A stretch of 64,000 nt of DNA, taken from assembly GCA_007126095.1 (NCBI GenBank), contig SLBZ01000087.1, positions 28,921-92,920 of the forward strand, read 5' to 3'. Each line of letters opens with the position of its first letter. Position 1 is the first letter of the stretch. The position numbers and the translations under genes are program-made. Of the stretch, positions 1-64,000 are shown in pieces. Origin of the DNA: Aquisalimonas sp. (GTDB lineage: Bacteria > Pseudomonadota > Gammaproteobacteria > Nitrococcales > Aquisalimonadaceae). Below the pieces are notes generated by a model that ran no database searches, was not told the DNA's origin, and saw nothing but the letters and a program-made list of their open reading frames with translations.

Positions 1-120
1 GTGCCCCTGCCAATGATCAGCCCCGCCAGCGGCATCACTGCCGCGGCCCTGTTCGTATTGCTGGGGCCGCCCGCGTCGTGGGTGCTCTACCGCGCCGGCA
101 TTCGCCGAGAGCCTCACTAG
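1..120 (+). CDS. C-terminal fragment of a membrane protein (5' end outside window)
   Basis: Frame 1 is open from the first base to a TAG at 118-120 and gives about 39 residues. They include a hydrophobic stretch (about residues 10-30) ending in a short basic tail with RRE, which is what the last transmembrane helix of an inner-membrane protein looks like. The stop overlaps the stop of the convergent metallophosphoesterase gene. No family can be named from so short a piece. Confidence 0.5.
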   Translation: MPLPMISPASGITAAALFVLLGPPASWVLYRAGIRREPH

Positions 121-1067
121 TGCCCTGTCAGTGTATGGAGTACGACTTCCGGCGGGCAGTTGTACCGCACATCAAGCACCGACGCGCCGGCACCTACAGA
201 CGTGTAGCCCTTCAACCCGCGCCACTGCCAGGGACCACTGGTAAGGTGGCGGGGGCAGTCGGCGTTGGTCGTCAGTGGGAACCCGCCCGGCAACCGGATC
301 TGGCCGCCGTGGGTGTGCCCGCAGAGCATCGCGTCCACCCCTGCCGCCGCAGCATCTCGGTAAGCCTCCGGTGAGTGCGCGAGCAGCACCGCAGGCATAT
401 GGTCAGGGCGCCCCCTGAGGGCACGCACAATGTCGTGCTGGCGGTAGTAGTGCGGATCGTCCACTCCGGCCAGCCACACGCCAGCGCCATCGGAACGACC
501 CAGAACGAGGCCTTCGTTCAGCAGCACGCGAATCCCCAGTGCCTCCAAACGCGGAACCATGCGAATGCTGTCATGATTGCCCAGAACGGCATAGACGGGG
601 CCGTCGAGTGCCGCCCGCACGGTCTTGATGCCCGCGAGCGCCGGCTCGGCATTCCCGTTGGTGCGGTAACGGAAATCCCCGGTGATCACGCACGCATCCC
701 ACTGCAAGCCGCGCAACTGATCAGCGAGACCGTCTGCAAAATGGGGATCGACATCCAGATGGGGGTCGCTGAGGTGGAGCAGGCGATAGCCATGCATTGC
801 TTCGGTCAGACCGGCCACGGGCAGGTCGTGCTCCCGCACCTGCAGGCGGCGGGCGTTCCGCTGCCCACGCCGGTAGAGGCCGGTCACCCGAAGCGCATAC
901 TCCAGGCAGACGCGGCTGAACCGCAGGTTCTCGAAGTGGATGGTGCCGGTGCTGGGATCGAGAACCGGTTCGCCGCCGGGAGCCTCCCGCCGGAGACGTG
1001 ATTCCAGATGGCCGTCGAACACGCGGCCGTTCAGATACTCCCGGAGCCCGTCATCAGTGTGATCCAT
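117..1067 (-). CDS. Calcineurin-like metallophosphoesterase
   Basis: A 316-residue protein carrying the full metallophosphoesterase signature: SDPHLD near residues 99-105, GDF near 130, GNHD near 163-166 and GHTHGGQ near 250-256. These Asp, Asn and His residues form the dinuclear metal site. The final GHTHGGQ matches the YkuE/YaeI-like branch, whose members act on phosphoesters, sometimes of lipid or nucleotide type; the substrate here is unknown. No signal peptide or membrane segment is seen. I chose the ATG at 1067, preceded by a G-rich Shine-Dalgarno (SD)-like run, over a TTG eight codons upstream. It is convergent with the fragment at the window start. Confidence 0.85.
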   Translation of the reverse strand: MDHTDDGLREYLNGRVFDGHLESRLRREAPGGEPVLDPSTGTIHFENLRFSRVCLEYALRVTGLYRRGQRNARRLQVREHDLPVAGLTEAMHGYRLLHLSDPHLDVDPHFADGLADQLRGLQWDACVITGDFRYRTNGNAEPALAGIKTVRAALDGPVYAVLGNHDSIRMVPRLEALGIRVLLNEGLVLGRSDGAGVWLAGVDDPHYYRQHDIVRALRGRPDHMPAVLLAHSPEAYRDAAAAGVDAMLCGHTHGGQIRLPGGFPLTTNADCPRHLTSGPWQWRGLKGYTSVGAGASVLDVRYNCPPEVVLHTLTGH

Positions 1068-1169
1068 GCTGCCCCCCGACTCGTGCAGCAACGCCGACGG
1101 CCCATCGCTGAACCGAACGCGCTCGCGCTACCGTAGGCGGATTCGCTGCGCAGCGGCAAGCTGTCCCGC

Positions 1170-1646
1170 TCAGGAGACAGGCTCTCGCCGGCGCCCTCCC
1201 CGACGGGCAATCGCCCTTGCCAACACCGCTCGCCAGCGGGGACGGGAATCCCCCGCGGGAACAGCGGCCGCTGGCGCCATCTGCGCTTTGAGCGCACCGT
1301 CAACGGCCGCGCGACGGGACTCGGGCAGGTCGCCAAGAACCAGTTCCCGGGTGGCCGCGTCGGCGTGCTTGAGGGCGCCCACCAGCAGTTCGTTACCGGA
1401 GAGGCTGACCAAACGGCGGCGGTTGTCGCTGTTCAATGCACCGAGCAGTGCCGCCCGTTCCGCCGGCGCCATGGTGACATAACCAATGGCTCCCCGGTTG
1501 AATGGCAGCGCACGGAACGCCTGCACGCGCTCATCCACAGGCAGCATGGTGAGCCATTCGGCCAGCTCGGACGCTGCCCAGTCGGCGATGTCCCGGGGCA
1601 GCTGCAGGCGGCCACGGCGGTATATGAGCTGCTTTCTGTCGGTCAT
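1170..1646 (-). CDS. Orphan protein with MgtE-N/FliG-like helical repeats
   Basis: A 158-residue soluble protein with ATG preceded by a strong SD (GGAGGGGG). Short repeated helices (ADWAASELAEWLTMLP, ERVQAFRALP, ERAALLGAL) with paired Leu and Ala resemble the superhelical N-domain of the magnesium transporter MgtE and of FliG. There is no CBS domain or membrane part, so it is not a transporter by itself. The C-terminus is Arg-rich. Calling it an MgtE-N-like stand-alone domain is inference from pattern. It lies upstream of and co-oriented with the metallophosphoesterase and divergent from the UppP/CrcB genes. Confidence 0.55.
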   Translation of the reverse strand: MTDRKQLIYRRGRLQLPRDIADWAASELAEWLTMLPVDERVQAFRALPFNRGAIGYVTMAPAERAALLGALNSDNRRRLVSLSGNELLVGALKHADAATRELVLGDLPESRRAAVDGALKAQMAPAAAVPAGDSRPRWRAVLARAIARRGGRRREPVS

Positions 1647-1948
1647 GGCCCCCTCCTGTCCTGTCTGGCGAATTGGCGTGCAAACCCGCGTCGATCAAAG
1701 CCGAAATGCTACGCTGCACAACAATATAAATCAATGACTTTACTGTTTTTTCCTTGATATCGCCGAGGTTGTTCCCCTGGGGCCATAATCGCGCCGGGAC
1801 ACCCTCGGTTCGGCACCGCCGCCCTTCAGGACTTCCCCCGTTCTCCCGGCTCCGGTAGGCTCCGACCCGTACTCAGTATCCGGGTCGCGGCACCGCAATG
1901 GCGGCCAGGCGTCCGGACCACCCCCGACCGATTCAGAGGATGGCCTCA
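1647..1948. other. Divergent intergenic region between the MgtE-N-like and uppP-like genes
   Basis: About 300 bases. The half near 1670-1760 is comparatively AT-rich and probably holds the minus-strand promoter. The 1780-1900 half is GC-rich with short inverted repeats. I looked for the conserved elements of a fluoride (crcB) riboswitch because two crcB genes follow, and did not find them. No extra gene is supported. Confidence 0.4.
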
Positions 1949-2806
1949 ATGGCCCTTTACATCGTCGTGCTGCTCGGCATTGTCCAGGGCGCGTTCATGT
2001 TTCTGCCGGTCAGCTCCACGGCACACCTGGTTCTCACACAGCACTGGCTGATCGCCCAGGGTGCCGACATCCCCGCCCCCGACAGCGCCGAGATGATCCT
2101 GTTCGATCTGGTGGTGCATGTGGGCACACTCATCTCCATTTGTATCGTCTTCCGGCGCAGTCTCTTTAGGCTGATTCGTGATGGCCTTGTCGGTCTGGCA
2201 CGGATGCGCCATCAGTACCGTCCGTTGCCGCTGACGATCCGCCTGGCCCTGCTGTGTGCTCTGTCGGTTCTGGCCACCGGGATCATCGGCATCACCTTCA
2301 AACTCTTTTTCGAAGCAGTGTTCGCCCGCCCGGCGATGATCGCCGGCACCCTTACACTAACAGGGCTGCTGCTGTGGATTACCGACCGCCTGCCGCCGCG
2401 TCCCCGCGGCCTCCGGCAGATCCGGGTGGGCACGGCGCTCGGCATCGGCGCCGCCCAGGGCCTGGCACTCATCCCGGGGATCAGTCGCAGTGGCATTACC
2501 ATTGCCGCATCGCTGCTGTTCGGCCTGAAGCGGCGATGGGCGGCTGAGTACAGTTTCTTTCTCGCCATCCCCACGATCCTCGCGGCAACCCTGGTACAGG
2601 CCCTGGAACTCCAGACCGCCGGCGGCACGGCACAGCTCGGGTGGGTGGACATGGTGATCGGGCTGATCGTGGCGGCCGCTGTGGGCACCGGCGCCCTCTA
2701 CCTGGTGGTCAGACTGCTGTACAAGGCGAAGCTGCGGATCTTCTCCTGGTACCTCTGGCTGCTTGCCATACTGGTGGGCTTCGGCCTGATTCCCCTGGGA
2801 TACTGA
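1949..2806 (+). CDS. uppP: Undecaprenyl-diphosphatase family protein (UppP/BacA), divergent
   Basis: A 285-residue polytopic membrane protein of the UppP/BacA family, which removes a phosphate from undecaprenyl diphosphate during lipid-carrier recycling for the cell wall. Family landmarks are FLPVSSTAHL near residues 18-27 and PGISRSGITI in the second half. The (E/Q)xxxE motif just before FLPVSS reads Q-G-A-F-M, so Q13 is acceptable but the second, usually invariant Glu (E21 in E. coli) is Met17. It may therefore be a divergent subgroup or have altered chemistry. The ATG at 1949 is preferred because AGAGG at 1935-1939 is well spaced for it, while it abuts the ATG at 1940. It is followed five bases later by crcB. 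Confidence 0.8.
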   Translation: MALYIVVLLGIVQGAFMFLPVSSTAHLVLTQHWLIAQGADIPAPDSAEMILFDLVVHVGTLISICIVFRRSLFRLIRDGLVGLARMRHQYRPLPLTIRLALLCALSVLATGIIGITFKLFFEAVFARPAMIAGTLTLTGLLLWITDRLPPRPRGLRQIRVGTALGIGAAQGLALIPGISRSGITIAASLLFGLKRRWAAEYSFFLAIPTILAATLVQALELQTAGGTAQLGWVDMVIGLIVAAAVGTGALYLVVRLLYKAKLRIFSWYLWLLAILVGFGLIPLGY

Positions 2807-2811
2807 GACTC

Positions 2812-3207
2812 ATGGGCACACTAATCTCCTACGCCGCCATCGCCGCAGGAGGCGCCGCAGGTGGAGCACTGCGCTACCTGATCGGAACCGCTGTGGACCG
2901 TCGCACGGGAAGCACGTTTCCCTGGGGAACCTGGATCGTGAACGTCAGCGGATCGTTACTGCTGGGCGTGCTGGCAGGCCTCGTTCTGCGCCTAGGCTGG
3001 CCAGGCGAGACATGGGCGGCCGCCTTGATGATCGGCCTGTGCGGCAGCTACACCACCGTGTCGTCATTCAGCCTTCAGAGCATCGGTCTGGTCCGGGACC
3101 GGCAAGGGCTCAAGAGCGCGGCGTACGTGATCTCGTCACTGCTGGCCTGCCTACTGGCCGCAGCGCTCGGCCTCGCGCTGACCGCCGGGGGGTTAACTGC
3201 GCCATGA
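2812..3207 (+). CDS. crcB: Fluoride channel subunit CrcB/Fluc (copy 1)
   Basis: A 131-residue, four-helix membrane protein. It has the Fluc family marks: GGALRY near the N-terminus, P-W-G-T-W-x-VNVSGS in helix 2 and GLCGSYTTVSSFS in helix 3 (the TTxSSF element lines the fluoride path). Fluc proteins export fluoride as dual-topology dimers. The gene overlaps the next crcB by four bases (ATGA), so the two are probably translationally coupled and may form a heterodimer, as in species with paired genes. It starts five bases after uppP. Confidence 0.9.
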   Translation: MGTLISYAAIAAGGAAGGALRYLIGTAVDRRTGSTFPWGTWIVNVSGSLLLGVLAGLVLRLGWPGETWAAALMIGLCGSYTTVSSFSLQSIGLVRDRQGLKSAAYVISSLLACLLAAALGLALTAGGLTAP

Positions 3208-3614
3208 CCCTGCGGGACTGTCTCGCCGTCGCAGTTGGCAGTTCGATCGGCGCCGTGCTCCGTCATGGGGTTTCCGACCTCTACGGCATGATCGGCGCCC
3301 TGGATTTTCCCTGGGACACACTCATGGCCAACGTGATCGGCTCACTGCTGATCGGCTGGCTGGCTGCTCTCACCGCCCCGGACGGACCACGCCCCCTGAA
3401 CGCCAGGGTCAGGTTATTTCTTATGGGCGGTATCTGCGGCGGATTCACCACCTTCTCGGTGTTCAGCCTGGAGTCCGTCGCACTGATGGCCAGCGGTGCT
3501 TGGGGGCTAGCAGCACTGAACGTCTCGGCCACCCTCGCCCTGTGCCTGTTGCTGACGTGGGTGGGCTACAGCCTGGCCCAGCGCATGACGCAACGGGACG
3601 TCGCCAGACGGTGA
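3204..3614 (+). CDS. crcB: Fluoride channel subunit CrcB/Fluc (copy 2)
   Basis: A 136-residue second Fluc subunit with GAVLRHG near residue 16, FPWDTLMANVIGS in helix 2 and GICGGFTTFSVFS in helix 3. Residues differ from copy 1 at many positions, so this is not a recent duplication. Its ATG lies inside the stop of copy 1. Paired crcB genes usually encode two single-topology proteins that assemble into one fluoride pore. Nothing resembling a terminator separates it from the uppP-like gene upstream. Confidence 0.9.
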   Translation: MTLRDCLAVAVGSSIGAVLRHGVSDLYGMIGALDFPWDTLMANVIGSLLIGWLAALTAPDGPRPLNARVRLFLMGGICGGFTTFSVFSLESVALMASGAWGLAALNVSATLALCLLLTWVGYSLAQRMTQRDVARR

Positions 3615-3679
3615 CAGCAATACGCCGTTTGGGGAACGTGCCATCATTTCCGTTGAATTCTTCCAACGGGAGTCAACCG

Positions 3680-4258
3680 ATGAAAAGGCTATCCGCGCTG
3701 ACGGCTGCAGCCATTCTGTTGCCCGCCACTGCCGGCGCAGCGAACCTCAGCTACAACCACATTGAGGGCGGACTGAATTGGGCGGATCCGCCGAGCCGGT
3801 TCGGGGATAGCGACTTTGGCCTGCTGATCCGTGGCCAGGGTTACCTGAACGACACCATCTTCGCGCGGGGTCAGTTCCAGAGTCACCGCTTTGATGTGGA
3901 CACCCCGCCCGGGACGTCCAGCACCACCATCAGCCGCGACGTCCTCTGGGGCGGCGTCGGATTCCGCGTACCCACGCAGCAACGCGACCTCGACATCTAC
4001 GGCGCACTGGACCTGGGTTACGATTTCGGCGATCAGGATGACCCCGGATTCCGGCTCGAGGGCGGTGCCCGGGCCTATCTCGACCCGGGCTGGGACACCA
4101 CCGCCGGGATCCGGCTGTGGCGCTTCAACGATGCGAGCAGCAACGTGCAGGTCTTCGGCAGCGGCTACTACGAGGTGGCGCCACAGCTCTCCCTGGGTGG
4201 CGAACTTGCCGTCGGCGATTTCGACGAGATCCTGTTCGGCGCACGCTACACGTTCTGA
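3680..4258 (+). CDS. Exported outer-membrane beta-barrel protein
   Basis: A 192-residue protein with a clear Sec signal peptide (residues 1-20, ending AGA-A). The mature part has alternating hydrophobic/polar strands, many Gly and aromatic residues and a C-terminal aromatic (ARYTF), as in 8-10 strand outer-membrane barrels. The ATG at 3680 follows an SD (GGGAG, about 3668). It has its own start after a 65-base gap from crcB. Function is unknown. A second protein of the same general class, unrelated in detail, is at 27729-28298. Confidence 0.7.
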   Translation: MKRLSALTAAAILLPATAGAANLSYNHIEGGLNWADPPSRFGDSDFGLLIRGQGYLNDTIFARGQFQSHRFDVDTPPGTSSTTISRDVLWGGVGFRVPTQQRDLDIYGALDLGYDFGDQDDPGFRLEGGARAYLDPGWDTTAGIRLWRFNDASSNVQVFGSGYYEVAPQLSLGGELAVGDFDEILFGARYTF

Positions 4259-4268
4259 CCCGATTCCA

Positions 4269-4313
4269 GTGCCATGTTGGTGCATGTGAGCCATGCGTGC
4301 ACCAACATGGCAC
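4269..4313 (+). promoter_or_regulatory. Paired NtrC-type enhancer sites (perfect 16-bp inverted repeat)
   Basis: GTGCCATGTTGGTGCA at 4269-4284 and its exact reverse complement TGCACCAACATGGCAC at 4298-4313, separated by 13 bases. Each arm matches the NtrC operator pattern (TGCACCA-N3-TGGTGCA) except at one end. Arm centres are 29 bp apart, about three helical turns, and lie about 116 and 87 bp upstream of the start predicted from the -24/-12 promoter at 4368. That geometry is typical for NtrC hexamer activation. It could also fold as a hairpin after the barrel gene, but it has no T tract. Confidence 0.7.
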
Positions 4314-4367
4314 GGCCCCATGCCCTATCCTGCGTGCAACTCCCTGATTCTCCCCTGCCACAGTCAA

Positions 4368-4381
4368 GGCACGGTGCTTGC
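4368..4381 (+). promoter_or_regulatory. Sigma-54 (-24/-12) promoter for the ANTAR regulator gene
   Basis: GGCACGGTGCTTGC has the GG and GC dinucleotides at the exact RpoN spacing and matches GGCAC-N5-TTGC. The predicted start is near 4393, leaving a leader of about 44 bases. In it a small hairpin (GAGGT/ACCTC, 4413-4425) sits directly against the SD AGGAG at 4426-4430. Confidence 0.75.
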
Positions 4382-4436
4382 TTCCTGTTTACCGGCGTGT
4401 TCCCGGAAATCCGAGGTACAACCTCAGGAGTAAGCA

Positions 4437-5012
4437 ATGGCAACACGAGTCATGCTCGTTGACGAATACCCGGACCGGGCCGTCTGGCTCGGGGACGCCC
4501 TGAACGATGCCGGCTATGAAGTGGCCTGCACCGTAAAGGCTCACGAAGACCTCTACCAGCGCGTGCTGGATGTCCAGCCCGATGTGGTCATTGTTGAGGC
4601 CCGCTCGGGACGGCGGGACATTCTGGAAGGCTTGGGGACACGGAATTCGCCCTACCCGAAACCGGTGGTGCTGTTCACCGAACACAGCGACCCGGAGCTG
4701 ATGCAGGCGGCCACTGCCGCGGGGGTGAGCCCCTATGTGGTGGGAGGCCTCTCAGCGGAGGGCGTGCGCTCCATCATCAACGTGGCCATCAACCAGTTCC
4801 ATCAGTACGAGCAACTGCGGCATGAACTGGTGGACGCGCGCACCCGACTGGAGCACCAGCGCCAGATGGAACAGGCCAAGTGTTTTCTCATGGAACGCGA
4901 CGGCATCAGCGAGAATGACGCCTACCATATGCTGCGGCGAACGGCCATGGAGCGCGCCCGACCCATCAGCGATATTGCCCGCGCCTTCCTGCGCGCCAAC
5001 GGACGCGCCTGA
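4437..5012 (+). CDS. ANTAR-domain transcription antitermination regulator (NasT-like)
   Basis: A 191-residue protein with an N-terminal receiver-like domain (1-120), a connecting helix (about 115-140) and a C-terminal ANTAR RNA-binding domain (about 135-188, with AKCFLMERDGISENDAYHML). NasT/NasR-type proteins bind paired hairpins in a leader RNA and prevent termination before nitrate-assimilation genes. The receiver lacks the phosphoacceptor Asp: the usual PDVVIVD is PDVVIVE (Glu54), so phosphorylation is unlikely and the Glu may mimic it or be neutral. The sigma-54 promoter upstream and a leader with a terminator directly downstream (5160-5273) indicate it controls the transporter/cyanase operon. 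Confidence 0.85.
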   Translation: MATRVMLVDEYPDRAVWLGDALNDAGYEVACTVKAHEDLYQRVLDVQPDVVIVEARSGRRDILEGLGTRNSPYPKPVVLFTEHSDPELMQAATAAGVSPYVVGGLSAEGVRSIINVAINQFHQYEQLRHELVDARTRLEHQRQMEQAKCFLMERDGISENDAYHMLRRTAMERARPISDIARAFLRANGRA

Positions 5013-5030
5013 CTGACCACCAACCGCGCC

Positions 5031-5068
5031 GTGCCGGTGCACACCGCCCCACAACAGTGCACCGGCAC
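5031..5068 (+). promoter_or_regulatory. 12-bp inverted repeat upstream of the second -24/-12 promoter
   Basis: GTGCCGGTGCAC at 5031-5042 and GTGCACCGGCAC at 5057-5068 are exact reverse complements. Their centres lie about 115 and 90 bp upstream of the start predicted from the promoter at 5127, almost the same placement as the NtrC sites at 4269-4313. The half-sites contain TGCACC/GGTGCA, but the internal spacing is not the canonical NtrC one, so the activator identity is inferred. It could alternatively be a hairpin after the regulator gene. Confidence 0.45.
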
Positions 5069-5126
5069 CGCCACACCCCCTCGGGAAACCGAAAAAAAAG
5101 ACGTTAACTCAGACTTTTACTAACAT

Positions 5127-5140
5127 GGCACGAGTCATGC
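5127..5140 (+). promoter_or_regulatory. Sigma-54 (-24/-12) promoter of the nrt/cyn operon
   Basis: TGGCACG followed by ATGC at the exact RpoN spacing (GG at 5127-5128, GC at 5139-5140); only the first T of the TTGC element differs from consensus. The predicted start at about 5152 lies eight bases before the leader stem, so the transcript would begin with the antiterminator structure. Confidence 0.65.
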
Positions 5141-5159
5141 ATTACTTTCTCTGACACGC

Positions 5160-5218
5160 GCGAATCCGGCTCAACCGCGAGCAGCGGTTCCCAACGGCGG
5201 GACGTCAGCCGGATTCGC
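5160..5218 (+). ncRNA. Structured leader, candidate ANTAR target RNA
   Basis: A perfect 12-bp outer stem (5160-5171 with 5207-5218, GCGAATCCGGCT pairing) encloses an inner hairpin AACCGC/GCGGTT (5173-5178 with 5184-5189, loop GAGCA) and a second short inner element. It sits between the -24/-12 promoter and an intrinsic terminator, where ANTAR proteins bind paired hexaloop hairpins. The loops are not textbook hexaloops, so the exact fold needs covariation. Confidence 0.5.
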
Positions 5219-5233
5219 CAACCTGAACCTGGC

Positions 5234-5273
5234 AAGGGCGCCTACCACCAACCCCGGTGGGGCGCCTTTTTTT
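5234..5273 (+). terminator. Leader intrinsic terminator (attenuator) before nrtA
   Basis: GGCGCC (5237-5242) and an inner CCACC pair with GGTGG and GGCGCC (5261-5266), followed by seven T residues (5267-5273). It lies 24 bases before the first gene of the operon, so it must be read through for expression. That is the expected target of the ANTAR protein encoded at 4437. Confidence 0.85.
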
Positions 5274-5296
5274 GTTGCGACAACGAGGGCGATGCG

Positions 5297-6718
5297 ATGA
5301 CCAACAAATCACTCGGCGACCCGTTCGACCCGAACAGCGACCTGCGCCACAGCGCGGGATGCACGTGCAGCACGTGTCATGATCACGGCCATGAGGCCAC
5401 CGCCGGCGACGACCTGCACGCGCTGGCGTCGCCCCACGAACAAGGCGGTGCCCCCGCAGATCGCGAGGCGCTCATGGACCGCCTGATCGAGAGTGCGGTG
5501 GTCCGGGCGCTGTTCGGCCACCACGACCCCAGCCGTCGGCAGGTTCTGCAGATGATGGGGGCCGGCACCTTCGCCGCCGCCCTCGGGTCCATGTTCCCTC
5601 TCGAGGCGGCGAAGGCGCTGCTCAAGGACGATCTGGGGACGCCGGAGAAACGCGACCTGAGCATCGGCTTTATCCCGATCACCTGCGCCACGCCAATCAT
5701 CATGGCGCACCCCATGGGGTTCTACGAGCGCTACGGACTGAATGTGGACGTCCGGCGTGAAGCGGGTTGGGCCGTCGTCCGTGACAACTCCATGAACATG
5801 GAGCACGACGCCGCACACATGCTCACCCCCATGCCGCTCGCCATCACCATGGGGGCCGGTTCCAGCTCCATGCCCTTCCTGATGCCGGCGGTGGAGAACA
5901 TCAACGGCCAGGCGATCACCTTGCGCATGGACCACAAGGACAAGCGCGACCCCAAGGACTGGAAGGGCTTCACCTTTGCCGTGCCCTTCGAGTACTCCAT
6001 GCACAACTTCCTGCTGCGGTACTACGTGGCCGAGCACGGCCTGGACCCGGACAACGACATCTCCATCCGCGTGCTGCCGCCACCGGAGATGGTCGCCAAC
6101 CTCCAGGCCGGGAACGTGGATGGCTACCTGGCGCCGGACCCGTTCAACCAGCGCGCGGTCTGGGACGAGGTGGGCTTCATTCACATGCTCACCAAGGAGA
6201 TCTGGGACGGCCACCCGTGCTGCGCTTTCAGCACCAGTCGGCAGTTCGCCGAAGAAGCGCCCAACAGCTTCGGTGCCCTGTTCAAGGCCATCGTCGATGC
6301 CACCCACTACTCGTCGAACCACGACAACCGGGCGGAAATCGCAGAGGCGATCTCGGGGCGCAACTATCTCAACCAGCCCACCTCGGTGGTGGAACAGGTA
6401 CTCACCGGTCGCTATGCCGACGGCCTGGGCGAGGTCAAGAACGAGCCCAACCGCATCGACTTCGACCCCTTCCCCTGGCACTCCATGGGCGTGTGGATCC
6501 TCACCCAGATGAAGCGCTGGGGCTACATCGACGGTGACGTGGATTACAAGGGCGTCGCCGAGGACGTCTACCTGGCCACGGACTGCGCCAGGCTCATGCG
6601 CGATCTGGGCTACGAGGCCCCGGACGTGACCTACAAATCCCACACGATCATGGGCAAAGACTTCGACCCGGAAGAGCCGGAGGCCTATGTGGACAGCTTC
6701 GAAATCCGGAGGTCGTAA
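5297..6718 (+). CDS. Nitrate/cyanate ABC transporter substrate-binding protein (NrtA/CynA family)
   Basis: A 473-residue periplasmic binding protein of the NrtA/CmpA/CynA family, which captures nitrate, bicarbonate or cyanate. A Tat-type signal (SRRQVLQMM, residues 79-87, then a hydrophobic AGTFAAALG) follows an unusual but family-typical N-terminal extension with a Cys/His cluster (22-32). The body contains GFIPITCATPIIMA, GYLAPDPFNQRAVW and GHPCCAF. It is first in the operon, after the leader terminator, and three bases ahead of the permease. The cyanase at the operon end makes cyanate a plausible substrate; sequence alone does not separate it from nitrate. Confidence 0.85.
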   Translation: MTNKSLGDPFDPNSDLRHSAGCTCSTCHDHGHEATAGDDLHALASPHEQGGAPADREALMDRLIESAVVRALFGHHDPSRRQVLQMMGAGTFAAALGSMFPLEAAKALLKDDLGTPEKRDLSIGFIPITCATPIIMAHPMGFYERYGLNVDVRREAGWAVVRDNSMNMEHDAAHMLTPMPLAITMGAGSSSMPFLMPAVENINGQAITLRMDHKDKRDPKDWKGFTFAVPFEYSMHNFLLRYYVAEHGLDPDNDISIRVLPPPEMVANLQAGNVDGYLAPDPFNQRAVWDEVGFIHMLTKEIWDGHPCCAFSTSRQFAEEAPNSFGALFKAIVDATHYSSNHDNRAEIAEAISGRNYLNQPTSVVEQVLTGRYADGLGEVKNEPNRIDFDPFPWHSMGVWILTQMKRWGYIDGDVDYKGVAEDVYLATDCARLMRDLGYEAPDVTYKSHTIMGKDFDPEEPEAYVDSFEIRRS

Positions 6719-6721
6719 GCC

Positions 6722-7561
6722 ATGTTGACCACCGAAAACCTCAAGGCGGCGCTCCTCAGCGTCGCCCTGCTCATCGTCCTGCTCGGGGCCTGGGAGTGGA
6801 GCATCGAGGGGACAGTGCTGCCCATCGGCGACCAGGAACTGAGCGAGTATGAGCAACTCGTGGGGGGCAGCAGCGGCGGCTCCAGGATCCCGGCGCCGTC
6901 GGCGGTGATCAGCCACGCCATCACCGAGCTGAGTGACCCCTTCTATGTGGCCGGCAGCAATGACATGGGCATCGGCATCCAACTGGCCCACTCCGTCGGC
7001 CGCGTGTTCGCCGGCTACTCCCTGGCACTGCTGGTCGCCATCCCGCTGGGCTTTCTCATCGGCATGTCGCCGATCATGTACAAGGCCCTCAACCCGTATA
7101 TCCAGATCCTGCGGCCCATCTCGCCGCTGGCGTGGATGCCGCTGGCGCTGTTCCTGATCCGGGACTCCGGGGCGTCGTCGATCTTCGTGATCTTCATCTG
7201 CTCCATCTGGCCGGTGCTGCTGAACACCGCCTTCGGCGTGGCCGGGGTATCGCGGGATCTGCGCAACGTGGCCCGGACGCTGGAGCTGTCGTCCCTGAAA
7301 ACGGCCTTCGCCGTGATCCTCCCGGCCGCGGCGCCGACGATTCTCACCGGCATGCGGATCGCCATCGGCATCTCGTGGCTGGTGATCGTGGCCGCGGAGA
7401 TGCTCGTGGGGGGCAGCGGCATCGGGTACTACATCTGGAACGAGTGGAACAACCTGGACATCACCAGCGTGATCTTCTCGATCCTGATGATCGGCATCGT
7501 CGGGATGTTCCTGGACAGCATCCTCGCGGCGGCGACACGCATGGTCCAGTACGACACCTGA
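6722..7561 (+). CDS. Nitrate/cyanate ABC transporter permease (NrtB family)
   Basis: A 279-residue inner-membrane permease with about six transmembrane segments. The EAA-type coupling loop is visible as ILPAAAPTILTGMRIAIGIS near residue 200-220. The N-terminal helix is followed by a long periplasmic loop (about 30-85). It matches the SsuC/TauC/NrtB branch of BPD permeases. The gene lies three bases after the binding protein and ten before the ATPase, so it belongs to one transcript. Confidence 0.85.
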   Translation: MLTTENLKAALLSVALLIVLLGAWEWSIEGTVLPIGDQELSEYEQLVGGSSGGSRIPAPSAVISHAITELSDPFYVAGSNDMGIGIQLAHSVGRVFAGYSLALLVAIPLGFLIGMSPIMYKALNPYIQILRPISPLAWMPLALFLIRDSGASSIFVIFICSIWPVLLNTAFGVAGVSRDLRNVARTLELSSLKTAFAVILPAAAPTILTGMRIAIGISWLVIVAAEMLVGGSGIGYYIWNEWNNLDITSVIFSILMIGIVGMFLDSILAAATRMVQYDT

Positions 7562-7571
7562 GGCAGACAGC

Positions 7572-8441
7572 ATGACCAAACCATTCCTGTACGTGGAAAA
7601 CCTCAAGAAGGCGTTTCCCGGGCCCCGGGGCCAGGAGCCGCTCACGGTGTTCGAGAACGTCAACTTCGGCATCGACAAGGGCGAGTTCGTCTGCGTCATC
7701 GGCCACTCGGGCTGCGGCAAGTCGACCATTCTCAACGTCATGGCTGGATTGGACGAATCCAGCGACGGCTACGTGTTCATGGACGGCAAAGAGGTTCAGG
7801 GCACCAGCCTCGACCGTGGCGTCGTCTTCCAGAACCACAGCCTGCTGCCGTGGAAGTCGGCGCTCGCCAACGTCACCTTTGCCGTGAAGTCGAAATGGCC
7901 GGGCTGGTCGAAGGAGAAGATCCGCGACCACGCCATGAAATACATCGAACTTGTAGGCCTCAAGGGGTCCGAGGACAAACGCCCCTCACAGCTCTCGGGC
8001 GGGATGAAGCAGCGGGTGGGCATCGCCCGCGCGTTCGCCATCGAGCCGAAGATGCTGCTCATGGATGAACCGTTCGGGGCCCTGGACGCGTTGACCCGCG
8101 GCAGCATTCAGGACGAGCTGCTCAAGATCTGCACCGAGACGAAACAGACGGTGTTCATGATCACCCATGACGTGGACGAGGCCATTCTGCTCTCGGACCG
8201 CATCCTGCTCATGACCAACGGACCCCATGCGCAGGTTGCTGAATCCGTCACCGTTCCCATCGCCCGCCCGCGCAAGCGCGAGACGCTGGTGCGTCAGGAC
8301 GGCTATTACGAGACCCGGAACCACCTGGTGGACTTCCTGGTGCGCCGCTCCAAGGAACTCCAGGGTGAGTACGTCCAGGACGACGGGGACAAGGAACCCG
8401 AAGTTACGACGCCGGTGCGGGCAGCCGCCGGCGGCAACTGA
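7572..8441 (+). CDS. Nitrate/cyanate ABC transporter ATP-binding protein (NrtD family)
   Basis: A 289-residue ATPase with Walker A GHSGCGKST, signature LSGGMKQRVGIARA, Walker B LLMDEPFGALD and the switch His in MITHDVDEA. It is the NrtD type, a single ATPase, rather than NrtC, which carries a fused binding domain. The C-terminal tail of about 45 residues is Asp/Glu- and Lys-rich. It energises the permease encoded just upstream and is followed by cynS 33 bases later. Confidence 0.87.
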   Translation: MTKPFLYVENLKKAFPGPRGQEPLTVFENVNFGIDKGEFVCVIGHSGCGKSTILNVMAGLDESSDGYVFMDGKEVQGTSLDRGVVFQNHSLLPWKSALANVTFAVKSKWPGWSKEKIRDHAMKYIELVGLKGSEDKRPSQLSGGMKQRVGIARAFAIEPKMLLMDEPFGALDALTRGSIQDELLKICTETKQTVFMITHDVDEAILLSDRILLMTNGPHAQVAESVTVPIARPRKRETLVRQDGYYETRNHLVDFLVRRSKELQGEYVQDDGDKEPEVTTPVRAAAGGN

Positions 8442-8474
8442 ACCCACTTTGCAGAGCACAAACCAAAGGAGAGC

Positions 8475-8921
8475 ATGATGGACAAGCACCTGATGCGCGA
8501 GATGATCCTCGAGGCCAAGCACCAGAAAGGCGTGAGCTGGGAGTCGCTGGGCAAGGCGACGGGAATGTCGCCGGTCTTCATCTGTTCCGCCTGCCTCGGC
8601 GAGAACAGCGTGGAGAGCGAACAGGCGAAAGCGCTCGCCAGCGCGCTCGACCTGGGCGACGACATCGCCAGAACCCTCACCGAGTATCCGAACAAGGGCC
8701 AGCGCGCCGCCGAAATGATCACCGACCCGCTGGTCTACCGCCTGAACGAGGTGGTGATGGTGTACGGCGAGACACTCAAGGAAGTGATTCAGGAGAAGTT
8801 CGGCGACGGCATCATGAGCGCCATCGACTTCACCATGGATGTGGACAAGGTCGAAGACCCGAAAGGGGATCGCGTCGTACTGACGCTGAACGGCAAGTTC
8901 CTGCCCTACAAGCGCTGGTAA
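8475..8921 (+). CDS. cynS: Cyanate hydratase (cyanase)
   Basis: A 148-residue cyanase. It converts cyanate plus bicarbonate to ammonia and carbon dioxide through carbamate, a source of nitrogen. The decamer active-site residues are all present: Arg89 and Glu92 in VYRLNEVVMVYGETLK and Ser115 in EKFGDGIMSAIDF, matching R96, E99 and S122 of the E. coli enzyme. The N-terminal helical domain is typical. The ATG at 8475 is preceded by AAAGGAGAGC. As last gene of the operon it shows that the system can take nitrogen from cyanate. Confidence 0.95.
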   Translation: MMDKHLMREMILEAKHQKGVSWESLGKATGMSPVFICSACLGENSVESEQAKALASALDLGDDIARTLTEYPNKGQRAAEMITDPLVYRLNEVVMVYGETLKEVIQEKFGDGIMSAIDFTMDVDKVEDPKGDRVVLTLNGKFLPYKRW

Positions 8922-8932
8922 CCCGACCGTCT

Positions 8933-8961
8933 CCCCCCGGCATGGTGTCGGTGTCGGGGGG
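8933..8961 (+). terminator. Hairpin after cynS
   Basis: CCCCCCG (8933-8939) pairs exactly with CGGGGGG (8955-8961). It lacks a T run, so it may be a 3' stabilising structure or a weak terminator between cynS and the convergent LOV gene. Confidence 0.5.
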
Positions 8962-9005
8962 AACCCTCGCCAAAATGCGTCGCCTGCGCACGCGGGTCTT
9001 GGGAA

Positions 9006-9440
9006 TCAGCTGTCGCCCGCGGCCTTCTCAAGATCGGCCACCCGCTGCTCCAGCTCTTTCTGTGCGGTCACGTCCTTCTGGATGCCGATGTAATAGGTGA
9101 GCTGGTCGCGCTCGTTGTACACGGGTGTAATGCTGAGCTCGTTCCAGAACATGGACCCGTCCTTGCGATAGTTCCGCAACACCTGCCGCGTCGCGCGGCC
9201 ATCCATGAGTGCTGCGCGGATCTCGTCCAGCGCCTCCTGATCTCGGTCGTCCGCCTGCAGGAAACGGCAGTCCTGGTACAGGATCTCGTCCGCACTGAAC
9301 CCCGTGAGGCGCTCGAAAGCCGGATTGACGTAGATCAGAACGTTGTCGTCGCCTTCCTGCTCGGCAATCACGATGCCATCGTTGGATTCGTTCACCAGCA
9401 TCCTGAGGAGGTCTGCCGGAATGGTCTCCAGATCATTCAT
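9006..9440 (-). CDS. Short LOV (blue-light photoreceptor) protein
   Basis: A 144-residue single-domain PAS/LOV protein. The flavin-reactive Cys58 lies in YQDCRFLQ, the LOV counterpart of NCRFLQ. The FMN contacts Asn90 (LRNYRKDG), Asn100 (FWNEL) and Gln121 (YIGIQKDV) are in place, and the N- and C-terminal helices resemble the short LOV proteins of Pseudomonas putida. Light should form a cysteinyl-flavin adduct; no output domain is present, so signalling must be through dimer changes or a partner. Its ATG overlaps the stop of the DMT transporter gene (ATGA), so the two are translationally coupled. SD-like sequence is weak, consistent with coupling. Confidence 0.85.
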   Translation of the reverse strand: MNDLETIPADLLRMLVNESNDGIVIAEQEGDDNVLIYVNPAFERLTGFSADEILYQDCRFLQADDRDQEALDEIRAALMDGRATRQVLRNYRKDGSMFWNELSITPVYNERDQLTYYIGIQKDVTAQKELEQRVADLEKAAGDS

Positions 9441-10336
9441 GATGACGCTTCTTGTTCCCTGGTTGTCTGGCTCTGTGCCTTCGCCGAGCGTACCGACTCG
9501 AAAGCGGCGGCACCGACAATGAGTGCTCCACCGACGATTGTGCTGGACCCGGGCAATTCCGACAAGACGAGCGCCGCCAGAACCGTCGCATACACCACCT
9601 GCAGACAGTTGATCAGGCTCACCGAAACGGCGCTGTGATGGACCAGCGCATTGGCGAAGAGCGTGTGCGGCAGGGCCGTGAACACGATTCCCAGCAACAC
9701 GATCAGTGCCCACTGCCCCGGCCCGAGTTCGAACGAACCGCCACCGAGAAACGGCGCCGTCAGCGCCAGCACCACCAGGACCTGATAGAACATGGCCGTC
9801 TTTCCCGGGTAGTGCCGGAACCGGTGGCGCTGGATCACGTTGCGCAGCGCGTAGGTGAAGGCCGACAGCAAGCCCCACAGCACGCCCTGGGTGGTGGCAT
9901 TGTTCAGCGAGAACTCCGGCACCATGAGGTAGACCCCGGCAACAACCGCAAGCGCCCCGGCCAGATCGACCAGTCTCGGCGGCTCACCGTGGAAGAACGG
10001 CTCGATAAAGACCGTGATCACCGGGAACGTGAACAGCGCCACGATCCCGACCGCTACCGTAGAGACCTGCATGGCATGGAAGTAGGTCAGCCAGTGCACC
10101 GCGAACAAGACGCCCAGACCCAGCACGATCGCGTAGTCGCGGGAGCGGTGCAGGCGGAAATCGAACCGGGTCAGCAGGAACAGGCCCAGCAACGCCAGCC
10201 CCGCGAACAGGCTGCGCCAGACAGTGATGTCCAGCGCCGGCAGCGCAATGAGCTTGGAGAACAACGCCGTCCCGCCAAGAAGCAGAATACCGATGTGGAG
10301 CTGAATCAGACTGGACTGCCGGGTATCGAGCCGCAC
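9437..10336 (-). CDS. EamA/DMT-family membrane transporter
   Basis: A 299-residue protein with about ten transmembrane helices in two EamA repeats; it is a member of the drug/metabolite transporter superfamily, substrate unknown. The GTG at 10336 is chosen because GGAGAG precedes it by six bases; a longer reading frame would run back into the trxA terminator. That SD directly abuts the trxA T tract, leaving little room for a promoter, so expression needs read-through from trxA or a promoter near the trxA end. It is coupled to the LOV gene downstream. Confidence 0.8.
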   Translation of the reverse strand: MRLDTRQSSLIQLHIGILLLGGTALFSKLIALPALDITVWRSLFAGLALLGLFLLTRFDFRLHRSRDYAIVLGLGVLFAVHWLTYFHAMQVSTVAVGIVALFTFPVITVFIEPFFHGEPPRLVDLAGALAVVAGVYLMVPEFSLNNATTQGVLWGLLSAFTYALRNVIQRHRFRHYPGKTAMFYQVLVVLALTAPFLGGGSFELGPGQWALIVLLGIVFTALPHTLFANALVHHSAVSVSLINCLQVVYATVLAALVLSELPGSSTIVGGALIVGAAAFESVRSAKAQSQTTREQEASS

Positions 10337-10347
10337 GTGTTCTCTCC

Positions 10348-10378
10348 AAAAAAAGAAGGCCGGCAACGGGCCGGCCTT
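10348..10378 (-). terminator. Intrinsic terminator of trxA
   Basis: On the minus strand AAGGCCGGC pairs with GCCGGCCTT around a five-base loop and is followed by TTCTTTTTTT. Confidence 0.85.
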
Positions 10379-10398
10379 GATTCGTCTGGCTGGTGACA

Positions 10399-10424
10399 GC
10401 CGGAGGCGTCGAGACGCCTCCGGC
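10399..10424. repeat. Perfect 12-bp inverted repeat with GA centre
   Basis: GCCGGAGGCGTC (10399-10410) and GACGCCTCCGGC (10413-10424) are exact reverse complements around GA. It lies between the trxA stop and its terminator. It may be an additional terminator stem or a small REP-like palindrome; a similar GA-centred palindrome is at 15186-15205. Confidence 0.55.
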
Positions 10425-10435
10425 GCACCGGCCAT

Positions 10436-10762
10436 TCAGAGATTCTGATCGATGAAGGCAGTCAGCTCGCTCTTGGACAGCGCCCCGACCTTGGTGGCCT
10501 GCACGTCACCGTCCTTGAACAGCATCAGGGTCGGAATGCCGCGCACACCGTACTTCGGCGCGGTCTCCTGATTCTCGTCGATGTCGACCTTCACCACCTT
10601 CAAGCGGTCGGCGTAATCCTCCGCGACCTGGTCCAGTACCGGCGCGATCATCTTGCACGGGCCGCACCACTCCGCCCAGTAGTCAACGAGCACCGGCCCG
10701 CTGGCTTTCAGCACTTCGGTGTCGAACGTACCGTCGGTGGCGTGAACGATTCGGTCTGACAT
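10436..10762 (-). CDS. trxA: Thioredoxin 1
   Basis: A 108-residue thioredoxin with the redox motif WCGPC (Trp32, Cys33, Cys36), the cis-Pro element GIPTLM and the buried Asp in VDYWAEW. It reduces disulfides in cytoplasmic proteins. Length matches E. coli TrxA. The ATG at 10762 follows GGAGGGG. A clear terminator lies about 60 bases beyond the stop. Confidence 0.95.
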
Positions 10763-10858
10763 GACCCCTCCATAGAAACCGGAATAAAGATTACCAATGG
10801 TACAAATTCGAGCGCAGCGGCGCCAACGCATCAGTGATGATCGCGGCGATAGACCTGC

Positions 10859-11545
10859 TCAATCTCCATCGCCGAAGCTGGCCATGGCCAGCCGCAGCTC
10901 CAGGGCCGCCAGCTCGCCGATCGCCCCGGTGGCGTCAGTGCCGTCGCGGTCCATGACGGAGCGCATCATGCGCCGCATGATCTCCAGGTGCGGCCCGACG
11001 GCAGCCGCCCGCTCGTCCCGCGAATGGTACAACACCCGGCGCAGGCCTGGCTCCAGATCGATCAGCAGCTCATCCAGCAGCGGATTGCCGACGATGGGAG
11101 CGCACGCCCTGGCAAATGCGAAGTTGTGCTCGTAATAGCCCTCAACGTCCCCCTGCTCCGCGCAATTCACCATGTGCTCCACCACCGTGTAGAGCGCTGG
11201 CAGATTATCCGGCGTCCACCGCTCGGCGACGGCGCGGGTGAGCGTCTGGTAGAGCGGCGTCACCGCCTCGTACAGGCAGCGGACATCCTCCGGGCCCATG
11301 TCGGTGACCAGCGCACCGCGGCGTGGCAGGATCCGTACCAGACGCCGCTTCTCGAGGACACGCAGCGCCTCGCGCAACGGCCCCCGGCTGACCCCCATGT
11401 CCCCGGCAAGCTGAACCTCCAGCAACCGACTTCCCGGCGGCAGCTCACCCCTGATGATGCGCTCGCCCAGGGATTCGGCAATGGTGACCGACAGGTTGCC
11501 CTCGCCGCCTGACGGCGAGGGGTCGGCAATGGAACGCACCGGCAT
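10859..11545 (-). CDS. GntR-family regulator with FCD-type effector domain
   Basis: A 228-residue regulator. The N-terminal winged helix-turn-helix (about 18-85) contains GELPPGSRLLEVQLAGDMGV, SRGPLREALRVLE and RRGALV, as in the FadR/GntR family. The all-helical C-terminal domain carries the His and Asn/Arg positions of FCD domains, which bind organic acids, often with a metal. It is divergent from fadI-fadJ and the shared region contains three palindromic operators, so it most likely represses both directions. The ATG at 11545 (SD AGAGG) is preferred to a GTG eight codons upstream. The effector, perhaps an acyl-CoA or fatty acid product, is unproven. Confidence 0.8.
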   Translation of the reverse strand: MPVRSIADPSPSGGEGNLSVTIAESLGERIIRGELPPGSRLLEVQLAGDMGVSRGPLREALRVLEKRRLVRILPRRGALVTDMGPEDVRCLYEAVTPLYQTLTRAVAERWTPDNLPALYTVVEHMVNCAEQGDVEGYYEHNFAFARACAPIVGNPLLDELLIDLEPGLRRVLYHSRDERAAAVGPHLEIMRRMMRSVMDRDGTDATGAIGELAALELRLAMASFGDGD

Positions 11546-11572
11546 CCGGCAACCTCTGGATTGACCCACAAC

Positions 11573-11644
11573 ATTGTCAACAATAATAAACCAATAAGCA
11601 TTCTTGTTGACAAGGAATCATTACTTTGCAGAATTGTCGACAAC
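11573..11644. promoter_or_regulatory. Three operator palindromes, 30-bp spacing, between gntR and fadI
   Basis: ATTGTCAACAAT (11573-11584), CTTGTTGACAAG (11603-11614) and ATTGTCGACAAC (11633-11644) share TTGTnnACAA. Their centres are at 11578.5, 11608.5 and 11638.5, exactly 30 bp apart, so they lie on one DNA face. The middle site covers TTGACA (11607-11612), a perfect -35 box for fadI with CAGAAT 16 bases on; on the other strand TTGTCA and TTTATT at 17 bp can serve the regulator gene. Confidence 0.75.
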
Positions 11645-11681
11645 AGAGCATCCGCCGATCCCCTCGGCTCAGGAGGACGAC

Positions 11682-12991
<1,310 letters not shown>

Positions 12992-12992
<1 letters not shown>

Positions 12993-15163
12993 TGGCTACG
13001 GCGAAGGAACACCAGAGCAACGAAACGACGATCTTTCATGTCGAGCAGCGCGACGACGGCATCGCCGTGGTCACCATTGATCTGCCGGGCGAGAGCCAGA
13101 ACGTACTCAGCCGGGCACTCATGGAAGAGGCCACGGCCTCCATGGACGCACTGGAGAACGACCAGTCCGTCAAGGGGATTGTCTTCATCAGTGGCAAGCC
13201 GGGCTCATTTATCGCCGGCGCCGACATCGAGATGTTGCAGGCGTGCCGCAGCGCAGAGGAAGTCACGGAGCTCTCCCGCGCCGGTCAGGCCTTTTTCGAC
13301 CGCATCGCCAATCTGAACGTCCCGGTGGTGGCGGCGATCAATGGCATGTGCCTGGGCGGCGGCCTCGAGCTGGCACTGGCCTGCCACGGCCGCGTGTGCA
13401 CCGACGCCGACAAGACCGCCCTGGGCGTTCCGGAAGTGATGCTCGGCCTGCTGCCGGGCAGCGGCGGCACCCAGCGGCTGCCCCGCCTCGTGGGCATCCA
13501 GGCGGCTCTGGACATGGCGCTTACCGGCAAGCAGATTCGCCCCGCCAAGGCGAAGCGCATGGGCCTGGTGGACGACGTAGTGCCCGAACCCATCCTGGAA
13601 GACGCGGCCATTCGCATGGTGCGGAAGCTCCAGGGCGGCAAGCGCAACAGCAAGCGCCGTCGAACCTGGATGGAATCGGCTCTGGAGGGCAATCCCGTCG
13701 GGCGGCGGATCGTCTTTGATCAGGCCCGCAAGCAGGCTCAGAGCAAGACCCGGGGCAATTACCCCGCGCTGCCCCGGATCATCGAGTGCATCGAGACGGG
13801 CATCAACCGCGGCATGAAGAGCGGGCTGGAACTGGAGGCCAAGCGCTTCGGCGAGCTGGCGATGACGCCGCAGGCGCGCCAGCTCATGAACATCTACTTC
13901 GCCACCACGGCGATGAAGAAGGATACCGGCACGGACGACACCTCCGCGGCACCGAGGCAGGTCGACCGGACGGCTGTTCTCGGCGCCGGGCTCATGGGTG
14001 CGGGCATCGCCTTTGTCACCACCAACAAGGCGGGCCTGCCGGTGCGGCTGAAGGACATCGCCGTGGAAGGGCTGAACAAGGGCATGCAGCACCTAAACGA
14101 CCAGCTCCAGGAGAAGGTCAGTCGGCGCAGCATGACGCCATTCGAGGCCGACGTGCAGCGCAATCGCGTGACGCCCACCCTGGATTACAGCGGTTTCAGC
14201 GGCGTCGACATTGCGATCGAGGCGGTGTTCGAGGATCTGGACCTCAAGCACCGCATGGTGCAGGACATCGAAATCAACGCCAGCGAGACCACAATCTTTG
14301 CCACCAACACGTCGTCCATTCCGATCACCCGGATCGGCCAGGGCGCCGAGCGGCCACAGAACGTCATCGGCATGCATTACTTCTCGCCGGTGGAGAAGAT
14401 GCCGCTGCTGGAGGTGATCGCCACCGACCAGACCGACCCGGAGGTGATCGCCACCACGGTGGACGTGGGGCGCAGACAGGGCAAGACGGTCATCGTGGTC
14501 AAGGATGGCGCCGGCTTCTACGTGAACCGCATCCTGGCGCCTTACATCAACGAGGCGTGCCACATGCTGAGCGAGGGTGTCGCCATCGACCGCATCGACG
14601 AGACCATGCTCAACTTCGGCTTCCCGGTGGGGCCATTCGCCCTGCTCGACGAGGTTGGCCTGGACGTGACCGCCAAGGTCGCGCCGATTCTCCACGACGC
14701 CTTCGGCGATCGCATGAAACCCGTGGCCGCCGCCGACGCCATGCTGGCGGACGGGCGCTACGGCAAGAAGAGCCAGAAAGGGTTCTACCAGTACGGCGGC
14801 AAGAAGAAGAAGGGCAAGAAGGCGGTGGACGAGAGCGTCTACAGCCTGCTCAAGATCGACCCGAGCAACAAGGCACGGGAGTCGGACATCATCGATCGCA
14901 CACTGCTGATGATGCTCAACGAAGCCGCACGCTGCTACGACGAGGGCGTCATCCGCAGCCTGCGGGACGGCGACATCGGCGCAGTCTACGGCATCGGCTT
15001 CCCGCCGTTCCGGGGCGGGCCGTTCCGCTACATGGACGAGCGCGGCATTCCCGAGATCGTGCAGCGTCTCAAGGAGCTCCAGCAGCAGCACGGGGAGCGT
15101 TTCGCCCCGGCGGAGATCCTGGAGCGCATGGCCGCAGGCGGCGAGCGATTCCACGGGGATTGA
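12992..15163 (+). CDS. fadJ: Trifunctional fatty acid oxidation complex alpha subunit (FadJ type)
   Basis: A 723-residue fusion. The enoyl-CoA hydratase half (about 15-200) has the oxyanion loop GMCLGGGLELALAC and the catalytic Glu in GVPEVMLGLLPGSGG. The 3-hydroxyacyl-CoA dehydrogenase half has the NAD-binding VLGAGLMGAGIA near residue 330 and HYFSPVEKMPLLEVI, followed by the helical C-terminal domain. It performs hydration and oxidation and pairs with FadI. The Lys/Arg-rich linkers (GKRNSKRRR and GGKKKKGKK) are typical of the family. Confidence 0.93.
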
Positions 15164-15185
15164 TTCAGTATCCCGAGCAATGGGT

Positions 15186-15205
15186 GGTGGACCTGAAGGT
15201 CCACC
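15186..15205. terminator. Palindrome after fadJ
   Basis: GGTGGACCT (15186-15194) pairs with AGGTCCACC (15197-15205) around GA. It lies between convergent fadJ and the COG0523 gene and probably ends transcription or protects mRNA ends. Its form resembles the small GTGGACC palindromes scattered in many gammaproteobacterial genomes. Confidence 0.5.
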
Positions 15206-15216
15206 CTACCCCGTTT

Positions 15217-16236
15217 CTACCGCTTGACGGGAATCAGTCGGGCGCCCTTGAGGGCGGCTTCGACCGCGTCCCAGTCCGGTGGGGTGTCGTCGTCGGCGAT
15301 GCACTCCACGCGGCTGTCGGTCCGCCAGGACGAAGCGCGGACGGATAGTGCCCCATCGGCCCGATCGAACAGAAACCAGCCGTTATCGCAGTGGAACACG
15401 CCCTTGACGCGGGCACCGGGGGCGCAGGTTCGCAGCACTTCCGCCACGTGATCCTGGTCGAAGCAGTCTCCGGGGTGAAACCGCCAGCCGCAGGCCGTGA
15501 GCCCCTGGCCACGATTCTCCTGGCGAACGTGCCTGCCGGGCTCGGGCTCGGCCTCCGGGGCCTCTTCCCTATGATCGTGGTGATGGTGCGCCTCCGGGAA
15601 CAGCGCCTTGCGCCCGGGGTGGGCTCCGATATCCAGCCAGGCCGGATCGATTCGGCCGTCCCGAACCGCTTCGACCCGCGCCTTGGGCGGGAAGAGCGCG
15701 TGCGCCCATTCCTGGAACCGCTCGAGGTCGGCACGTGCGCACACATCGGTCTTGTTGGCCACCAGCACGTCGGCCAGCTCCACCTGATCACGGAATACCT
15801 CGCTGGCCATGACCTTGTCCTCGGCCAGCCGACGCGGATCCACCAAACAGACCGTGGCGCGCACATCCAGCGCCTCGCCAAGGCCGTCGCCGCGCAGGGT
15901 ATCCAGCACCCTCGCCGGGTGGCCCACGCCCGTTGGCTCGATCAGCAGCCGGTCCGGCCGCGCCTCCCGCAGCAGGCGCGCCAGCGTCACCTCGAGCGGT
16001 GCGCCCATGGTGCAACACATGCAACCGCCGGGAAGCTCCCGGATGACCGCTTCACCTTTCCCTGAATCCAGTGCGGCCCCGTCCACAGCGACTTCCCCGA
16101 ACTCGTTCACGAGCACGGCCCAGCGCTCACCGTCGGGTGCACGGTCCAGCAGGCTGCGCACGGCCGTGCTCTTGCCCACTCCGAGGAAACCGGTTATCAC
16201 GTTGGTCGGGACATGGGATACTCTGCGCCGCGCCAT
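15217..16236 (-). CDS. COG0523 (CobW/ZigA-type) GTPase, probable zinc metallochaperone
   Basis: A 339-residue G3E GTPase. Walker A GFLGVGKST is at residues 16-24, the family metal motif GCMCC at 71-75, a G-motif VNEFGEV near 43-49 and NKTD near 165-170. A His-rich segment (EAHHHHDHREE) lies near residue 215, before the C-terminal CobW_C domain. Such proteins hydrolyse GTP to deliver Zn2+ or another metal to client enzymes in scarcity. The divergent promoter region carries a Zur-like box, shared with a zinc-linked ABC operon, which supports zinc over cobalt. The client protein is unknown. Confidence 0.85.
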   Translation of the reverse strand: MARRRVSHVPTNVITGFLGVGKSTAVRSLLDRAPDGERWAVLVNEFGEVAVDGAALDSGKGEAVIRELPGGCMCCTMGAPLEVTLARLLREARPDRLLIEPTGVGHPARVLDTLRGDGLGEALDVRATVCLVDPRRLAEDKVMASEVFRDQVELADVLVANKTDVCARADLERFQEWAHALFPPKARVEAVRDGRIDPAWLDIGAHPGRKALFPEAHHHHDHREEAPEAEPEPGRHVRQENRGQGLTACGWRFHPGDCFDQDHVAEVLRTCAPGARVKGVFHCDNGWFLFDRADGALSVRASSWRTDSRVECIADDDTPPDWDAVEAALKGARLIPVKR

Positions 16237-16290
16237 AGGAAAGGCACCCCCTGATTCAGTTCGGGCGATGTCTGGTTTTGCTCATCGCAA

Positions 16291-16313
16291 AAACGATATA
16301 GTATAACACTTTT
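16291..16313. promoter_or_regulatory. Zur-like operator between the COG0523 gene and ABC operon
   Basis: GATATAGTATAAC (16295-16307) matches 12 of 13 positions, counting the free central base, of the proteobacterial Zur core GTTATANTATAAC, with A/T-rich flanks. It is placed between two genes whose products both carry histidine clusters. Confidence 0.65.
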
Positions 16314-16335
16314 CAGATCACGGTCCGGAGGCCGG

Positions 16336-16974
16336 ATGCTCGGGATTCAGGATGTTGTCTACCGTTACAGGGACGGTACCACTGTCACGCTGCCTGACTG
16401 GCACGCCGAGACCGGTGACCACTGGGCCCTGCTCGGCCCGTCCGGCAGCGGCAAGAGTACGCTCCTGAACATCCTCGGCGGCCTTCTGCGCCCCGCCAGC
16501 GGCCAGGTCATCATTGACGGCCAGCAACTCAACGCCCTGGACGAACGGGCTCTGGACCGCTTCCGGGGCCGACACATCGGCATCGTCTTCCAAACGCTGC
16601 ACCTGGTGGACGCACTGAATGTGCGGAACAATCTGCTTCTGGCCCGCTACTTCGCCGGCCTACCACAGGACCGTGACCAGGTTGACGGGGTGCTGGACGC
16701 CCTGGGAATCGGCGACCTGGCAAGACGGACGCCCAACCAGCTCAGCCAGGGCCAGGCCCAGCGGGTTGCCCTCGCCAGGGCCGTGATCAATGAGCCTTCC
16801 GTGATTCTCGCAGACGAGCCCACGTCAGCCCTGGATGAAGCCAACTGCCGGCAGGTCATGGGGTTGCTCGGCAACCAGGCTCGCGCATGCGGCGCCACCC
16901 TGGTCGTGGCCACACACGACCCGCGCGTCCGGGACTACATGGACCACACCCTGGAACTGGAGGCCACCGGATGA
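16336..16974 (+). CDS. ABC transporter ATP-binding protein (LolD/MacB type)
   Basis: A 212-residue ATPase with Walker A GPSGSGKST, signature LSQGQAQRVALARA, Walker B VILADEPTSALD and switch His in VVATHDPRV. The signature has LSQGQ in place of LSGGQ, a mild variation. It pairs with the FtsX-type permease whose ATG overlaps its stop. The three-gene set (ATPase, permease, DUF3299 lipoprotein) resembles the Zur-controlled PA4063-PA4066 region in Pseudomonas aeruginosa, from memory. Such MacB/LolCDE-like machines move substrates from the periplasmic face rather than import them. Confidence 0.85.
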   Translation: MLGIQDVVYRYRDGTTVTLPDWHAETGDHWALLGPSGSGKSTLLNILGGLLRPASGQVIIDGQQLNALDERALDRFRGRHIGIVFQTLHLVDALNVRNNLLLARYFAGLPQDRDQVDGVLDALGIGDLARRTPNQLSQGQAQRVALARAVINEPSVILADEPTSALDEANCRQVMGLLGNQARACGATLVVATHDPRVRDYMDHTLELEATG

Positions 16975-18248
16975 ACCTGTTTCGCCTGAGCCTCGCCTAC
17001 CTGCGCCGGAACGCGCTGTCGGCCGTCCTGAACCTGCTGCTGCTGGCGCTGGGCATTGCCACCATTACCGTGCTGCTCCTGTTCAGCCACCAGATGGAGC
17101 AGCGCCTCAGCCGGGACGCCAGCGGCATCGACATGGTTGTCGGCGCCCAGGGGAGCCCGATGCAGCTGATCCTCTCCAGCGTATTCCACATCGACGCGCC
17201 CACCGGCAACATCCCGCTGGAAGATGCGCGCTGGGTGCAGGAGCACCCTTTGGTTGCCGACACCATCCCGCTCGCGCTCGGCGACAGCTACCGTGGCTTC
17301 CGGATTGTCGGCAGCGAACACAGCTACATCGGCCACTACGGCGGCACCCTGGCGGACGGCGCCCTCTGGGAGGACGACATGGAGGCGGTGCTGGGCGCTC
17401 GGGTTGCCGAACGCACCGGGCTCGGCGTCGGTGACACTTTCGTGGGCGTTCACGGCATCACCGCGGAGGGCACCGTCGGCGGCGAGGTCCACGACGATCA
17501 CCCCTACACCATCACCGGCGTACTGGAACCAACCGGCAGCGTCGCCGACCGTCTGATCCACGTCAGCGTCCCCAGCGTGTGGCAGGTTCATGACCATGAT
17601 CACGAGACGGGCCATGAACACGACCGGGACGCGGCGGACGACCAGGGAGCCGACGAACACGGCCATGATCAGGAACACGATCACGCCCACGGCGACGAAG
17701 ATCGGGAGCTGACCGCACTTCTGGTGCAGTACCAGTCACCCCTTGCCGCCGTGACGCTGCCCCGTGCGGTCAACAATCGCGGGCAACTCCAGGCCGCGGC
17801 GCCCGCTTACCAGACCGCACGGCTCATGCAACTCATGGGCGTGGGCATGGATACGCTGCGCGCATTCGGCTGGATTCTGGTCGCTGCCGCCGGCCTTGGC
17901 GTTTTCATCGGGCTTTACAATGCCCTCAAGTACCGGCGCTACGATCTGGCCCTGATGCGCGCACTGGGGGCATCACGAGGCAGACTGGTGAGCCACGTGC
18001 TGATCGAGGCGACCCTGCTGGCACTGCTGGGTGCACTGCTCGGGCTGGCCCTGGGCCACGTGGCGGCGGAGATCATCGGTCAGACGTTCCGCCAGACCCA
18101 GCAACTCAACATCACGGGCACCGTGTTCCTGGTTCAGGAGCTGTGGCTGGTGGCACTGGCGGTCGGCGTAGGCATAATGGCCGCACTGATCCCGGCCATC
18201 CAGGCGTATCGCACGGATATCGCCGAAATCCTCGGCCGTGGACGGTAG
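16971..18248 (+). CDS. FtsX/MacB-type ABC permease with a His-rich periplasmic loop
   Basis: A 425-residue permease with one N-terminal helix (about 15-38), a large periplasmic domain and three C-terminal helices (about 290-420), the MacB/LolC topology. Residues 207-241 carry a dense His/Asp cluster with repeated HDHDH and HEHD elements, suggesting zinc binding at the membrane surface. The GAQGSPMQL segment near 58-66 is typical of this subfamily. The ATG overlaps the ATPase stop (ATGA). It probably helps handle zinc or zinc-dependent cargo under zinc limitation. Confidence 0.85.
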   Translation: MNLFRLSLAYLRRNALSAVLNLLLLALGIATITVLLLFSHQMEQRLSRDASGIDMVVGAQGSPMQLILSSVFHIDAPTGNIPLEDARWVQEHPLVADTIPLALGDSYRGFRIVGSEHSYIGHYGGTLADGALWEDDMEAVLGARVAERTGLGVGDTFVGVHGITAEGTVGGEVHDDHPYTITGVLEPTGSVADRLIHVSVPSVWQVHDHDHETGHEHDRDAADDQGADEHGHDQEHDHAHGDEDRELTALLVQYQSPLAAVTLPRAVNNRGQLQAAAPAYQTARLMQLMGVGMDTLRAFGWILVAAAGLGVFIGLYNALKYRRYDLALMRALGASRGRLVSHVLIEATLLALLGALLGLALGHVAAEIIGQTFRQTQQLNITGTVFLVQELWLVALAVGVGIMAALIPAIQAYRTDIAEILGRGR

Positions 18249-18270
18249 CCGCAAAGTGAGAGGATTGACC

Positions 18271-19131
18271 ATGACAGCGCGTCTGCCCCTGCTTGCCGCC
18301 TTCGCTGCGTGCGTCGCCCTCGCCCTTGCCGCTTGTGGCTCGGACGAGCCGGAGGTGGACACCGGCAGCGAGGCCCCTGCCGTCGCATCCGGCGAAGGCG
18401 GTGGGCAGGATAATATCCGCATCTACATGTCCGGCATGGACGAATTCGGTGAAGTTGCCGGCCTGACCACATCCAGCGACGACGTGCTGGAGCTCACCCT
18501 TGCGCTGCATGACGACGACGGCGCACCGATGACCGACAAAACCCTGGAAGTCAGCTCGCTGGTGGGCAACGAACTCAGCGACAGCACACTGCTCACCAAC
18601 GCCGACGGCCAGGCCGAACTCCGCCTGCGGCCGGCCCTGCCTGGTCAGGACACGCTCACCATCACGGGTGGCGGCGCCAGCCGGCAGCTGTCGGTCTACG
18701 TCGCCGACGAATCCTACGGCCATCCTCTCGAACCCATGGAAGAGCGTGCCCAGGACCTGCCCGAGGTGGACGGCGCGGTGTCCTGGGATCTGATCAGCAG
18801 CGTTGAAACCCGGGAAGGCGCCAGCGGCATGCTGGAGCCGCTGTTCGACGATGACATCCGTGCTCTGGACGGCGAACAAGTCAAACTGCAGGGATTCATG
18901 ATGCCGCTCGACAACAGTGAGCGGCAGCGGCACTTCCTGGTGAGCCGGACGCCGCCGAGCTGTTTCTTCTGCCTGCCCGGCGGCCCTGAAACCGTTGTGG
19001 AGGTGGAACTGGAGGAGCCTCTGGCATTCACTTTCGACCCCATTCTCCTCTCGGGCCGCATGCGGCTGATGGAAAACAGCGACATGGGGCTGTTCTACCG
19101 TCTGGACGACGCCGAACTTCAGCAGGACTGA
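18271..19131 (+). CDS. DUF3299 lipoprotein of the zinc-linked ABC operon
   Basis: A 286-residue lipoprotein. The signal peptide ends in LALAAC (lipid-modified Cys22). A C-terminal DUF3299 domain (about 205-285) contains VKLQGFMMPLD and the pair SCFFC, possibly a metal or redox site. The middle region is Ig-like and acidic. The ATG at 18271 (SD GAGAGG) lies 22 bases after the permease. It may act as the periplasmic partner of the ABC machine. Its stop overlaps the convergent FAD-enzyme gene by 13 bases. Confidence 0.75.
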   Translation: MTARLPLLAAFAACVALALAACGSDEPEVDTGSEAPAVASGEGGGQDNIRIYMSGMDEFGEVAGLTTSSDDVLELTLALHDDDGAPMTDKTLEVSSLVGNELSDSTLLTNADGQAELRLRPALPGQDTLTITGGGASRQLSVYVADESYGHPLEPMEERAQDLPEVDGAVSWDLISSVETREGASGMLEPLFDDDIRALDGEQVKLQGFMMPLDNSERQRHFLVSRTPPSCFFCLPGGPETVVEVELEEPLAFTFDPILLSGRMRLMENSDMGLFYRLDDAELQQD

Positions 19132-20099
19132 TGTGATGCGGTCAGCGCCCGAGCGAGGCGCTGACCACTGAGACAGGCTCCCTCGACCCGGTCGCCGTTG
19201 CACCAGTCGCCACAGGCTGCGAGCCCCGATTCCGTGTCCAGCAGATAGCCGTCCGTCAACGGCTCCACGCACTGACTGTAACGCCAGCGGTGTACGCTGA
19301 GCACCTCGGGAGACGCGCTCAGCCCCAGGGTATCGGCAAGCGCCGCGGCCAGCTCGGGAGCGACGTCATCCGGCTCCATGACCATCCGCGCATCAGACCA
19401 ACCCCCGCTGCCATGAGCGACCCAGATGCCACTGTTGCCACGCCCGGGCTTGCTCCCGTCCCGCGCGACCCAGCGCAGCGGATGCTCCATCACGAACGCC
19501 GCATCAAACGCGGGGGCAGGCTCCAGCCCCCGGAACACCGCAGCCCAGCAGCTCTGCATACGGGCGCTGCGGGCTGCAGCCGCCAGCGACGGCACATGCG
19601 GCCGCAGGAGTGGTTCGGCCTGGGGAGGGGGCACCGCCAGGACCACCTGGTCGACTTCATCCAGTCGACCACCCTCGTCGGTATCCAGCTGCCAACCGGC
19701 TCCTCCTCTGCGTAGCCCGGTGACGCGCGTCTGCGGCCGAACGTCCAGATCGCTCGCCAGCCAGCGGGTAATCGCGCTCATCCGCGGCACGCCCACCCAG
19801 CGGCGCTGACCATCTGCCACATCCCGGATGTCGGCCCCGTGGAGCCTGACAAGCCGCCCATGCCAGGGCGCCGCCACGCCGGCCTCCTGCCATTCGGCGA
19901 CCGATTCCACGAATTCCGGATCACGGGCCGTGAAGTACTGGGCGCCGAGGTCGCCTTGCCAGTCATCGCGACGGCGTGTCGTAAGCCGCCCCCCCGGGCC
20001 GCGGGACTTCTCCAGCACCGTCACATCGACCCCGGCCGTGTGCAGCAAACGGGCGCAGGACAAACCGGCGAGGCCGGCACCAACCACAACAACACGCAT
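19119..20099 (-). CDS. FAD-dependent oxidoreductase, renalase-like
   Basis: A 326-residue flavoprotein. The dinucleotide-binding VVVVGAGLAGLSCARLL is at 3-19, followed by EKSRGPGGRLTTRR and LGAQYFTAR, which match bacterial renalase-like proteins; a C-terminal GDWCNGDRVEGACLSG supplies the second FAD contact. Bacterial renalases oxidise mis-reduced dihydronicotinamide isomers. The substrate here is inferred from family only. The ATG at 20099 follows AGGAG. It is monocistronic in appearance. Confidence 0.8.
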   Translation of the reverse strand: MRVVVVGAGLAGLSCARLLHTAGVDVTVLEKSRGPGGRLTTRRRDDWQGDLGAQYFTARDPEFVESVAEWQEAGVAAPWHGRLVRLHGADIRDVADGQRRWVGVPRMSAITRWLASDLDVRPQTRVTGLRRGGAGWQLDTDEGGRLDEVDQVVLAVPPPQAEPLLRPHVPSLAAAARSARMQSCWAAVFRGLEPAPAFDAAFVMEHPLRWVARDGSKPGRGNSGIWVAHGSGGWSDARMVMEPDDVAPELAAALADTLGLSASPEVLSVHRWRYSQCVEPLTDGYLLDTESGLAACGDWCNGDRVEGACLSGQRLARALTASHQSC

Positions 20100-20339
20100 G
20101 TTCAGACTCCTGTGGGCGATTCCATCGCAGCGGCCGTTTCCGGCGGACGGGCTGATCCCGCAAGACCGGACGGTCGGTCCCATCATACTTTCGTGAACCC
20201 CATCGCAGCAGCCCCCGACCCGATTGTTTACCGTCGATGCACCAGACCGCCTCTTCAATAGAGGCATGCGGGACCATTGGCCGGGGCTCGCTCCGCCGTC
20301 AGCTCGTCAACCCTTCTATCCGCCGAGCAGGACAACGTC

Positions 20340-20912
20340 ATGACACCTATCGCCACGTTTCTCGCCGCCACCTCCGCCATGTTGCTGGTGAGCCTGATCG
20401 CGATCCTCGTCTGGAGTCTCGGCCGTGAACAGCACTACGAGAGGCAGCTGCGTGAGAAGCAGGACGAGTATGCCGAGGCACTCCGTCGCCAGGGCGAGCT
20501 GACGGCGGAAGTCTCCAAACTGCAGGGCGAGCAGACCAAGGCGGCACAACGCGCAAAACGCATGGAAAGCCTGTACAAGGAACGCGGGGAACTGATCCGG
20601 GAGCTGGGTCTGGATCCGGCGGCACTCGAGCGCGGGCTGGCAGGGCTACATGGCATCAACGCATTCAGCCGGATCCGTGTGGGCATTTCCCTGTCCGCCA
20701 CGCTCAATCGGCTGACATTACAGGAGTTCTGCCTGGCCACGGGCGGCCAGCCGGAGAAGCTGTTCCAGCAGATGAACACCCGGCTGGCACAGGGCCACGG
20801 CGGATATCAGCAGGATCACCACTCCCGTGAGCTGGTCGCCGACATGATCGACGACAACCGCATCATGCAGCCGGTGAACCCGATCACGGAAGACGAACAG
20901 ATGGTGACCTGA
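20340..20912 (+). CDS. Membrane-anchored coiled-coil protein of unknown function
   Basis: A 190-residue protein with one N-terminal transmembrane helix (about 7-27), a charged coiled coil (about 28-80, rich in Glu, Gln, Arg) and a soluble C-terminal half that includes a repeated-Gln segment near HGGYQQDHHS. I do not recognise the family. The start at 20340 sits just after a weak SD (GAGCAGGA). It stands alone between a divergent FAD enzyme and an SMP-30-like gene, and a 16-base perfect palindrome follows it. Confidence 0.6.
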   Translation: MTPIATFLAATSAMLLVSLIAILVWSLGREQHYERQLREKQDEYAEALRRQGELTAEVSKLQGEQTKAAQRAKRMESLYKERGELIRELGLDPAALERGLAGLHGINAFSRIRVGISLSATLNRLTLQEFCLATGGQPEKLFQQMNTRLAQGHGGYQQDHHSRELVADMIDDNRIMQPVNPITEDEQMVT

Positions 20913-20935
20913 CGCGTCCGGGTCATCCGACAGCC

Positions 20936-20951
20936 GCCGGCCCGGGCCGGC
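20936..20951 (+). terminator. GC palindrome after the coiled-coil gene
   Basis: GCCGGCCCGGGCCGGC is a perfect 16-base palindrome 24 bases after the stop. There is no T run, so it is only a candidate terminator. Confidence 0.35.
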
Positions 20952-21065
20952 CCACGCCCTGAACCTCCCTCCCTTCCGGCAACCCGCGGGGATCAGCCGT
21001 GTCTCGCCCGCGGCCAAGGCCTGCTAGACTCCCCGGCTGCTCACACAACAATAATCGGGGCCCTC

Positions 21066-22136
21066 ATGAAACGGATTCTGCTTGCCACCTCTGTCGCCGT
21101 GCTCGCCTACCTCCTGTTCTGGCCGGTTCCCATCGACCCGGTCGCATGGAACGCCCCCGAGGCGCCGGAGCTCGCCGGGCCGTACGCCACCAACGACCGG
21201 CTCGCGGGCGTGGAGCGCATAGGCGAGACGGTGGGCGTTGGCCCGGAGGAAGTCATCACCGATGACGATGGGCGCCTCTACACCGGCTACGAGGACGGCC
21301 GTATCGTTCGGCTGGACGCCGACGGCGGCAACCCCAAGGTCATTGCCGACACGGGCGGGCGGCCCTTCGGCATGGCGTTCGATGGGAACGACGACCTGAT
21401 CGTGGCCGACGGCTACGAGGGATTGCTCCGCGTCACCCTGGATGGCGATATCGAGGTACTCACGACTGAGGCCGACGGCGTCCCGTTCAAGTTCACCAAC
21501 AACCTCGACATCGCATCCGACGGCACTATCTACTTCAGCGACGCCTCCAGCAAGTTCGGACCGGCAATGAAGGCCCGGGATGACGTCTTCGAGCACGGGG
21601 GCCACGGCCGTCTGCTCGCCTTCGACCCGGAGACCGGCGACACCACGGTGCTCATGGACGGTCTCCAGTTCGCCAACGGTGTTGCGCTGGCGCCGGATGA
21701 AGCGTCCGTGCTGGTGGCGGAGACAGGCCGTTACACCATCGTACGCTATTGGCTGGACGGCGATCGTGCCGGTGAGGACGAACTGTTCTACGAAAACCTG
21801 CCCGGCATTCCCGACAACCTCAGCAGCAACGGCGACGACACCTACTGGCTGGCGCTGTTCGCACCGCGCAATGCGGCTCTGGACGCCATGTCGGAATACC
21901 CCTTTCTGCGCCGGATGGCCTTCCGCCTGCCCGAAGTCCTCCAGCCCCAGCCCGCCGCCCACGCTTTTGTGCTCGGGCTGTCGCTGGACGGCGAGGTCAC
22001 CCACAACCTGCAGGACACGGGCGAAGACAGCTTTCATCCGGTCACGGGCGCCGTGGAGGTCAACGGCACGCTGTATCTCGGCAGTCTCGAAGAGGGAGCC
22101 ATCGGTGTGATCGATGTCCCCGCTCCCACCGATTAA
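21066..22136 (+). CDS. SMP-30/strictosidine-synthase-like beta-propeller protein
   Basis: A 356-residue protein with an N-terminal membrane anchor or signal (1-20) and a six-bladed propeller pattern (repeated G-D-x-x-V-x-L blades; GRPFGMAFDGNDDLIVADGY, NNLDIASDGTIYFSDASSKF, FANGVALAPDEASVLVAETG). This is the family of strictosidine synthase-like and adipocyte membrane-associated proteins, many of which are lactonases or esterases in the periplasm. The substrate is unknown. The ATG at 21066 has only a weak upstream SD. It is followed 119 bases later by an ATP-grasp gene. Confidence 0.75.
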   Translation: MKRILLATSVAVLAYLLFWPVPIDPVAWNAPEAPELAGPYATNDRLAGVERIGETVGVGPEEVITDDDGRLYTGYEDGRIVRLDADGGNPKVIADTGGRPFGMAFDGNDDLIVADGYEGLLRVTLDGDIEVLTTEADGVPFKFTNNLDIASDGTIYFSDASSKFGPAMKARDDVFEHGGHGRLLAFDPETGDTTVLMDGLQFANGVALAPDEASVLVAETGRYTIVRYWLDGDRAGEDELFYENLPGIPDNLSSNGDDTYWLALFAPRNAALDAMSEYPFLRRMAFRLPEVLQPQPAAHAFVLGLSLDGEVTHNLQDTGEDSFHPVTGAVEVNGTLYLGSLEEGAIGVIDVPAPTD

Positions 22137-22148
22137 CAGGAAGCCCTG

Positions 22149-22164
22149 CCGGGCACAGCCCGGA
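22149..22164 (+). terminator. Short hairpin after the SMP-30-like gene
   Basis: CCGGGC and GCCCGG pair across ACA just after the stop; no T tract, weak support. Confidence 0.3.
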
Positions 22165-22255
22165 ACCGGTCGCCTACGCCCCTGCGTGCTACGCTTAGGG
22201 GTCCGGGGGCGCTTTTGCCTCCGTGGCACCACTCACCCTGCGAGAGCGACCGTTC

Positions 22256-23482
22256 ATGACTGAAAAAGATCCCAACAAGGGCTACGTCGCCATCCTCGGA
22301 TGGAGCATCAACTGCATCGACGCCCTTGAGCGCTTTGACCGCCGCTACGTCATTGTCGCCCCGGAATGGGCTTCCGATTATGCCAAGGAGCACAACATCC
22401 CGTTCATACCCTGGGATTTTGAACGGCTGAACGACCGATCCATGGAGATCGCCGAACGCCTGAAGGACGAAGGCGTGGACGTGGCAATCCCCTTGTTCGA
22501 GGAGACCGTGGAATGGGCCGGTGCCGTCAACGCCGTGCTCATGGGCAATCCGCGCCTGCACGGCCAGGCGGTGCTGTTCCGAGACAAGGCCCTGATGAAA
22601 CGCCGGGCACAGCTCGGCGGTATCCGCGTCGGCATCTTCGAGGAAGCCCACGACAAGGAGGATGTGGTGCGGTTCCTGAAGCGGGTCAATCAGACGCTGC
22701 TCAAACTCGACGGCGACCCGGATGATCCCATCCACCTGAAAGCCTTCGACAAGGCCGGCTGCCTCGGTCACCGCGTCATCCGGCACCCGGACGAGATCGA
22801 CACCATCCCGGACGAAGAGTACCCGCTGCTCATGGAGAGCCACCTGGATGGCTGGGAGTTTGCGGTGGAGGCGTGGATCCAGAACGGCAAGATTCGCTTT
22901 CTGAACATCTCCGAGTACGTGACCCTGGGCTACTCCGTGTTCGTGCCGGCCACGCCGGAGCTGGAGAGCTGGCGCAACCTGATCACCAAGGAAATCGAGA
23001 AGCTGATCAAGACGTTCGACATCGAGTTCGGCTTCATTCACCCGGAGTACTTCGTCACCAGCGACGGCACCATGTACTTCGGTGAAGTGGCGTACCGGCC
23101 GCCGGGGTTCAAGGTGTTCGAGCTGCTGGAGCGCGCTTACGGATTCAACGCCTATCAGGGCATGGTGCTGTGCTTCGACCCGAAGACCACCGAGGACGAA
23201 ATCGAGGCGTTCTTCCCGAAGGAGGTGGTGGACGCCAAGGGCCACGCCGGGTGCTTCGGCGTGTATCCGCGGCGGCGCGTGGTCTCGAAGCTGGAGATCC
23301 CGGAAGAGACGGAGAACCACGAGTACTTCGAATACCACGAGCTCACCCCGCCGCTGGAGGAGACGGTTACCAAACGCACCGCCTTCGGAACGCACTGGGG
23401 TCTGGTGTATTTCTTCGGGGACAACCCGCACAAGCTGCGGGACCTGCTCAAGCACCAGGAAGAACTGGACTTCTACGTTTGA
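22256..23482 (+). CDS. ATP-grasp domain protein of unknown substrate
   Basis: A 408-residue ATP-grasp enzyme. An N-terminal alpha/beta domain (VAILGWSINCIDALERF, then Asp-rich loops) precedes the grasp fold: LLKLDG and PLLMESHLDGWEFAVEAWIQNG provide the nucleotide-binding strand, and EFGFIHPEYFVTSDGTMYFGEVAYRPPG the metal-binding Glu/Asn-like end. Such enzymes join a carboxylate to an amine or thiol using ATP. The natural product or peptide made is not identifiable from the context. The ATG at 22256 is chosen over a GTG 11 codons upstream. Confidence 0.75.
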   Translation: MTEKDPNKGYVAILGWSINCIDALERFDRRYVIVAPEWASDYAKEHNIPFIPWDFERLNDRSMEIAERLKDEGVDVAIPLFEETVEWAGAVNAVLMGNPRLHGQAVLFRDKALMKRRAQLGGIRVGIFEEAHDKEDVVRFLKRVNQTLLKLDGDPDDPIHLKAFDKAGCLGHRVIRHPDEIDTIPDEEYPLLMESHLDGWEFAVEAWIQNGKIRFLNISEYVTLGYSVFVPATPELESWRNLITKEIEKLIKTFDIEFGFIHPEYFVTSDGTMYFGEVAYRPPGFKVFELLERAYGFNAYQGMVLCFDPKTTEDEIEAFFPKEVVDAKGHAGCFGVYPRRRVVSKLEIPEETENHEYFEYHELTPPLEETVTKRTAFGTHWGLVYFFGDNPHKLRDLLKHQEELDFYV

Positions 23483-23497
23483 TCTGTTGATCGCGCG

Positions 23498-23518
23498 GGC
23501 TCCCCGATGGGGGAGCCC
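23498..23518 (+). terminator. Hairpin between convergent genes 22256 and 23552
   Basis: GGGCTCCCC pairs with GGGGAGCCC around a short ATG-containing loop, 16 bases after the ATP-grasp stop. It may serve both convergent genes. Confidence 0.6.
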
Positions 23519-23551
23519 GTTCGAGTCATGCGTGCGACATCTCCATAACGA

Positions 23552-25537
23552 TCAGCATCGCCCCGCAGCCCAGCTGTCCCGGGCCATGGTGGCGATCCGA
23601 TCCAGTGCGCCCTCCGGCAGTTCGGCGTCGGCCGCTTCATCCCGTGGATCGTAGTGGAAAATGTACAGTCGTGAGACGAACTGCTCGAACAGCAGCGACG
23701 ATTCGCCGTGGCGCTCCCCCGCCCCCTCCGTTGAGACGACAACCCCCTGCCCCCAGTCCTGGGTACTGTCGTTGTTCGGATTGACGAAATACACCCGCAT
23801 CTCGCCTTCCGGATCAAAACCAACGCGCTCGATGGCAATGGCATGCCAGCCCACGAACTGACCCGTGGTATCCGTGACTGCAACCCCGGCGGGCTGCGAG
23901 TGAATCACCGGGTTGTTGCCATTGCACAAGGGGTGATAGCAGGCGTAGAAGCGCTGCACGAACCCATCAAAGTTCACCAGCATGCCCGTGGCGACATCCA
24001 CCACGATGGCAAACCCGCGCCCGACCCACCAGCCGTGGAACTCCGGATTCACCCACTTGTGGAAATCCTCTCCGCGCGCCGCACACAGCCGCGCCATCTC
24101 GTTATAGAGCGCATCCAGGTGAGGAACGGTCACGGCCGACACCGGGTCTACATCGAACAACGGCACCAGCGGTCGTTCCGCGTTGAGTGCCGCCGAGGAC
24201 AAGGCCTTGCCCTCGAAGTGCGCGCTGACGTCATTATCGCGGGCCGCCCACGCCACCACCTGCAACAGATAATCAGGGTCATTGCTGGACCACATGGACA
24301 GCGCGCGGGCCGACTGGCAGGTAGGATTGTTGCCCTGACCGATTCCCCGGGGGCAGCCCAGCATATTGATCACCCCGGCCAGCAACCGCACGCGGGCGGT
24401 CGGATGTGAATCCACGTCGAACACCCCCAGCAACTGCCTGGCCTCCGGAGATACTTCCAGATGAATCTGCCGCCACAGCGCCGGTGGAATCGGGCCGCTG
24501 TAGAGTACGCCGCGCTCCAGCAGCCCCGCCAACCCGTAGACCGCCTGGGCCGTTTCCGGCCAGAGCGCCTCGCGGATCAGCTCATGCACCAGTTCGCTGT
24601 AACACGCCAGCGCGTCGATGCCGGTGCTGCTCAGACCGAGCGTCGAGGGAAGCAGATCCGGCGCCTCGTTCAACGCATGGCGCAGGAACACCGGGTGATA
24701 CGGGGACACGAGACCGGTGTCGTGCATGGCCCGCCCGAATCCAAGCGCCTCGTTGCGCAACGCCTGTTCATCCATCCCGGCCAGCCGCTCGCGGTAGACA
24801 TCGACCCCCGGATCCTCTTGGCACCCACGCGTCGGGCCATACAGCGCACTGATAAGACGCTCTGCTCCACGGGCCTTGGCCGCCGGAACGCCCTGCTCAT
24901 CGCTGTGCAGATACGCGGCAACGCTATTGATCATCTGCTGAACTGGGCTGGTCTCGATGGGACGCTGGGCGAGGATGCGCCAGATCTCGCTGATCAACTC
25001 CTCGATGACCTCTCCGAAGCCCACGTTCTCCGCAACAAACCGCTGGTGCCGCTGCACCAGATCGGCATTGCGGCCCATCCGCACGCGCTCGGACTCGTCG
25101 AGTTGCCCGAAGACGAGCCGCAGATTCAGGGCCAGCACACGTGCCAGGAACTGCCGGGCATCCTCCGGAGACATGCCCGCAACAGCGAGCTCCTCCCGCG
25201 CCACGGCCACGAGACGCAGCTCACTCAGGCATTCCAGCACCAGCGTGTGATCCTGGCTGAGTTTGAGCGTATTGGCGGCCATGGAAGGCTGCAGCGTCTC
25301 GGGGGCCTCCCAGTCACTGCCGGTGAATATCCCTGCCGCCTCCAGCGCACCGATGCGTTCGTAGACAACCTCCACACCGCCGGTGACGGCCAACAGCTTG
25401 CGTGCCGCCTGTAGCACGCCGGAACTCTGTGTGAACTTGGCGAAGGTATTGGCCTGAGCGAGCCGAGCCACGGCGTCGTCAAGCCGTTGGGCCAGTCGCT
25501 CCAGCTGCGCCGTGCGTTCGACGGTTTCGTCGGTCAT
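23552..25537 (-). CDS. Orphan 661-residue protein with a papain-like C-terminal domain
   Basis: I do not recognise the family by name. The N-terminal 390 residues are helix-rich. The C-terminal part has a papain-like arrangement: Gln401 six residues before Cys407 (GIGQGNNPTCQSARALSMW), His565 in GWHAIAIERV, then Asn586 in VYFVNPNNDSTQDWG with a following Trp-Gly. In papain the oxyanion Gln precedes the Cys by six, and the Asn follows the His by 16; here it is 21. No signal peptide is evident. The ATG at 25537 has an SD (GGAG). Assignment as a cysteine peptidase or transglutaminase-fold enzyme is inference. Confidence 0.55.
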   Translation of the reverse strand: MTDETVERTAQLERLAQRLDDAVARLAQANTFAKFTQSSGVLQAARKLLAVTGGVEVVYERIGALEAAGIFTGSDWEAPETLQPSMAANTLKLSQDHTLVLECLSELRLVAVAREELAVAGMSPEDARQFLARVLALNLRLVFGQLDESERVRMGRNADLVQRHQRFVAENVGFGEVIEELISEIWRILAQRPIETSPVQQMINSVAAYLHSDEQGVPAAKARGAERLISALYGPTRGCQEDPGVDVYRERLAGMDEQALRNEALGFGRAMHDTGLVSPYHPVFLRHALNEAPDLLPSTLGLSSTGIDALACYSELVHELIREALWPETAQAVYGLAGLLERGVLYSGPIPPALWRQIHLEVSPEARQLLGVFDVDSHPTARVRLLAGVINMLGCPRGIGQGNNPTCQSARALSMWSSNDPDYLLQVVAWAARDNDVSAHFEGKALSSAALNAERPLVPLFDVDPVSAVTVPHLDALYNEMARLCAARGEDFHKWVNPEFHGWWVGRGFAIVVDVATGMLVNFDGFVQRFYACYHPLCNGNNPVIHSQPAGVAVTDTTGQFVGWHAIAIERVGFDPEGEMRVYFVNPNNDSTQDWGQGVVVSTEGAGERHGESSLLFEQFVSRLYIFHYDPRDEAADAELPEGALDRIATMARDSWAAGRC

Positions 25538-25632
25538 GGTTACTCCATCGCGGGCCTGTCGCGACACTGCGACCCTGCCTCCTCGTCATGGTGGCGTCTG
25601 GCCCCGCGGTTGTCTACGCGTTGCCAGGGCAA

Positions 25633-27654
25633 TTACAGGAGATTGCGGCGGATGGAACGCACCACGTTGTGAGAGTGCACGCGCTGATCCCCCTCGTAGC
25701 CATCCATCTCGGCACGCAGGTGAAAGTAATCCCGATCCGACGTAAGTACCGTGCGCGTTCGCACGGAAACAGCCCAGTCTCCACGGCTCATCCCCCGCAC
25801 GGACTCGGTTTCGCCGCGCACGGAGTCGTAGTCGTTGCCGGTGTGGCTGTACCACTCGGTTGTACGGATATGCATGCCCAGCTGCAGTTGATCGAAGATG
25901 AACTCGCCTTCGTCCTTCTTCACTTCCAGGGTCGAGCGATTGGCGGCAAGGTCGCGAGTGACGGTCCAGCCGTAATCCCGCGGGCGAATCAAGGTGGTCG
26001 GCGACGCCGGGGCGCCGCGCGCCGGCCCCGGATCCCGGATAGCGTCATCGCTGGCCCTGGGAGCCCGCACCGGCAGTTCCAGCGCGCTGTCTCCGGTATC
26101 CACCGTAAGTCGCGGCGATTCCGGTGATGGCCACGCCACGGGCCAGTAGGACGTGGACACGGACACCCGCAGGCGGTGACCGGCGGGAAACCGCTCGGCC
26201 ACGTCGTTGAGCTGCACGCGCACGTCATAGAACGTGCCCGGTTCGAGGGGCTGCGGATCGTCGTGGCCGTCGCGGTGCGTGAGGTTCAGCAGCCCGTAGG
26301 TGACCCGTGTGGCCTCGTCGTTGCGCGCCACGTCTGACAACCGCACCACCACCATGGCAACCGGCCGGTCCGCGGCGATACGCAAGGTCACCACAGGCGC
26401 GCCAAGAATCTCCAGCGGCTCGTTCAGCGGATCGCTGTCGAACACCATGGAGCCGCCGTCCTCCTCGCGTTGGTCGTGGGGCAGATCCGGCGTTGCGGTG
26501 AACGAACACCAGCGCCCGGCAAACAGCCCGACGGATAGGGGTGACTGCACGGACAACCGGCCGCTCTCCTCGGCGCTGCCGGGGCCGCCCACCTGACCTT
26601 TCTGCAAGGGTCGCGTCCAGGTGGACACTCCGGAAGAGGGCCAGGACTGCTCCCCGACCCAGCGCCCCGGGCGCGTGTGCAGGTTGGTGTCCGGGCGCAC
26701 GCTCTCCTGCATCCAGGCTCGCAGCATGGGCTCGGCCTCGACGCCCGTCTCGATATCCTTGAGCCAGCGGTCCCACCACCGCAGCGCCTCGGTGAGGAAG
26801 TCGATGGCCGGCCCGGGCTGGCCCTGATGAGGATACTTGTGCCCCCAGGGACCGATCAGGCCCATCCGCGGGCCACTGAGGTTCTCCAGCAGCCGGAACA
26901 CGGCGTTGGAGTAGCCGTCCGCCCACCCGGACACGGCCATGACCGGGGCCTGGACCCGTTCGTAGTGCTCGTTGATGGAACCGTGCCGCCAGTAGTCGTC
27001 ACGGTGCTGGTGATTCAGCCACTCCTCCAGCCAGTAGCCACTGCCCTCCATGCGGGCATGCCACATCGCGCGCCAGCGGTCTCCCACAACAGCCGGATCC
27101 GGCGGCAAGGCAGTGTGGCTGTACATGGTGGACGCCCAGGAGAGATTATCCGCCAGCAGGCACCCCCCCATGTAATGGATGTCGTCGGTATAGCGGTCAT
27201 CGGTGGAGCAGACGGTGATCACCGCGCCCAGCTCGGGCGGACGGCGGGCGGCCAGCTGCAGGCCGTTGAAGCCGCCCCAGGAGATGCCGATCATGCCGAT
27301 ACGGCCGTTGCACCACGCCTGCTCACCGATCCAGCGCAGCATGTGCTCGCCGTCGTCCAGCTCGCGGGGCAGGTATTCGTCCACCAGCAATCCGTCGGAC
27401 TCACCGCTGCCGCGCAGATCCACACGCAGGCAGGCGTAGCCATGGCCGGCAAACCACGCGTGGGTGACGTCGTCCCGCAGGCGCGTGAACTCCCGCTTTC
27501 GGTACGGGATGTATTCCACGATGGCCGGCACGGGATCGTCATCCGCGCCTTCAGGAATCCAGGCCCGCGCTGCCAGGCGCGTGCCATCCGGCATGGGAAT
27601 CCAGAGGTTCTCGATACTGCGAACCCGATAGGGAAACGTCGTTACTGTCTGCAA
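25633..27654 (-). CDS. CocE/NonD-family serine hydrolase
   Basis: A 673-residue hydrolase of the CocE/NonD (X-Pro dipeptidyl-peptidase) type. The alpha/beta-hydrolase core has the nucleophile elbow GISWGG (residues about 126-131), IGPWGHKYPH with the catalytic His region, and a C-terminal jelly-roll. Such enzymes cleave esters, amides or antibiotic side chains. A TTG start at 27654 is proposed because GGAGGGGG precedes it at ideal distance; a GTG nine codons upstream has no SD. It is co-oriented with the papain-like gene 95 bases on; whether they work together is unknown. Confidence 0.8.
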   Translation of the reverse strand: MQTVTTFPYRVRSIENLWIPMPDGTRLAARAWIPEGADDDPVPAIVEYIPYRKREFTRLRDDVTHAWFAGHGYACLRVDLRGSGESDGLLVDEYLPRELDDGEHMLRWIGEQAWCNGRIGMIGISWGGFNGLQLAARRPPELGAVITVCSTDDRYTDDIHYMGGCLLADNLSWASTMYSHTALPPDPAVVGDRWRAMWHARMEGSGYWLEEWLNHQHRDDYWRHGSINEHYERVQAPVMAVSGWADGYSNAVFRLLENLSGPRMGLIGPWGHKYPHQGQPGPAIDFLTEALRWWDRWLKDIETGVEAEPMLRAWMQESVRPDTNLHTRPGRWVGEQSWPSSGVSTWTRPLQKGQVGGPGSAEESGRLSVQSPLSVGLFAGRWCSFTATPDLPHDQREEDGGSMVFDSDPLNEPLEILGAPVVTLRIAADRPVAMVVVRLSDVARNDEATRVTYGLLNLTHRDGHDDPQPLEPGTFYDVRVQLNDVAERFPAGHRLRVSVSTSYWPVAWPSPESPRLTVDTGDSALELPVRAPRASDDAIRDPGPARGAPASPTTLIRPRDYGWTVTRDLAANRSTLEVKKDEGEFIFDQLQLGMHIRTTEWYSHTGNDYDSVRGETESVRGMSRGDWAVSVRTRTVLTSDRDYFHLRAEMDGYEGDQRVHSHNVVRSIRRNLL

Positions 27655-27728
27655 TCCACCCCCTCCGTGCCACTGGCGCACAAGACACCATCATAGCCCA
27701 GTAGCACTGGAGGAGCGCAGCCGGTGAA

Positions 27729-28298
27729 TCAGAACAGCAGGTTGACCCCCACGTAACCGGCCCCGAACTCCTGACTCACCGTCTGCGTACTGCCCCCATC
27801 GGGGCCCCGGAGTTGCGGCTCCATGGAATAGACGTCGACGCCGCCGCGTAGGGCGAAGGTGGGCGTGACGTGCACTTTGGCGCCCACGCCAGCCTGGCCG
27901 ATAACCTTGCGGGTCGCATCCGAGCGGTTGTCGTTCTCGCTCACGCGTCCGATGCCGCCGCCCAGGCGGCCGTAGAGGTCGAACGTTCTGGTGACCGGGA
28001 GATACAGGACACCGGATAGCACCGTTGCGGAATAACTGACGCGATAGTCGTCCTGCCGGTACCGGCCCAGATCGTGGAACCCGATCTCGACGCCGAACCA
28101 GTCGTTGGCGCGGTAACCGCCGAACAAGCGCACACCCGCGCTTTCATCATCGAACCCGTCGCCGAAGGCCCCGTCGTCCTCGACAATTGCAGTACCCGCC
28201 ATGTCGACACCGATGTAGCCATACGGCGGGTAAGCGATTGCCAGGCCCGGCAAGAATGCCGCCGCCACCCCCAGAGCCCGCAAGCCATTCCGTCGCAT
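27729..28298 (-). CDS. Outer-membrane beta-barrel protein (OmpA/porin-like)
   Basis: A 189-residue exported protein. The signal peptide (1-22, ending AIA-Y) is followed by alternating strands, and the chain ends in VGVNLLF, the C-terminal aromatic signature for outer-membrane insertion. YGRLGGGIGRV and AGVGAKVHVTPTFALRGGVDVY match the OmpA-like (OMP_b-brl) pattern. No peptidoglycan-binding domain is attached. It is divergent from the AEC transporter gene. Confidence 0.75.
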   Translation of the reverse strand: MRRNGLRALGVAAAFLPGLAIAYPPYGYIGVDMAGTAIVEDDGAFGDGFDDESAGVRLFGGYRANDWFGVEIGFHDLGRYRQDDYRVSYSATVLSGVLYLPVTRTFDLYGRLGGGIGRVSENDNRSDATRKVIGQAGVGAKVHVTPTFALRGGVDVYSMEPQLRGPDGGSTQTVSQEFGAGYVGVNLLF

Positions 28299-28440
28299 TC
28301 CCTACCCTCCCGCACTCGTTCGCCGAACAACGCCCCGATTAAGACAACATCCACCACGGCCGGTTCCCGCGGGCGCCGCGACACGGCGGAGCGCTTGCGC
28401 GTATAGTGCGGCCTTTCGCACGAGACTGGAGCGACTGGCC

Positions 28441-29328
28441 GTGATCACTGACGTCCTGTCCACGGTCGTCGGCGTCATTCTTCCGGTATTCGCACTGGTC
28501 GCCGTCGGATATGCCTACACGCGACACTACCGGCCGGATTTCGCCGAGACCAATCAGCTCAACATGACCGTGTTCCTGCCGGCGTTGATCCTCTACGCGA
28601 TCCTCGACCGCGCCGAGGACTTCTCCGGCCAGCTCCCGCTGGCATTCGCCGGGGCGCTCATCATCGCCGGCTCCGGACTGTTGGCGCTGCCCGTCTGCCG
28701 GTTTCTCAAGGAAGACTGGCGCACGGTTCTGCCGCCCACCATGTTCAACAACGCCGGCAATCTGGCCATCCCGCTGATGGTGCTTACCTTTGGCGAGGAG
28801 GCTCTGCCGGCCGCAGTGGTGCTGTTTCTGGTGCAGACGGTGGGTCAGTTCCTGGTCAGCCCTCTGCTGATCGGCGGCCGCCTGAGTGTGGTGGAGCTGC
28901 TGCGGATGCCGATGCTGCAGGCCGCCCTGCTCGGTGCGGTGCTGGCAACCACCGACGTTTCCCTCCCCGGCCCGGTAATGACCACGCTGGAAATGGCGGC
29001 CGCCGTGGGGATCCCGCTGCTGCTGGTGTCTCTGGGCGCGCGGCTTGCGAGCACGTCGTTGCATCACTGGAGACTCGGCGCGGTGGTGGGCGTGCTCTGC
29101 CCGGCCACCAGTGTCGTGGTGATGGTCGCCATCGCACCCTGGTTCGCGCTTGATCCGATGCAGGAAGGCGTCCTGTTCATCTTCGCGGTGCTGCCGCCGG
29201 CGGTGATGAGCTATGTCATCGCCGAGCAGTTCAGGCAGGAGCCGGAGAAGGTGGCGTCCATCGTCATTGTGGGGACACTGATGAGCGCACTGACACTGCC
29301 GCTGGCAGTGGCGTACGTGATGATGTGA
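28441..29328 (+). CDS. AEC (auxin efflux carrier) family transporter
   Basis: A 295-residue protein with about ten helices in two inverted repeats. The crossover element NNAGNLAIPLMVLTFG (near residue 100) and a second PAVMSYVIAEQ element (near 258) are the conserved substrate region. AEC members export small organic acids or auxin-like compounds. It starts with GTG at 28441 and a weak SD, so translation may be modest. It is followed by an inverted repeat and a tRNA-Ser gene on the opposite strand. Confidence 0.75.
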   Translation: MITDVLSTVVGVILPVFALVAVGYAYTRHYRPDFAETNQLNMTVFLPALILYAILDRAEDFSGQLPLAFAGALIIAGSGLLALPVCRFLKEDWRTVLPPTMFNNAGNLAIPLMVLTFGEEALPAAVVLFLVQTVGQFLVSPLLIGGRLSVVELLRMPMLQAALLGAVLATTDVSLPGPVMTTLEMAAAVGIPLLLVSLGARLASTSLHHWRLGAVVGVLCPATSVVVMVAIAPWFALDPMQEGVLFIFAVLPPAVMSYVIAEQFRQEPEKVASIVIVGTLMSALTLPLAVAYVMM

Positions 29329-29340
29329 TCAGTCGGCTGG

Positions 29341-29382
29341 ATTCTCTCCTGAGCAGTACCTGCGGCACTGCTCAGGAGAGAA
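29341..29382. terminator. 17-bp inverted repeat abutting the tRNA-Ser 3' end
   Basis: ATTCTCTCCTGAGCAGT (29341-29357) and its exact reverse complement (29367-29383), loop nine bases. It lies against the encoded CCA of the minus-strand tRNA and directly after the AEC gene, so it may terminate both. No T tract follows on either strand. Confidence 0.55.
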
Positions 29383-29470
29383 TGGCGGAGAGGGAGGGAT
29401 TCGAACCCCCGGATCCCGTAGGATCAACGCATTTCGAGTGCGCCCCGTTCGGCCGCTCCGGCACCTCTCC
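29383..29470 (-). tRNA. tRNA-Ser(CGA)
   Basis: Minus-strand RNA begins GGAGAGGTGCCGGAGCGG and ends with an encoded CCA. The acceptor arms (GGAGAGG/CCTCTCC) pair, a long type II variable arm follows the anticodon stem, and the T loop reads GGTTCGAATCC. The anticodon loop CTCGAAA gives CGA (29434-29436), serine. Length 88 including CCA. Confidence 0.95.
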
Positions 29471-29539
29471 GAATCATCGCTCGTGAGCCATGAGGCGCGT
29501 AGTCTACAATAGAGCTCCCAGCGACTCCAACGGTTGTCT

Positions 29540-31018
29540 ATGGCCCACACTGTTCTCCGCGCCCTGATTGCCGCCATGGCGCTCGCCCTCGGCGGACTGG
29601 CCATTACGGGTCAGCTCCAGCAACAGTCGCTCCTGGAGCAGGTCCAGGACGCGGGTGAGCTGGTGGTGGTCACTCGGCTCGGACCCTCGACGCTCTACAA
29701 GACGAACGACGGGTCCGAGGGCATGGATTACGATCTCGCCCGGGCATTCGCGAACCATCTTGGCGTGGAGCTGCGGCTCATCATTGCCCGGAACAAGACG
29801 CAGATGTACCAGGCGCTGGCCTCCCGCACGGCCCATGTGGCGGCAGGTGGTCTCAGCGTGTCGGATGGCGGGCAGGAGCGCTTCCGCTTCAGCACCTCGT
29901 ACGCCGAAGTGGACCAACATCTCATCTACCGCAACCAGGAGCCGCACCCGGAGAGCCCGCAGGAGCTTGCCAAGTTCCGGGATACGGCATTCAAGGTTCT
30001 GGCCCACAGCCAGTCGGCCGAGCGGCTCCGGGCACTGAACGGCAACGGGATTGAAGTCAATTGGTCGGCAACCCAGGACATGGGCGTACAGGACCTGCTC
30101 TACGGTGTCTGGCGGCGGGACATCGACTTCACCATCGTCGACTCCAACGAACTCGCCCTCAACCAGAGCTACTACCCCGAGCTCCGCGTTGCGTTTACCT
30201 TCGACGACCCCCAGAGTCTGGCCTGGGCATTCCTGCGCACCGATGACCGTAGCCTCTACGACGCAGCACAGACGTTCTTCAGCGAGGCAGAGGAATCCGG
30301 GAAGCTTGCCTTCGTCCGCGAGCGCTACCACGGTTACCTGACCGGGTTCGACTACGTGGGCGCCCGGGTCTTCCTCCGCGAGGTCACAGAGCGTCTTCCC
30401 CAGTATCGCCCCACATTCGAAGAGGCTGCCGCGCAGTACGACCTGGACTGGCGCATGCTGGCGGCCATCAGCTACCAGGAATCCCACTGGCGGCCTGATG
30501 CGATCTCAGCCACCGGCGTTCGCGGCATGATGATGCTCACCCAGCCAACGGCGCGGCAAATGGGCGTGGACAACCGCATGGATCCCACGGAGAGCATCAT
30601 GGGCGGCGCACGGTATTTCCGCTCGCTACTGGACAGGTTGCCGGACGACATCGAACAGCCGACGCGCACATGGATGGCCCTGGCGGCCTACAACGTCGGC
30701 CTGGGCCATCTGCGCGATGCGCGCAATATCACGGAATCCGAGGGGGGCGACCCGAACAGCTGGCCGGACGTCCGTGCCCACCTGCCGCTTCTGGCCGATC
30801 CGGAGTGGTATCAGCACACGCGCTTTGGCTACGCCCGGGGCTGGGAACCGGTGCACTACGTCCGGGGCGTGAGAGGCTATTACGCCATGCTGACCCGCAT
30901 CACCGATCCGGCGCTGTTCCGCCTGAACGATGATGCCGATCCCCGGGAGCTGCGCGCCTTCCGGGGTGGCGATGCCGGCAGACTCGAGCTGCCGGGCATG
31001 GCTGAAATGCTGTACTGA
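29540..31018 (+). CDS. mltF: Membrane-bound lytic murein transglycosylase F
   Basis: A 492-residue protein with an N-terminal signal/anchor (1-22), a periplasmic SBP3-like domain (about 35-265; LVVVTRLGPSTLY, GMDYDLARAFANHLGVEL) and a C-terminal lytic transglycosylase domain (about 275-420) with catalytic Glu in AISYQESHWRPDAIS, then GMMMLTQPTA and AAYNVGLGH. It cleaves peptidoglycan strands at the outer membrane, and the N-terminal domain allosterically regulates the enzyme. The ATG at 29540 is chosen; the frame also has a TTG two codons upstream. Neighbouring tadA is the expected partner of mltF. Confidence 0.9.
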   Translation: MAHTVLRALIAAMALALGGLAITGQLQQQSLLEQVQDAGELVVVTRLGPSTLYKTNDGSEGMDYDLARAFANHLGVELRLIIARNKTQMYQALASRTAHVAAGGLSVSDGGQERFRFSTSYAEVDQHLIYRNQEPHPESPQELAKFRDTAFKVLAHSQSAERLRALNGNGIEVNWSATQDMGVQDLLYGVWRRDIDFTIVDSNELALNQSYYPELRVAFTFDDPQSLAWAFLRTDDRSLYDAAQTFFSEAEESGKLAFVRERYHGYLTGFDYVGARVFLREVTERLPQYRPTFEEAAAQYDLDWRMLAAISYQESHWRPDAISATGVRGMMMLTQPTARQMGVDNRMDPTESIMGGARYFRSLLDRLPDDIEQPTRTWMALAAYNVGLGHLRDARNITESEGGDPNSWPDVRAHLPLLADPEWYQHTRFGYARGWEPVHYVRGVRGYYAMLTRITDPALFRLNDDADPRELRAFRGGDAGRLELPGMAEMLY

Positions 31019-31027
31019 GCAGCCCCG

Positions 31028-31516
31028 TCAACCCCGCCGGGAACGGAAAAAGTCCCGTAGCAGGGTCGCGCTCTCCTCCGCCAGCACACCGCCGAGGCAG
31101 GCGACGTTGTGGTTGTGCAGCCCGGGCTGCAGCAATTCGAAGCAGCTCTCCACGGCACCGGTACGGGGTTCCGTCGCGCCGTAGACCAATCGCCCCACGC
31201 GGGCGTGCACCATGGCCCCGACACACATCACGCACGGTTCCAGGGTCACGTAGAGAGTGGTTCCCGAAAGCCGGTAGTTCTGCTCCGCCTCCGCGGCGGC
31301 GCGCAGCGCGTGGATCTCGGCATGAACGGTCGGGTCCGACGCGGCGATGGGGTGATTCCAGCCACGGGCGAGGCACACGCCGTCCCGCACGAGCACAGCG
31401 CCCACGGGCACTTCGCCCGCAGCCGCCGCCCGACGCGCCAGCGCCAGCGCGTCCTGCATCCAGCGAATGTCTTCAGGGTCGTGCGCCCCGAAGGGCGCCC
31501 CGGGCACTGTGCTCAT
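31028..31516 (-). CDS. tadA: tRNA-specific adenosine deaminase
   Basis: A 162-residue deaminase that makes inosine at A34 of tRNA-Arg(ACG). The zinc and catalytic motif HAE is in TVHAEIHAL and PCVMC supplies the two Cys ligands; the family DPTVHAE-type loop is present. ATG at 31516 is chosen, since the frame further upstream starts with TTG inside the guaA end. It is convergent with mltF and 25 bases after guaA. Confidence 0.93.
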   Translation of the reverse strand: MSTVPGAPFGAHDPEDIRWMQDALALARRAAAAGEVPVGAVLVRDGVCLARGWNHPIAASDPTVHAEIHALRAAAEAEQNYRLSGTTLYVTLEPCVMCVGAMVHARVGRLVYGATEPRTGAVESCFELLQPGLHNHNVACLGGVLAEESATLLRDFFRSRRG

Positions 31517-31541
31517 GCCTCGCCCCGCACCAGGTGGCCGG

Positions 31542-33119
31542 TCATTCCCATTCAATGGTCGCCGGCGGCTTGCCGGAGATGTCGTAGACCACCCGGGAGA
31601 TGCCCTCGATTTCGTTGATGATGCGCCGGCTCACGTGATCCAGAAAGTCGTACGGCAGATGCGCCCAGCGGGCGGTCATGAAATCGATGGTCTCCACGGC
31701 GCGCAGGGCGATCACGTGTTCGTAGCGGCGACCGTCGCCGGTTACGCCAACCGATTTCACCGGCATGTACACGGCGAAGGCCTGGCTCGTCTGGTGATAG
31801 AGCTCGTGTTTCCACAGCTCCTCGATGAAGATGGCGTCGGCCCGGCGGAGCTTGTCCGCGTACGCCTTGCGCACTTCGCCGAGAATGCGCACGCCGAGGC
31901 CCGGCCCCGGGAAGGGATGGCGGTGCACCATGTCGGAGGGCAGCCCCAGCTCGATGCCGATCCTGCGCACTTCGTCCTTGAACAGCTCCCGCAGTGGCTC
32001 GATGAGCTTGAGGTTCATGCGGTCCGGCAGACCGCCGACATTGTGGTGGGACTTGATCACGTGGGCCTTGCCGGTGGCCGCTCCGGCGGACTCGATCACA
32101 TCCGGGTAGATCGTGCCCTGGGCGAGCCACTCCACGTTCTGGAGTTTCTCGGCCTCGTCATCGAAGACGTCAATGAACATGTTGCCGATGATCTTGCGTT
32201 TCTGCTCCGGGTCGGCAACGCCGCCAAGCGCCTTCAGAAAACGGTTCTCTGCATCCACGCGGATGACATTCACCCCCATGTGCCGGGCGAATGTCGCCAT
32301 GACCTGATCGGCCTCGCCGAGGCGCAGCAGGCCGTTGTCCACGAACACGCAGGTGAGCTGGTCACCGATGGCGCGATGCAGGAGTGCCGCCACCACGGAG
32401 GAATCCACGCCGCCGGAGAGCCCGAGCAGGACCTTGCCGTCGCCGACCTTGTCGCGAATGCGGGCGATGTGGTCGTCAATGATGTTGCCCGGCGTCCAGC
32501 TCCCGCTGCAGCCACAGAGCTCCCGCACGAAGCGCGTGAGAATGCGCTGCCCCTGGAGAGTGTGGGTCACTTCCGGATGGAACTGCACCCCGTACCAGCA
32601 GCGCTCGTCGTCGCCGATGCCGGCGACCGGCGCGTTGTCGTTGCTGGCGATGAGCTTGAACCCTGCGGGGGGCTCGGTGACACGGTCACCGTGGCTCATC
32701 CACACATCCAGCATGCCGTAGCCATCCGGCGTGGTGTGGTCCTCGATGTCGCGCAGGAGCCGTGAGTGCCCCCGGGCACGTACGCGGGCGTAGCCAAACT
32801 CCTTGTGGGAGGACGGCTCCACGGTGCCGCCAAGCTGCGCGGCCATCGCCTGCATGCCGTAGCAGATGCCCAGCAGCGGGACTCCCAGGGTGAACACCTC
32901 GTCGGGAATGCGCGGTGTCTCGCTGAAGGTCACCGACTCGGGCCCACCGGAGAGAATCACGCCGTTGGGGGCAAAGGCGGTAATCGCCGCCGGGTCGCAG
33001 TCGCAGGCGTAGATTTCGCAGTAGACGCCGGCCTCGCGGACGCGGCGGGCAATGAGCTGGGTGTACTGGGATCCGAAGTCGAGGATCAGAATGCGTTCGG
33101 CGTGAATGTCCTGGGCCAT
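31542..33119 (-). CDS. guaA: GMP synthase (glutamine-hydrolysing)
   Basis: A 525-residue protein, the length of E. coli GuaA. The class I amidotransferase domain has the nucleophile Cys in GICYGMQAM and the His-Glu pair in FHPEVTHT; the ATP pyrophosphatase domain has [10 protein letters not shown], and the C-terminal dimerisation domain follows. It converts XMP to GMP with glutamine. The ATG at 33119 is used. It forms the purine pair with guaB, 70 bases upstream; the gap holds a GCCGCCC/GGGCGGC hairpin (about 33152-33168). Confidence 0.96.
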
Positions 33120-33189
33120 GTCGGGTTCCAACGGCAGTGATGCAAACAAGAGCGCCGCCCTCGGGCGGCGACGCGCGGGTGTGGCGTGC

Positions 33190-34653
33190 TCAGTCGGTCC
33201 GGTAGTTCGGCGCTTCCTTGGTGATGGTCACATCGTGGACGTGGGATTCCCTCACCCCGGCGTTGGTGATGCGCACGAACTCCGGCTTGGTGCGCATCTC
33301 CTGGATGTCGTGGCAGCCGGTATACCCCATGCTGGCACGCAGGCCACCCAGGAGCTGATGAACAATGGCAACCAGCGACCCCTTGTAGGGCACACGCCCT
33401 TCGATCCCCTCGGGGACGAGCTTCTCCACCTCCTCGGACGGGTCCTGGAAGTAACGATCGCTGGAGCCCTGGGCCATGGCGCCCAGTGAGCCCATGCCCC
33501 GGTAGGACTTGTACGAGCGCCCCTGGAACAGCTCCACCTCACCGGGGGCCTCCTCGGTGCCGGCGAACAGGCCACCCACCATTACGGCGTGGGCACCTGC
33601 AACGATAGCCTTGGAAAGGTCACCGGAGAAGCGGACGCCGCCGTCGGCGATCAACGGGACACCGGACCCTTCCAGCGCCTCGGCCACGTTGGATACCGCC
33701 GAGATCTGCGGCACGCCGACACCGGCCACCACCCGCGTGGTGCAGATCGACCCCGGGCCGATGCCCACTTTCACGGCATCGGCACCGGCTTCCACCAGCG
33801 CACGCGCTGCAGCGCCGGTAGCGATGTTGCCGCCGATGACCTGCACCTGCGGGTAGTGCTTCTTGACCCAGCTAACCCGCTGCAGCACGCCCCGGGAGTG
33901 GCCGTGGGCCGTATCCACCACGATCACGTCCGCGCCGGCCCGGCACAGGGCATCAACCCGCCCCTCCGTGTCGCCACCAGTACCAACGGCGGCACCCACG
34001 CGCAGACGCCCATGCTCGTCCTTGCAGGCGTTGGGGTAATCCTTGGCCTTCTGGATGTCCTTGACGGTAATCAGCCCCCGCAGCCGGAAATTGTCATCCA
34101 CCACCAGCACTTTCTCGATGCGGTGGCGATGCATGAGGTCGAGAATCTCTTCCCGGGAGGCGCCCTCGCGCACGGTTACCAGGCGCTCGCGGCCCGTCAT
34201 GATCTCGCTCACGGGGGCATCGGTGCGCGTCTCGAAACGTAGGTCGCGGCTGGTCACGATGCCGCTGAGACGGTCGTTATTGTCGACTACCGGCACCCCG
34301 GAGATGGTGTGTTGACGGGTCAGTGCGAGCACGTCGGCAATGGAGGTATCGGGCGTGACGCTGATGGGCTCCTTGATCACCCCGCTTTCGAATTTCTTCA
34401 CCCTCCGCACGTGATCCGCCTGCTGTTCCACGGACATGTTCTTGTGGACGATGCCGAGGCCGCCCTGCTCCGCCAGCGTGATCGCCAGACCCGCCTCGGT
34501 CACGGTATCCATGGCCGCGGACACGATGGGGATATTGACCCGGATATCCCGGGTCAGCTGCGACGAGAGATCCGCATCCCGGGGCATGACGTCCGAGTAC
34601 GCCGGGAGAAGAAGAACATCGTCGAAGGTCAGGGCTTCCTGGGCAATTCGCAT
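33190..34653 (-). CDS. guaB: Inosine-5'-monophosphate dehydrogenase
   Basis: A 487-residue IMPDH. It oxidises IMP to XMP, the committed step to GMP. TIM-barrel core with SAAMDTVTE, the active-site Cys loop GPGSICTTR, and the mobile flap with [15 protein letters not shown]; two CBS domains (about 95-205) interrupt the barrel and usually bind nucleotides. ATG at 34653. The promoter is visible upstream. Confidence 0.96.
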
Positions 34654-34701
34654 GGGCGGATACCTTGTCGCGGAGATGGAGCTTGCGCGGAATAGCCGTG
34701 T

Positions 34702-34731
34702 ATTATAGGAAGCGCTGCGGTGCAGCGTAAA
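34702..34731 (-). promoter_or_regulatory. Sigma-70 type promoter of guaB
   Basis: On the minus strand a perfect TATAAT (34707-34702) follows TTTACG (34731-34726) with 18 bases between. The start would be about 40 bases before the guaB ATG. A CGCTGC/GCAGCG palindrome lies inside the spacer. Confidence 0.6.
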
Positions 34732-34791
34732 GCAGCATGTCCGTGCGACGCACCCATGACCCGGCGCCACCGGCCGGTTAGACTGTGCAGC

Positions 34792-36171
34792 ATGAACGCA
34801 TCCACCTCCACCAGCAGCACCGCCGACCGCGCCGTCATTACCGTCTCCCGGCTCAACAGGGAAGTGCGGGAGCTGCTGGAACAGGGTATGCCGCCCGTCT
34901 GGGTCGAAGGCGAACTCTCCAATCTCGCCCGCCCCGCGTCCGGCCACATGTACTTCAGCCTCAAGGACGACCGCGCGCAGATCCGCTGCGCCATGTTCCG
35001 CTCCCGCAACCAGCTGGTGCGCTTCCGCCCCGAAAACGGCCAGCAGGTCCTCGTGCGTGGCCGCATCGGCCTCTACGAGCCGCGCGGCGACTACCAGCTC
35101 ATTGTCGAAAGCATGGAGGAGGCCGGCGATGGCGCGCTGCGGCGGCAGTTCGAGGAACTGCGCCGGAAACTCGAAGCCGAGGGGCTGTTCGCGGCTGACC
35201 GCAAGCGTGCGCTGCCCGCCCTGCCCCGGCGGATCGGGGTCATCACCTCTCCCAGCGGCGCCGCAGTCCGCGACGTGCTGCAGGTGCTGCAACGCCGCTT
35301 CCCTGCCATCCCGGTGCTGATCTACCCGGTACCCGTTCAGGGAAAGGACGCCGCCCTGGGGATCCGCAACATGCTCACCCACGCCGTCGAGCGTGCCGAG
35401 GTGGACGTCCTTCTGCTCACCCGCGGTGGCGGCTCCCTTGAGGATCTGTGGCCGTTCAACGATGAAGCCTTGGCACGCGCCATCGCCGAATGCCCGCTAC
35501 CCATCGTCAGCGCCGTGGGCCACGAGGTGGATGTGACCATCGCGGATCTGGTTGCGGACCAGCGCGCACCCACGCCGTCCGCCGCGGCGGAGTTGCTGAG
35601 CCCGGATGGTGCGGCCTGGCTGCGCCGTTTCGAGGCTGCGGCCGAACGGCTGCAGTTCGTCCAGGAGCGCCGTCAGCAGCAGGAAGCACAGCGGCTGGAC
35701 AACCTGCTCAAACGCCTGCAGCAACAGCACCTCGGGCGACGGCTGCGCGACCACGCGCGGCGCCTGGATGAACTCCGTGCGCGCCTCGGTCAGGCCTGGC
35801 GCACCGGGCAACGCCTGCGCACCACCGCACTGGAACAGGCCCACAGCCGGCTGAGTGCGGCCAGCCCGGACCGCGGCGTGGCCCGGTTGCGGGAACGGAC
35901 CGGCAACCTGGAGCGACGCCTCCACGCCGCGCAGCACCAGCACCTGGAGCGGTCCAGAGACCGCCTGGGCGCACTGGCACGAACCCTGGAGACGGTCAGC
36001 CCGCTGGCAACGGTGAGCCGCGGTTACGCAATCGTTCAACGGCCTGACGACGGTGCAGTCATCCGCAATGCCGCGGATCTGCACCCGGGCGACCCATTCA
36101 CCGCCCGCCTGGCCCACGGGCGAATCCATGGCCGCGTGGAGCGGGTGAACGACGAGGAGAGCTTCACATGA
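34792..36171 (+). CDS. xseA: Exodeoxyribonuclease VII large subunit
   Basis: A 459-residue protein. The N-terminal OB-fold ([24 protein letters not shown], about residues 38-61) binds single-stranded DNA, the middle holds the nuclease core ([50 protein letters not shown]), and a long coiled coil follows. It cuts single-stranded DNA into oligonucleotides with XseB, which is not in the window. ATG at 34792. It is divergent from guaB, a conserved arrangement. Its stop overlaps the start of the peptidase gene. Confidence 0.93.
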
Positions 36172-37010
36172 TACGCACCGCCACGACGCTGACGCTCATG
36201 CTTGCCAGCACGCTGGCCATGGCGGCGCTGCCAGATCACCGCCCGGTGCCGGGCGGCGTGGCTGTCGTAGACCTCGGGAAGGCGGACGGAACACGCCCCG
36301 ATGCCACCTTCCGGGATCGTTCCGTGCTCGTCAGACAGCATGACGGGCACTGGAAAGCGGTGGTGGGAATCGGACTGGATGCGAGCCCGGGCGAGGCCGG
36401 AGTCGAGGCCGGTGACGACACCTTTGGTTTTACCATCAGCGATCGCGACTACGCCGAGCAGCGTATCACCCTGGATGACGACGAACAGGTTTCACCCGGC
36501 GAAGACACGCTCCGGCGGATTCGACGGGAACATGAGGAAATCCACGCCGCACGGGACACGTTCAGCGCACGGGAGCCCGAAACCCTGTCCCTCGTGCTGC
36601 CGGTGGAAGGCCGGTTTTCCAGCCCGTTCGGCCTGCGCCGCTACTTCAACGATCAGCCCCGCAACCCCCACAGTGGCCTGGACATCGCCAACGACACCGG
36701 CACCCCAATTGCCGCCCCGGCCGAGGGCAAAGTAATCGAAACCGGGGACTACTTCTTCAATGGCAAGACCGTATTCCTGGACCATGGCAACGGGTTCGTC
36801 ACCATGTACTGCCACCTGGACGAGATCCACGTGCAGACGGGCGACCGGATCACCAAGGGGGACACGATGGGGACGGTCGGCGCCACCGGGCGCGTCACCG
36901 GCCCTCATCTGCACTGGACCGTCTACCTGAACGGTCAGGCCGTGGATCCGCTGCTGTTCGTCGACGGCGAAGACGAGTCCTACAACGAGGCCGGCGGGCA
37001 AGGCGGCTGA
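36168..37010 (+). CDS. M23-family metallopeptidase, periplasmic
   Basis: A 280-residue exported peptidase. Signal peptide (1-19). The N-terminal half has an unknown fold; the C-terminal LytM/M23 domain (about 140-270) has the zinc ligands in HSGLDIAND and in HLHW, with GLRRYFN in front. M23 enzymes cut peptide cross-links in peptidoglycan or act as activators. The pro-like segment before the domain (TLRRIRREHEEIHAA) is family typical. ATG overlaps the xseA stop. Confidence 0.85.
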   Translation: MIRTATTLTLMLASTLAMAALPDHRPVPGGVAVVDLGKADGTRPDATFRDRSVLVRQHDGHWKAVVGIGLDASPGEAGVEAGDDTFGFTISDRDYAEQRITLDDDEQVSPGEDTLRRIRREHEEIHAARDTFSAREPETLSLVLPVEGRFSSPFGLRRYFNDQPRNPHSGLDIANDTGTPIAAPAEGKVIETGDYFFNGKTVFLDHGNGFVTMYCHLDEIHVQTGDRITKGDTMGTVGATGRVTGPHLHWTVYLNGQAVDPLLFVDGEDESYNEAGGQGG

Positions 37011-37039
37011 CGCCGCCCGCCCCGCGCGGCGCGTTCCCG

Positions 37040-38002
37040 TCAGCTCAGACGTTCCCGGCCGTGGGGTGCATCCAGATCCACCTCCGGCGCCCGGGCGACA
37101 ATCCCTGTTGGATTGATGAACGCGTGGCTGCGGTAGTAATGCTGCCGTATGTGGTCCATGTCCGTGGTCTCCCGGAAGGCCGGACGCTGGTAGAGATCGC
37201 GCAGGTAATTGAGCAAATTGGAGTAATCCATGATCCGCCGCTGTGAACACTTGAAGTGCACACTGTAGACCGGATCGAACCGCACCAGCGTCGTGTAGAG
37301 CGCGATATCCGCCTCGGTGATACGGTCCCCGCACAGGAACCGCTGACCACCAAGCACCTCATCCCAGTGATCCAGTGCTCCGTAAAGCGCCTCGGCCGCC
37401 TCCTCGTAGGCATCCTGTGACTGGGCGAAACCGCACTTGTAGACACCGTTGTTGACCGGCTCGTAAATGGCATCGATGGTCTCATCCACCGTCGCAATCC
37501 GGTCCGCCGGGGCATAGTCGGTCGTGTCGGCCGCGACCGACTGCCAGCGATGATCGAGCATGCGCAGCAGTTCCCGTGACTCGTTGTTCACGATGGTCTG
37601 CTCCTGCGTATCCCACAGCAGCGGCACGGTCACTCGCCCGGTAAACCGGGCATCCGCGGCCTGATAGACCTCCCGCAGGAAGCGCGCCCCGTGCACGGGG
37701 TCCGATGTGCTCCCGTGGTAATCACGGAACTCCCAGCCGTCGTCGAGCATCAGCGGATGTACCACCGATACGGGAATCGCCTGATCCAGCCCCTTGAGCC
37801 GCCGCATGATGAGGGTCCGGTGCGCCCACGGGCACGCATAGGACACGTACAGATGATACCGGCCCGCCTCGGGCCGGAAACGGGCCCCGGGCTCGTCTGC
37901 AATCCAGTCGCGGAACGCGGACTCCTGTCGGACGAACCGGCCCTTGTTGTCGGGCTCATAGCCCTGGGTATACCAGACGCCTTCAATCAGTCGACCACCC
38001 AT
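37040..38002 (-). CDS. Glutathionyl-hydroquinone reductase (YqjG/EcpG type GST)
   Basis: A 320-residue glutathione-dependent reductase. The catalytic Cys is in YACPWAHRTL (about residue 58), the CPWAHR motif characteristic of glutathionyl-hydroquinone reductases rather than ordinary GSTs. A C-terminal helical domain has FNPVYS-like FDPVYSVHFKC and the conserved Tyr-rich end YYRSHAFINPTGI. It removes glutathione from glutathionyl-hydroquinones. ATG at 38002 (SD GGGAGAG). Confidence 0.88.
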   Translation of the reverse strand: MGGRLIEGVWYTQGYEPDNKGRFVRQESAFRDWIADEPGARFRPEAGRYHLYVSYACPWAHRTLIMRRLKGLDQAIPVSVVHPLMLDDGWEFRDYHGSTSDPVHGARFLREVYQAADARFTGRVTVPLLWDTQEQTIVNNESRELLRMLDHRWQSVAADTTDYAPADRIATVDETIDAIYEPVNNGVYKCGFAQSQDAYEEAAEALYGALDHWDEVLGGQRFLCGDRITEADIALYTTLVRFDPVYSVHFKCSQRRIMDYSNLLNYLRDLYQRPAFRETTDMDHIRQHYYRSHAFINPTGIVARAPEVDLDAPHGRERLS

Positions 38003-38105
38003 CACACTCTCCCGGTGTCCAGCACCATCGTTGCGTTACGCCAATAAAGTCCTTTATAGGATAGTCCTGCTTCGTACTTTTTCAAGAGCCGCGTTCCCCG
38101 GATAC

Positions 38106-38138
38106 AAAAAAACCCGGGTGGACGCATCCACCCGGGTT
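38106..38138 (-). terminator. Intrinsic terminator of the Gln/Met-rich gene
   Basis: On the minus strand AACCCGGGTGGA pairs with TCCACCCGGGTT over a four-base loop and is followed by a run of T residues (plus-strand A run 38106-38110). Confidence 0.85.
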
Positions 38139-38162
38139 CGTCAGTGCATAGAGCTGGTGGTG

Positions 38163-38738
38163 TTACTGCGGGGCCATCTGGCCGCCGCCCTCCTGACCAC
38201 CCATGCCGCCCTGCATCTCCTGCTGGATCTGCTGGAACTCTTCGATCAGGTCATCCGTTTCAGGGTCCTCAGCACGCATCGCTTCCATCAGGTCATCCTG
38301 GAAGGCCTGCTGTGCTTCGACGACTTCGTCGTCTTGCATGGCAACCTGCTGCGCCTCCTGGAGGTCCTGCTGAGCTTCCTGAGCTTCCTGCAGCATCTGC
38401 TGGCGCTCTTCGTCGGACAGGCTTTCGTCCTGCATACCGGCCTGCACCGATTCAAGCGTCTCCATGCTGGCATCCGGGTCGTAACCCGCTTCTTCCATCT
38501 TGCGGATCACCAGTTCTTCAAGCTCCTCGCGTTGCTGCTCCAGGCCCGGGTTGTTCTCGAGGGCCGCTTCCTGAACCTCGGCAAGACGCTGCTGGATCTG
38601 CTGAAGCTCCATCTGCGGGCCACCTTCCTCGCCCTGAGGCTGCTGCTCCATCTGGGCCACCGCGCTACCAGCGAACAACATCGCTGCTGCCACGACAAGC
38701 GCCCGCAGCGCTCCAGTACCGATCATCTGCATTTGCAT
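38163..38738 (-). CDS. Exported Gln/Glu/Met-rich helical protein, unknown function
   Basis: A 191-residue exported protein: signal peptide (1-28, ending AVA-Q), then a chain made almost wholly of Gln, Glu, Met, Ala and Leu with predicted coiled coil from about 38 to 170, ending in a Gly/Met/Gln tail. The composition is unusual. Met and Gln clusters might bind soft metals or simply give a soluble helical rod. The family is not recognised. ATG at 38738 with SD AGGAGAAGG. A good terminator follows, so it is a single-gene unit. Confidence 0.6.
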   Translation of the reverse strand: MQMQMIGTGALRALVVAAAMLFAGSAVAQMEQQPQGEEGGPQMELQQIQQRLAEVQEAALENNPGLEQQREELEELVIRKMEEAGYDPDASMETLESVQAGMQDESLSDEERQQMLQEAQEAQQDLQEAQQVAMQDDEVVEAQQAFQDDLMEAMRAEDPETDDLIEEFQQIQQEMQGGMGGQEGGGQMAPQ

Positions 38739-39090
38739 AGTCAGGCCTTCTCCTGTTAGCGGCCTATGTGGCCGTTTTTGCGTCAAGTGTGAAAGCTTAG
38801 CAGCCGATTCACGTGTCGTGTCAAACCAACACCACGCCCCACGTGTCGACTTGCCCGCTCTGACGGCATGGAAACGCACAGGTTCCGTAAGATTTACAGA
38901 ATTTCAGACAAACGGGACGGCAATCCGCCCCCGACTTGCCCGGCTCACCGTCACGCGGGTACTGTACTGCTCTTCCGCAACCCAGCCGTCTGCACCGGCC
39001 ATGGCCTCGCACCAGCCCGACGTCCGTTGCCTGGGCACCCGCTCACGCCGGCGCAGGATCAACGATACGCTCCGGGGACGTTACACACCC
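38739..39090. other. 352-base divergent intergenic region
   Basis: Separates the Gln/Met-rich gene (minus) and the ABC-2 operon (plus). The 38740-38930 part is relatively AT-rich and probably contains the promoters. CACGTGTCG occurs near 38810 and 38839. Short open frames exist but none has a convincing SD or composition. Confidence 0.4.
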
Positions 39091-40062
39091 ATGAAAGCAC
39101 TCTCCCTTCAGGGCCTGAGCAAGACCTATAAAGGCGGAACGACCGCGCTGAGCGACGTCAGCCTCGACGTGGAACAGGGCGCCTTCTTTGGCCTGCTCGG
39201 CCCCAATGGCGCCGGCAAGTCGACCATGATCGGCATTATCAGCTCCCTGGTCACCATGTCTTCGGGCAGTGTCGAGATCTTCGGCTTCGACCTGAACCGG
39301 CAGCCATGGGAAGCGAAAACGCGGCTCGGACTGGTTCCGCAGGAGTTCAACTTCAACGGCTTCGAGACGGTCGAGCAGATCGTGCTCAATCAGGCAGGTT
39401 ACTACGGGATCCGGCGATCCGAGGCGCGCACACGCGCGGAAAAATATCTGCGGCAACTGGGCCTGTGGGACAAACGCGGCGATGCGTCGCGCACACTGTC
39501 CGGCGGCATGAAGCGCCGCCTCATGATCGCCCGGGCACTGGTTCATGAGCCGCCGCTGCTGATCCTCGACGAACCAACGGCCGGGGTGGACATCGAACTG
39601 CGGCGGTCCATGTGGGAGTTCCTGCGCGAGATCAATGAACGCGGGACCACCATTATCCTCACCACCCACTACCTCGAAGAGGCGGAGACCCTCTGCCGCA
39701 GGATTGCCATTATCGACGAAGGGCGCATCATCGAGCACACCAGCACCCAGGCCCTGCTGAACCGGCTCAAGACGCACGCCTTCATCCTGGACGTGAAAGG
39801 GCCACTGCAGGAGGCGACCCGGATACCGGGATACGCCGTACAGCAACTGGACGAGGCGCGACTGGAGGTGGAAGTCCATGAGGATCAGTCGCTCACGGAC
39901 CTGTTCGCCGCACTGGGCAGCCGCGGCGTTTCCGTCATGAGCATGCGCAACAAGTCCAACCGCCTGGAAGAGCTCTTCCTGCGCCTTCTTCAAGACAACG
40001 GCAGCACCAGTGACGCGGACGAGCGTGGCCAGCCCGAAGCCTCCGCCGCCGAGAACGCCTGA
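39091..40062 (+). CDS. ABC-2 transporter ATP-binding protein (YadG-like)
   Basis: A 323-residue ATPase with Walker A GPNGAGKST, signature LSGGMKRRLMIARA, Walker B LLILDEPTAGVD and switch His in TTHYLEEAE, as in ABC-2 (YadG/CcmA-like) exporters. The C-terminal tail is long, acidic and ends ASAAENA. The open frame runs 91 codons further upstream, but the ATG at 39091 fits the family start (MKALSLQGLSKTY). It pairs with the permease 22 bases on. The cargo is unknown. Confidence 0.85.
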   Translation: MKALSLQGLSKTYKGGTTALSDVSLDVEQGAFFGLLGPNGAGKSTMIGIISSLVTMSSGSVEIFGFDLNRQPWEAKTRLGLVPQEFNFNGFETVEQIVLNQAGYYGIRRSEARTRAEKYLRQLGLWDKRGDASRTLSGGMKRRLMIARALVHEPPLLILDEPTAGVDIELRRSMWEFLREINERGTTIILTTHYLEEAETLCRRIAIIDEGRIIEHTSTQALLNRLKTHAFILDVKGPLQEATRIPGYAVQQLDEARLEVEVHEDQSLTDLFAALGSRGVSVMSMRNKSNRLEELFLRLLQDNGSTSDADERGQPEASAAENA

Positions 40063-40084
40063 TTGCCGCGTAACGGAGAACCGT

Positions 40085-40858
40085 ATGTACTGGAAGCAGT
40101 CCCTGATCGCCCTGCAGACCATTGCCCACAAGGAGGCCAACCGGTATCTGCGCATCTGGATGCAGACGCTGCTGCCACCGGCGATCACCATGACGCTCTA
40201 CTTCGTGATCTTCGGCAATCTGATCGGCCCGCGAATCGGGCCGATGGATGGCTACACGTACATGGATTTCATCGTGCCCGGGATCATCATGATTGCGGTG
40301 ATCACGAACTCCTACTCGAATGTGGTGTCCTCGTTTTTCGGCGCCAAGTTCCAGAAGCACATCGAGGAACTGATGGTGTCACCGACGCCGAACATCATAA
40401 TACTCGCCGGCTATATCTCCGGCGGCGTGGGACGCGGGCTGCTCACGGGCCTGATCGTCACCATCGTCGCCAGCTTCTTCACCACCTTGCAGATTCACAA
40501 TATTGCCGTACTCATCTCGGTGGTGTTTCTCACGTCGGTGCTGTTCTCCCTCGGCGGCTTCGTCAACGCCATATTCGCCAAGAAATTCGACGACATCTCC
40601 ATCGTCCCCACATTCATACTCACCCCCCTGACCTATCTCGGTGGCGTGTTCTACTCCATCTCGCTCCTGCCCGATGTCTGGCAGGGCGTATCGCTCCTGA
40701 ACCCGGTTCTCTACATGGTCAATGCGTTTCGCTACGGTTTTCTCGGCGCATCGGACATTGACATCCGTGTGGCCTACGGGATCATCGGCCTATTCATTGT
40801 GGTGCTGGGAACGCTCAGCCTGATGCTGCTGAAACGGGGAGTCGGGTTGCGGGGGTAA
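40085..40858 (+). CDS. ABC-2 transporter permease (YadH-like)
   Basis: A 257-residue ABC-2 permease with six transmembrane helices. MDFIVPGIIMIAVITNSY and PLTYLGGVFYSI match the YadH/NodJ pattern, with the conserved YLGGVFYSI-type periplasmic element. It exports polysaccharide-, drug- or lipid-like substrates in related systems. ATG at 40085 with SD GGAGAA. Confidence 0.85.
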   Translation: MYWKQSLIALQTIAHKEANRYLRIWMQTLLPPAITMTLYFVIFGNLIGPRIGPMDGYTYMDFIVPGIIMIAVITNSYSNVVSSFFGAKFQKHIEELMVSPTPNIIILAGYISGGVGRGLLTGLIVTIVASFFTTLQIHNIAVLISVVFLTSVLFSLGGFVNAIFAKKFDDISIVPTFILTPLTYLGGVFYSISLLPDVWQGVSLLNPVLYMVNAFRYGFLGASDIDIRVAYGIIGLFIVVLGTLSLMLLKRGVGLRG

Positions 40859-40873
40859 TACTGTCGCGCGCAC

Positions 40874-40900
40874 AAAAAACCCGGGCGGTGCGCCCGGGTT
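40874..40900 (-). terminator. Intrinsic terminator of the H-NS-like gene
   Basis: AACCCGGGCG and CGCCCGGGTT pair over a three-base loop. The minus-strand transcript then runs into T residues (plus A run at 40874-40879). It also lies after the convergent permease gene. Confidence 0.85.
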
Positions 40901-40927
40901 CCGGTTACTGCCCGTGGGCCGCGCGTC

Positions 40928-41245
40928 TCAGTCGTCGACGCGCAGATCATCCAGGGATTTCCCCCGGGCTTCCCAGTCCTTGATCCAGGCTGGCTTACGG
41001 CCGCGACCGGACCATCCCTTGGAGGGATCCTCCGGGTGACGGAAACGTACCGACGCGTTCGTCTTGCCGGCTTTTGGGCCGCCACCGGGGACCAGATCGG
41101 TCACGGCCAGGCCATACTTTTCAGCGACCTGTTTGAGTTCTTTCTGGGCTTCTCTGACATCCTGCTTACGGCGCTTTCTAAGCTCCCTGTCGATGTCTTT
41201 CTTTAACTGGTTGAGTTCCTGCGACGTATACTTGGCAAGATCCAT
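40928..41245 (-). CDS. H-NS-family nucleoid protein
   Basis: A 105-residue H-NS-like protein. An N-terminal coiled coil (about 5-45; YTSQELNQLKKDIDRELRKRRKQD) mediates dimers; the C-terminal DNA-binding end has HPEDPSKGWSGRGRKPAW, containing the Q/RGR AT-hook-like loop GRGRKP, and finishes with the GKSLDDLRV tail of the family. It binds AT-rich DNA and silences genes. The ATG at 41245 follows AAGGAGTGAGG. The AT-rich region upstream (41246-41509) is a likely site for autoregulation. Confidence 0.88.
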   Translation of the reverse strand: MDLAKYTSQELNQLKKDIDRELRKRRKQDVREAQKELKQVAEKYGLAVTDLVPGGGPKAGKTNASVRFRHPEDPSKGWSGRGRKPAWIKDWEARGKSLDDLRVDD

Positions 41246-41509
41246 CCTCACTCCTTTCCGGGCTCGACCCCACTGCGATTGACGATAGAAAGATAGTTGA
41301 AATGAAAACGCAGTGCAATACCGCTCCTGTTCAAAACGGGCTAATTAAAGGGCATGAGGAAATACGGAAAACCAACCTTTCGTTAAGGAAAAACTGAACA
41401 ACTCCTCAAGGATTGTTCATTCGTTGCCAAATCCCGACAGCCATCGGGACGGAAAGCATCTGTTCAGGTATAGTAACGCCCCTTTTCAATTGATCGCTGG
41501 AGGCTCCCC
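41246..41509. promoter_or_regulatory. AT-rich divergent promoter region at the H-NS-like gene
   Basis: 264 bases whose stretch 41281-41480 is markedly richer in A and T than the surrounding genes. It contains AAAATC-like runs and TTTAATTAGC (minus) style elements, the sort of DNA H-NS proteins bind. It should hold promoters for the H-NS gene and for the orphan at 41510; no exact boxes are certain. Confidence 0.5.
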
Positions 41510-42745
41510 ATGCAGAACCAGGTCGCTTCCGTGCCCGCCGTGCTGACGGTCGAGCTTGATCTGGATGTTGTCGCTCAGGGCCAGCAGCCGCCCGAACCCC
41601 TGTCATCCAGTGCTGCCGATGCGCTCTGCTGGGCAATTGCCGACGATCTCCAGCGTATCCTCGGCCCCCTGAACGAATATGGTTTCGTCGTCCTTGGCGG
41701 CCTGTATGATCTCACCGAGATTCTGCGTCCCGGACTGCCCATGGTGGAGATCCTCTCGGAGTTGTATCGACGCAGCCTTCCCGACACGCGCTTTCAACCG
41801 CAGGTCATGGCGATCGGCGCCGAAGGTGACGCGTTCCCCATTGCTGAAATCGCTCCACGCCGTCGCCCGGGCTCCGGGCCTCTACTGGCGATTCCGTTTC
41901 TTTTTCTCGGGGAACCGGAAAACATGGACACCCTGGGCACGAAACTCGAGAAGCAACTCCTCGAGAAGGGCCGGGCCTCATTGAAAACAGGCCAGCTCAT
42001 TCAGGACAGTTTCGGCATCAAGGCCCTCAACCTTTCTTTCGCAACATTCAATGATCTTTGCGCCCTGATGAAGATCCAGCTCGAGCACGCGGAATTCGGT
42101 CCACTGTGGACCTTGCTTGAAGCCGCTCTGTTCACCAACCAGCCGCCTGCAAGGGTGGCGCTGCCGGAGGGCAACCTCCTGCTGGTCGATGGCGCCCAGG
42201 GGTTCGCACGATTCCTGACATTCAGTCAGTGGGCCGCCGAACATCCCGATGCCGCCGATCCGGCTACGGAGTACGGTCGCTTTCAGCAGATTCAACGGCA
42301 GTACACGGCAGGGCTTGCCGCTCATGGTCTCAGTGTCCAGGTCGTGGAAGACACGGCTGACCTGCGGGATGAGAGCATGGACAAGGCATTGTCGGCGGCA
42401 CGCATGGGCGCCATGCCCGCCGAGACACTGGAGGTGAACGAAGTGGTCACCGACCGTGGCGAATGGAACGACGTCGCCGGCATCAGCCTCACGGAACACA
42501 GCCGCCCGGGCCTGGGCCCGGTGGCCTACACGGTGCTGGTTCGATCAGGAGACGACCGGGTCATCCATTACGCCAACCACTACCCGCTCGCCCCCGAAGG
42601 CATTCACCACATCCGCTCCCAGTGGCAGACCACGGCCGAGCGGTACGGACTTGAGCTCGAATTCCTGCAGCCGGGAGACATTCTTCACAACGCCAGCGGC
42701 GATCAATTGCTTCCCTGGCCGGAAGCCATGGGCACCAAACACTGA
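41510..42745 (+). CDS. Orphan 411-residue soluble protein
   Basis: I do not recognise the family. It has no signal peptide or membrane segment, mixed alpha/beta composition and a Pro-rich start. An element with LLLVDGAQGFARFLTFSQWA is in the middle, and the C-terminal third has an acidic, aromatic pattern (HYANHYPLAPEGIHHIRSQWQ). It is divergent from an H-NS-type gene and sits 26 bases before an MFS transporter gene, so it may be co-transcribed with it. Good codon composition and length support a real gene. Confidence 0.65.
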   Translation: MQNQVASVPAVLTVELDLDVVAQGQQPPEPLSSSAADALCWAIADDLQRILGPLNEYGFVVLGGLYDLTEILRPGLPMVEILSELYRRSLPDTRFQPQVMAIGAEGDAFPIAEIAPRRRPGSGPLLAIPFLFLGEPENMDTLGTKLEKQLLEKGRASLKTGQLIQDSFGIKALNLSFATFNDLCALMKIQLEHAEFGPLWTLLEAALFTNQPPARVALPEGNLLLVDGAQGFARFLTFSQWAAEHPDAADPATEYGRFQQIQRQYTAGLAAHGLSVQVVEDTADLRDESMDKALSAARMGAMPAETLEVNEVVTDRGEWNDVAGISLTEHSRPGLGPVAYTVLVRSGDDRVIHYANHYPLAPEGIHHIRSQWQTTAERYGLELEFLQPGDILHNASGDQLLPWPEAMGTKH

Positions 42746-42771
42746 CCCAAAGGGGAGCGAGAGAGTCCGGT

Positions 42772-43953
42772 ATGGCTGAACGCGTCCGTCGGGCACTTCT
42801 TGCCGTCATCGTGGCGGGCGTCTGCCTGGATACGCTGGTGTACGGGCTAGTGATTCCCATGCTCCCGCAGCTCGGAGGCGAGCTGGGTTTCGGCCAGATT
42901 GGCGCTGGCGTGCTCCTGGGCAGCTACGCCTTCGGCCTCTGCGTCGCGACACCACTAATCGGCCTGGGCATCCGCCGCTGGGGCTATCGTATACCCCTGA
43001 TCGGCGGCATCGCCGGCCTCGCCGCCGTAACCCTGCTGTTCGTAATCGCCGACAGTTTCACAGCGATGATCGTGGCCCGCACGCTCCAGGGGGCCACATC
43101 CGGCGCCACATGGACTGCGGGCCTTGCGGTCATTGCCAACCACTGGCCGGCGCACGAGCGGGGTCGCACCATGGGAATGGTCATGACCGGTTTTGCGGTT
43201 GGCCTGATGGCGGGCCCCCCTCTGGGCGGGTTTGTCAGCGACTTGCTCGGCATCACCGCGGCGTTTCTGGCACCGGCCGCGGTGGCACTGATTCTTACGG
43301 GTGTCGCCGGGTTCGTTCTGCTGCGTCTGCCGGAGGGAGAACACAGCCAGCCTGCCGGACCGCTGGGACGCATCCTGACCGACCCGGGGATTCTGGGCCT
43401 GGCCGTTGTTGTCGCCGCAGTGGCCGCCATCATGGGGCTGCTGGAGCCCACCCTGCCGCTGTTCCTGGAAAGCCGGTTCAACAGCAGCGCCGGCGCCATC
43501 GGCGTGCTGTTCGGGCTGATCGCCGTCGCGTTCGGGTTGGGGTCACCATTGGCAGGGTACAGCGGCGACCGCTGGGGTCCGGTTGCAACCATCCGTCGCG
43601 GCGCAGCCCCGCTCGTTCTGCTGCTACCGCTGTTTGCCCTGGCACCAGGCGCATGGTGGACAGCGCCTCTATTCGCCGCCACGGGGCTGTGCTGCGCCCT
43701 CGCACTCGGACCCGCGCTGCCGGGGCTGGCCGCAAGAATCGACCAGCACGATGGGCAGTCCTACGGGATCGTCTACGCGCTGTTCAATCTGGCGTTTGCC
43801 GTTGGCCTGCTGCTCGGCCCGGTGGTTGGTGCATTACTTGCGGAGGCTGTCGGGCTGTTGCCGACCCTGCTCCTCACGGCCATCGCCATTGGAGCCTGCC
43901 TGCCCACCCTCCGGCGCCTGACCTGGATAGACGGAGCACAGGTCAGGGATTGA
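42772..43953 (+). CDS. Major facilitator superfamily transporter
   Basis: A 393-residue MFS protein with about 12 helices. The loop GLGIRRWGYRIPLI (residues 63-76) is the modified A-motif, and GATSGATWTAGLAVIANHW in helix 4 resembles the antiporter C motif region. It belongs to the DHA1-like drug or metabolite exporters. The ATG at 42772 follows GGGGAGCGAGAG. Its end overlaps convergent pdxH by 11 bases. Confidence 0.8.
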   Translation: MAERVRRALLAVIVAGVCLDTLVYGLVIPMLPQLGGELGFGQIGAGVLLGSYAFGLCVATPLIGLGIRRWGYRIPLIGGIAGLAAVTLLFVIADSFTAMIVARTLQGATSGATWTAGLAVIANHWPAHERGRTMGMVMTGFAVGLMAGPPLGGFVSDLLGITAAFLAPAAVALILTGVAGFVLLRLPEGEHSQPAGPLGRILTDPGILGLAVVVAAVAAIMGLLEPTLPLFLESRFNSSAGAIGVLFGLIAVAFGLGSPLAGYSGDRWGPVATIRRGAAPLVLLLPLFALAPGAWWTAPLFAATGLCCALALGPALPGLAARIDQHDGQSYGIVYALFNLAFAVGLLLGPVVGALLAEAVGLLPTLLLTAIAIGACLPTLRRLTWIDGAQVRD

Positions 43954-44533
43954 CGAAGCAGTGCGACCAGGTGCCATCGTCGCCGCGCTCGTAACGCTCG
44001 CGGCGATGAAGGCGGCCATCCGCGGCCGCCCAGAACTCCATGAATGCCGGGTCGATCCGGTAACCGGTCCAGTGTGGTGGCCGCGGCACCGTCCGGTCGG
44101 CATAGTCCTGCTCCAATGTGCTGACTCGTTCAGCCAGCGTCTCCAAGCTGTCCAGGGGCTGCGACTGCTCGGACGCCCAGGCACCGATCTGGCTGAGCCG
44201 CGGCCGGGAGGCAAAATACGCGTCGGCCTCCTCATCACTGACCTGGCCAACCTCCCCCTCCACCAGAACCTGAAGGTTCAAGGGCGCCCAGTAAAAGCAC
44301 ACGGCCGCCCGAGGCTGTACGGCCAGATGCCGCCCCTTACGACTGCGGGTGTTGGTATAGAAGACGAACCCTCGGTGATCCACCCCTTTCAGCAGCACCG
44401 TCCGCGCCCCGGGCTGCCCGCCTTCACTGACGGTGGCCAGCGTCATGGCGGTGGCATCGGCGATTGCGGCACACTCCTGCGCCTGACTGAACCACTCCTG
44501 AAACCGGTCAATCGCCTGTTCGCGCAACGTCAT
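43943..44533 (-). CDS. pdxH: Pyridoxamine 5'-phosphate oxidase
   Basis: A 196-residue FMN enzyme of PLP synthesis and salvage that oxidises PNP or PMP to PLP. The FMN-binding ARTVLLKGVDHRGFVFYTN, SRKGRHLAVQPRAAVCFYW and SRPRLSQIGAWASEQS are conserved, and the PHWTGYRIDP element near the end marks the substrate site. The usual terminal RLAP is replaced by HCFVNP. It overlaps the NfeD-family gene by four bases. Confidence 0.9.
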   Translation of the reverse strand: MTLREQAIDRFQEWFSQAQECAAIADATAMTLATVSEGGQPGARTVLLKGVDHRGFVFYTNTRSRKGRHLAVQPRAAVCFYWAPLNLQVLVEGEVGQVSDEEADAYFASRPRLSQIGAWASEQSQPLDSLETLAERVSTLEQDYADRTVPRPPHWTGYRIDPAFMEFWAAADGRLHRRERYERGDDGTWSHCFVNP

Positions 44534-45978
44534 TCCGCCTCCTCTCGATTCACGCCCACGGCCCGCACATGGACCGTGAGACCGTCCACGCGGCTCACCC
44601 GGACGGTATCACCCTTGCGGACCTCGCCGTCGCCTTCAAGAACCGCATTCCAGATCTCGCCAAGCAACCTCACCTTGCCGCGGCCATCACGGAAATCCGC
44701 TGCGGCCTCGGCCGACTCCTCCACCATCTGTTCGGCACCTGAGGCAACACGCCGCCGATGCGACCGAACAGCCATGGTGGCAATACCGAAGATCACCACG
44801 AAGCTGACCGCCGACACGCCAATGACGACAGCCAGCGACAGCTCATAAGCCTCGACGCCGGTATCAACCAGGAGCAGCGACCCGAGCACGAACGCAGCCA
44901 GCCCACCAATCCCCAGTATTCCGAAGCTGGGCATGAACGCCTCCCCGACCATGAAGGCGGCGCCGAGAAGCATCAGACCGAGCCCCGCGTAATTGATCGG
45001 CAGTGCCTGGAAGGCAAACAGGGCTAGCAGCAGACTGATGCTCCCCAGAACGCCTGGCACGATGGCGCCCGGATTGGCCAGTTCGAAGATGATGCCGTAG
45101 ATCCCCACCAGCATGAGAATGTAGGCCACGTTCGGGTTGGTTATCACCGACAGCAATTCGTTGCGCCAGTCGGGCTCGATGATCTCCAGGGTGAGCCCCT
45201 CCGTCTCCAGCGTGATGTCGCCGGTACTGGTGCGCACTTCACGGCCATCGATCTGCGCGAGCAGATCATCCATGTCATCAGCGATGAGGTCGATGACATT
45301 CAACTCCAGCGCCTCGGTCGATCCGATGCTGGCGGCCTCCCGAACCGCCTTCTCGGCCCAGTCGGCATTCCGGCCCCGCATCTCCGCCAGGGAGCGGATG
45401 TAGGAGACGGCATCGTTGATTATCTTGCGCTCCATGGCGCTGGAGGGCTGGGGCGCGCCGTTGCCGTTGCCATTGCCCTCGTCCGCAGCCTCGTCGTCGC
45501 CGTTCCCGCCGTTGCCATTGCCGTTGCCATTGCCGTTGTCCGCTTCCTCGTCGGCCTCACCCTCGTCATCGCCCTCACCGCCGGGCATCCCTCCTCCCAT
45601 CTGCACCGGCGTTGCGGCGCCGATGGTGGTCCCGGGCGCCATGGCGGCAACGTGCGAGGCATACATGATGTAGGTGCCGGCACTGGTCGCACGCGAGCCG
45701 CTGGGCGACACGTAAGTCGCCACGGGAACGGGGGATTCGACGATTGCCTCGATGATGTCACGCATGGAGCTGTCCAGCCCGCCGGGCGTGTTCATGCGCA
45801 GAATGACGAGTTCTGCGTCACGCTCCGCGGCGCGATCAATGCCGCGGCTCACGTAGTCGAGAGTCGCCGGGCCAATGGCCCCGCGGATGTCCAGCACGTA
45901 ACCACCGGGAGCCTCATCGGCTCGACCCGCCGTGAGTGCCAGCGTGACCAGAAGGACCATCGCGAGAAGACGTTTCAT
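44530..45978 (-). CDS. NfeD/SppA-like membrane serine protease with an acidic Asn-Gly insert
   Basis: A 482-residue protein with a signal peptide, a ClpP-like protease domain and four or five C-terminal helices plus an NfeD OB domain (GKVRLLGEIWNAV). The Ser/Lys dyad is Ser99 in RATSAGTYI and Lys185 in ERKIINDA. Between them residues 128-180 form a low-complexity insert of Gly, Asp, Glu and repeated Asn-Gly pairs, absent from typical family members; the DNA is a run of GTTGCC/GTTGCCATTGCC-like repeats. It may act on membrane proteins with stomatin partners, but no stomatin gene is adjacent. Confidence 0.85.
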   Translation of the reverse strand: MKRLLAMVLLVTLALTAGRADEAPGGYVLDIRGAIGPATLDYVSRGIDRAAERDAELVILRMNTPGGLDSSMRDIIEAIVESPVPVATYVSPSGSRATSAGTYIMYASHVAAMAPGTTIGAATPVQMGGGMPGGEGDDEGEADEEADNGNGNGNGNGGNGDDEAADEGNGNGNGAPQPSSAMERKIINDAVSYIRSLAEMRGRNADWAEKAVREAASIGSTEALELNVIDLIADDMDDLLAQIDGREVRTSTGDITLETEGLTLEIIEPDWRNELLSVITNPNVAYILMLVGIYGIIFELANPGAIVPGVLGSISLLLALFAFQALPINYAGLGLMLLGAAFMVGEAFMPSFGILGIGGLAAFVLGSLLLVDTGVEAYELSLAVVIGVSAVSFVVIFGIATMAVRSHRRRVASGAEQMVEESAEAAADFRDGRGKVRLLGEIWNAVLEGDGEVRKGDTVRVSRVDGLTVHVRAVGVNREEAE

Positions 45979-46086
45979 GCCACCGGAACCGGTTCGAGGT
46001 GTGAGTTACAGCAGCCCGCAACGGCGCGGACGCTCTGGTGTCCAACATACCGCACGTCCGGCAATAACGCTACGAGGAGAGGGGGA

Positions 46087-46111
46087 ACGGGACGGCAGCG
46101 TGCCGTCCCGT
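46087..46111 (-). terminator. Hairpin after adk
   Basis: ACGGGACGGCA and TGCCGTCCCGT are exact 11-base arms around GCG, 11 bases beyond the adk stop. No strong T run, so moderate support. Confidence 0.6.
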
Positions 46112-46121
46112 CAGAAGTGGA

Positions 46122-46793
<672 letters not shown>

Positions 46794-46932
46794 TCACTCC
46801 AATACTAGAAAATCGGTTCTCTCGACGGCGCCCGGCGCGGTGAGCCTGCTGTCACTGCCCCGGGCCCTTGCTGGCGGCACGCGAGGCGCCGGAGACCCGG
46901 AGGCGGATGGCGCTTCCACGGGGCCTGACGCC

Positions 46933-47841
46933 ATGGCCGGCAACGCACTGATCAATCTGGTGAAACATGCCTTCCGGGCATCCAGCCATCGGAGTGTGGC
47001 GACCACCGTCGGCGGCCTTTCTGCCCGCATGACCACAGGGCTCATGGCGTTGGGCGTGCTCATTTTTTCGGCGCTGAGCGTATCACCCGCCCATGCGGAC
47101 TGCAACGCGGAGCCGGCCCAGGGTATCAACTGGGCGGGGTGCGACAAGCAGGGGGCGGAGCTGGAAGGGGCCACTCTGAACCGGGCCCTGCTTCGGCGTA
47201 TCGACTTCACCGGCGCCATGCTTCAGGGCGTCAATCTCGAGGGGGCCGTCGTCACGGATGCGTCACTGGATGAAGCGGACCTCCGGAATGGTCAACTGAG
47301 GCGTGCCGATTTCGGTGCATCCAGGCTGGCTCGGGCGCAGTTCGACGGCGCCGACCTCAAGGGTGCCCGCTTTGTCTCCTCCAGTCTTCCGGAAGCAAGT
47401 TTTGTCGGCGCCGACCTGGAGGACGTGCGGTTCGACTCCGCCGATCTGACTGCCAGCCGCTTCAATGAAGCGCGCCTGAGCGGTGCGAGCTTTTACAACG
47501 CCCGCCTTCAGGGCGTGGATTTCACCGATGCGCAAGCCAACAACAGCAGGTTCACGCGTGCCAACCTGGAGGGCGCACGCCTCCGCGGAGCCGACCTCAG
47601 TGACGCCAACCTGGAACAGGTGAATCTGGAAGGAGCGGACCTCACCGGGGCCAACCTGCGCGGCGCCAATCTGGACAGGGCATCGCTGGACGGCGCCGAT
47701 TTCACCGGCGCCAATCTGGAGCGGGCCGATCTCCGCAACGCCTCGACCCGGGGAACGGTTTTCGAGGAAGCAAGACTGGGCAATGCGACCTGGACTGACC
47801 GCCGCCATTGCCGGCCACGCAGTGTCGGGGACTGTGATTAA
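46933..47841 (+). CDS. Exported pentapeptide-repeat protein
   Basis: A 302-residue protein with a hydrophobic signal segment (about 37-53, ending SPAHA-DC) and then about 35 repeats of the A(D/N)LXX type (GADLKGAR, GANLRGANL, GADFTGANL) from about residue 65 to 290. These fold as a right-handed quadrilateral beta-helix. Some members mimic DNA and protect gyrase, but an exported one more likely binds another surface. The true start is uncertain: ATG at 46933, GTG near 46996 and ATG at 47029 are all possible. The stop overlaps the convergent NRDE gene. Confidence 0.75.
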   Translation: MAGNALINLVKHAFRASSHRSVATTVGGLSARMTTGLMALGVLIFSALSVSPAHADCNAEPAQGINWAGCDKQGAELEGATLNRALLRRIDFTGAMLQGVNLEGAVVTDASLDEADLRNGQLRRADFGASRLARAQFDGADLKGARFVSSSLPEASFVGADLEDVRFDSADLTASRFNEARLSGASFYNARLQGVDFTDAQANNSRFTRANLEGARLRGADLSDANLEQVNLEGADLTGANLRGANLDRASLDGADFTGANLERADLRNASTRGTVFEEARLGNATWTDRRHCRPRSVGDCD

Positions 47842-48605
47842 GGCGCCGGCGCCTGCCAGCGGAAGGCGCGGTCGTCCAGGCAGTCGCCACTCGGCCCGAA
47901 TGACCGCTCGCGTACCGCCACTGCGCCATCGGCGCTCACCATGACCACCGTGGAAGCCCGGGTACCGTAAGCTTCACTGACAATGAACGGGCTGGAAAGC
48001 AGCCGCTCCCAGTCCTTTGGAATACCGGTATCCGGCAACGACCCGTCCGCCGCGAGACGCCGGTCCGCCAGCAGGTCCAGCAATGCCTCGCTATCGGGCT
48101 GCTCGCCACCGCGGACCATGGTGTCGAGCCGGTCCCGCACCCGGATCAGCTTGGGCCACGGGGTGTTCAGCAGCCCGTTACTGAGTCCATGTATGCCGGC
48201 GGGCACCGTGCGCACGCCGCCTTCCTGGTTGGAGTAGTAGTACAGGCACTCGACGCCACCCCACAACAGGTTGAACCCGTTGTAGCGGCTGCCACAGGCC
48301 TCCAGCTCAGTGCTGAACGCACCGAGGTCCTCAGCGGTAAGGGCATCCACAACCAGCTGCCCACGGGAAATGGCATCGCTACGCTGCAGCTCGGGGTCGC
48401 GATAGTTGGTCACCGTGGCGAAGCGCCCGGAGGGCGTGACGCCTAGCCAGGTTCCGCCGGCGGTGAGGTCGCGCCCGGCAAGCAGACGCGGGTCCTGCCA
48501 CCAGTGCATCGGCTCCGTGGGACGGTGGTGGTATTCGTCCCGGTTGCCGACGACGATCAGCGGATAGTCGGGGTGACACCCGACCGCAAAGGCCAGCAGG
48601 CACAT
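47838..48605 (-). CDS. NRDE-family protein
   Basis: A 255-residue member of the NRDE (TANGO2-like) family. It begins MCLLAFAV and contains the NRDEYHHRPTEP element (residues 21-32), an N-terminal-nucleophile-like arrangement with Cys2. GTWLGVTPSGRFATVTNYRDP is also conserved. TANGO2 relatives are linked to haem and lipid handling, but the bacterial role is open. It starts three bases from the end of bamB, so it is probably transcribed with it. Confidence 0.85.
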   Translation of the reverse strand: MCLLAFAVGCHPDYPLIVVGNRDEYHHRPTEPMHWWQDPRLLAGRDLTAGGTWLGVTPSGRFATVTNYRDPELQRSDAISRGQLVVDALTAEDLGAFSTELEACGSRYNGFNLLWGGVECLYYYSNQEGGVRTVPAGIHGLSNGLLNTPWPKLIRVRDRLDTMVRGGEQPDSEALLDLLADRRLAADGSLPDTGIPKDWERLLSSPFIVSEAYGTRASTVVMVSADGAVAVRERSFGPSGDCLDDRAFRWQAPAP

Positions 48606-48608
48606 GCG

Positions 48609-49772
48609 CTACTCCGCGTCGCGATCACGCAGATGATAGCGCATCAGGTAGCCGTCGTCGGTCAGTACGAGCACGCCATCACCGTCACTGACGGGCGCCT
48701 GCGAGATGCGATCGTCTTCCGAGATCTGCCGTCGCGCCAGAATCCGCCCATCCTGCGCGGACAACACGGTCAGCCGTCCGGTGTGGTCACCGAACACCAC
48801 GTAAGCGCCGTGCGCCGTCGGTGCCGTGGCGTTGAGCCCTTCCGTGTCGTTCTGACGCCAGATCGACGCACCGGTGCGCCGGTCCACGGCCCAGACGCGG
48901 CCGCGCTCGTCGGTGACGTAAACCCGCTCGTCATCCACGCCCATGCCGGAGTGGGAGGAGAACTCGCGGTCCCAGTACACATCACCATCAGAAGGCGACA
49001 CCGCCATCAGGCGCCCGCGATAACCGACCACGTACAGCGTGCCGTCAAACAGCACGGGGGTGGCATCGATGTCGCGAACCCGGTCCAGGTCGGCACTGCC
49101 GCGTGGCTCCGAGACGGTCACCTGCCACGCAGGCTCGCCGTCGCTGGCACGCAGAGCTTGCAGCACACCGTTCTCGAACCCGATCGCAACATTGCCGTTG
49201 AGCTGCACCGGGTGACTGGAACCGCGCAGGGAGAGCGAAGGCACACTCACGTCGTGCACCCAGCGACGAGAACCGGAGTCACGGCTGAACCCGTACACGC
49301 GGCCATCGGCACTGCGCACGACCACGACATCGTCGTCAATCGTCGGCAGAGTGAGCACCTCACTGCTCACCCGCGCCTCCCAGATCTGCTCGCCGGTCTC
49401 CGGCTCAAGTGCGACGACCCGCCCCTTGCGGGTGCCGACCACGACCATGTCCTCGGCAATTGCAGGTCCGCCGGAGATCCCGGAGCCGATACTGAACCGC
49501 CAGCTCAGCCGCCCGGTCTCGGCGCTGTACGCGCTGACACGTCCTCGGCGGTCGGAGACGTATACCTGGCCGTCGACCAGCACCGGCGGAAGCGCCTCTC
49601 CCTCGGTCTGGACGCCGGAGCCTGCGCGCCGATGCCACTCCCGCTCGGCGAGAACTTCCGGCTGGCCATCGCGGAGATCGTCCGAGGGCGTCGCACGTTC
49701 GGACGTGGTACCGCAGCCGGCAAGGGCCAGAGCCACCCCCGCCAGCACCAGCAGCATGACCCGATGTCTCAC
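48609..49772 (-). CDS. bamB: Outer-membrane assembly factor BamB
   Basis: A 387-residue lipoprotein. Signal peptide with lipobox ALAGC (Cys about 19), then an eight-bladed PQQ-like beta-propeller with recurrent blades such as GRVVALEPETGEQIWEARV and GRVWAVDRRTGASIW. BamB scaffolds outer-membrane protein insertion by BamA. ATG at 49772 overlaps the yfgM stop (ATGA). In many relatives der follows; here an NRDE gene does. Confidence 0.93.
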   Translation of the reverse strand: MRHRVMLLVLAGVALALAGCGTTSERATPSDDLRDGQPEVLAEREWHRRAGSGVQTEGEALPPVLVDGQVYVSDRRGRVSAYSAETGRLSWRFSIGSGISGGPAIAEDMVVVGTRKGRVVALEPETGEQIWEARVSSEVLTLPTIDDDVVVVRSADGRVYGFSRDSGSRRWVHDVSVPSLSLRGSSHPVQLNGNVAIGFENGVLQALRASDGEPAWQVTVSEPRGSADLDRVRDIDATPVLFDGTLYVVGYRGRLMAVSPSDGDVYWDREFSSHSGMGVDDERVYVTDERGRVWAVDRRTGASIWRQNDTEGLNATAPTAHGAYVVFGDHTGRLTVLSAQDGRILARRQISEDDRISQAPVSDGDGVLVLTDDGYLMRYHLRDRDAE

Positions 49773-50401
49773 GCTGACGCCTCCCCACCGATCTCGTTGA
49801 GCTTGAGTTCGATCAGCGTCCGGCGCATCTGGGAAACGGAATCGACGCCGAGCGCATGCTGATACGCTGTGCGGGCCTTCTCCCGGTCGCCGCGGGCCGC
49901 GTGGATATCACCCCGCAGCTCCTGGTACCGGGCCTCGTACGGACCATCCTCGGCATCCTCGAGAACGGCAAGGGCCTCGTCGAGGCGGTCATGGCCGTAG
50001 TGAATCTGGGCAAGACGCAGCCGGGCCAGATCCCGGAATGGTTTGTCCGAGGCGTTGTCGATCACCCACTGCAGCGTCTCCGACGCCGCGTCCGCGGCGT
50101 CCTGCTGCGCCTGATAGGTGGCCAGCTGCATGCCGGCCATCGCAGCATAGGTGCTGGAGCCGAAGTCATCCAGTACGCGCTGGCCGCGGCGAACGACGGT
50201 ATCCGCATCGGCGCCGGTGTCCCGTGCCTCGACGAAATGCATGTATGCGGCCGACGCCGCCTCGGCCTGACGGTCCTGATAAGCACCCCACTGCTGCCAG
50301 CCGATCACCCCGCCAACGGCGATGATGATACCGGCGATCACGGCACGACCGTGCTCCTGCCACCACTGACGCAGCTTCTCGACCTGTTCTTCATCACTCA
50401 T
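49769..50401 (-). CDS. yfgM: YfgM-type TPR membrane protein
   Basis: A 210-residue protein with a short cytoplasmic N-terminus (EEQVEKLRQWWQEHGRAV), one transmembrane helix (about 22-42) and a periplasmic TPR region (about 50-205). YfgM interacts with PpiD at the Sec translocon and binds envelope proteins. It lies between hisS and bamB, as in E. coli. Confidence 0.88.
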   Translation of the reverse strand: MSDEEQVEKLRQWWQEHGRAVIAGIIIAVGGVIGWQQWGAYQDRQAEAASAAYMHFVEARDTGADADTVVRRGQRVLDDFGSSTYAAMAGMQLATYQAQQDAADAASETLQWVIDNASDKPFRDLARLRLAQIHYGHDRLDEALAVLEDAEDGPYEARYQELRGDIHAARGDREKARTAYQHALGVDSVSQMRRTLIELKLNEIGGEASA

Positions 50402-50434
50402 GCGTTGATCCCGTCCTTCGTGACTTGCGCGCCT

Positions 50435-51706
50435 TTAGTCCAGGCGCTCGCGCAATACCCGGGGCAGCTCCGTGCGGGTCACGGTCAACTGGTCCCCGCC
50501 ACCGTGCAGATCCTTGACGGCCACCTCGCCCCGTGCGACCTCGTTCTCGCCCATGACCACAGCGAGCCGCGCACCCAGGCGATCCGCCCGTTTGAACTGG
50601 CTCTTGAAGCTGCCGCCACCGCAGTGGGTTACAAGACGCAGACCGGTAATGGCGTCCCTGAGTTCCTCGGCCAGCACAAGCCCCTCCCGTGCCGCGGCAT
50701 CACCGGACAACACGAGATAGACGTCCGGCGCTGGTGGAGCCGGGGCCTTGCCACCATCCTCCAGCAGCGCCACCAGGCGCTCAACCCCCAGCGCGAAGCC
50801 GATTGCCGGCGTGGCGCGACCGCCGATCTGCTCCACGAGGCCATCGTAACGGCCACCGGCGCAGACGGTCCCCTGTGCACCGAGCTGGTCGGTCACCCAC
50901 TCGAAAACCGTGCGGCCATAGTAGTCCAGGCCGCGAACCAGTTGCGTGTTCACGGTGTAGGCAATGCCCGCTCGATCCAGGATGGCGCAGAGATCGCGGA
51001 AGTGCTCCCGGCTCTCGGCGTCGATCCAGTCCGCGAGCGCAGGCGCCCCCTCCAGGATCGCCCGCGTGTCCGGGTTCTTGGTATCGAGGATGCGCAGCGG
51101 GTTGCTGGACAACCGCCGGCGACTGTCCTCGTCGAGGGCGTCTTCATGGCCGCGCAGGTAATCCACCAGCGCGTCCCGGTACGCCGCGCGGGCTTCGGGC
51201 GTCCCCAGGGTGTTCAGCTCCAGGCGGATGTCGTCGAGACCGACGGCGCGCAACATGCGCGCTGCCAACAGTATGACTTCGGCATCGATATCCGGGCCGG
51301 GCAGCCCGAACACCTCCACCCCCACCTGATTGAACTGGCGGTACCGCCCCTTCTGCGGCCGCTCGTGCCGAAACATGCTGCCGCAATACCACAGCCGCGG
51401 CTGGCGATTATGGAAAAGGCCGTGCTGGATGCCGGCGCGAACGCAGCCGGCAGTGCCCTCCGGCCGCAGACTGAGGCTGTCGCCGTTGCGGTCGTCGAAG
51501 GTGTACATCTCCTTTTCGACGATATCGGTCACTTCACCGATGGAGCGGGAGAAAAGCTCCGTCTTCTCCAGCAGCGGCAGGCGAATCTCTTCGTAACCGT
51601 AGGCGTCCAGGGTCGCGCGCAGGCGCTCCTCCACGAACTGCCACACGGGCGTTTGCTCCGGCAGGATATCGCCGAATCCCCTGACGGACTGGATTGTCGT
51701 AGCCAA
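50435..51706 (-). CDS. hisS: Histidyl-tRNA synthetase
   Basis: A 423-residue class II synthetase. It has motif 1 near residue 25-60, motif 2 ([19 protein letters not shown]), the histidine-specific [14 protein letters not shown] and the motif 3 FALGVERL, followed by an anticodon-binding domain. It charges tRNA-His. ATG at 51706. ispG, usual between rodZ and hisS, is absent here. Confidence 0.96.
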
Positions 51707-51760
51707 TGGGCCTCCCTGTTGTTTCCACTGCTCCGGGGTCGGAGCACGTTACGGGCGGGT

Positions 51761-52894
51761 TCAAGGCACCTCGACCCGTACGACCCGGCCCGGCCGCTCG
51801 GGCCCGAGTTCGATCTCTTCGTCGCCGAAGTAGACGCTGACCCGCGTCACGTCGCCGACCAGCACGGAAAACGGTGCCTCACCCTCAAGCACCTGCTCGC
51901 CCTCTTCCTGGACCAGCCCGTAGAGCAGCCGCTCGCCGCGGGCGTCCGTCACCTCCATCCATGCCGGCCCGGCAAAATCGAGCACCAGCTCTTCCGGATC
52001 GGTCAGCGGTGGCAGCTCGGTTTCCGCGTCGGCTTCTCCGGCCTCCTCGTCCGGCGCGGCGTCGATTGCCGGCGCAGGCTCCGACGACGCCAGATCGGGC
52101 TCCACGGCCTCGTCGAGAGACTCTTCGTCGCTCCCCAGCGTCAGGCCATCATCGCTGCCCGCCAGGGGGTCGTCCGCGTCATCGACCGTCGCCGGCGGCT
52201 CTTCGGTTCCCAGAGCGAGCGGCTCATCGGCGGCCAGCTCATCGGCCAGCGTGTCGGGGTCGAGCATCGCGGCCGGGGCATCATCCGCTGCGTCTTCATC
52301 CGGCGTGGCCTCGACCACCGGTTCGTCCTGGAGCTCCACCGGGTCCGAGTCATCCTCCAGCGCGGCGAGACCGTCGTCGTCGGCCGGGTCGGCGACGTCA
52401 TCCTCGGCAGTGGCCTCAGGCACCTGGTCGGCGTCCGGCCCGGCCATCTCGGCAGGCGGATCTTCCGAGAGGAAGGGCGCCGTGCGGTCGAGAAACCACC
52501 AGCCGGCACCGGCGATTACGGCAAACACCACAACCCCCACACCCGTGAGAGCAAGCAGACGGGGCATCTGCGGCGAGGTGTCCACGGAAGAGCTGACTTT
52601 GAGGGTCGGCTCGCCGCCGCCCATGGACACGTCGACACGGCGCATCAACTCCTCACTGTCGAGCTCCAGCAGACCCGCATACGCCCGGATGTATCCCCGC
52701 ACGAACGGCCCGGGCGGCAGGTTGTCCCAGTTCTCCGCTTCCAGATCCTCGATGGTCTGCACGGAGAGGTGCAGCGCCGTTGCCACATCCCCCGTTGTCA
52801 TGCCCTTTTCGGAGCGAGCGGCCCGCAGTTCCACCCCGGGCCCCGTTACGGCGCTGCCGACGCCTTCCTGTTCTTCGTTATCATTATCAGTCAT
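51761..52894 (-). CDS. rodZ: RodZ-like helix-turn-helix membrane protein
   Basis: A 377-residue protein. An N-terminal helix-turn-helix (about 25-95; MTTGDVATALHLSVQTIEDLE) binds MreB in RodZ. One membrane helix follows (about 112-135), then a very acidic periplasmic linker (about 140-290, rich in Asp/Glu/Ala) and a C-terminal DUF4115 beta domain (LVLDFAGPAWMEVTDARGERLLYG). It helps keep rod shape. ATG at 52894 overlaps the end of pilF. The linker is longer and more acidic than in E. coli, in line with a salt-adapted proteome. Confidence 0.88.
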   Translation of the reverse strand: MTDNDNEEQEGVGSAVTGPGVELRAARSEKGMTTGDVATALHLSVQTIEDLEAENWDNLPPGPFVRGYIRAYAGLLELDSEELMRRVDVSMGGGEPTLKVSSSVDTSPQMPRLLALTGVGVVVFAVIAGAGWWFLDRTAPFLSEDPPAEMAGPDADQVPEATAEDDVADPADDDGLAALEDDSDPVELQDEPVVEATPDEDAADDAPAAMLDPDTLADELAADEPLALGTEEPPATVDDADDPLAGSDDGLTLGSDEESLDEAVEPDLASSEPAPAIDAAPDEEAGEADAETELPPLTDPEELVLDFAGPAWMEVTDARGERLLYGLVQEEGEQVLEGEAPFSVLVGDVTRVSVYFGDEEIELGPERPGRVVRVEVP

Positions 52895-53630
52895 GGCGAT
52901 CCATCCGGCGCAGTGCCTGCGCCTCATCCGAGTCGGGAAAATCGGAGCGCAGTCTCAGCGCGTAGCTGGCTGCCTCATCGTTGTTATCAAGCGCATCCTC
53001 GATACGCACACCCAGCCAGAGCGTCGCCGCGTTCTGGCTCCGTTGCTCCATCAGACGCTGGTAGTAACCCCGTGCAGACAGGTAGTCACCGTTCTCATAC
53101 CGGAGTTCGGCCAGGTGCCGCAGGGCTGGCGCGAAACGGGATTCGTGCTGCAGGGCACGCCGCAGATACTCCTCCGCCTCGTCCGGACGGTCGTCGCGCA
53201 TCGCACATAGCCCGGCATTGGCCAGCGCCACGTGGCGCCGCTGGTAGAGCGAGTCGTCAATGGCGTACTGGAACTGCTGGCCAGCCTCGTCGTAGCGCCC
53301 CTGGCTGCACAGGAACCGGCCGTAATTGTTGCGCACCGATGACTGCTCGTCGTCCAGACGCAGCGAGCGGCGGAAATGGTGATCCGCATCATCATGGTCG
53401 CCGAGGCGTTCGGCGAGCACCGCTTTCGCCGCATGGGCTTCCGGGTTGCGCCGGTCCTGTTCCAGCGCCTTTTCCAGGGATTCACTGGCCTGATTGAGGT
53501 TGCCCTGCTGCATGTAATTGATGCCGAGCTGCGTATTGATGCTCGACGCTTCCCGGCCCTGCTGCCCGCCGGCGCAGCCCACGACCACCAACACCACGAA
53601 CACCAGACTCACACGCAGGAATCGCATCAT
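52887..53630 (-). CDS. pilF: Type IV pilus biogenesis TPR lipoprotein (PilF/PilW)
   Basis: A 247-residue TPR protein with a lipoprotein signal (VVVGCAGG, Cys about 19). About six TPR motifs such as [21 protein letters not shown] and [17 protein letters not shown] fill the chain. PilF/PilW is the pilotin needed for PilQ secretin assembly. It overlaps rlmN upstream and rodZ downstream (ATGACTGA), so the three are coupled. Confidence 0.88.
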
Positions 53631-54778
53631 GGCTGGGTCGCCTGCTCCCGCTCGGCCCGTTTCTGCCGTCGCCGCGTGCGATCGGCCACCTTGCCGACCA
53701 ACTGGCCGCAGGCACCGTCGATGTCGTCACCGCGGGTCTTGCGGGTAGTGGAGACGAGCCCGGCATTGCTCAGAATGTTGCTGAACGCCCGGATCCGCTC
53801 ATCGCTGGAGCGCTCATAGGGTGCCTCCGGAAACGGATTGAACGGAATCAGGTTCACCTTGGACGGAATGCCTTTCAGCAGCCGGGCGAGCTGACGCGCA
53901 TGGTCGTCGGAGTCGTTCACCCCGTCGAGCATGACGTACTCCCAGGTGATGCTCCGATGCGGCTTGTCGGCGATGTAGCGGCGGCAGGCCGCCAGCAAAT
54001 CCGCGATGGGGTGCTTCTTGTTGATCGGCACCAGCTCGTCGCGCAGCGCGTCGTTGGGCGCATGCAGTGACACGGCCAGGCTGATGTCACTCACTTCCGT
54101 GAGCTTGTCCAGATACGGTATGACGCCGGAGGTACTCAGAGTGACGCGCCGTTTGGAGAGACCGTAGGCGTGGTCGTCCTTCATGAGCTCCGAGGCGGGC
54201 ACGACGTTCTTGAAGTTGAGCAGAGGCTCGCCCATGCCCATGAACACCACGTTGGTCACCTGCCGCCCGGTGCCCTCCTTCTCGAGCATGCGCCAGACAT
54301 ACCACAGCTGGCCGATGATCTCGGCCGTGGAGAGGTTGCGATTGAAGCCCTGATACCCAGTGGAGCAGAAAGTGCATTCCAGGGCGCACCCAACCTGGGA
54401 GGAAATGCACAGGGTCTCGCGGCTCTTCTCCGGGATCAGAACCGCCTCGATGGCGTTGGAGCCGTCGAGCTGCAGAAGCCACTTGCGGGTACCGTCCGTA
54501 GACTCCTGGTCCATGACCGGCTCGGGCACCCGCACCTCGGCCATCTCCGCAAGCTTGGCACGCAGTGACTTGCTGAGGTCGGTCATGTCGTCGAAGTTGG
54601 TCACGCCGCGGGCGTGGACCCATTTGAGAATCTGGGACGCGCGAAAGGGCTTCTCGCCCATCTCGGCGAAAAGCCCTTCGAGCCCCTTGCGGTCGAGGCC
54701 CAGGAGATTCAGCTTCTCCGGGGCCTGGCCCGTTTTCGCGCCGTTCTCGGCGACAACCTTAACGGGAACAGATTTCAT
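53627..54778 (-). CDS. rlmN: 23S rRNA/tRNA m2A methyltransferase RlmN
   Basis: A 383-residue radical-SAM enzyme that methylates A2503 in 23S rRNA and A37 in some tRNAs. The Cys triad [13 protein letters not shown] binds the 4Fe-4S cluster, and the second catalytic Cys is in [11 protein letters not shown] near the end. ATG at 54778 (MKSVPVKVV), 20 bases inside ndk, fits coupling. The Lys/Arg-rich end is typical. Confidence 0.95.
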
Positions 54779-55184
54779 CGGCCTTGAAGAAATACTCGAT
54801 CTCCTGCGCCGCCGTTTCCGGTGCATCGGAACCGTGCGCCGCGTTGGCGTCAATGCTCTCGGCGTAGTCGTGCCGGATGGTGCCGGCCAACGCTTCCTTG
54901 GGGTTGGTCGCCCCCATGATGTCGCGATTCTTGCGGATGGCGTCCTCGCCCTCGAGCACCTGCACCATCACGGGCCCGGAAATCATGAAGCCGACCAGAT
55001 CGTTGAAGAACGGGCGGTCCTTGTGTACTGCATAGAACCCCTCCGCCTGCTCCCGGCTCATGTGAACCATGCGGGCAGCAACGATTTTCAGACCGGCTTT
55101 CTCGAACCGGGTGTACAGCTCACCGATGACGTTCTTAGCGACGGCATCCGGCTTGATGATGGAAAGGGTACGTTCAACGGCCAT
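54759..55184 (-). CDS. ndk: Nucleoside diphosphate kinase
   Basis: A 141-residue kinase that makes NTPs from NDPs. The phosphorylated His is in [27 protein letters not shown] and [14 protein letters not shown] are conserved. ATG at 55184. It is upstream of rlmN, an order common in gammaproteobacteria, and its end overlaps rlmN. Confidence 0.96.
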
Positions 55185-55383
55185 CCGGTTACTCCGTAAC
55201 TTAGTTGATTTGTCCGAGGACAACTGTGGACTGGATCATAAACAGGAACGTCTCCGGCATCCCCGATCAGACCGGGGCGCCGAGAGAATTCGCAAGGCGC
55301 GCTAGTGTACCGCCTGCGCAGGTAGGCGGCAATTTGCAGGCAATCCGGTAACGCCTTTCCCCGCTGCCGCGGCGATCAGGCGC

Positions 55384-55707
55384 TCAGACCGTGAAGCTCT
55401 CTCCGCAGCCGCACATGTCCTTGACATTGGGGTTGCGGAAATCGAACCGCTGATTCAGCCCTTCACGCACAAAATCCACCTCCGTTCCTTCCAGGAACGG
55501 CAGACTCTTGCGGCTGATGACGATGCGGATCCCGTGCTGCTCGAAGGTCACGTCGTTGTCGTTGACGCCTTCGGCATAGTCGACGGTGTACATGAACCCG
55601 GAGCACCCGCTGGTGCGAACACCAAGACGCACACTGTGGTCATGGCCTTCCTTTGCGGCGTGCGCTTTGACATGCCGGGCAGCGGCTTCGGTCAGTTGGA
55701 TCGCCAT
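55384..55707 (-). CDS. iscA: Iron-sulfur cluster assembly protein IscA/HesB type
   Basis: A 107-residue A-type carrier. The three cluster Cys are in VRTSGCSGF (Cys35) and in the C-terminal CGCGESFTV. It delivers Fe-S clusters to apoproteins. It follows the IscU-like gene by 17 bases, completing an iscS-iscU-iscA set without iscR, hscBA or fdx in this window. Confidence 0.92.
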   Translation of the reverse strand: MAIQLTEAAARHVKAHAAKEGHDHSVRLGVRTSGCSGFMYTVDYAEGVNDNDVTFEQHGIRIVISRKSLPFLEGTEVDFVREGLNQRFDFRNPNVKDMCGCGESFTV

Positions 55708-55724
55708 TGCGTGCTACCTCCAGA

Positions 55725-56105
55725 TCAAGTTTGCCGTTCCAGATCCGCCAGCGCCCGCCGGAAAGCGTCCTCCACGACGAGCACATCGGACACGGCCTGG
55801 GCCGGAAGTTCCAGCGCCTCGCAGATACCCGGCGCCGTCCAGCCTGCCGCGCTGCCGGGTGTGCTCCCGAACACGGCTTCCGACAGCCAGCTGGCCGCCG
55901 CGATGGCCTCGGGTGGCCCGAGGCAGAGCCACGCCACCGGACCCAACCGAAGATCCGAGGTGGCGGCAATCTGGAACTCCACTTCAATTCCTGATTGTAC
56001 ATGACCCGCGCAACCCCTGCCGATCAGCCCGGTCGCGGCATCCAGCCGCCCGGCGTTACGCGGCGCCTCGAAATGCGCCCGGGCCAGTTCCGGCAACGGC
56101 ATCAT
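55725..56105 (-). CDS. IscU/NifU-like scaffold with a degenerate third Cys
   Basis: A 126-residue IscU/NifU_N-like protein. By alignment of pattern, Cys32 (GRGCAGHV) and Cys61 (WLCLGPPEAIAAAS) stand for IscU Cys37 and Cys63, but the third ligand, at IHCSILAEDA in IscU, is here VSDVLVVEDA with no Cys; Cys95 lies elsewhere. The Asp near the first Cys is also changed. A normal scaffold role with three Cys ligands is therefore doubtful. Its start overlaps the iscS stop, and iscA follows at 17 bases. The two ATG codons at 56105 and 56102 are adjacent. Confidence 0.7.
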   Translation of the reverse strand: MMPLPELARAHFEAPRNAGRLDAATGLIGRGCAGHVQSGIEVEFQIAATSDLRLGPVAWLCLGPPEAIAAASWLSEAVFGSTPGSAAGWTAPGICEALELPAQAVSDVLVVEDAFRRALADLERQT

Positions 56106-57364
56106 CTGCTCTCCTTTGACGCGCCAGCGGGCTGCGGGTTCCGCCGATACAGCGCGTCCAGCGACTGCCCGTCGCGGTAGCGCGGCCACGCGGGCGACAG
56201 GGCGCGGAGCCGCTGGATGGATGCCCCCACGCGGGCCACTGCGGCATCCACCGATTCTCGGGTGCTCCAGCGGCCCAGGCTGAACCGCAGCGTGCTGTGT
56301 GCGAGCGCGTCGGGAACCCCCATGGCGCGCAGTACGTGTGAGGCAGCCTGGTCGGAAGAGCTGCAGGCGGACCCCGCCGAGATGCCCAGCCCGTCCAGAT
56401 CCGCCTGCAGCGCATCGCCGTTGACGCAGCCAATGCTCACGTTGAGTACGTGGGGGCTGCCGTTCGCCTGACCGTTGACCTGAACCGCCCCCAGGTCCAC
56501 CAGCTGCTCGCGCAGATGATCCCGCAGACCGCGCAACCGGGCCGGCTCGTGCTCCATGTCCGCCATGGTCAGCGCGCACGCCTCGCCCATGCCGGCGATC
56601 AGATGCGGCGCCAGGGTGCCGGGCCGCACTCCGTCCTGCTGTCCGCCGCCGTGGAACAGCGGCGACAATCGCACTCGCGGTCGCCGCCGCACCCACAACG
56701 CACCCACGCCTTTGGGGCCGTAGATCTTGTGGCCCGACAGCGCGAGCAGATCGATGCCCCAGGCATCGGCGCACAGTGGCAATCGGCCGGCGCTCTGCGC
56801 TGCATCCACATGGAAACGGGCGGGGTGTTGCCGAAGGCGTTCGCCGATGGCGGCAATGTCGTTCACGGCACCGGTTTCGTTGTTCACGTGCATCAGGGAG
56901 ACCAGCACGGTGTCGTCCCGCAGCGCCTCCCCCACCTGCTCCACGGTTACGGCGCCATCGGGGCCCGGTGGCAACAGCGTGACCTCCATGCCTTCCCGTT
57001 CGAGCTGCTCCAGCGCACCCAGCACCGCGGCATGCTCGGTGCGCGCCGAAATCACGTGGTTACCCCGGCCGCGCTCCCGGGCGAAACGGCCGACGCCGAG
57101 AACCGCCAGGTTGTCGGATTCGGTGGCGCCGGAGGTCCAGACCACCCCGTCCGCCGGCGCCCCAATCAGCGCCCCCACCTGGCCGGCGGCGGCGTCGATC
57201 AGGTGCGCGGCGTCCACGCCCCAGCGGTGCCGGGACGACGGATTGCCGAACACCCCGTCGATCTGCAGGCAAGCCGCCATACGCGCCGCCACCTCCGGCG
57301 CCACCGGCGTGGTTGCGGCGTAGTCCAGATAGAGCAGTTCGGCGTCACCGGGCACTGTCGTCAT
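56102..57364 (-). CDS. iscS: Cysteine desulfurase IscS type
   Basis: A 420-residue PLP enzyme. It takes sulfur from cysteine for Fe-S clusters and thio-tRNA. The His that stacks on PLP is in RTEHAAV, the Schiff-base Lys in [11 protein letters not shown] and the sulfur-carrying Cys in [14 protein letters not shown]. The long C-terminal tail (about 40 residues beyond the usual end) is Arg-rich. ATG at 57364 is inside cysE (20-base overlap), so both are coupled. Confidence 0.93.
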
Positions 57365-58154
57365 CGCCCCCCGACTCCGCGGCCTCCTCCTTCGACACGT
57401 CCGGGCCGCCGTTGCCGTTCTCGAACCGGCTGCAGTCCAGATCGGGAATGCGCGCATCCGGGAGCCTCCCACCCAGATCGCGGACGGCCTGACACATCTC
57501 CACCAGACGCTCGTCGGTCACGTGGATGTGGTCCAGGATCGAGTTGATCGCCTGGCTGACCGGGTCAGGCATGTCCGTGGTGCCGTAGGCGTCGAAACCG
57601 ATCTTGCGCGCCGTGGCCTCACGCTGGGGCGTTTTCTCGGCCCGCTGTCCGGCGACACGGGCGGGAATCCCGACCATGGTGGCACCCTCCGGCACGTCCT
57701 TGATGACAACGGCATTGGACCCCACCCGCGCCCCGGTGGACACGGTGACGGGCCCCAGCACCTTGGCCCCGGCCCCGACCACCACGTCGCTCTCCAGAGT
57801 GGGATGCCGTTTCCCCCGTTCCAGGCTGGTACCACCCAAGGTAACGCCATGATAAAGGGTGCAGTCATCGCCGATCTCGGCGGTCTCACCAATGACCACG
57901 CCCATGCCGTGGTCGATGAAGAAACGCCGGCCTATCCGCGCCCCCGGGTGAATCTCGACGCCGGTGGTCCAGCGGGCGAACAGGGAGATGAACCGCGCCA
58001 GCCAGTACAGCCGCCAGTTCCACAGACGGTGGCAGAAGCGGTGCCACAGCAGGGCGTGCAGCCCGGGGTAGCAGGTCAGCACGTCGAACGCGTTGCGGGC
58101 CGCTGGGTCACGGTCCCTGACGCACCGGATATCCTCTCGAATACGATTGAACAT
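57345..58154 (-). CDS. cysE: Serine O-acetyltransferase
   Basis: A 269-residue hexapeptide-repeat acetyltransferase that makes O-acetylserine, the carbon precursor of cysteine. The left-handed helix begins at [22 protein letters not shown] (the His/Asp pair is catalytic) and continues through [19 protein letters not shown] and [22 protein letters not shown]. It is longer than EpsC types because of a C-terminal extension of about 80 residues. An SD (AAGGA) precedes the ATG by about eight bases. The leader holds a Cys-rich mini-ORF, and iscS follows directly. Confidence 0.93.
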
Positions 58155-58212
58155 TGGGGTGTCCTTGTCCGGAAAGGCAGGCTTCAGGCTCGATGCAGGC
58201 TGCGGGCAATAC

Positions 58213-58281
58213 TCAGTCGCAGCAGCGACAACAGCAGCAACAGTGGCGTTGGCAACAGAGCCTGTGGAGGTGTCCGGTCAT
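58213..58281 (-). CDS. Cysteine-codon-rich leader peptide (candidate cysteine attenuator)
   Basis: A 22-codon ORF, ATG 58281-58279 and TGA 58215-58213, ending 58 bases before cysE. Residues 9, 10, 14-18, 20 and 21 are Cys: nine of 22, with five in a row, and both TGT and TGC codons are used. It starts M-T-G-H and ends with Asp. No good SD is present. Possible promoter boxes on the minus strand, TTGTGC (58320-58315) and TAACAT (58296-58291) 18 bp apart, put the start at or within a few bases of the ATG, so it may be leaderless or nearly so. Ribosomes lacking Cys-tRNA would stall in it. Downstream are three AGCCTG repeats and a weak hairpin over the cysE SD. Confidence 0.6.
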
Positions 58282-58329
58282 GGTGGCTTCATGTTAGCGA
58301 ACTCGGCGCCAGACGCACAATCGTCCGAT

Positions 58330-59079
58330 TCACTCACCGCGCCGCCGACGCAAAGTACCGTCCAGCCCTTTCTCCACGTGGGCAAGAACGCCTCTGAGAA
58401 TCTGCATCTCGTTGTGGTCGGGACGCGCACGCCCGAAGAACAGCCGCAACCGCCGCATAAGCGCCCTCGGGTTGGCAGGATCGAGAAAATCGATCCGCTG
58501 CAGCACCCGCTCCAGGTGCGCATAGAAGCGCTCCATGTCATCGGCGGTCGCCGGTGGCCACTCCGAGGTGGGCTGTTCCGGCGCGACATCGGCCAGCCCC
58601 GCCATTCTCAACTCGTAGGCCATGACCTGCACCGATGCAGCGATGTTCAGCGAACTGTAGTCGGGATTCGCGGGAATCTGGACCAGGCGGTGACAGCGAT
58701 CCAGCTCCTCGTTGGTCAGCCCCACCCGCTCGCGCCCGAACAGAACCGCCACGGGCCGCTGCTCTGCTTCCGCGATCAGCCGGGGAGCCGACTCCCGCGG
58801 CGTCTCCACCGGACACGACAATGTCCGTTGCCGCGCCGACAGGCCCACCACCAGCGTCGTCCCCACCAGTGCGTCGTCCAGGGTCTCGTGCACCTGTGCG
58901 CGGTCCAGGATGTCATCGGCTCCCGATGCCATGGCGGTGGCATCCGGGTGCGGAAACTGGCGGGGGGTGACCAGGTGGAGGGCGTCCAGACCCATGGTCT
59001 TGATGGCCCGGGCCGCCGCCCCGACGTTCGCCCCCAGCGAGGGCTCCACCAGTACCATACGGACGTGTTCCGGGCGCAT
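58330..59079 (-). CDS. trmJ: tRNA (cytidine/uridine-2'-O-) methyltransferase TrmJ
   Basis: A 249-residue SPOUT methyltransferase that modifies position 32 of tRNAs. The trefoil knot holds EPSLGANVGAAARAIKTMGL, VAVLFGRERVGLTNEEL and the conserved LNIAASVQVMAYEL. A C-terminal helical extension (about 165-249) is typical. ATG at 59079. It is divergent from suhB, the conserved arrangement, and lies upstream of the cysE leader. Confidence 0.93.
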   Translation of the reverse strand: MRPEHVRMVLVEPSLGANVGAAARAIKTMGLDALHLVTPRQFPHPDATAMASGADDILDRAQVHETLDDALVGTTLVVGLSARQRTLSCPVETPRESAPRLIAEAEQRPVAVLFGRERVGLTNEELDRCHRLVQIPANPDYSSLNIAASVQVMAYELRMAGLADVAPEQPTSEWPPATADDMERFYAHLERVLQRIDFLDPANPRALMRRLRLFFGRARPDHNEMQILRGVLAHVEKGLDGTLRRRRGE

Positions 59080-59232
59080 CAGGGCTCCTGCTGCTTGCGT
59101 GCTTCGGATCGCTTGTTTTCGGGAGTGGCAGTGTACCGCCGTTGCCGCCAGAAGTAAGGCCAAGTTCAACCGGCGGTCCAGACCTGTTATTCTCCCGCTC
59201 CACTTCCCAGGTCGACGGACTCAGACACCTCT

Positions 59233-60033
59233 ATGAACCCGATGGTCAACATGGCCGTGCGCGCGGCTCGCAGCGCCGGCAACCTGATTGTTCGCTCCAT
59301 GGACAGGCTCGACCGCGTCCGCATCGAGTCGAAAGGGCTGAACGACTACGTGAGCGACGTGGACCGGGCGGCCGAACAGGAGATCGTCGGCACCCTGAAA
59401 CGCGCCTACCCGGATCACGAGTTCCTCGGCGAGGAAGGCGGCAGCCAGGGGCAGTCGGACTACGTCTGGATCATCGACCCGCTGGACGGCACCACCAACT
59501 TCATCCACGGTCTGCCCCACTTCGCCGTCTCCATCGCCCTCCAGGTCAAGGGCCGGCTGGAAGCGGGCGTGATCTACGACCCGATCCGCCAGGAGCTGTT
59601 CACCACCAGCCGGGGCAACGGCGCCACTCTGGACGATCACAAGATCCGGGTGCGCAGCCACAAGAGCATCGAGGGCAGGCTGATCGGCACCGGCTTTCCG
59701 TTCCGGCAGCCACACCACATGGACGCCTACATGGGTCAGTTCCGGGCCGTAGTGGAGCACGCCGGTGACCTGCGCCGGGCGGGCTCGGCCGCCCTGGACC
59801 TCGCCTACGTCGCCGCCGGGCGTCTGGACGGCTACTGGGAAATCGGCCTGCAGCCCTGGGACGTGGCGGCCGGTGCACTGCTGGTCCGTGAGGCGGGCGG
59901 TGTGGTCGGCGACTTCAACGGCAGCGAACGCTACATGGACAACGGCAATATCGTCGCCGGCAGCCCCAAGCTGTTCCACAATCTTCTCCAGCACGTACGC
60001 CCGCACTGCACGCCGGCGCTGCTCAACGGCTGA
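59233..60033 (+). CDS. suhB: Inositol-1-monophosphatase SuhB
   Basis: A 266-residue metal-dependent phosphatase. The Mg-binding elements are GEEGGSQ (about 67-73), WIIDPLDGTTNFIHG (about 80-95) and QPWDVAAGALLVREAGG near 215-230. SuhB also helps rRNA antitermination. A dimer-typical VNMAVRAARSAGN is at the start. ATG at 59233; SD is weak. Confidence 0.93.
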   Translation: MNPMVNMAVRAARSAGNLIVRSMDRLDRVRIESKGLNDYVSDVDRAAEQEIVGTLKRAYPDHEFLGEEGGSQGQSDYVWIIDPLDGTTNFIHGLPHFAVSIALQVKGRLEAGVIYDPIRQELFTTSRGNGATLDDHKIRVRSHKSIEGRLIGTGFPFRQPHHMDAYMGQFRAVVEHAGDLRRAGSAALDLAYVAAGRLDGYWEIGLQPWDVAAGALLVREAGGVVGDFNGSERYMDNGNIVAGSPKLFHNLLQHVRPHCTPALLNG

Positions 60034-60106
60034 TCCTTTCCGCCCCCGTGTGTCGAAGGTTATGCTGTAACGCATTCGGTCACTCAATTGCGAAGGAAGT
60101 CTACCT

Positions 60107-61165
60107 ATGATGCTTCGGGGACTGGCCCTGGCGGGTCTGCTGTTCGGTGCGGAGATCGGTGCAGCCCAGGCGGGTGGCTGGCATGCGGTTGCCTTTATGT
60201 ATCACCGCTTCGGCGAAGACGACTACCCCTCCACCAGTATTTCCGTTGATGCCTTCGAGGCCCACCTGGACCACCTTGAAGAGGAATACACCATCTGGCC
60301 CATGGAGCGGATCGTCGAGCATCTGGAGAATGGCGAATCCGTGCCCGACCGCACCGTGGCTATCACCATCGACGACGCCTACCGGTCCGTCTACGAAAAC
60401 GCGTTCCCGATCCTGAAGGAACGCGATCTACCCTACACCGTGTTCGTCGCCACGGAACCGGTGGACGACGGGCTCTCCGGCTATATGACCTGGGACCAGA
60501 TGCGCGAAATGGAAGAGCACGGCGCGACCTTCGCCAATCACTCCACCACCCATGACTATCTGGTACGCCAGGGCGACGACGAATCCGACGAGGCGTACGC
60601 TGAACGCATCCGAGACGACATCAGGAACGCCCAGGACCGCATCGAGGAGGAGCTGGGCGAGCATAACGACATCCCCATGCTGTTCGCCTACCCCTACGGC
60701 GAGTACAACCAGACGGTTGCCGACGTCGCCGAGGATCTGGGCTACATCGGCATCGGACAGCACAGCGGCGCCATCGGACCGCACAGCCACCCCATGGCAC
60801 TGCCGCGCTTCCCGATGGCGGATTCGTTCACGGACCTGGACGACTTCAAGCAGAAAGCGGGCACGAAATCCCTGCCGGTGAAATCCATCGCCCCCTGGGA
60901 CCCGGTTGCAGCCGAGGACAACAACCCGCCGCGGATGGAAGTGACCCTGGCCGATAGCGATGCGCGACTCAACCAGCTCGCCTGCTTTGTGGGCGGCCAG
61001 GGCAGCGTCGAAGTGGAATGGGTGGACCGTGACGAGCGGGTGTTCGCCGTGGAAGCGCCCGAGACATTGAACCGGGGCCGTACCCGCTACAACTGCACGG
61101 CGCCGTCGCCCGAGCAGGGCCGCTTCTACTGGTTCAGCCAGCAGTGGATCATTCTGCCCGACTGA
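60107..61165 (+). CDS. Exported polysaccharide deacetylase (NodB-homology domain)
   Basis: A 352-residue exported enzyme. Signal peptide (1-21, ending AQA-G). The NodB domain (about 25-235) has MYHRFG, the metal Asp pair in TIDDAYRSV and the two His in NHSTTHDYL, followed by AYPYGEYN. It removes acetyl groups from extracellular polysaccharide or peptidoglycan. The C-terminal 100 residues (about 250-352) are an Asp-rich beta domain with two Cys, unassigned. ATG at 60107, SD GAAGGAAG. Confidence 0.82.
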   Translation: MMLRGLALAGLLFGAEIGAAQAGGWHAVAFMYHRFGEDDYPSTSISVDAFEAHLDHLEEEYTIWPMERIVEHLENGESVPDRTVAITIDDAYRSVYENAFPILKERDLPYTVFVATEPVDDGLSGYMTWDQMREMEEHGATFANHSTTHDYLVRQGDDESDEAYAERIRDDIRNAQDRIEEELGEHNDIPMLFAYPYGEYNQTVADVAEDLGYIGIGQHSGAIGPHSHPMALPRFPMADSFTDLDDFKQKAGTKSLPVKSIAPWDPVAAEDNNPPRMEVTLADSDARLNQLACFVGGQGSVEVEWVDRDERVFAVEAPETLNRGRTRYNCTAPSPEQGRFYWFSQQWIILPD

Positions 61166-61185
61166 TACGCTGACAGGGGGCCGCC

Positions 61186-62463
61186 TCAGACCCCCATATC
61201 CTCCAGTGCCTGCCGCGCCCGCCGCCCGGTCTCGTCGTCAGACTGGGCGGCGGTGCGGTAATGCCGGATGGCCTGGTCGCGATTCCCCTGGGCACGTTCC
61301 ACGTTACCGAGATGGTAATGGGCATCCGCAGTGGGAAGCAGCTCCAGGCTTCTGCGCAAGTCGTCCCTGGCACCATCCAGTGCCCCGCGGTTCTCGCGGA
61401 CCATGCCACGCCGCAGATGATGGTAGAACCAGCTGTCGTCGCGCTCCAGCGCCCGGCTGTAAGCCGCTTCCGCGTCCTCCATGCGGCCCTTGGTCGCCAT
61501 GGCATCACCGGCAAGCGCGTGGAAGGTTGCCTCGCCATCCTCCATCTCCAGGGCTTCCCTGGCCTTGGCCAGGGCGGTGTCCGCGTCGCCGTCCCTGAGG
61601 GCTCGTCGCCCCTCGTCGTGCGAGGCGTAGGCGGGTTTCAGTTCATTGATGGTTGCAATCCGCTCCTGGTAACGATCGCGGCCCCACTCCCCTTCCGCCC
61701 CGAGGCGCTCCAGCGTACGGCGGTTGTTCTCCACGCGCTCCTCGCTGGGCGGATGCGAGGCAAACAGCCCCTGTGCAAACCCGCCACCTCCACGGCCTTC
61801 CGACAGGCGGACGAACGTCTCCTGCAGGTCCACGGCAGCCTCGGGGTTGTAGCCGGCACGGTGCATGTAAACCATGCCGTATTCATCTGCCTCGCGCTCC
61901 GCATCCCGGGAGTACCGCTGGCTGATGAGCTGCGCACCCAGGCCACCGGCGAGCAGCGCAACGGCGGCATACTCCTGGCGCTCGGTTGCGACGCCGACAG
62001 CAATACCACCCGCCATGACCGCGCCCTGGAGCAGGACCTGCTGGGACTGACGCTGCGCCCCATGGCGTGCAGCCGAGTGCACCACCTCATGCCCCAGCAC
62101 CGACGCCAGCTCCGCTTCGGAATTCATCTCCGTCAGCAGCCCACGATTGATGGCAATCTTGCCGCCGGGCAGCGCCCAGGCATTGGGAATCGAGCTGTTC
62201 AGCACCGTGAACTCGTAGGGCAGATCCCGATCCGCCTCCGCGGCGACACGCTGCCCCACTTCCTGTACGTACTCCAGCAGTTCCCGGTCGAACGTGTAAT
62301 CACCGCCTTCCATCTGCCGCAGCGGCGCATAGTTCTCCTCGCCGACCTCCAGCTCCCACTCTTCACTGACCAGGCTGAACTGCCGCTCACCGGTCACCGG
62401 ATTGACGGCACAGCCAGTAACCATGGCAACCGCGAGGAACAGCCCGAGAATCCGATGCCACAC
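61186..62463 (-). CDS. bepA: M48 metalloprotease with TPR region (BepA-like lipoprotein)
   Basis: A 425-residue lipoprotein. Signal with lipobox VTGC (Cys18), then an M48 peptidase domain with zinc motif HEVVH and the third ligand region DAEREADEYG, and a C-terminal TPR (about 310-425). BepA degrades or repairs misfolded outer-membrane proteins such as LptD. The GTG at 62463 is chosen because GGAGAG precedes it by six bases; the longer frame starts 13 codons upstream. Confidence 0.85.
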   Translation of the reverse strand: MWHRILGLFLAVAMVTGCAVNPVTGERQFSLVSEEWELEVGEENYAPLRQMEGGDYTFDRELLEYVQEVGQRVAAEADRDLPYEFTVLNSSIPNAWALPGGKIAINRGLLTEMNSEAELASVLGHEVVHSAARHGAQRQSQQVLLQGAVMAGGIAVGVATERQEYAAVALLAGGLGAQLISQRYSRDAEREADEYGMVYMHRAGYNPEAAVDLQETFVRLSEGRGGGGFAQGLFASHPPSEERVENNRRTLERLGAEGEWGRDRYQERIATINELKPAYASHDEGRRALRDGDADTALAKAREALEMEDGEATFHALAGDAMATKGRMEDAEAAYSRALERDDSWFYHHLRRGMVRENRGALDGARDDLRRSLELLPTADAHYHLGNVERAQGNRDQAIRHYRTAAQSDDETGRRARQALEDMGV

Positions 62464-62551
62464 GACACGCTCTCCCAGAGAAAACAATGTATGGAGGACC
62501 ATCTGCCGAATTTCACCACAGATGCGGGCCGCATGCGACGATCATGACCAC

Positions 62552-62582
62552 GCCGGAGGCCGCGGCATGCCGGGGGGCCTCG
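62552..62582 (-). terminator. Candidate hairpin after the RRM gene
   Basis: GAGGCC and GGCCTC enclose a CGGCATGCCG palindrome. It lies between the RRM gene and the M48 protease gene, both on the minus strand. No T tract, so weak. Confidence 0.3.
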
Positions 62583-62608
62583 CCGAAACGGAGAGCGCCA
62601 GGCAGACT

Positions 62609-62881
62609 TCAGAACGGTCGGCGCACCCGGTGCCCCGTTCGCTGACGCGCCTCGTTGATACGCAGTGCCCGGCCACCGAGTTCATAACCGTTCAGTGCCT
62701 CGATGGCGGCCTCCGCTTCCTCTGCATCCATCTGCACGAACCCGAACCCGCGCGGTTTGCCGGAATCACGATCGGCGATGAGCTTCACGGACTGCACTGT
62801 GCCGTGCGCCTCGAACAGAGAGCGGATATCGTCCTCAGTCGAACTGAACGGCAGATTGCCCACATAGATTGTCTTGTGCAC
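62609..62881 (-). CDS. RNA recognition motif protein
   Basis: A 90-residue single-RRM protein. RNP2 is IYVGNL and RNP1 is RGFGFVQM; the alpha-1 and beta elements (TEDDIRSLFEAHG, EEAEAAIEALNG) are complete. Such proteins are common in cyanobacteria and some proteobacteria, where they may be cold-induced. The GTG at 62881 is preceded by GGAGC. The basic tail (QRTGHRVRRPF) may add RNA affinity. Confidence 0.85.
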   Translation of the reverse strand: MHKTIYVGNLPFSSTEDDIRSLFEAHGTVQSVKLIADRDSGKPRGFGFVQMDAEEAEAAIEALNGYELGGRALRINEARQRTGHRVRRPF

Positions 62882-63274
62882 GCTGTATGCTCCGAACTGC
62901 CCATCCCACGATGGGGTTGGGCTCGGCCGGCGGCCCCGCACGGCCAATCCCCGGCCCTCCTCCTGGCAACCGGGCTCCCCTGGACACCTTGGGCGCCACC
63001 GCTGGCATGACGCGTCGACGCCCTCTCCGCCGCCCGGCGACAGGCGACTTTCACGGCAACCATGAAGAATTAATGGTCCAGCTTTGCGCAGCCGTCAAGA
63101 CAGTCGCCACAGGGATCAGCGCCGGCCGCCACTGCTGCACGATTAAGGCAACCGTGAATCACTTGTTTCGCAGGGCCTGCGCGGGCATTATCGGCGCCAT
63201 CCGTACCGGCGCTCGAATGCCAGACATTCGTCGCGCAGGTAATTGTTGACCGAATCACAGAGGAGTTGGGACGC
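62882..63274. other. 393-base gap between the RRM and small membrane-protein genes
   Basis: No convincing gene. A 58-codon plus-strand frame (63073-63249) has no clear SD and unremarkable composition. The part at 62900-63030 is GC-rich with short palindromes such as GGCCGGCGGCC, and the 63060-63160 part is more AT-rich. The RRM promoter should be in the right half of this region on the minus strand; for the small protein at 63275 the promoter is likely near 63220-63260. Confidence 0.4.
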
Positions 63275-63463
63275 GTGGCCACTTGGGAAATGATTCTGGC
63301 GGGAATCGTCGCCGTGCTCGTCACCATGTGGTTCATGCCCGGTATCCGGGAGAGCATGAAGCGGAACAAGGAGAATGCCGATCAGCCAAAGGACTGGCGA
63401 GGCCTGCTGTTTCCCCTGCTGTTCGTGGTGCTGTTCGTGCTGCTGCTGATCAGCATGGTGTAA
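63275..63463 (+). CDS. Small two-helix membrane protein, 62 residues
   Basis: Two hydrophobic segments (about 7-22 and 42-61) separated by a charged loop (RESMKRNKENADQPKDW). The GTG at 63275 has AGGAG nine bases upstream; a TTG three codons earlier is also possible. Family unknown. A good 9-base hairpin follows. Its stand-alone position and strong SD make it likely to be expressed. Confidence 0.6.
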   Translation: MATWEMILAGIVAVLVTMWFMPGIRESMKRNKENADQPKDWRGLLFPLLFVVLFVLLLISMV

Positions 63464-63474
63464 CCACAACGAGA

Positions 63475-63496
63475 ACGGCCCGCCGAAGCGGGCCGT
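63475..63496. terminator. Hairpin between the convergent small genes
   Basis: ACGGCCCGC (63475-63483) pairs with GCGGGCCGT (63488-63496). The loop is CGAA on plus and TTCG on minus, a very stable tetraloop. It probably ends both convergent transcripts. Confidence 0.7.
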
Positions 63497-63521
63497 CAGT
63501 AGGACTCGACGCGCGGTGCGA

Positions 63522-63893
63522 TCAGGAGCGCGAGTCCGATCCCCGGGCATCGTCTGCGCCGATCAGGGTACTGACGTTACGCCCCTTCTCCGGCAGGAAC
63601 CCCCACTCCACCAAGCGTTCTTCAGTGGAATTGTCGAAACGCTGCTGCCCCACCGCGCGCTGATCGGTCTGCAGAACGCGCTCCACCGGCTGGCGCTTGA
63701 AGCCCCACTCCACCAGCAGAGCTTCCGTGCGACTTTCTGGCTCGGCGGGCTCGGTCCGAACGATGTTGGTGGACTGCACCGGCTCCGGCATGAAGCCCCA
63801 GTCAATCAACCGCTGCTCCACCGTCGTGCTGCCGGCAAATGCGGCCTGCGATGCGAACAGTGCGGCGACGCCTACAAGAATCTTCGTTTTCAT
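63522..63893 (-). CDS. Exported protein with three WGF repeats
   Basis: A 123-residue exported protein: signal peptide (1-20, AFA-G) and three repeats of the form VE/TE-x-R/A-L-L/I/V-(D/E)-WGF: VEQRLIDWGFMPEP at 25-38, TEALLVEWGFKRQP at 56-69 and TEERLVEWGFLPEK at 90-103, spaced 31 and 34 residues. The linkers are Gln/Thr/Arg-rich. I know no family with this pattern. ATG at 63893 follows GGAGGTTGATC. Upstream are direct repeats that may be operators. Confidence 0.65.
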   Translation of the reverse strand: MKTKILVGVAALFASQAAFAGSTTVEQRLIDWGFMPEPVQSTNIVRTEPAEPESRTEALLVEWGFKRQPVERVLQTDQRAVGQQRFDNSTEERLVEWGFLPEKGRNVSTLIGADDARGSDSRS

Positions 63894-63926
63894 GATCAAC
63901 CTCCGAGTTGCGGACTGACTAATGTG

Positions 63927-63973
63927 AACCGATCTGTCTTTACTCTACAAAAGTCAGACCGGTCTGTCTACAC
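63927..63973. promoter_or_regulatory. Direct repeats ACCGATCTGTC/ACCGGTCTGTC, 30 bp apart
   Basis: AACCGATCTGTCTTTAC (63927-63943) and GACCGGTCTGTCTACAC (63957-63973) are imperfect copies 30 bp apart. The second includes a perfect 12-base palindrome CAGACCGGTCTG (63955-63966), of the kind bound by TetR-type repressors. They lie between the WGF-repeat gene and the window end. Confidence 0.5.
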
Positions 63974-63984
63974 CTAGAGCACAA

Positions 63985-64000
63985 ATGGCCTCTGCGGGTA
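63985..64000 (+). CDS. Possible start of a divergent gene (5' fragment)
   Basis: An ATG at 63985 begins M-A-S-A-G and runs to the window edge. A start here would make it divergent from the WGF-repeat gene and would suit a regulator that binds the repeats, but too little is present and there is only a weak SD (AGAG). Confidence 0.2.

Follow-up and report, generated by a model that had tools for sequence, protein, structure and literature searches.

The 64,000-nucleotide stretch of DNA analysed here (the window) carries, on its minus strand, a cysE gene that lies downstream from trmJ and overlaps the start of an iscS-type cysteine desulfurase gene by about 20 nt (57345-57364), followed by genes for an IscU-like and an IscA-like protein (Table 1). 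Within the source genome, the next best match for cysE reached just 7.4e-4. The overlap bears out the coupling of cysE to iscS claimed in a preliminary description of the region. The trmJ-cysE gap contains a 22-codon ORF with nine Cys codons (positions 9, 10, 14-18, 20 and 21), which ends 58 bases ahead of the cysE ATG (58154). Upstream from this ORF, -35-like and -10-like hexamers are separated by 18 nt, the latter lying 9 nt from the leader ATG. On all of these points, including the five consecutive Cys codons (14-18), the sequence reads as the preliminary description had it. The name iscU given there to the gene after iscS had to be abandoned: its product is a degenerate IscU-like protein (43 bits against 192.4).

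Table 1. Features of the trmJ-cysE-iscS region, in the direction of transcription (window coordinates)
Feature	Coordinates	Strand	Basis
trmJ, upstream neighbour, not part of the leader	58330..59169 (putative start)	-	TIGR00050, 234 bits (cut-off 167)
-35-like hexamer TTGTGC	58315..58320	-	Read directly; putative promoter element
-10-like hexamer TAACAT, 9 nt upstream of leader ATG	58291..58296	-	Read directly
Cys-codon leader ORF, candidate leaderless	58213..58281	-	Read from sequence; counterparts in the order; UGU bias
C-over-G spacer, leader stop to cysE, candidate Rho-loading region	58155..58212	-	C>G skew; putative function
TCCGGACAAGGACA with cysE Shine-Dalgarno AAGGA	58160..58173	-	Alignment; identical in 5/5 genus members
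cysE, serine O-acetyltransferase	57345..58154	-	TIGR01172, 251 bits (cut-off 210.65)
iscS-type cysteine desulfurase, start overlapping cysE end	56102..57364	-	PRK14012, 453.6 bits (below cut-off 548)
Degenerate IscU-like protein without the three ligand Cys columns	55725..56105	-	TIGR01999, 43 bits (cut-off 192.4)
iscA-like gene	55384..55707	-	TIGR02011, 137.5 bits (cut-off 150.6); passes broader TIGR00049

The clustering of Cys codons had been held to be very unlikely by chance. The leader ranks first by Cys fraction among the 640 window ORFs of 12-60 amino acids, and none of 54,829 ORFs from Markov-simulated sequence had 9 Cys at 40%; however, three of the 640 ORFs have at least 9 Cys, and two have at least 30% Cys. 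Since the window has a second ORF of comparable length with 9 Cys, Cys composition alone is not decisive. That second ORF (plus strand, 63375-63449; 9 Cys in 24 codons) runs over a CTG-rich stretch and resembles a chance frame. Among the 658 ATG-initiated ORFs of 8-40 codons in the window, six have a -10 score of at least 4.5 and 15 have at least 15% Cys, the leader being the only one to combine both. In the source genome, the pattern CC-xxx-CC matched 54 times and its reverse 32 times, so that further Cys leaders may exist there.

Fourteen genomes in four genera, all of them with cysE, were compared within the family; the order search covered 54 genomes, 52 with cysE, and the upstream DNA of 50 was compared (G047 and G049 left out). 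Four loci (L062-L065) are repeats of order genomes and were excluded from the counts; L087 begins inside cysE. NCBI taxonomy places the genus Aquisalimonas in the Ectothiorhodospiraceae. Within the family, a leader ORF with 2-9 Cys codons lies 117-130 nt before cysE in every genome of the window's genus (5/5), of genus g2 (3/3) and of genus g4 (2/2), and in none of the four g3 genomes, where the trmJ-cysE gap is only 44-59 nt. A lack of conservation in close relatives had been named beforehand as evidence that would speak against the leader; instead, ORF, Cys codons and promoter spacing are kept in 5/5 genomes of the genus and 10/14 of the family. In the order as a whole, the trmJ-cysE gap measures at least 100 nt in 26 of the 50 loci (the other 24 are without such a gap), and a short ORF with one to nine Cys codons is present in 23 of the 26, its ATG 117-134 nt upstream of cysE in 18 of the 23. 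The 27 order loci without a leader are those of g3 (4/4), f3-g9 (9/9) and f4-g15 (12/12 fetched), plus L031 and L051; three loci (L040, L042 and L051) lack a leader, by our reading, although their gaps measure 100 nt or more. From this distribution, the leader looks ancient in the order and may have been lost, together with its promoter, in several lineages.

The 23 leaders, 13 of which are outside the family, were first chosen partly by their Cys content; the choice was then repeated blind to Cys, taking in each locus the ORF with the best -10 box before an ATG. This rule selected a Cys-containing ORF in 21 of the 26 order loci, all 21 passing ORFs containing Cys, and let through 3 of 14 loci outside the order; the pooled Cys content of the picks was 17.5% in the order vs 6.1% outside. 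Beyond the family, most leaders contain just one or two Cys codons, and several stand at the chance count (L048: 1 vs 1.19 expected). Pairwise comparison of the genus members gives an identity of 0.47 for the spacer, rising to 0.74 at the window's Cys codons (0.66 over the remaining leader) and to 0.91 at the ribosome binding site (RBS). The four genus members compared keep Leu-Cys-Cys and the Cys at positions 9, 10, 14, 18 and 21, and both peptide sequence and Cys count drift among genera. Peptide conservation in the genus was not above a column-shuffle null (p 0.53), and a coding-potential test on four genus leaders was not significant. Conservation across the order decides that the leader ORF is real, where composition could not, and we regard a conserved functional leader at this site as highly probable. 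As a separate observation, the genus-wide identity of TCCGGACAAGGACA around the cysE Shine-Dalgarno sequence exceeds what that sequence alone needs.

In 21 of the 26 order loci whose gap measures 100 nt or more, a -10 box scoring at least 4.5 lies 5-10 nt before the leader ATG; of 1,108 other ATGs at these loci, 1.6% have such a box within 4-12 nt. The -10 boxes of the L034 and L037 leaders are weak. In the -35 region, GATTGT is invariant across the five aligned genus members; since a generic sigma-70 scan finds no promoter at the window leader, its -35 element is considered weak. The short distance from -10 box to ATG, 6-10 nt in the 21 leaders selected by the Cys-blind rule, suggests that the leader is probably leaderless, with a 5' end predicted from the -10 spacing. 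Conservation and promoter spacing together support the initial view of an attenuator-type Cys-codon leader, probably leaderless, upstream of cysE.

Codon usage provided a further line of evidence. Cys accounts for 16.9% of leader codons in frame 0 vs 4.0% and 2.7% in the other frames, and the leaders contain 76 Cys codons vs 21.4 expected. UGU makes up 50 of these 76, against 23 of 156 in cysE and trmJ (Fisher p 2e-14); the remaining 245 NNY codons in these leaders end in T in 59 cases (p 9e-11). The bias also holds when set against local base composition (p 1e-5). These p values overstate independence because the rows share ancestry. UGU predominates within the family (33/54) and outside it (17/22); at least one UGU is found in 22 of 23 leaders, and averaged by genus the UGU fraction reaches 0.5 or more in 11 of 12. 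Generally, a single tRNA-Cys (GCA) decodes both Cys codons, UGU by wobble. The UGU bias points to codon reading, and we consider it likely that the leader senses Cys decoding.

We propose, with a probability of roughly 0.75, that the leader is part of a cysteine-responsive attenuator, perhaps a Rho-dependent one. Transcription would initiate from the promoter in the trmJ-cysE gap, at the leader ATG or about 3 nt from it as judged from the -10 spacing, and ribosomes translating the 22 codons would have to read through Cys codons biased towards UGU, the less used of the two. When cysteinyl-tRNA is ample, these ribosomes would finish and leave, exposing the C-rich spacer, and the transcript would be cut short, most likely by Rho. 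When cysteinyl-tRNA is scarce, a ribosome held on the Cys codons would shield the spacer and RNA polymerase would proceed into cysE-iscS. In 16 of the 23 leaders, no more than 5 codons separate the last Cys codon from the stop. A fall in charged tRNA-Cys would in this manner yield more serine acetyltransferase, the entry step to cysteine. The UGU bias lends the model a simple codon-level prediction.

The spacer has more C than G in 22 of the 23 leader loci (mean C-G +0.142). The corresponding means are -0.010 in 49 gaps without a leader (p 1.3e-7 vs leader spacers), 0.007 in 37 further upstream segments taken from the window (p 2e-6) and -0.052 in the stretch preceding the leader in the same loci. 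Over 78 nt, the size used for CruR according to the part of that report available to us (PMC9426467), leader loci average 0.141 vs 0.044 in 129 loci without a leader (p 2.4e-8). At the window leader the excess is modest, at 0.09 for the spacer and 0.12 for the 78-nt stretch. A C>G bubble of the kind associated with Rho-dependent leader attenuators is found at these loci; taken over the order it speaks for Rho, though less clearly so in the window. A 58-base spacer is short for a Rho site. Seven of the 37 ordinary segments have a higher C>G value than the window leader, which weakens the case for Rho; we put it forward as the output step tentatively, at somewhat less than even odds. The block of Rho contemplated in the preliminary description fits the bubble of the spacer but is conjectural.

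Control could instead be exerted on translation, mycobacterial style, with a ribosome stalled on the Cys codons opening a pairing that hides the cysE start and transcription unaffected. The poly-Cys and probably leaderless anatomy is that of the mycobacterial ORFs, and the M. smegmatis ORFs regulate downstream translation according to the accessible part of a review (PMC9031893). Folds of L002, L004 and L005 pair a leader CCGGA with UCCGG inside the cysE start, and a ribosome on the last Cys codon is predicted to make RBS opening easier in 8 of the 23 loci and harder in 1 (mean 7.9 vs 8.4); relative to a ribosome at the stop, it is easier in 8 and harder in 4. However, with the ribosome on the first Cys codon the predictions split into 8 easier and 4 harder, and the ten family loci, which have the most Cys codons, show 2 easier, 1 harder and 7 unchanged for the last one. 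The window itself hardly moves, its predicted opening energy being 7.3 for free RNA, 6.6 with a ribosome at the first Cys codon and 7.3 at the last or at the stop. Moreover, L003 keeps the leader without the ACCGGA start, and a scan for conserved RNA structure gave mean fold z-scores near zero (-0.46, 0.02 and -0.21 for three segments), mean stability not exceeding that of shuffled sequence, with isolated strong values beyond the family. Exposure of the cysE Shine-Dalgarno sequence by a stalled ribosome, as first suggested, thus gains from the last-Cys predictions but is weak at best, and we rate translational control as unlikely. Lower still stands classical attenuation, in which the leader would decide whether an antiterminator or an intrinsic terminator hairpin forms ahead of cysE. 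Stable hairpins do occur past the last Cys codon in L029, L030, L036, L037 and L053 (one to three Cys; z -2.0 to -3.2); the window region, however, contains no stem followed by a T run, that is, no intrinsic terminator (other loci were only folded), and the z-scores of the ten family loci range from -0.7 to 1.7, making this an improbable scheme. Rfam yielded two chance-level matches in the region, neither overlapping the leader.

Were the nascent Cys-rich peptide a metal or redox sensor, ribosome behaviour would be set by the peptide and not by the supply of tRNA. CruR, a CXXC system responding to copper, links a uORF Cys motif to Rho-dependent termination in the portion of the report at hand (PMC9426467), and CC and CxC motifs are present in the leaders. 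Yet Cys number and spacing vary, down to a single Cys in six of the 23 leaders (L027, L030, L036, L039, L048 and L052), and a preference for UGU over UGC is unneeded by a sensor of this type, whose involvement we hold to be improbable. The ORF might also be a chance frame in a GC-rich gap, its promoter real and its Cys codons idle. Other window ORFs reach at least 9 Cys with no evident function, and leaders outside the family have few Cys; but conservation, frame specificity and UGU bias leave very little room for chance. The odds are equally slight that the ORF encodes a working small Cys-rich protein co-expressed with cysE, as the Cys residues kept within the genus might suggest; the drift of peptide sequence and Cys count between genera and the non-significant column-shuffle test both argue against it. 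Cysteine-responsive attenuation through codon reading is the explanation we favour.

Elsewhere in the class, iscR usually lies between cysE and iscS; it is absent from the window's cysE-iscS. An IscR-like N-terminal motif follows cysE in 85 of 102 class loci elsewhere vs 0 of 28 order loci. The cysE-iscS gap is 350-800 nt in 71 of the 84 loci from the rest of the class in which iscS was found (of 101). In the order, iscS abuts or overlaps cysE both in leader loci (15/15 where found, of 16) and in loci without a leader (5/5 where found, of 12). Proteins resembling IscR at better than 1e-35 are encoded in 1/5 genomes of the window's genus, 0/3 of g2, 0/4 of g3 and 2/2 of g4. Leader and iscR absence do not correspond one to one, g3 being without both. 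Degeneration of the IscU-like protein is seen in the window as well as in three aligned genus members (comparison with one ordinary IscU, residues obtained for 3 of 8 loci), and an IscU above the curated cut-off was found in none of the 54 order genomes and in 1 of 14 control genomes. The preliminary description had a single sensor govern both the supply of cysteine and the use of sulfur for Fe-S. This claim is weakened because the IscU-like protein is without the three ligand Cys columns; cysE and iscS are still tightly linked. One could imagine that, in the order, the cysE-isc operon lost iscR, its IscU scaffold degenerated and control passed to a leaderless leader weighted towards UGU, so that an Fe-S-reading transcription factor would have been replaced by a codon-speed sensor of tRNA-Cys acting via Rho, with UGU chosen as the more sensitive (wobble) codon. 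This scenario is speculative and, taken as a whole, doubtful; if true, it suggests a way for a leader to replace a repressor in an operon.

Polycysteine leaderless short ORFs are said to have been described in mycobacteria by Canestrari in 2020; in this type, the downstream start is reportedly hidden and becomes exposed upon stalling, a feature for which PMC13236596 gives a citation. In tnaC, a leader ribosome guards a C-rich stretch from Rho, and tryptophan is sensed via an arrest peptide. Actinobacterial (mycobacterial) Cys leaders also appear in the available part of Shell 2015 (PMC4633059). As far as the accessible portions of the mycobacterial literature go, those ORFs and the present one are alike in being short and, in the present case probably, leaderless, with clustered Cys codons upstream of cysteine-related genes: here, too, a short ORF of this kind precedes a cysteine-metabolism operon. 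They differ in that the present leader belongs to another class of bacteria, precedes cysE-iscS and is weakly indicated to unmask a Shine-Dalgarno sequence; these portions make no mention of the UGU bias seen here. In the part of Seliverstov 2005 (PMC1262725) available to us, leaders of actinobacterial cys operons resemble ours in that runs of Cys lie close to the stop of the leader, a terminator hairpin is lacking and polyY motifs precede the first gene. Its authors suggest Rho while deeming the prediction weak and the motifs unconserved, whereas the C>G skew recurs in 22/23 loci here. The uORFC-8-2 motif found before cysS in Rhodobacterales (PMC8632094, seen in part) is likewise a proteobacterial uORF, in which positions 14-15 or thereabouts are occupied by two Cys codons. 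It has an intrinsic terminator, two stems and a dominance of UGC, unlike the present leader, which precedes cysE and is followed by no intrinsic terminator with a U run. With CruR, judging from the accessible part (PMC9426467), the leader would share a ribosome that guards a C-rich stretch from Rho, a role that is conjectural here; CruR senses copper via an arrest peptide, whereas the signal here should be tRNA charging. A conserved arrest peptide, as in tnaC and CruR, was not seen in the leaders compared. No Cys leader of Gammaproteobacteria figured among the matches listed from the open-licence PMC literature, outside which most subscription journals lie. The leader is the same kind of device as known Cys leaders; it occurs in another class, precedes a different operon and may differ in its output step. 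Known Cys leaders being those of Actinobacteria and, before cysS, of Rhodobacterales, it would represent, if true, the same leaderless design in another class.

Other genes were scanned for similar leaders. None was found before cysS in 12 correctly placed family loci, before cysK/M in 23 family loci or before trmJ in 30 order loci. One match in the cysS and cysK/M scan (L221) was rejected as an artefact; the L221 and L205 loci are incomplete and hence misplaced. Cys-rich ORFs were noticed inside trmJ in L026, L040, L044, L053, L057, L070, L071 and L098. A further 60 class loci comprised 36 with a gap below 100 nt and 24 with longer gaps; a scan of these 24 gave no ORF that was Cys-rich by our criterion. 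Among loci outside the order, a Cys-rich ORF without a -10 box occurs in L146 and L158, and the symbiont locus L073 encodes MRGLCDCF behind a -10-like TAGAAT, 54 nt before cysE, perhaps by chance.
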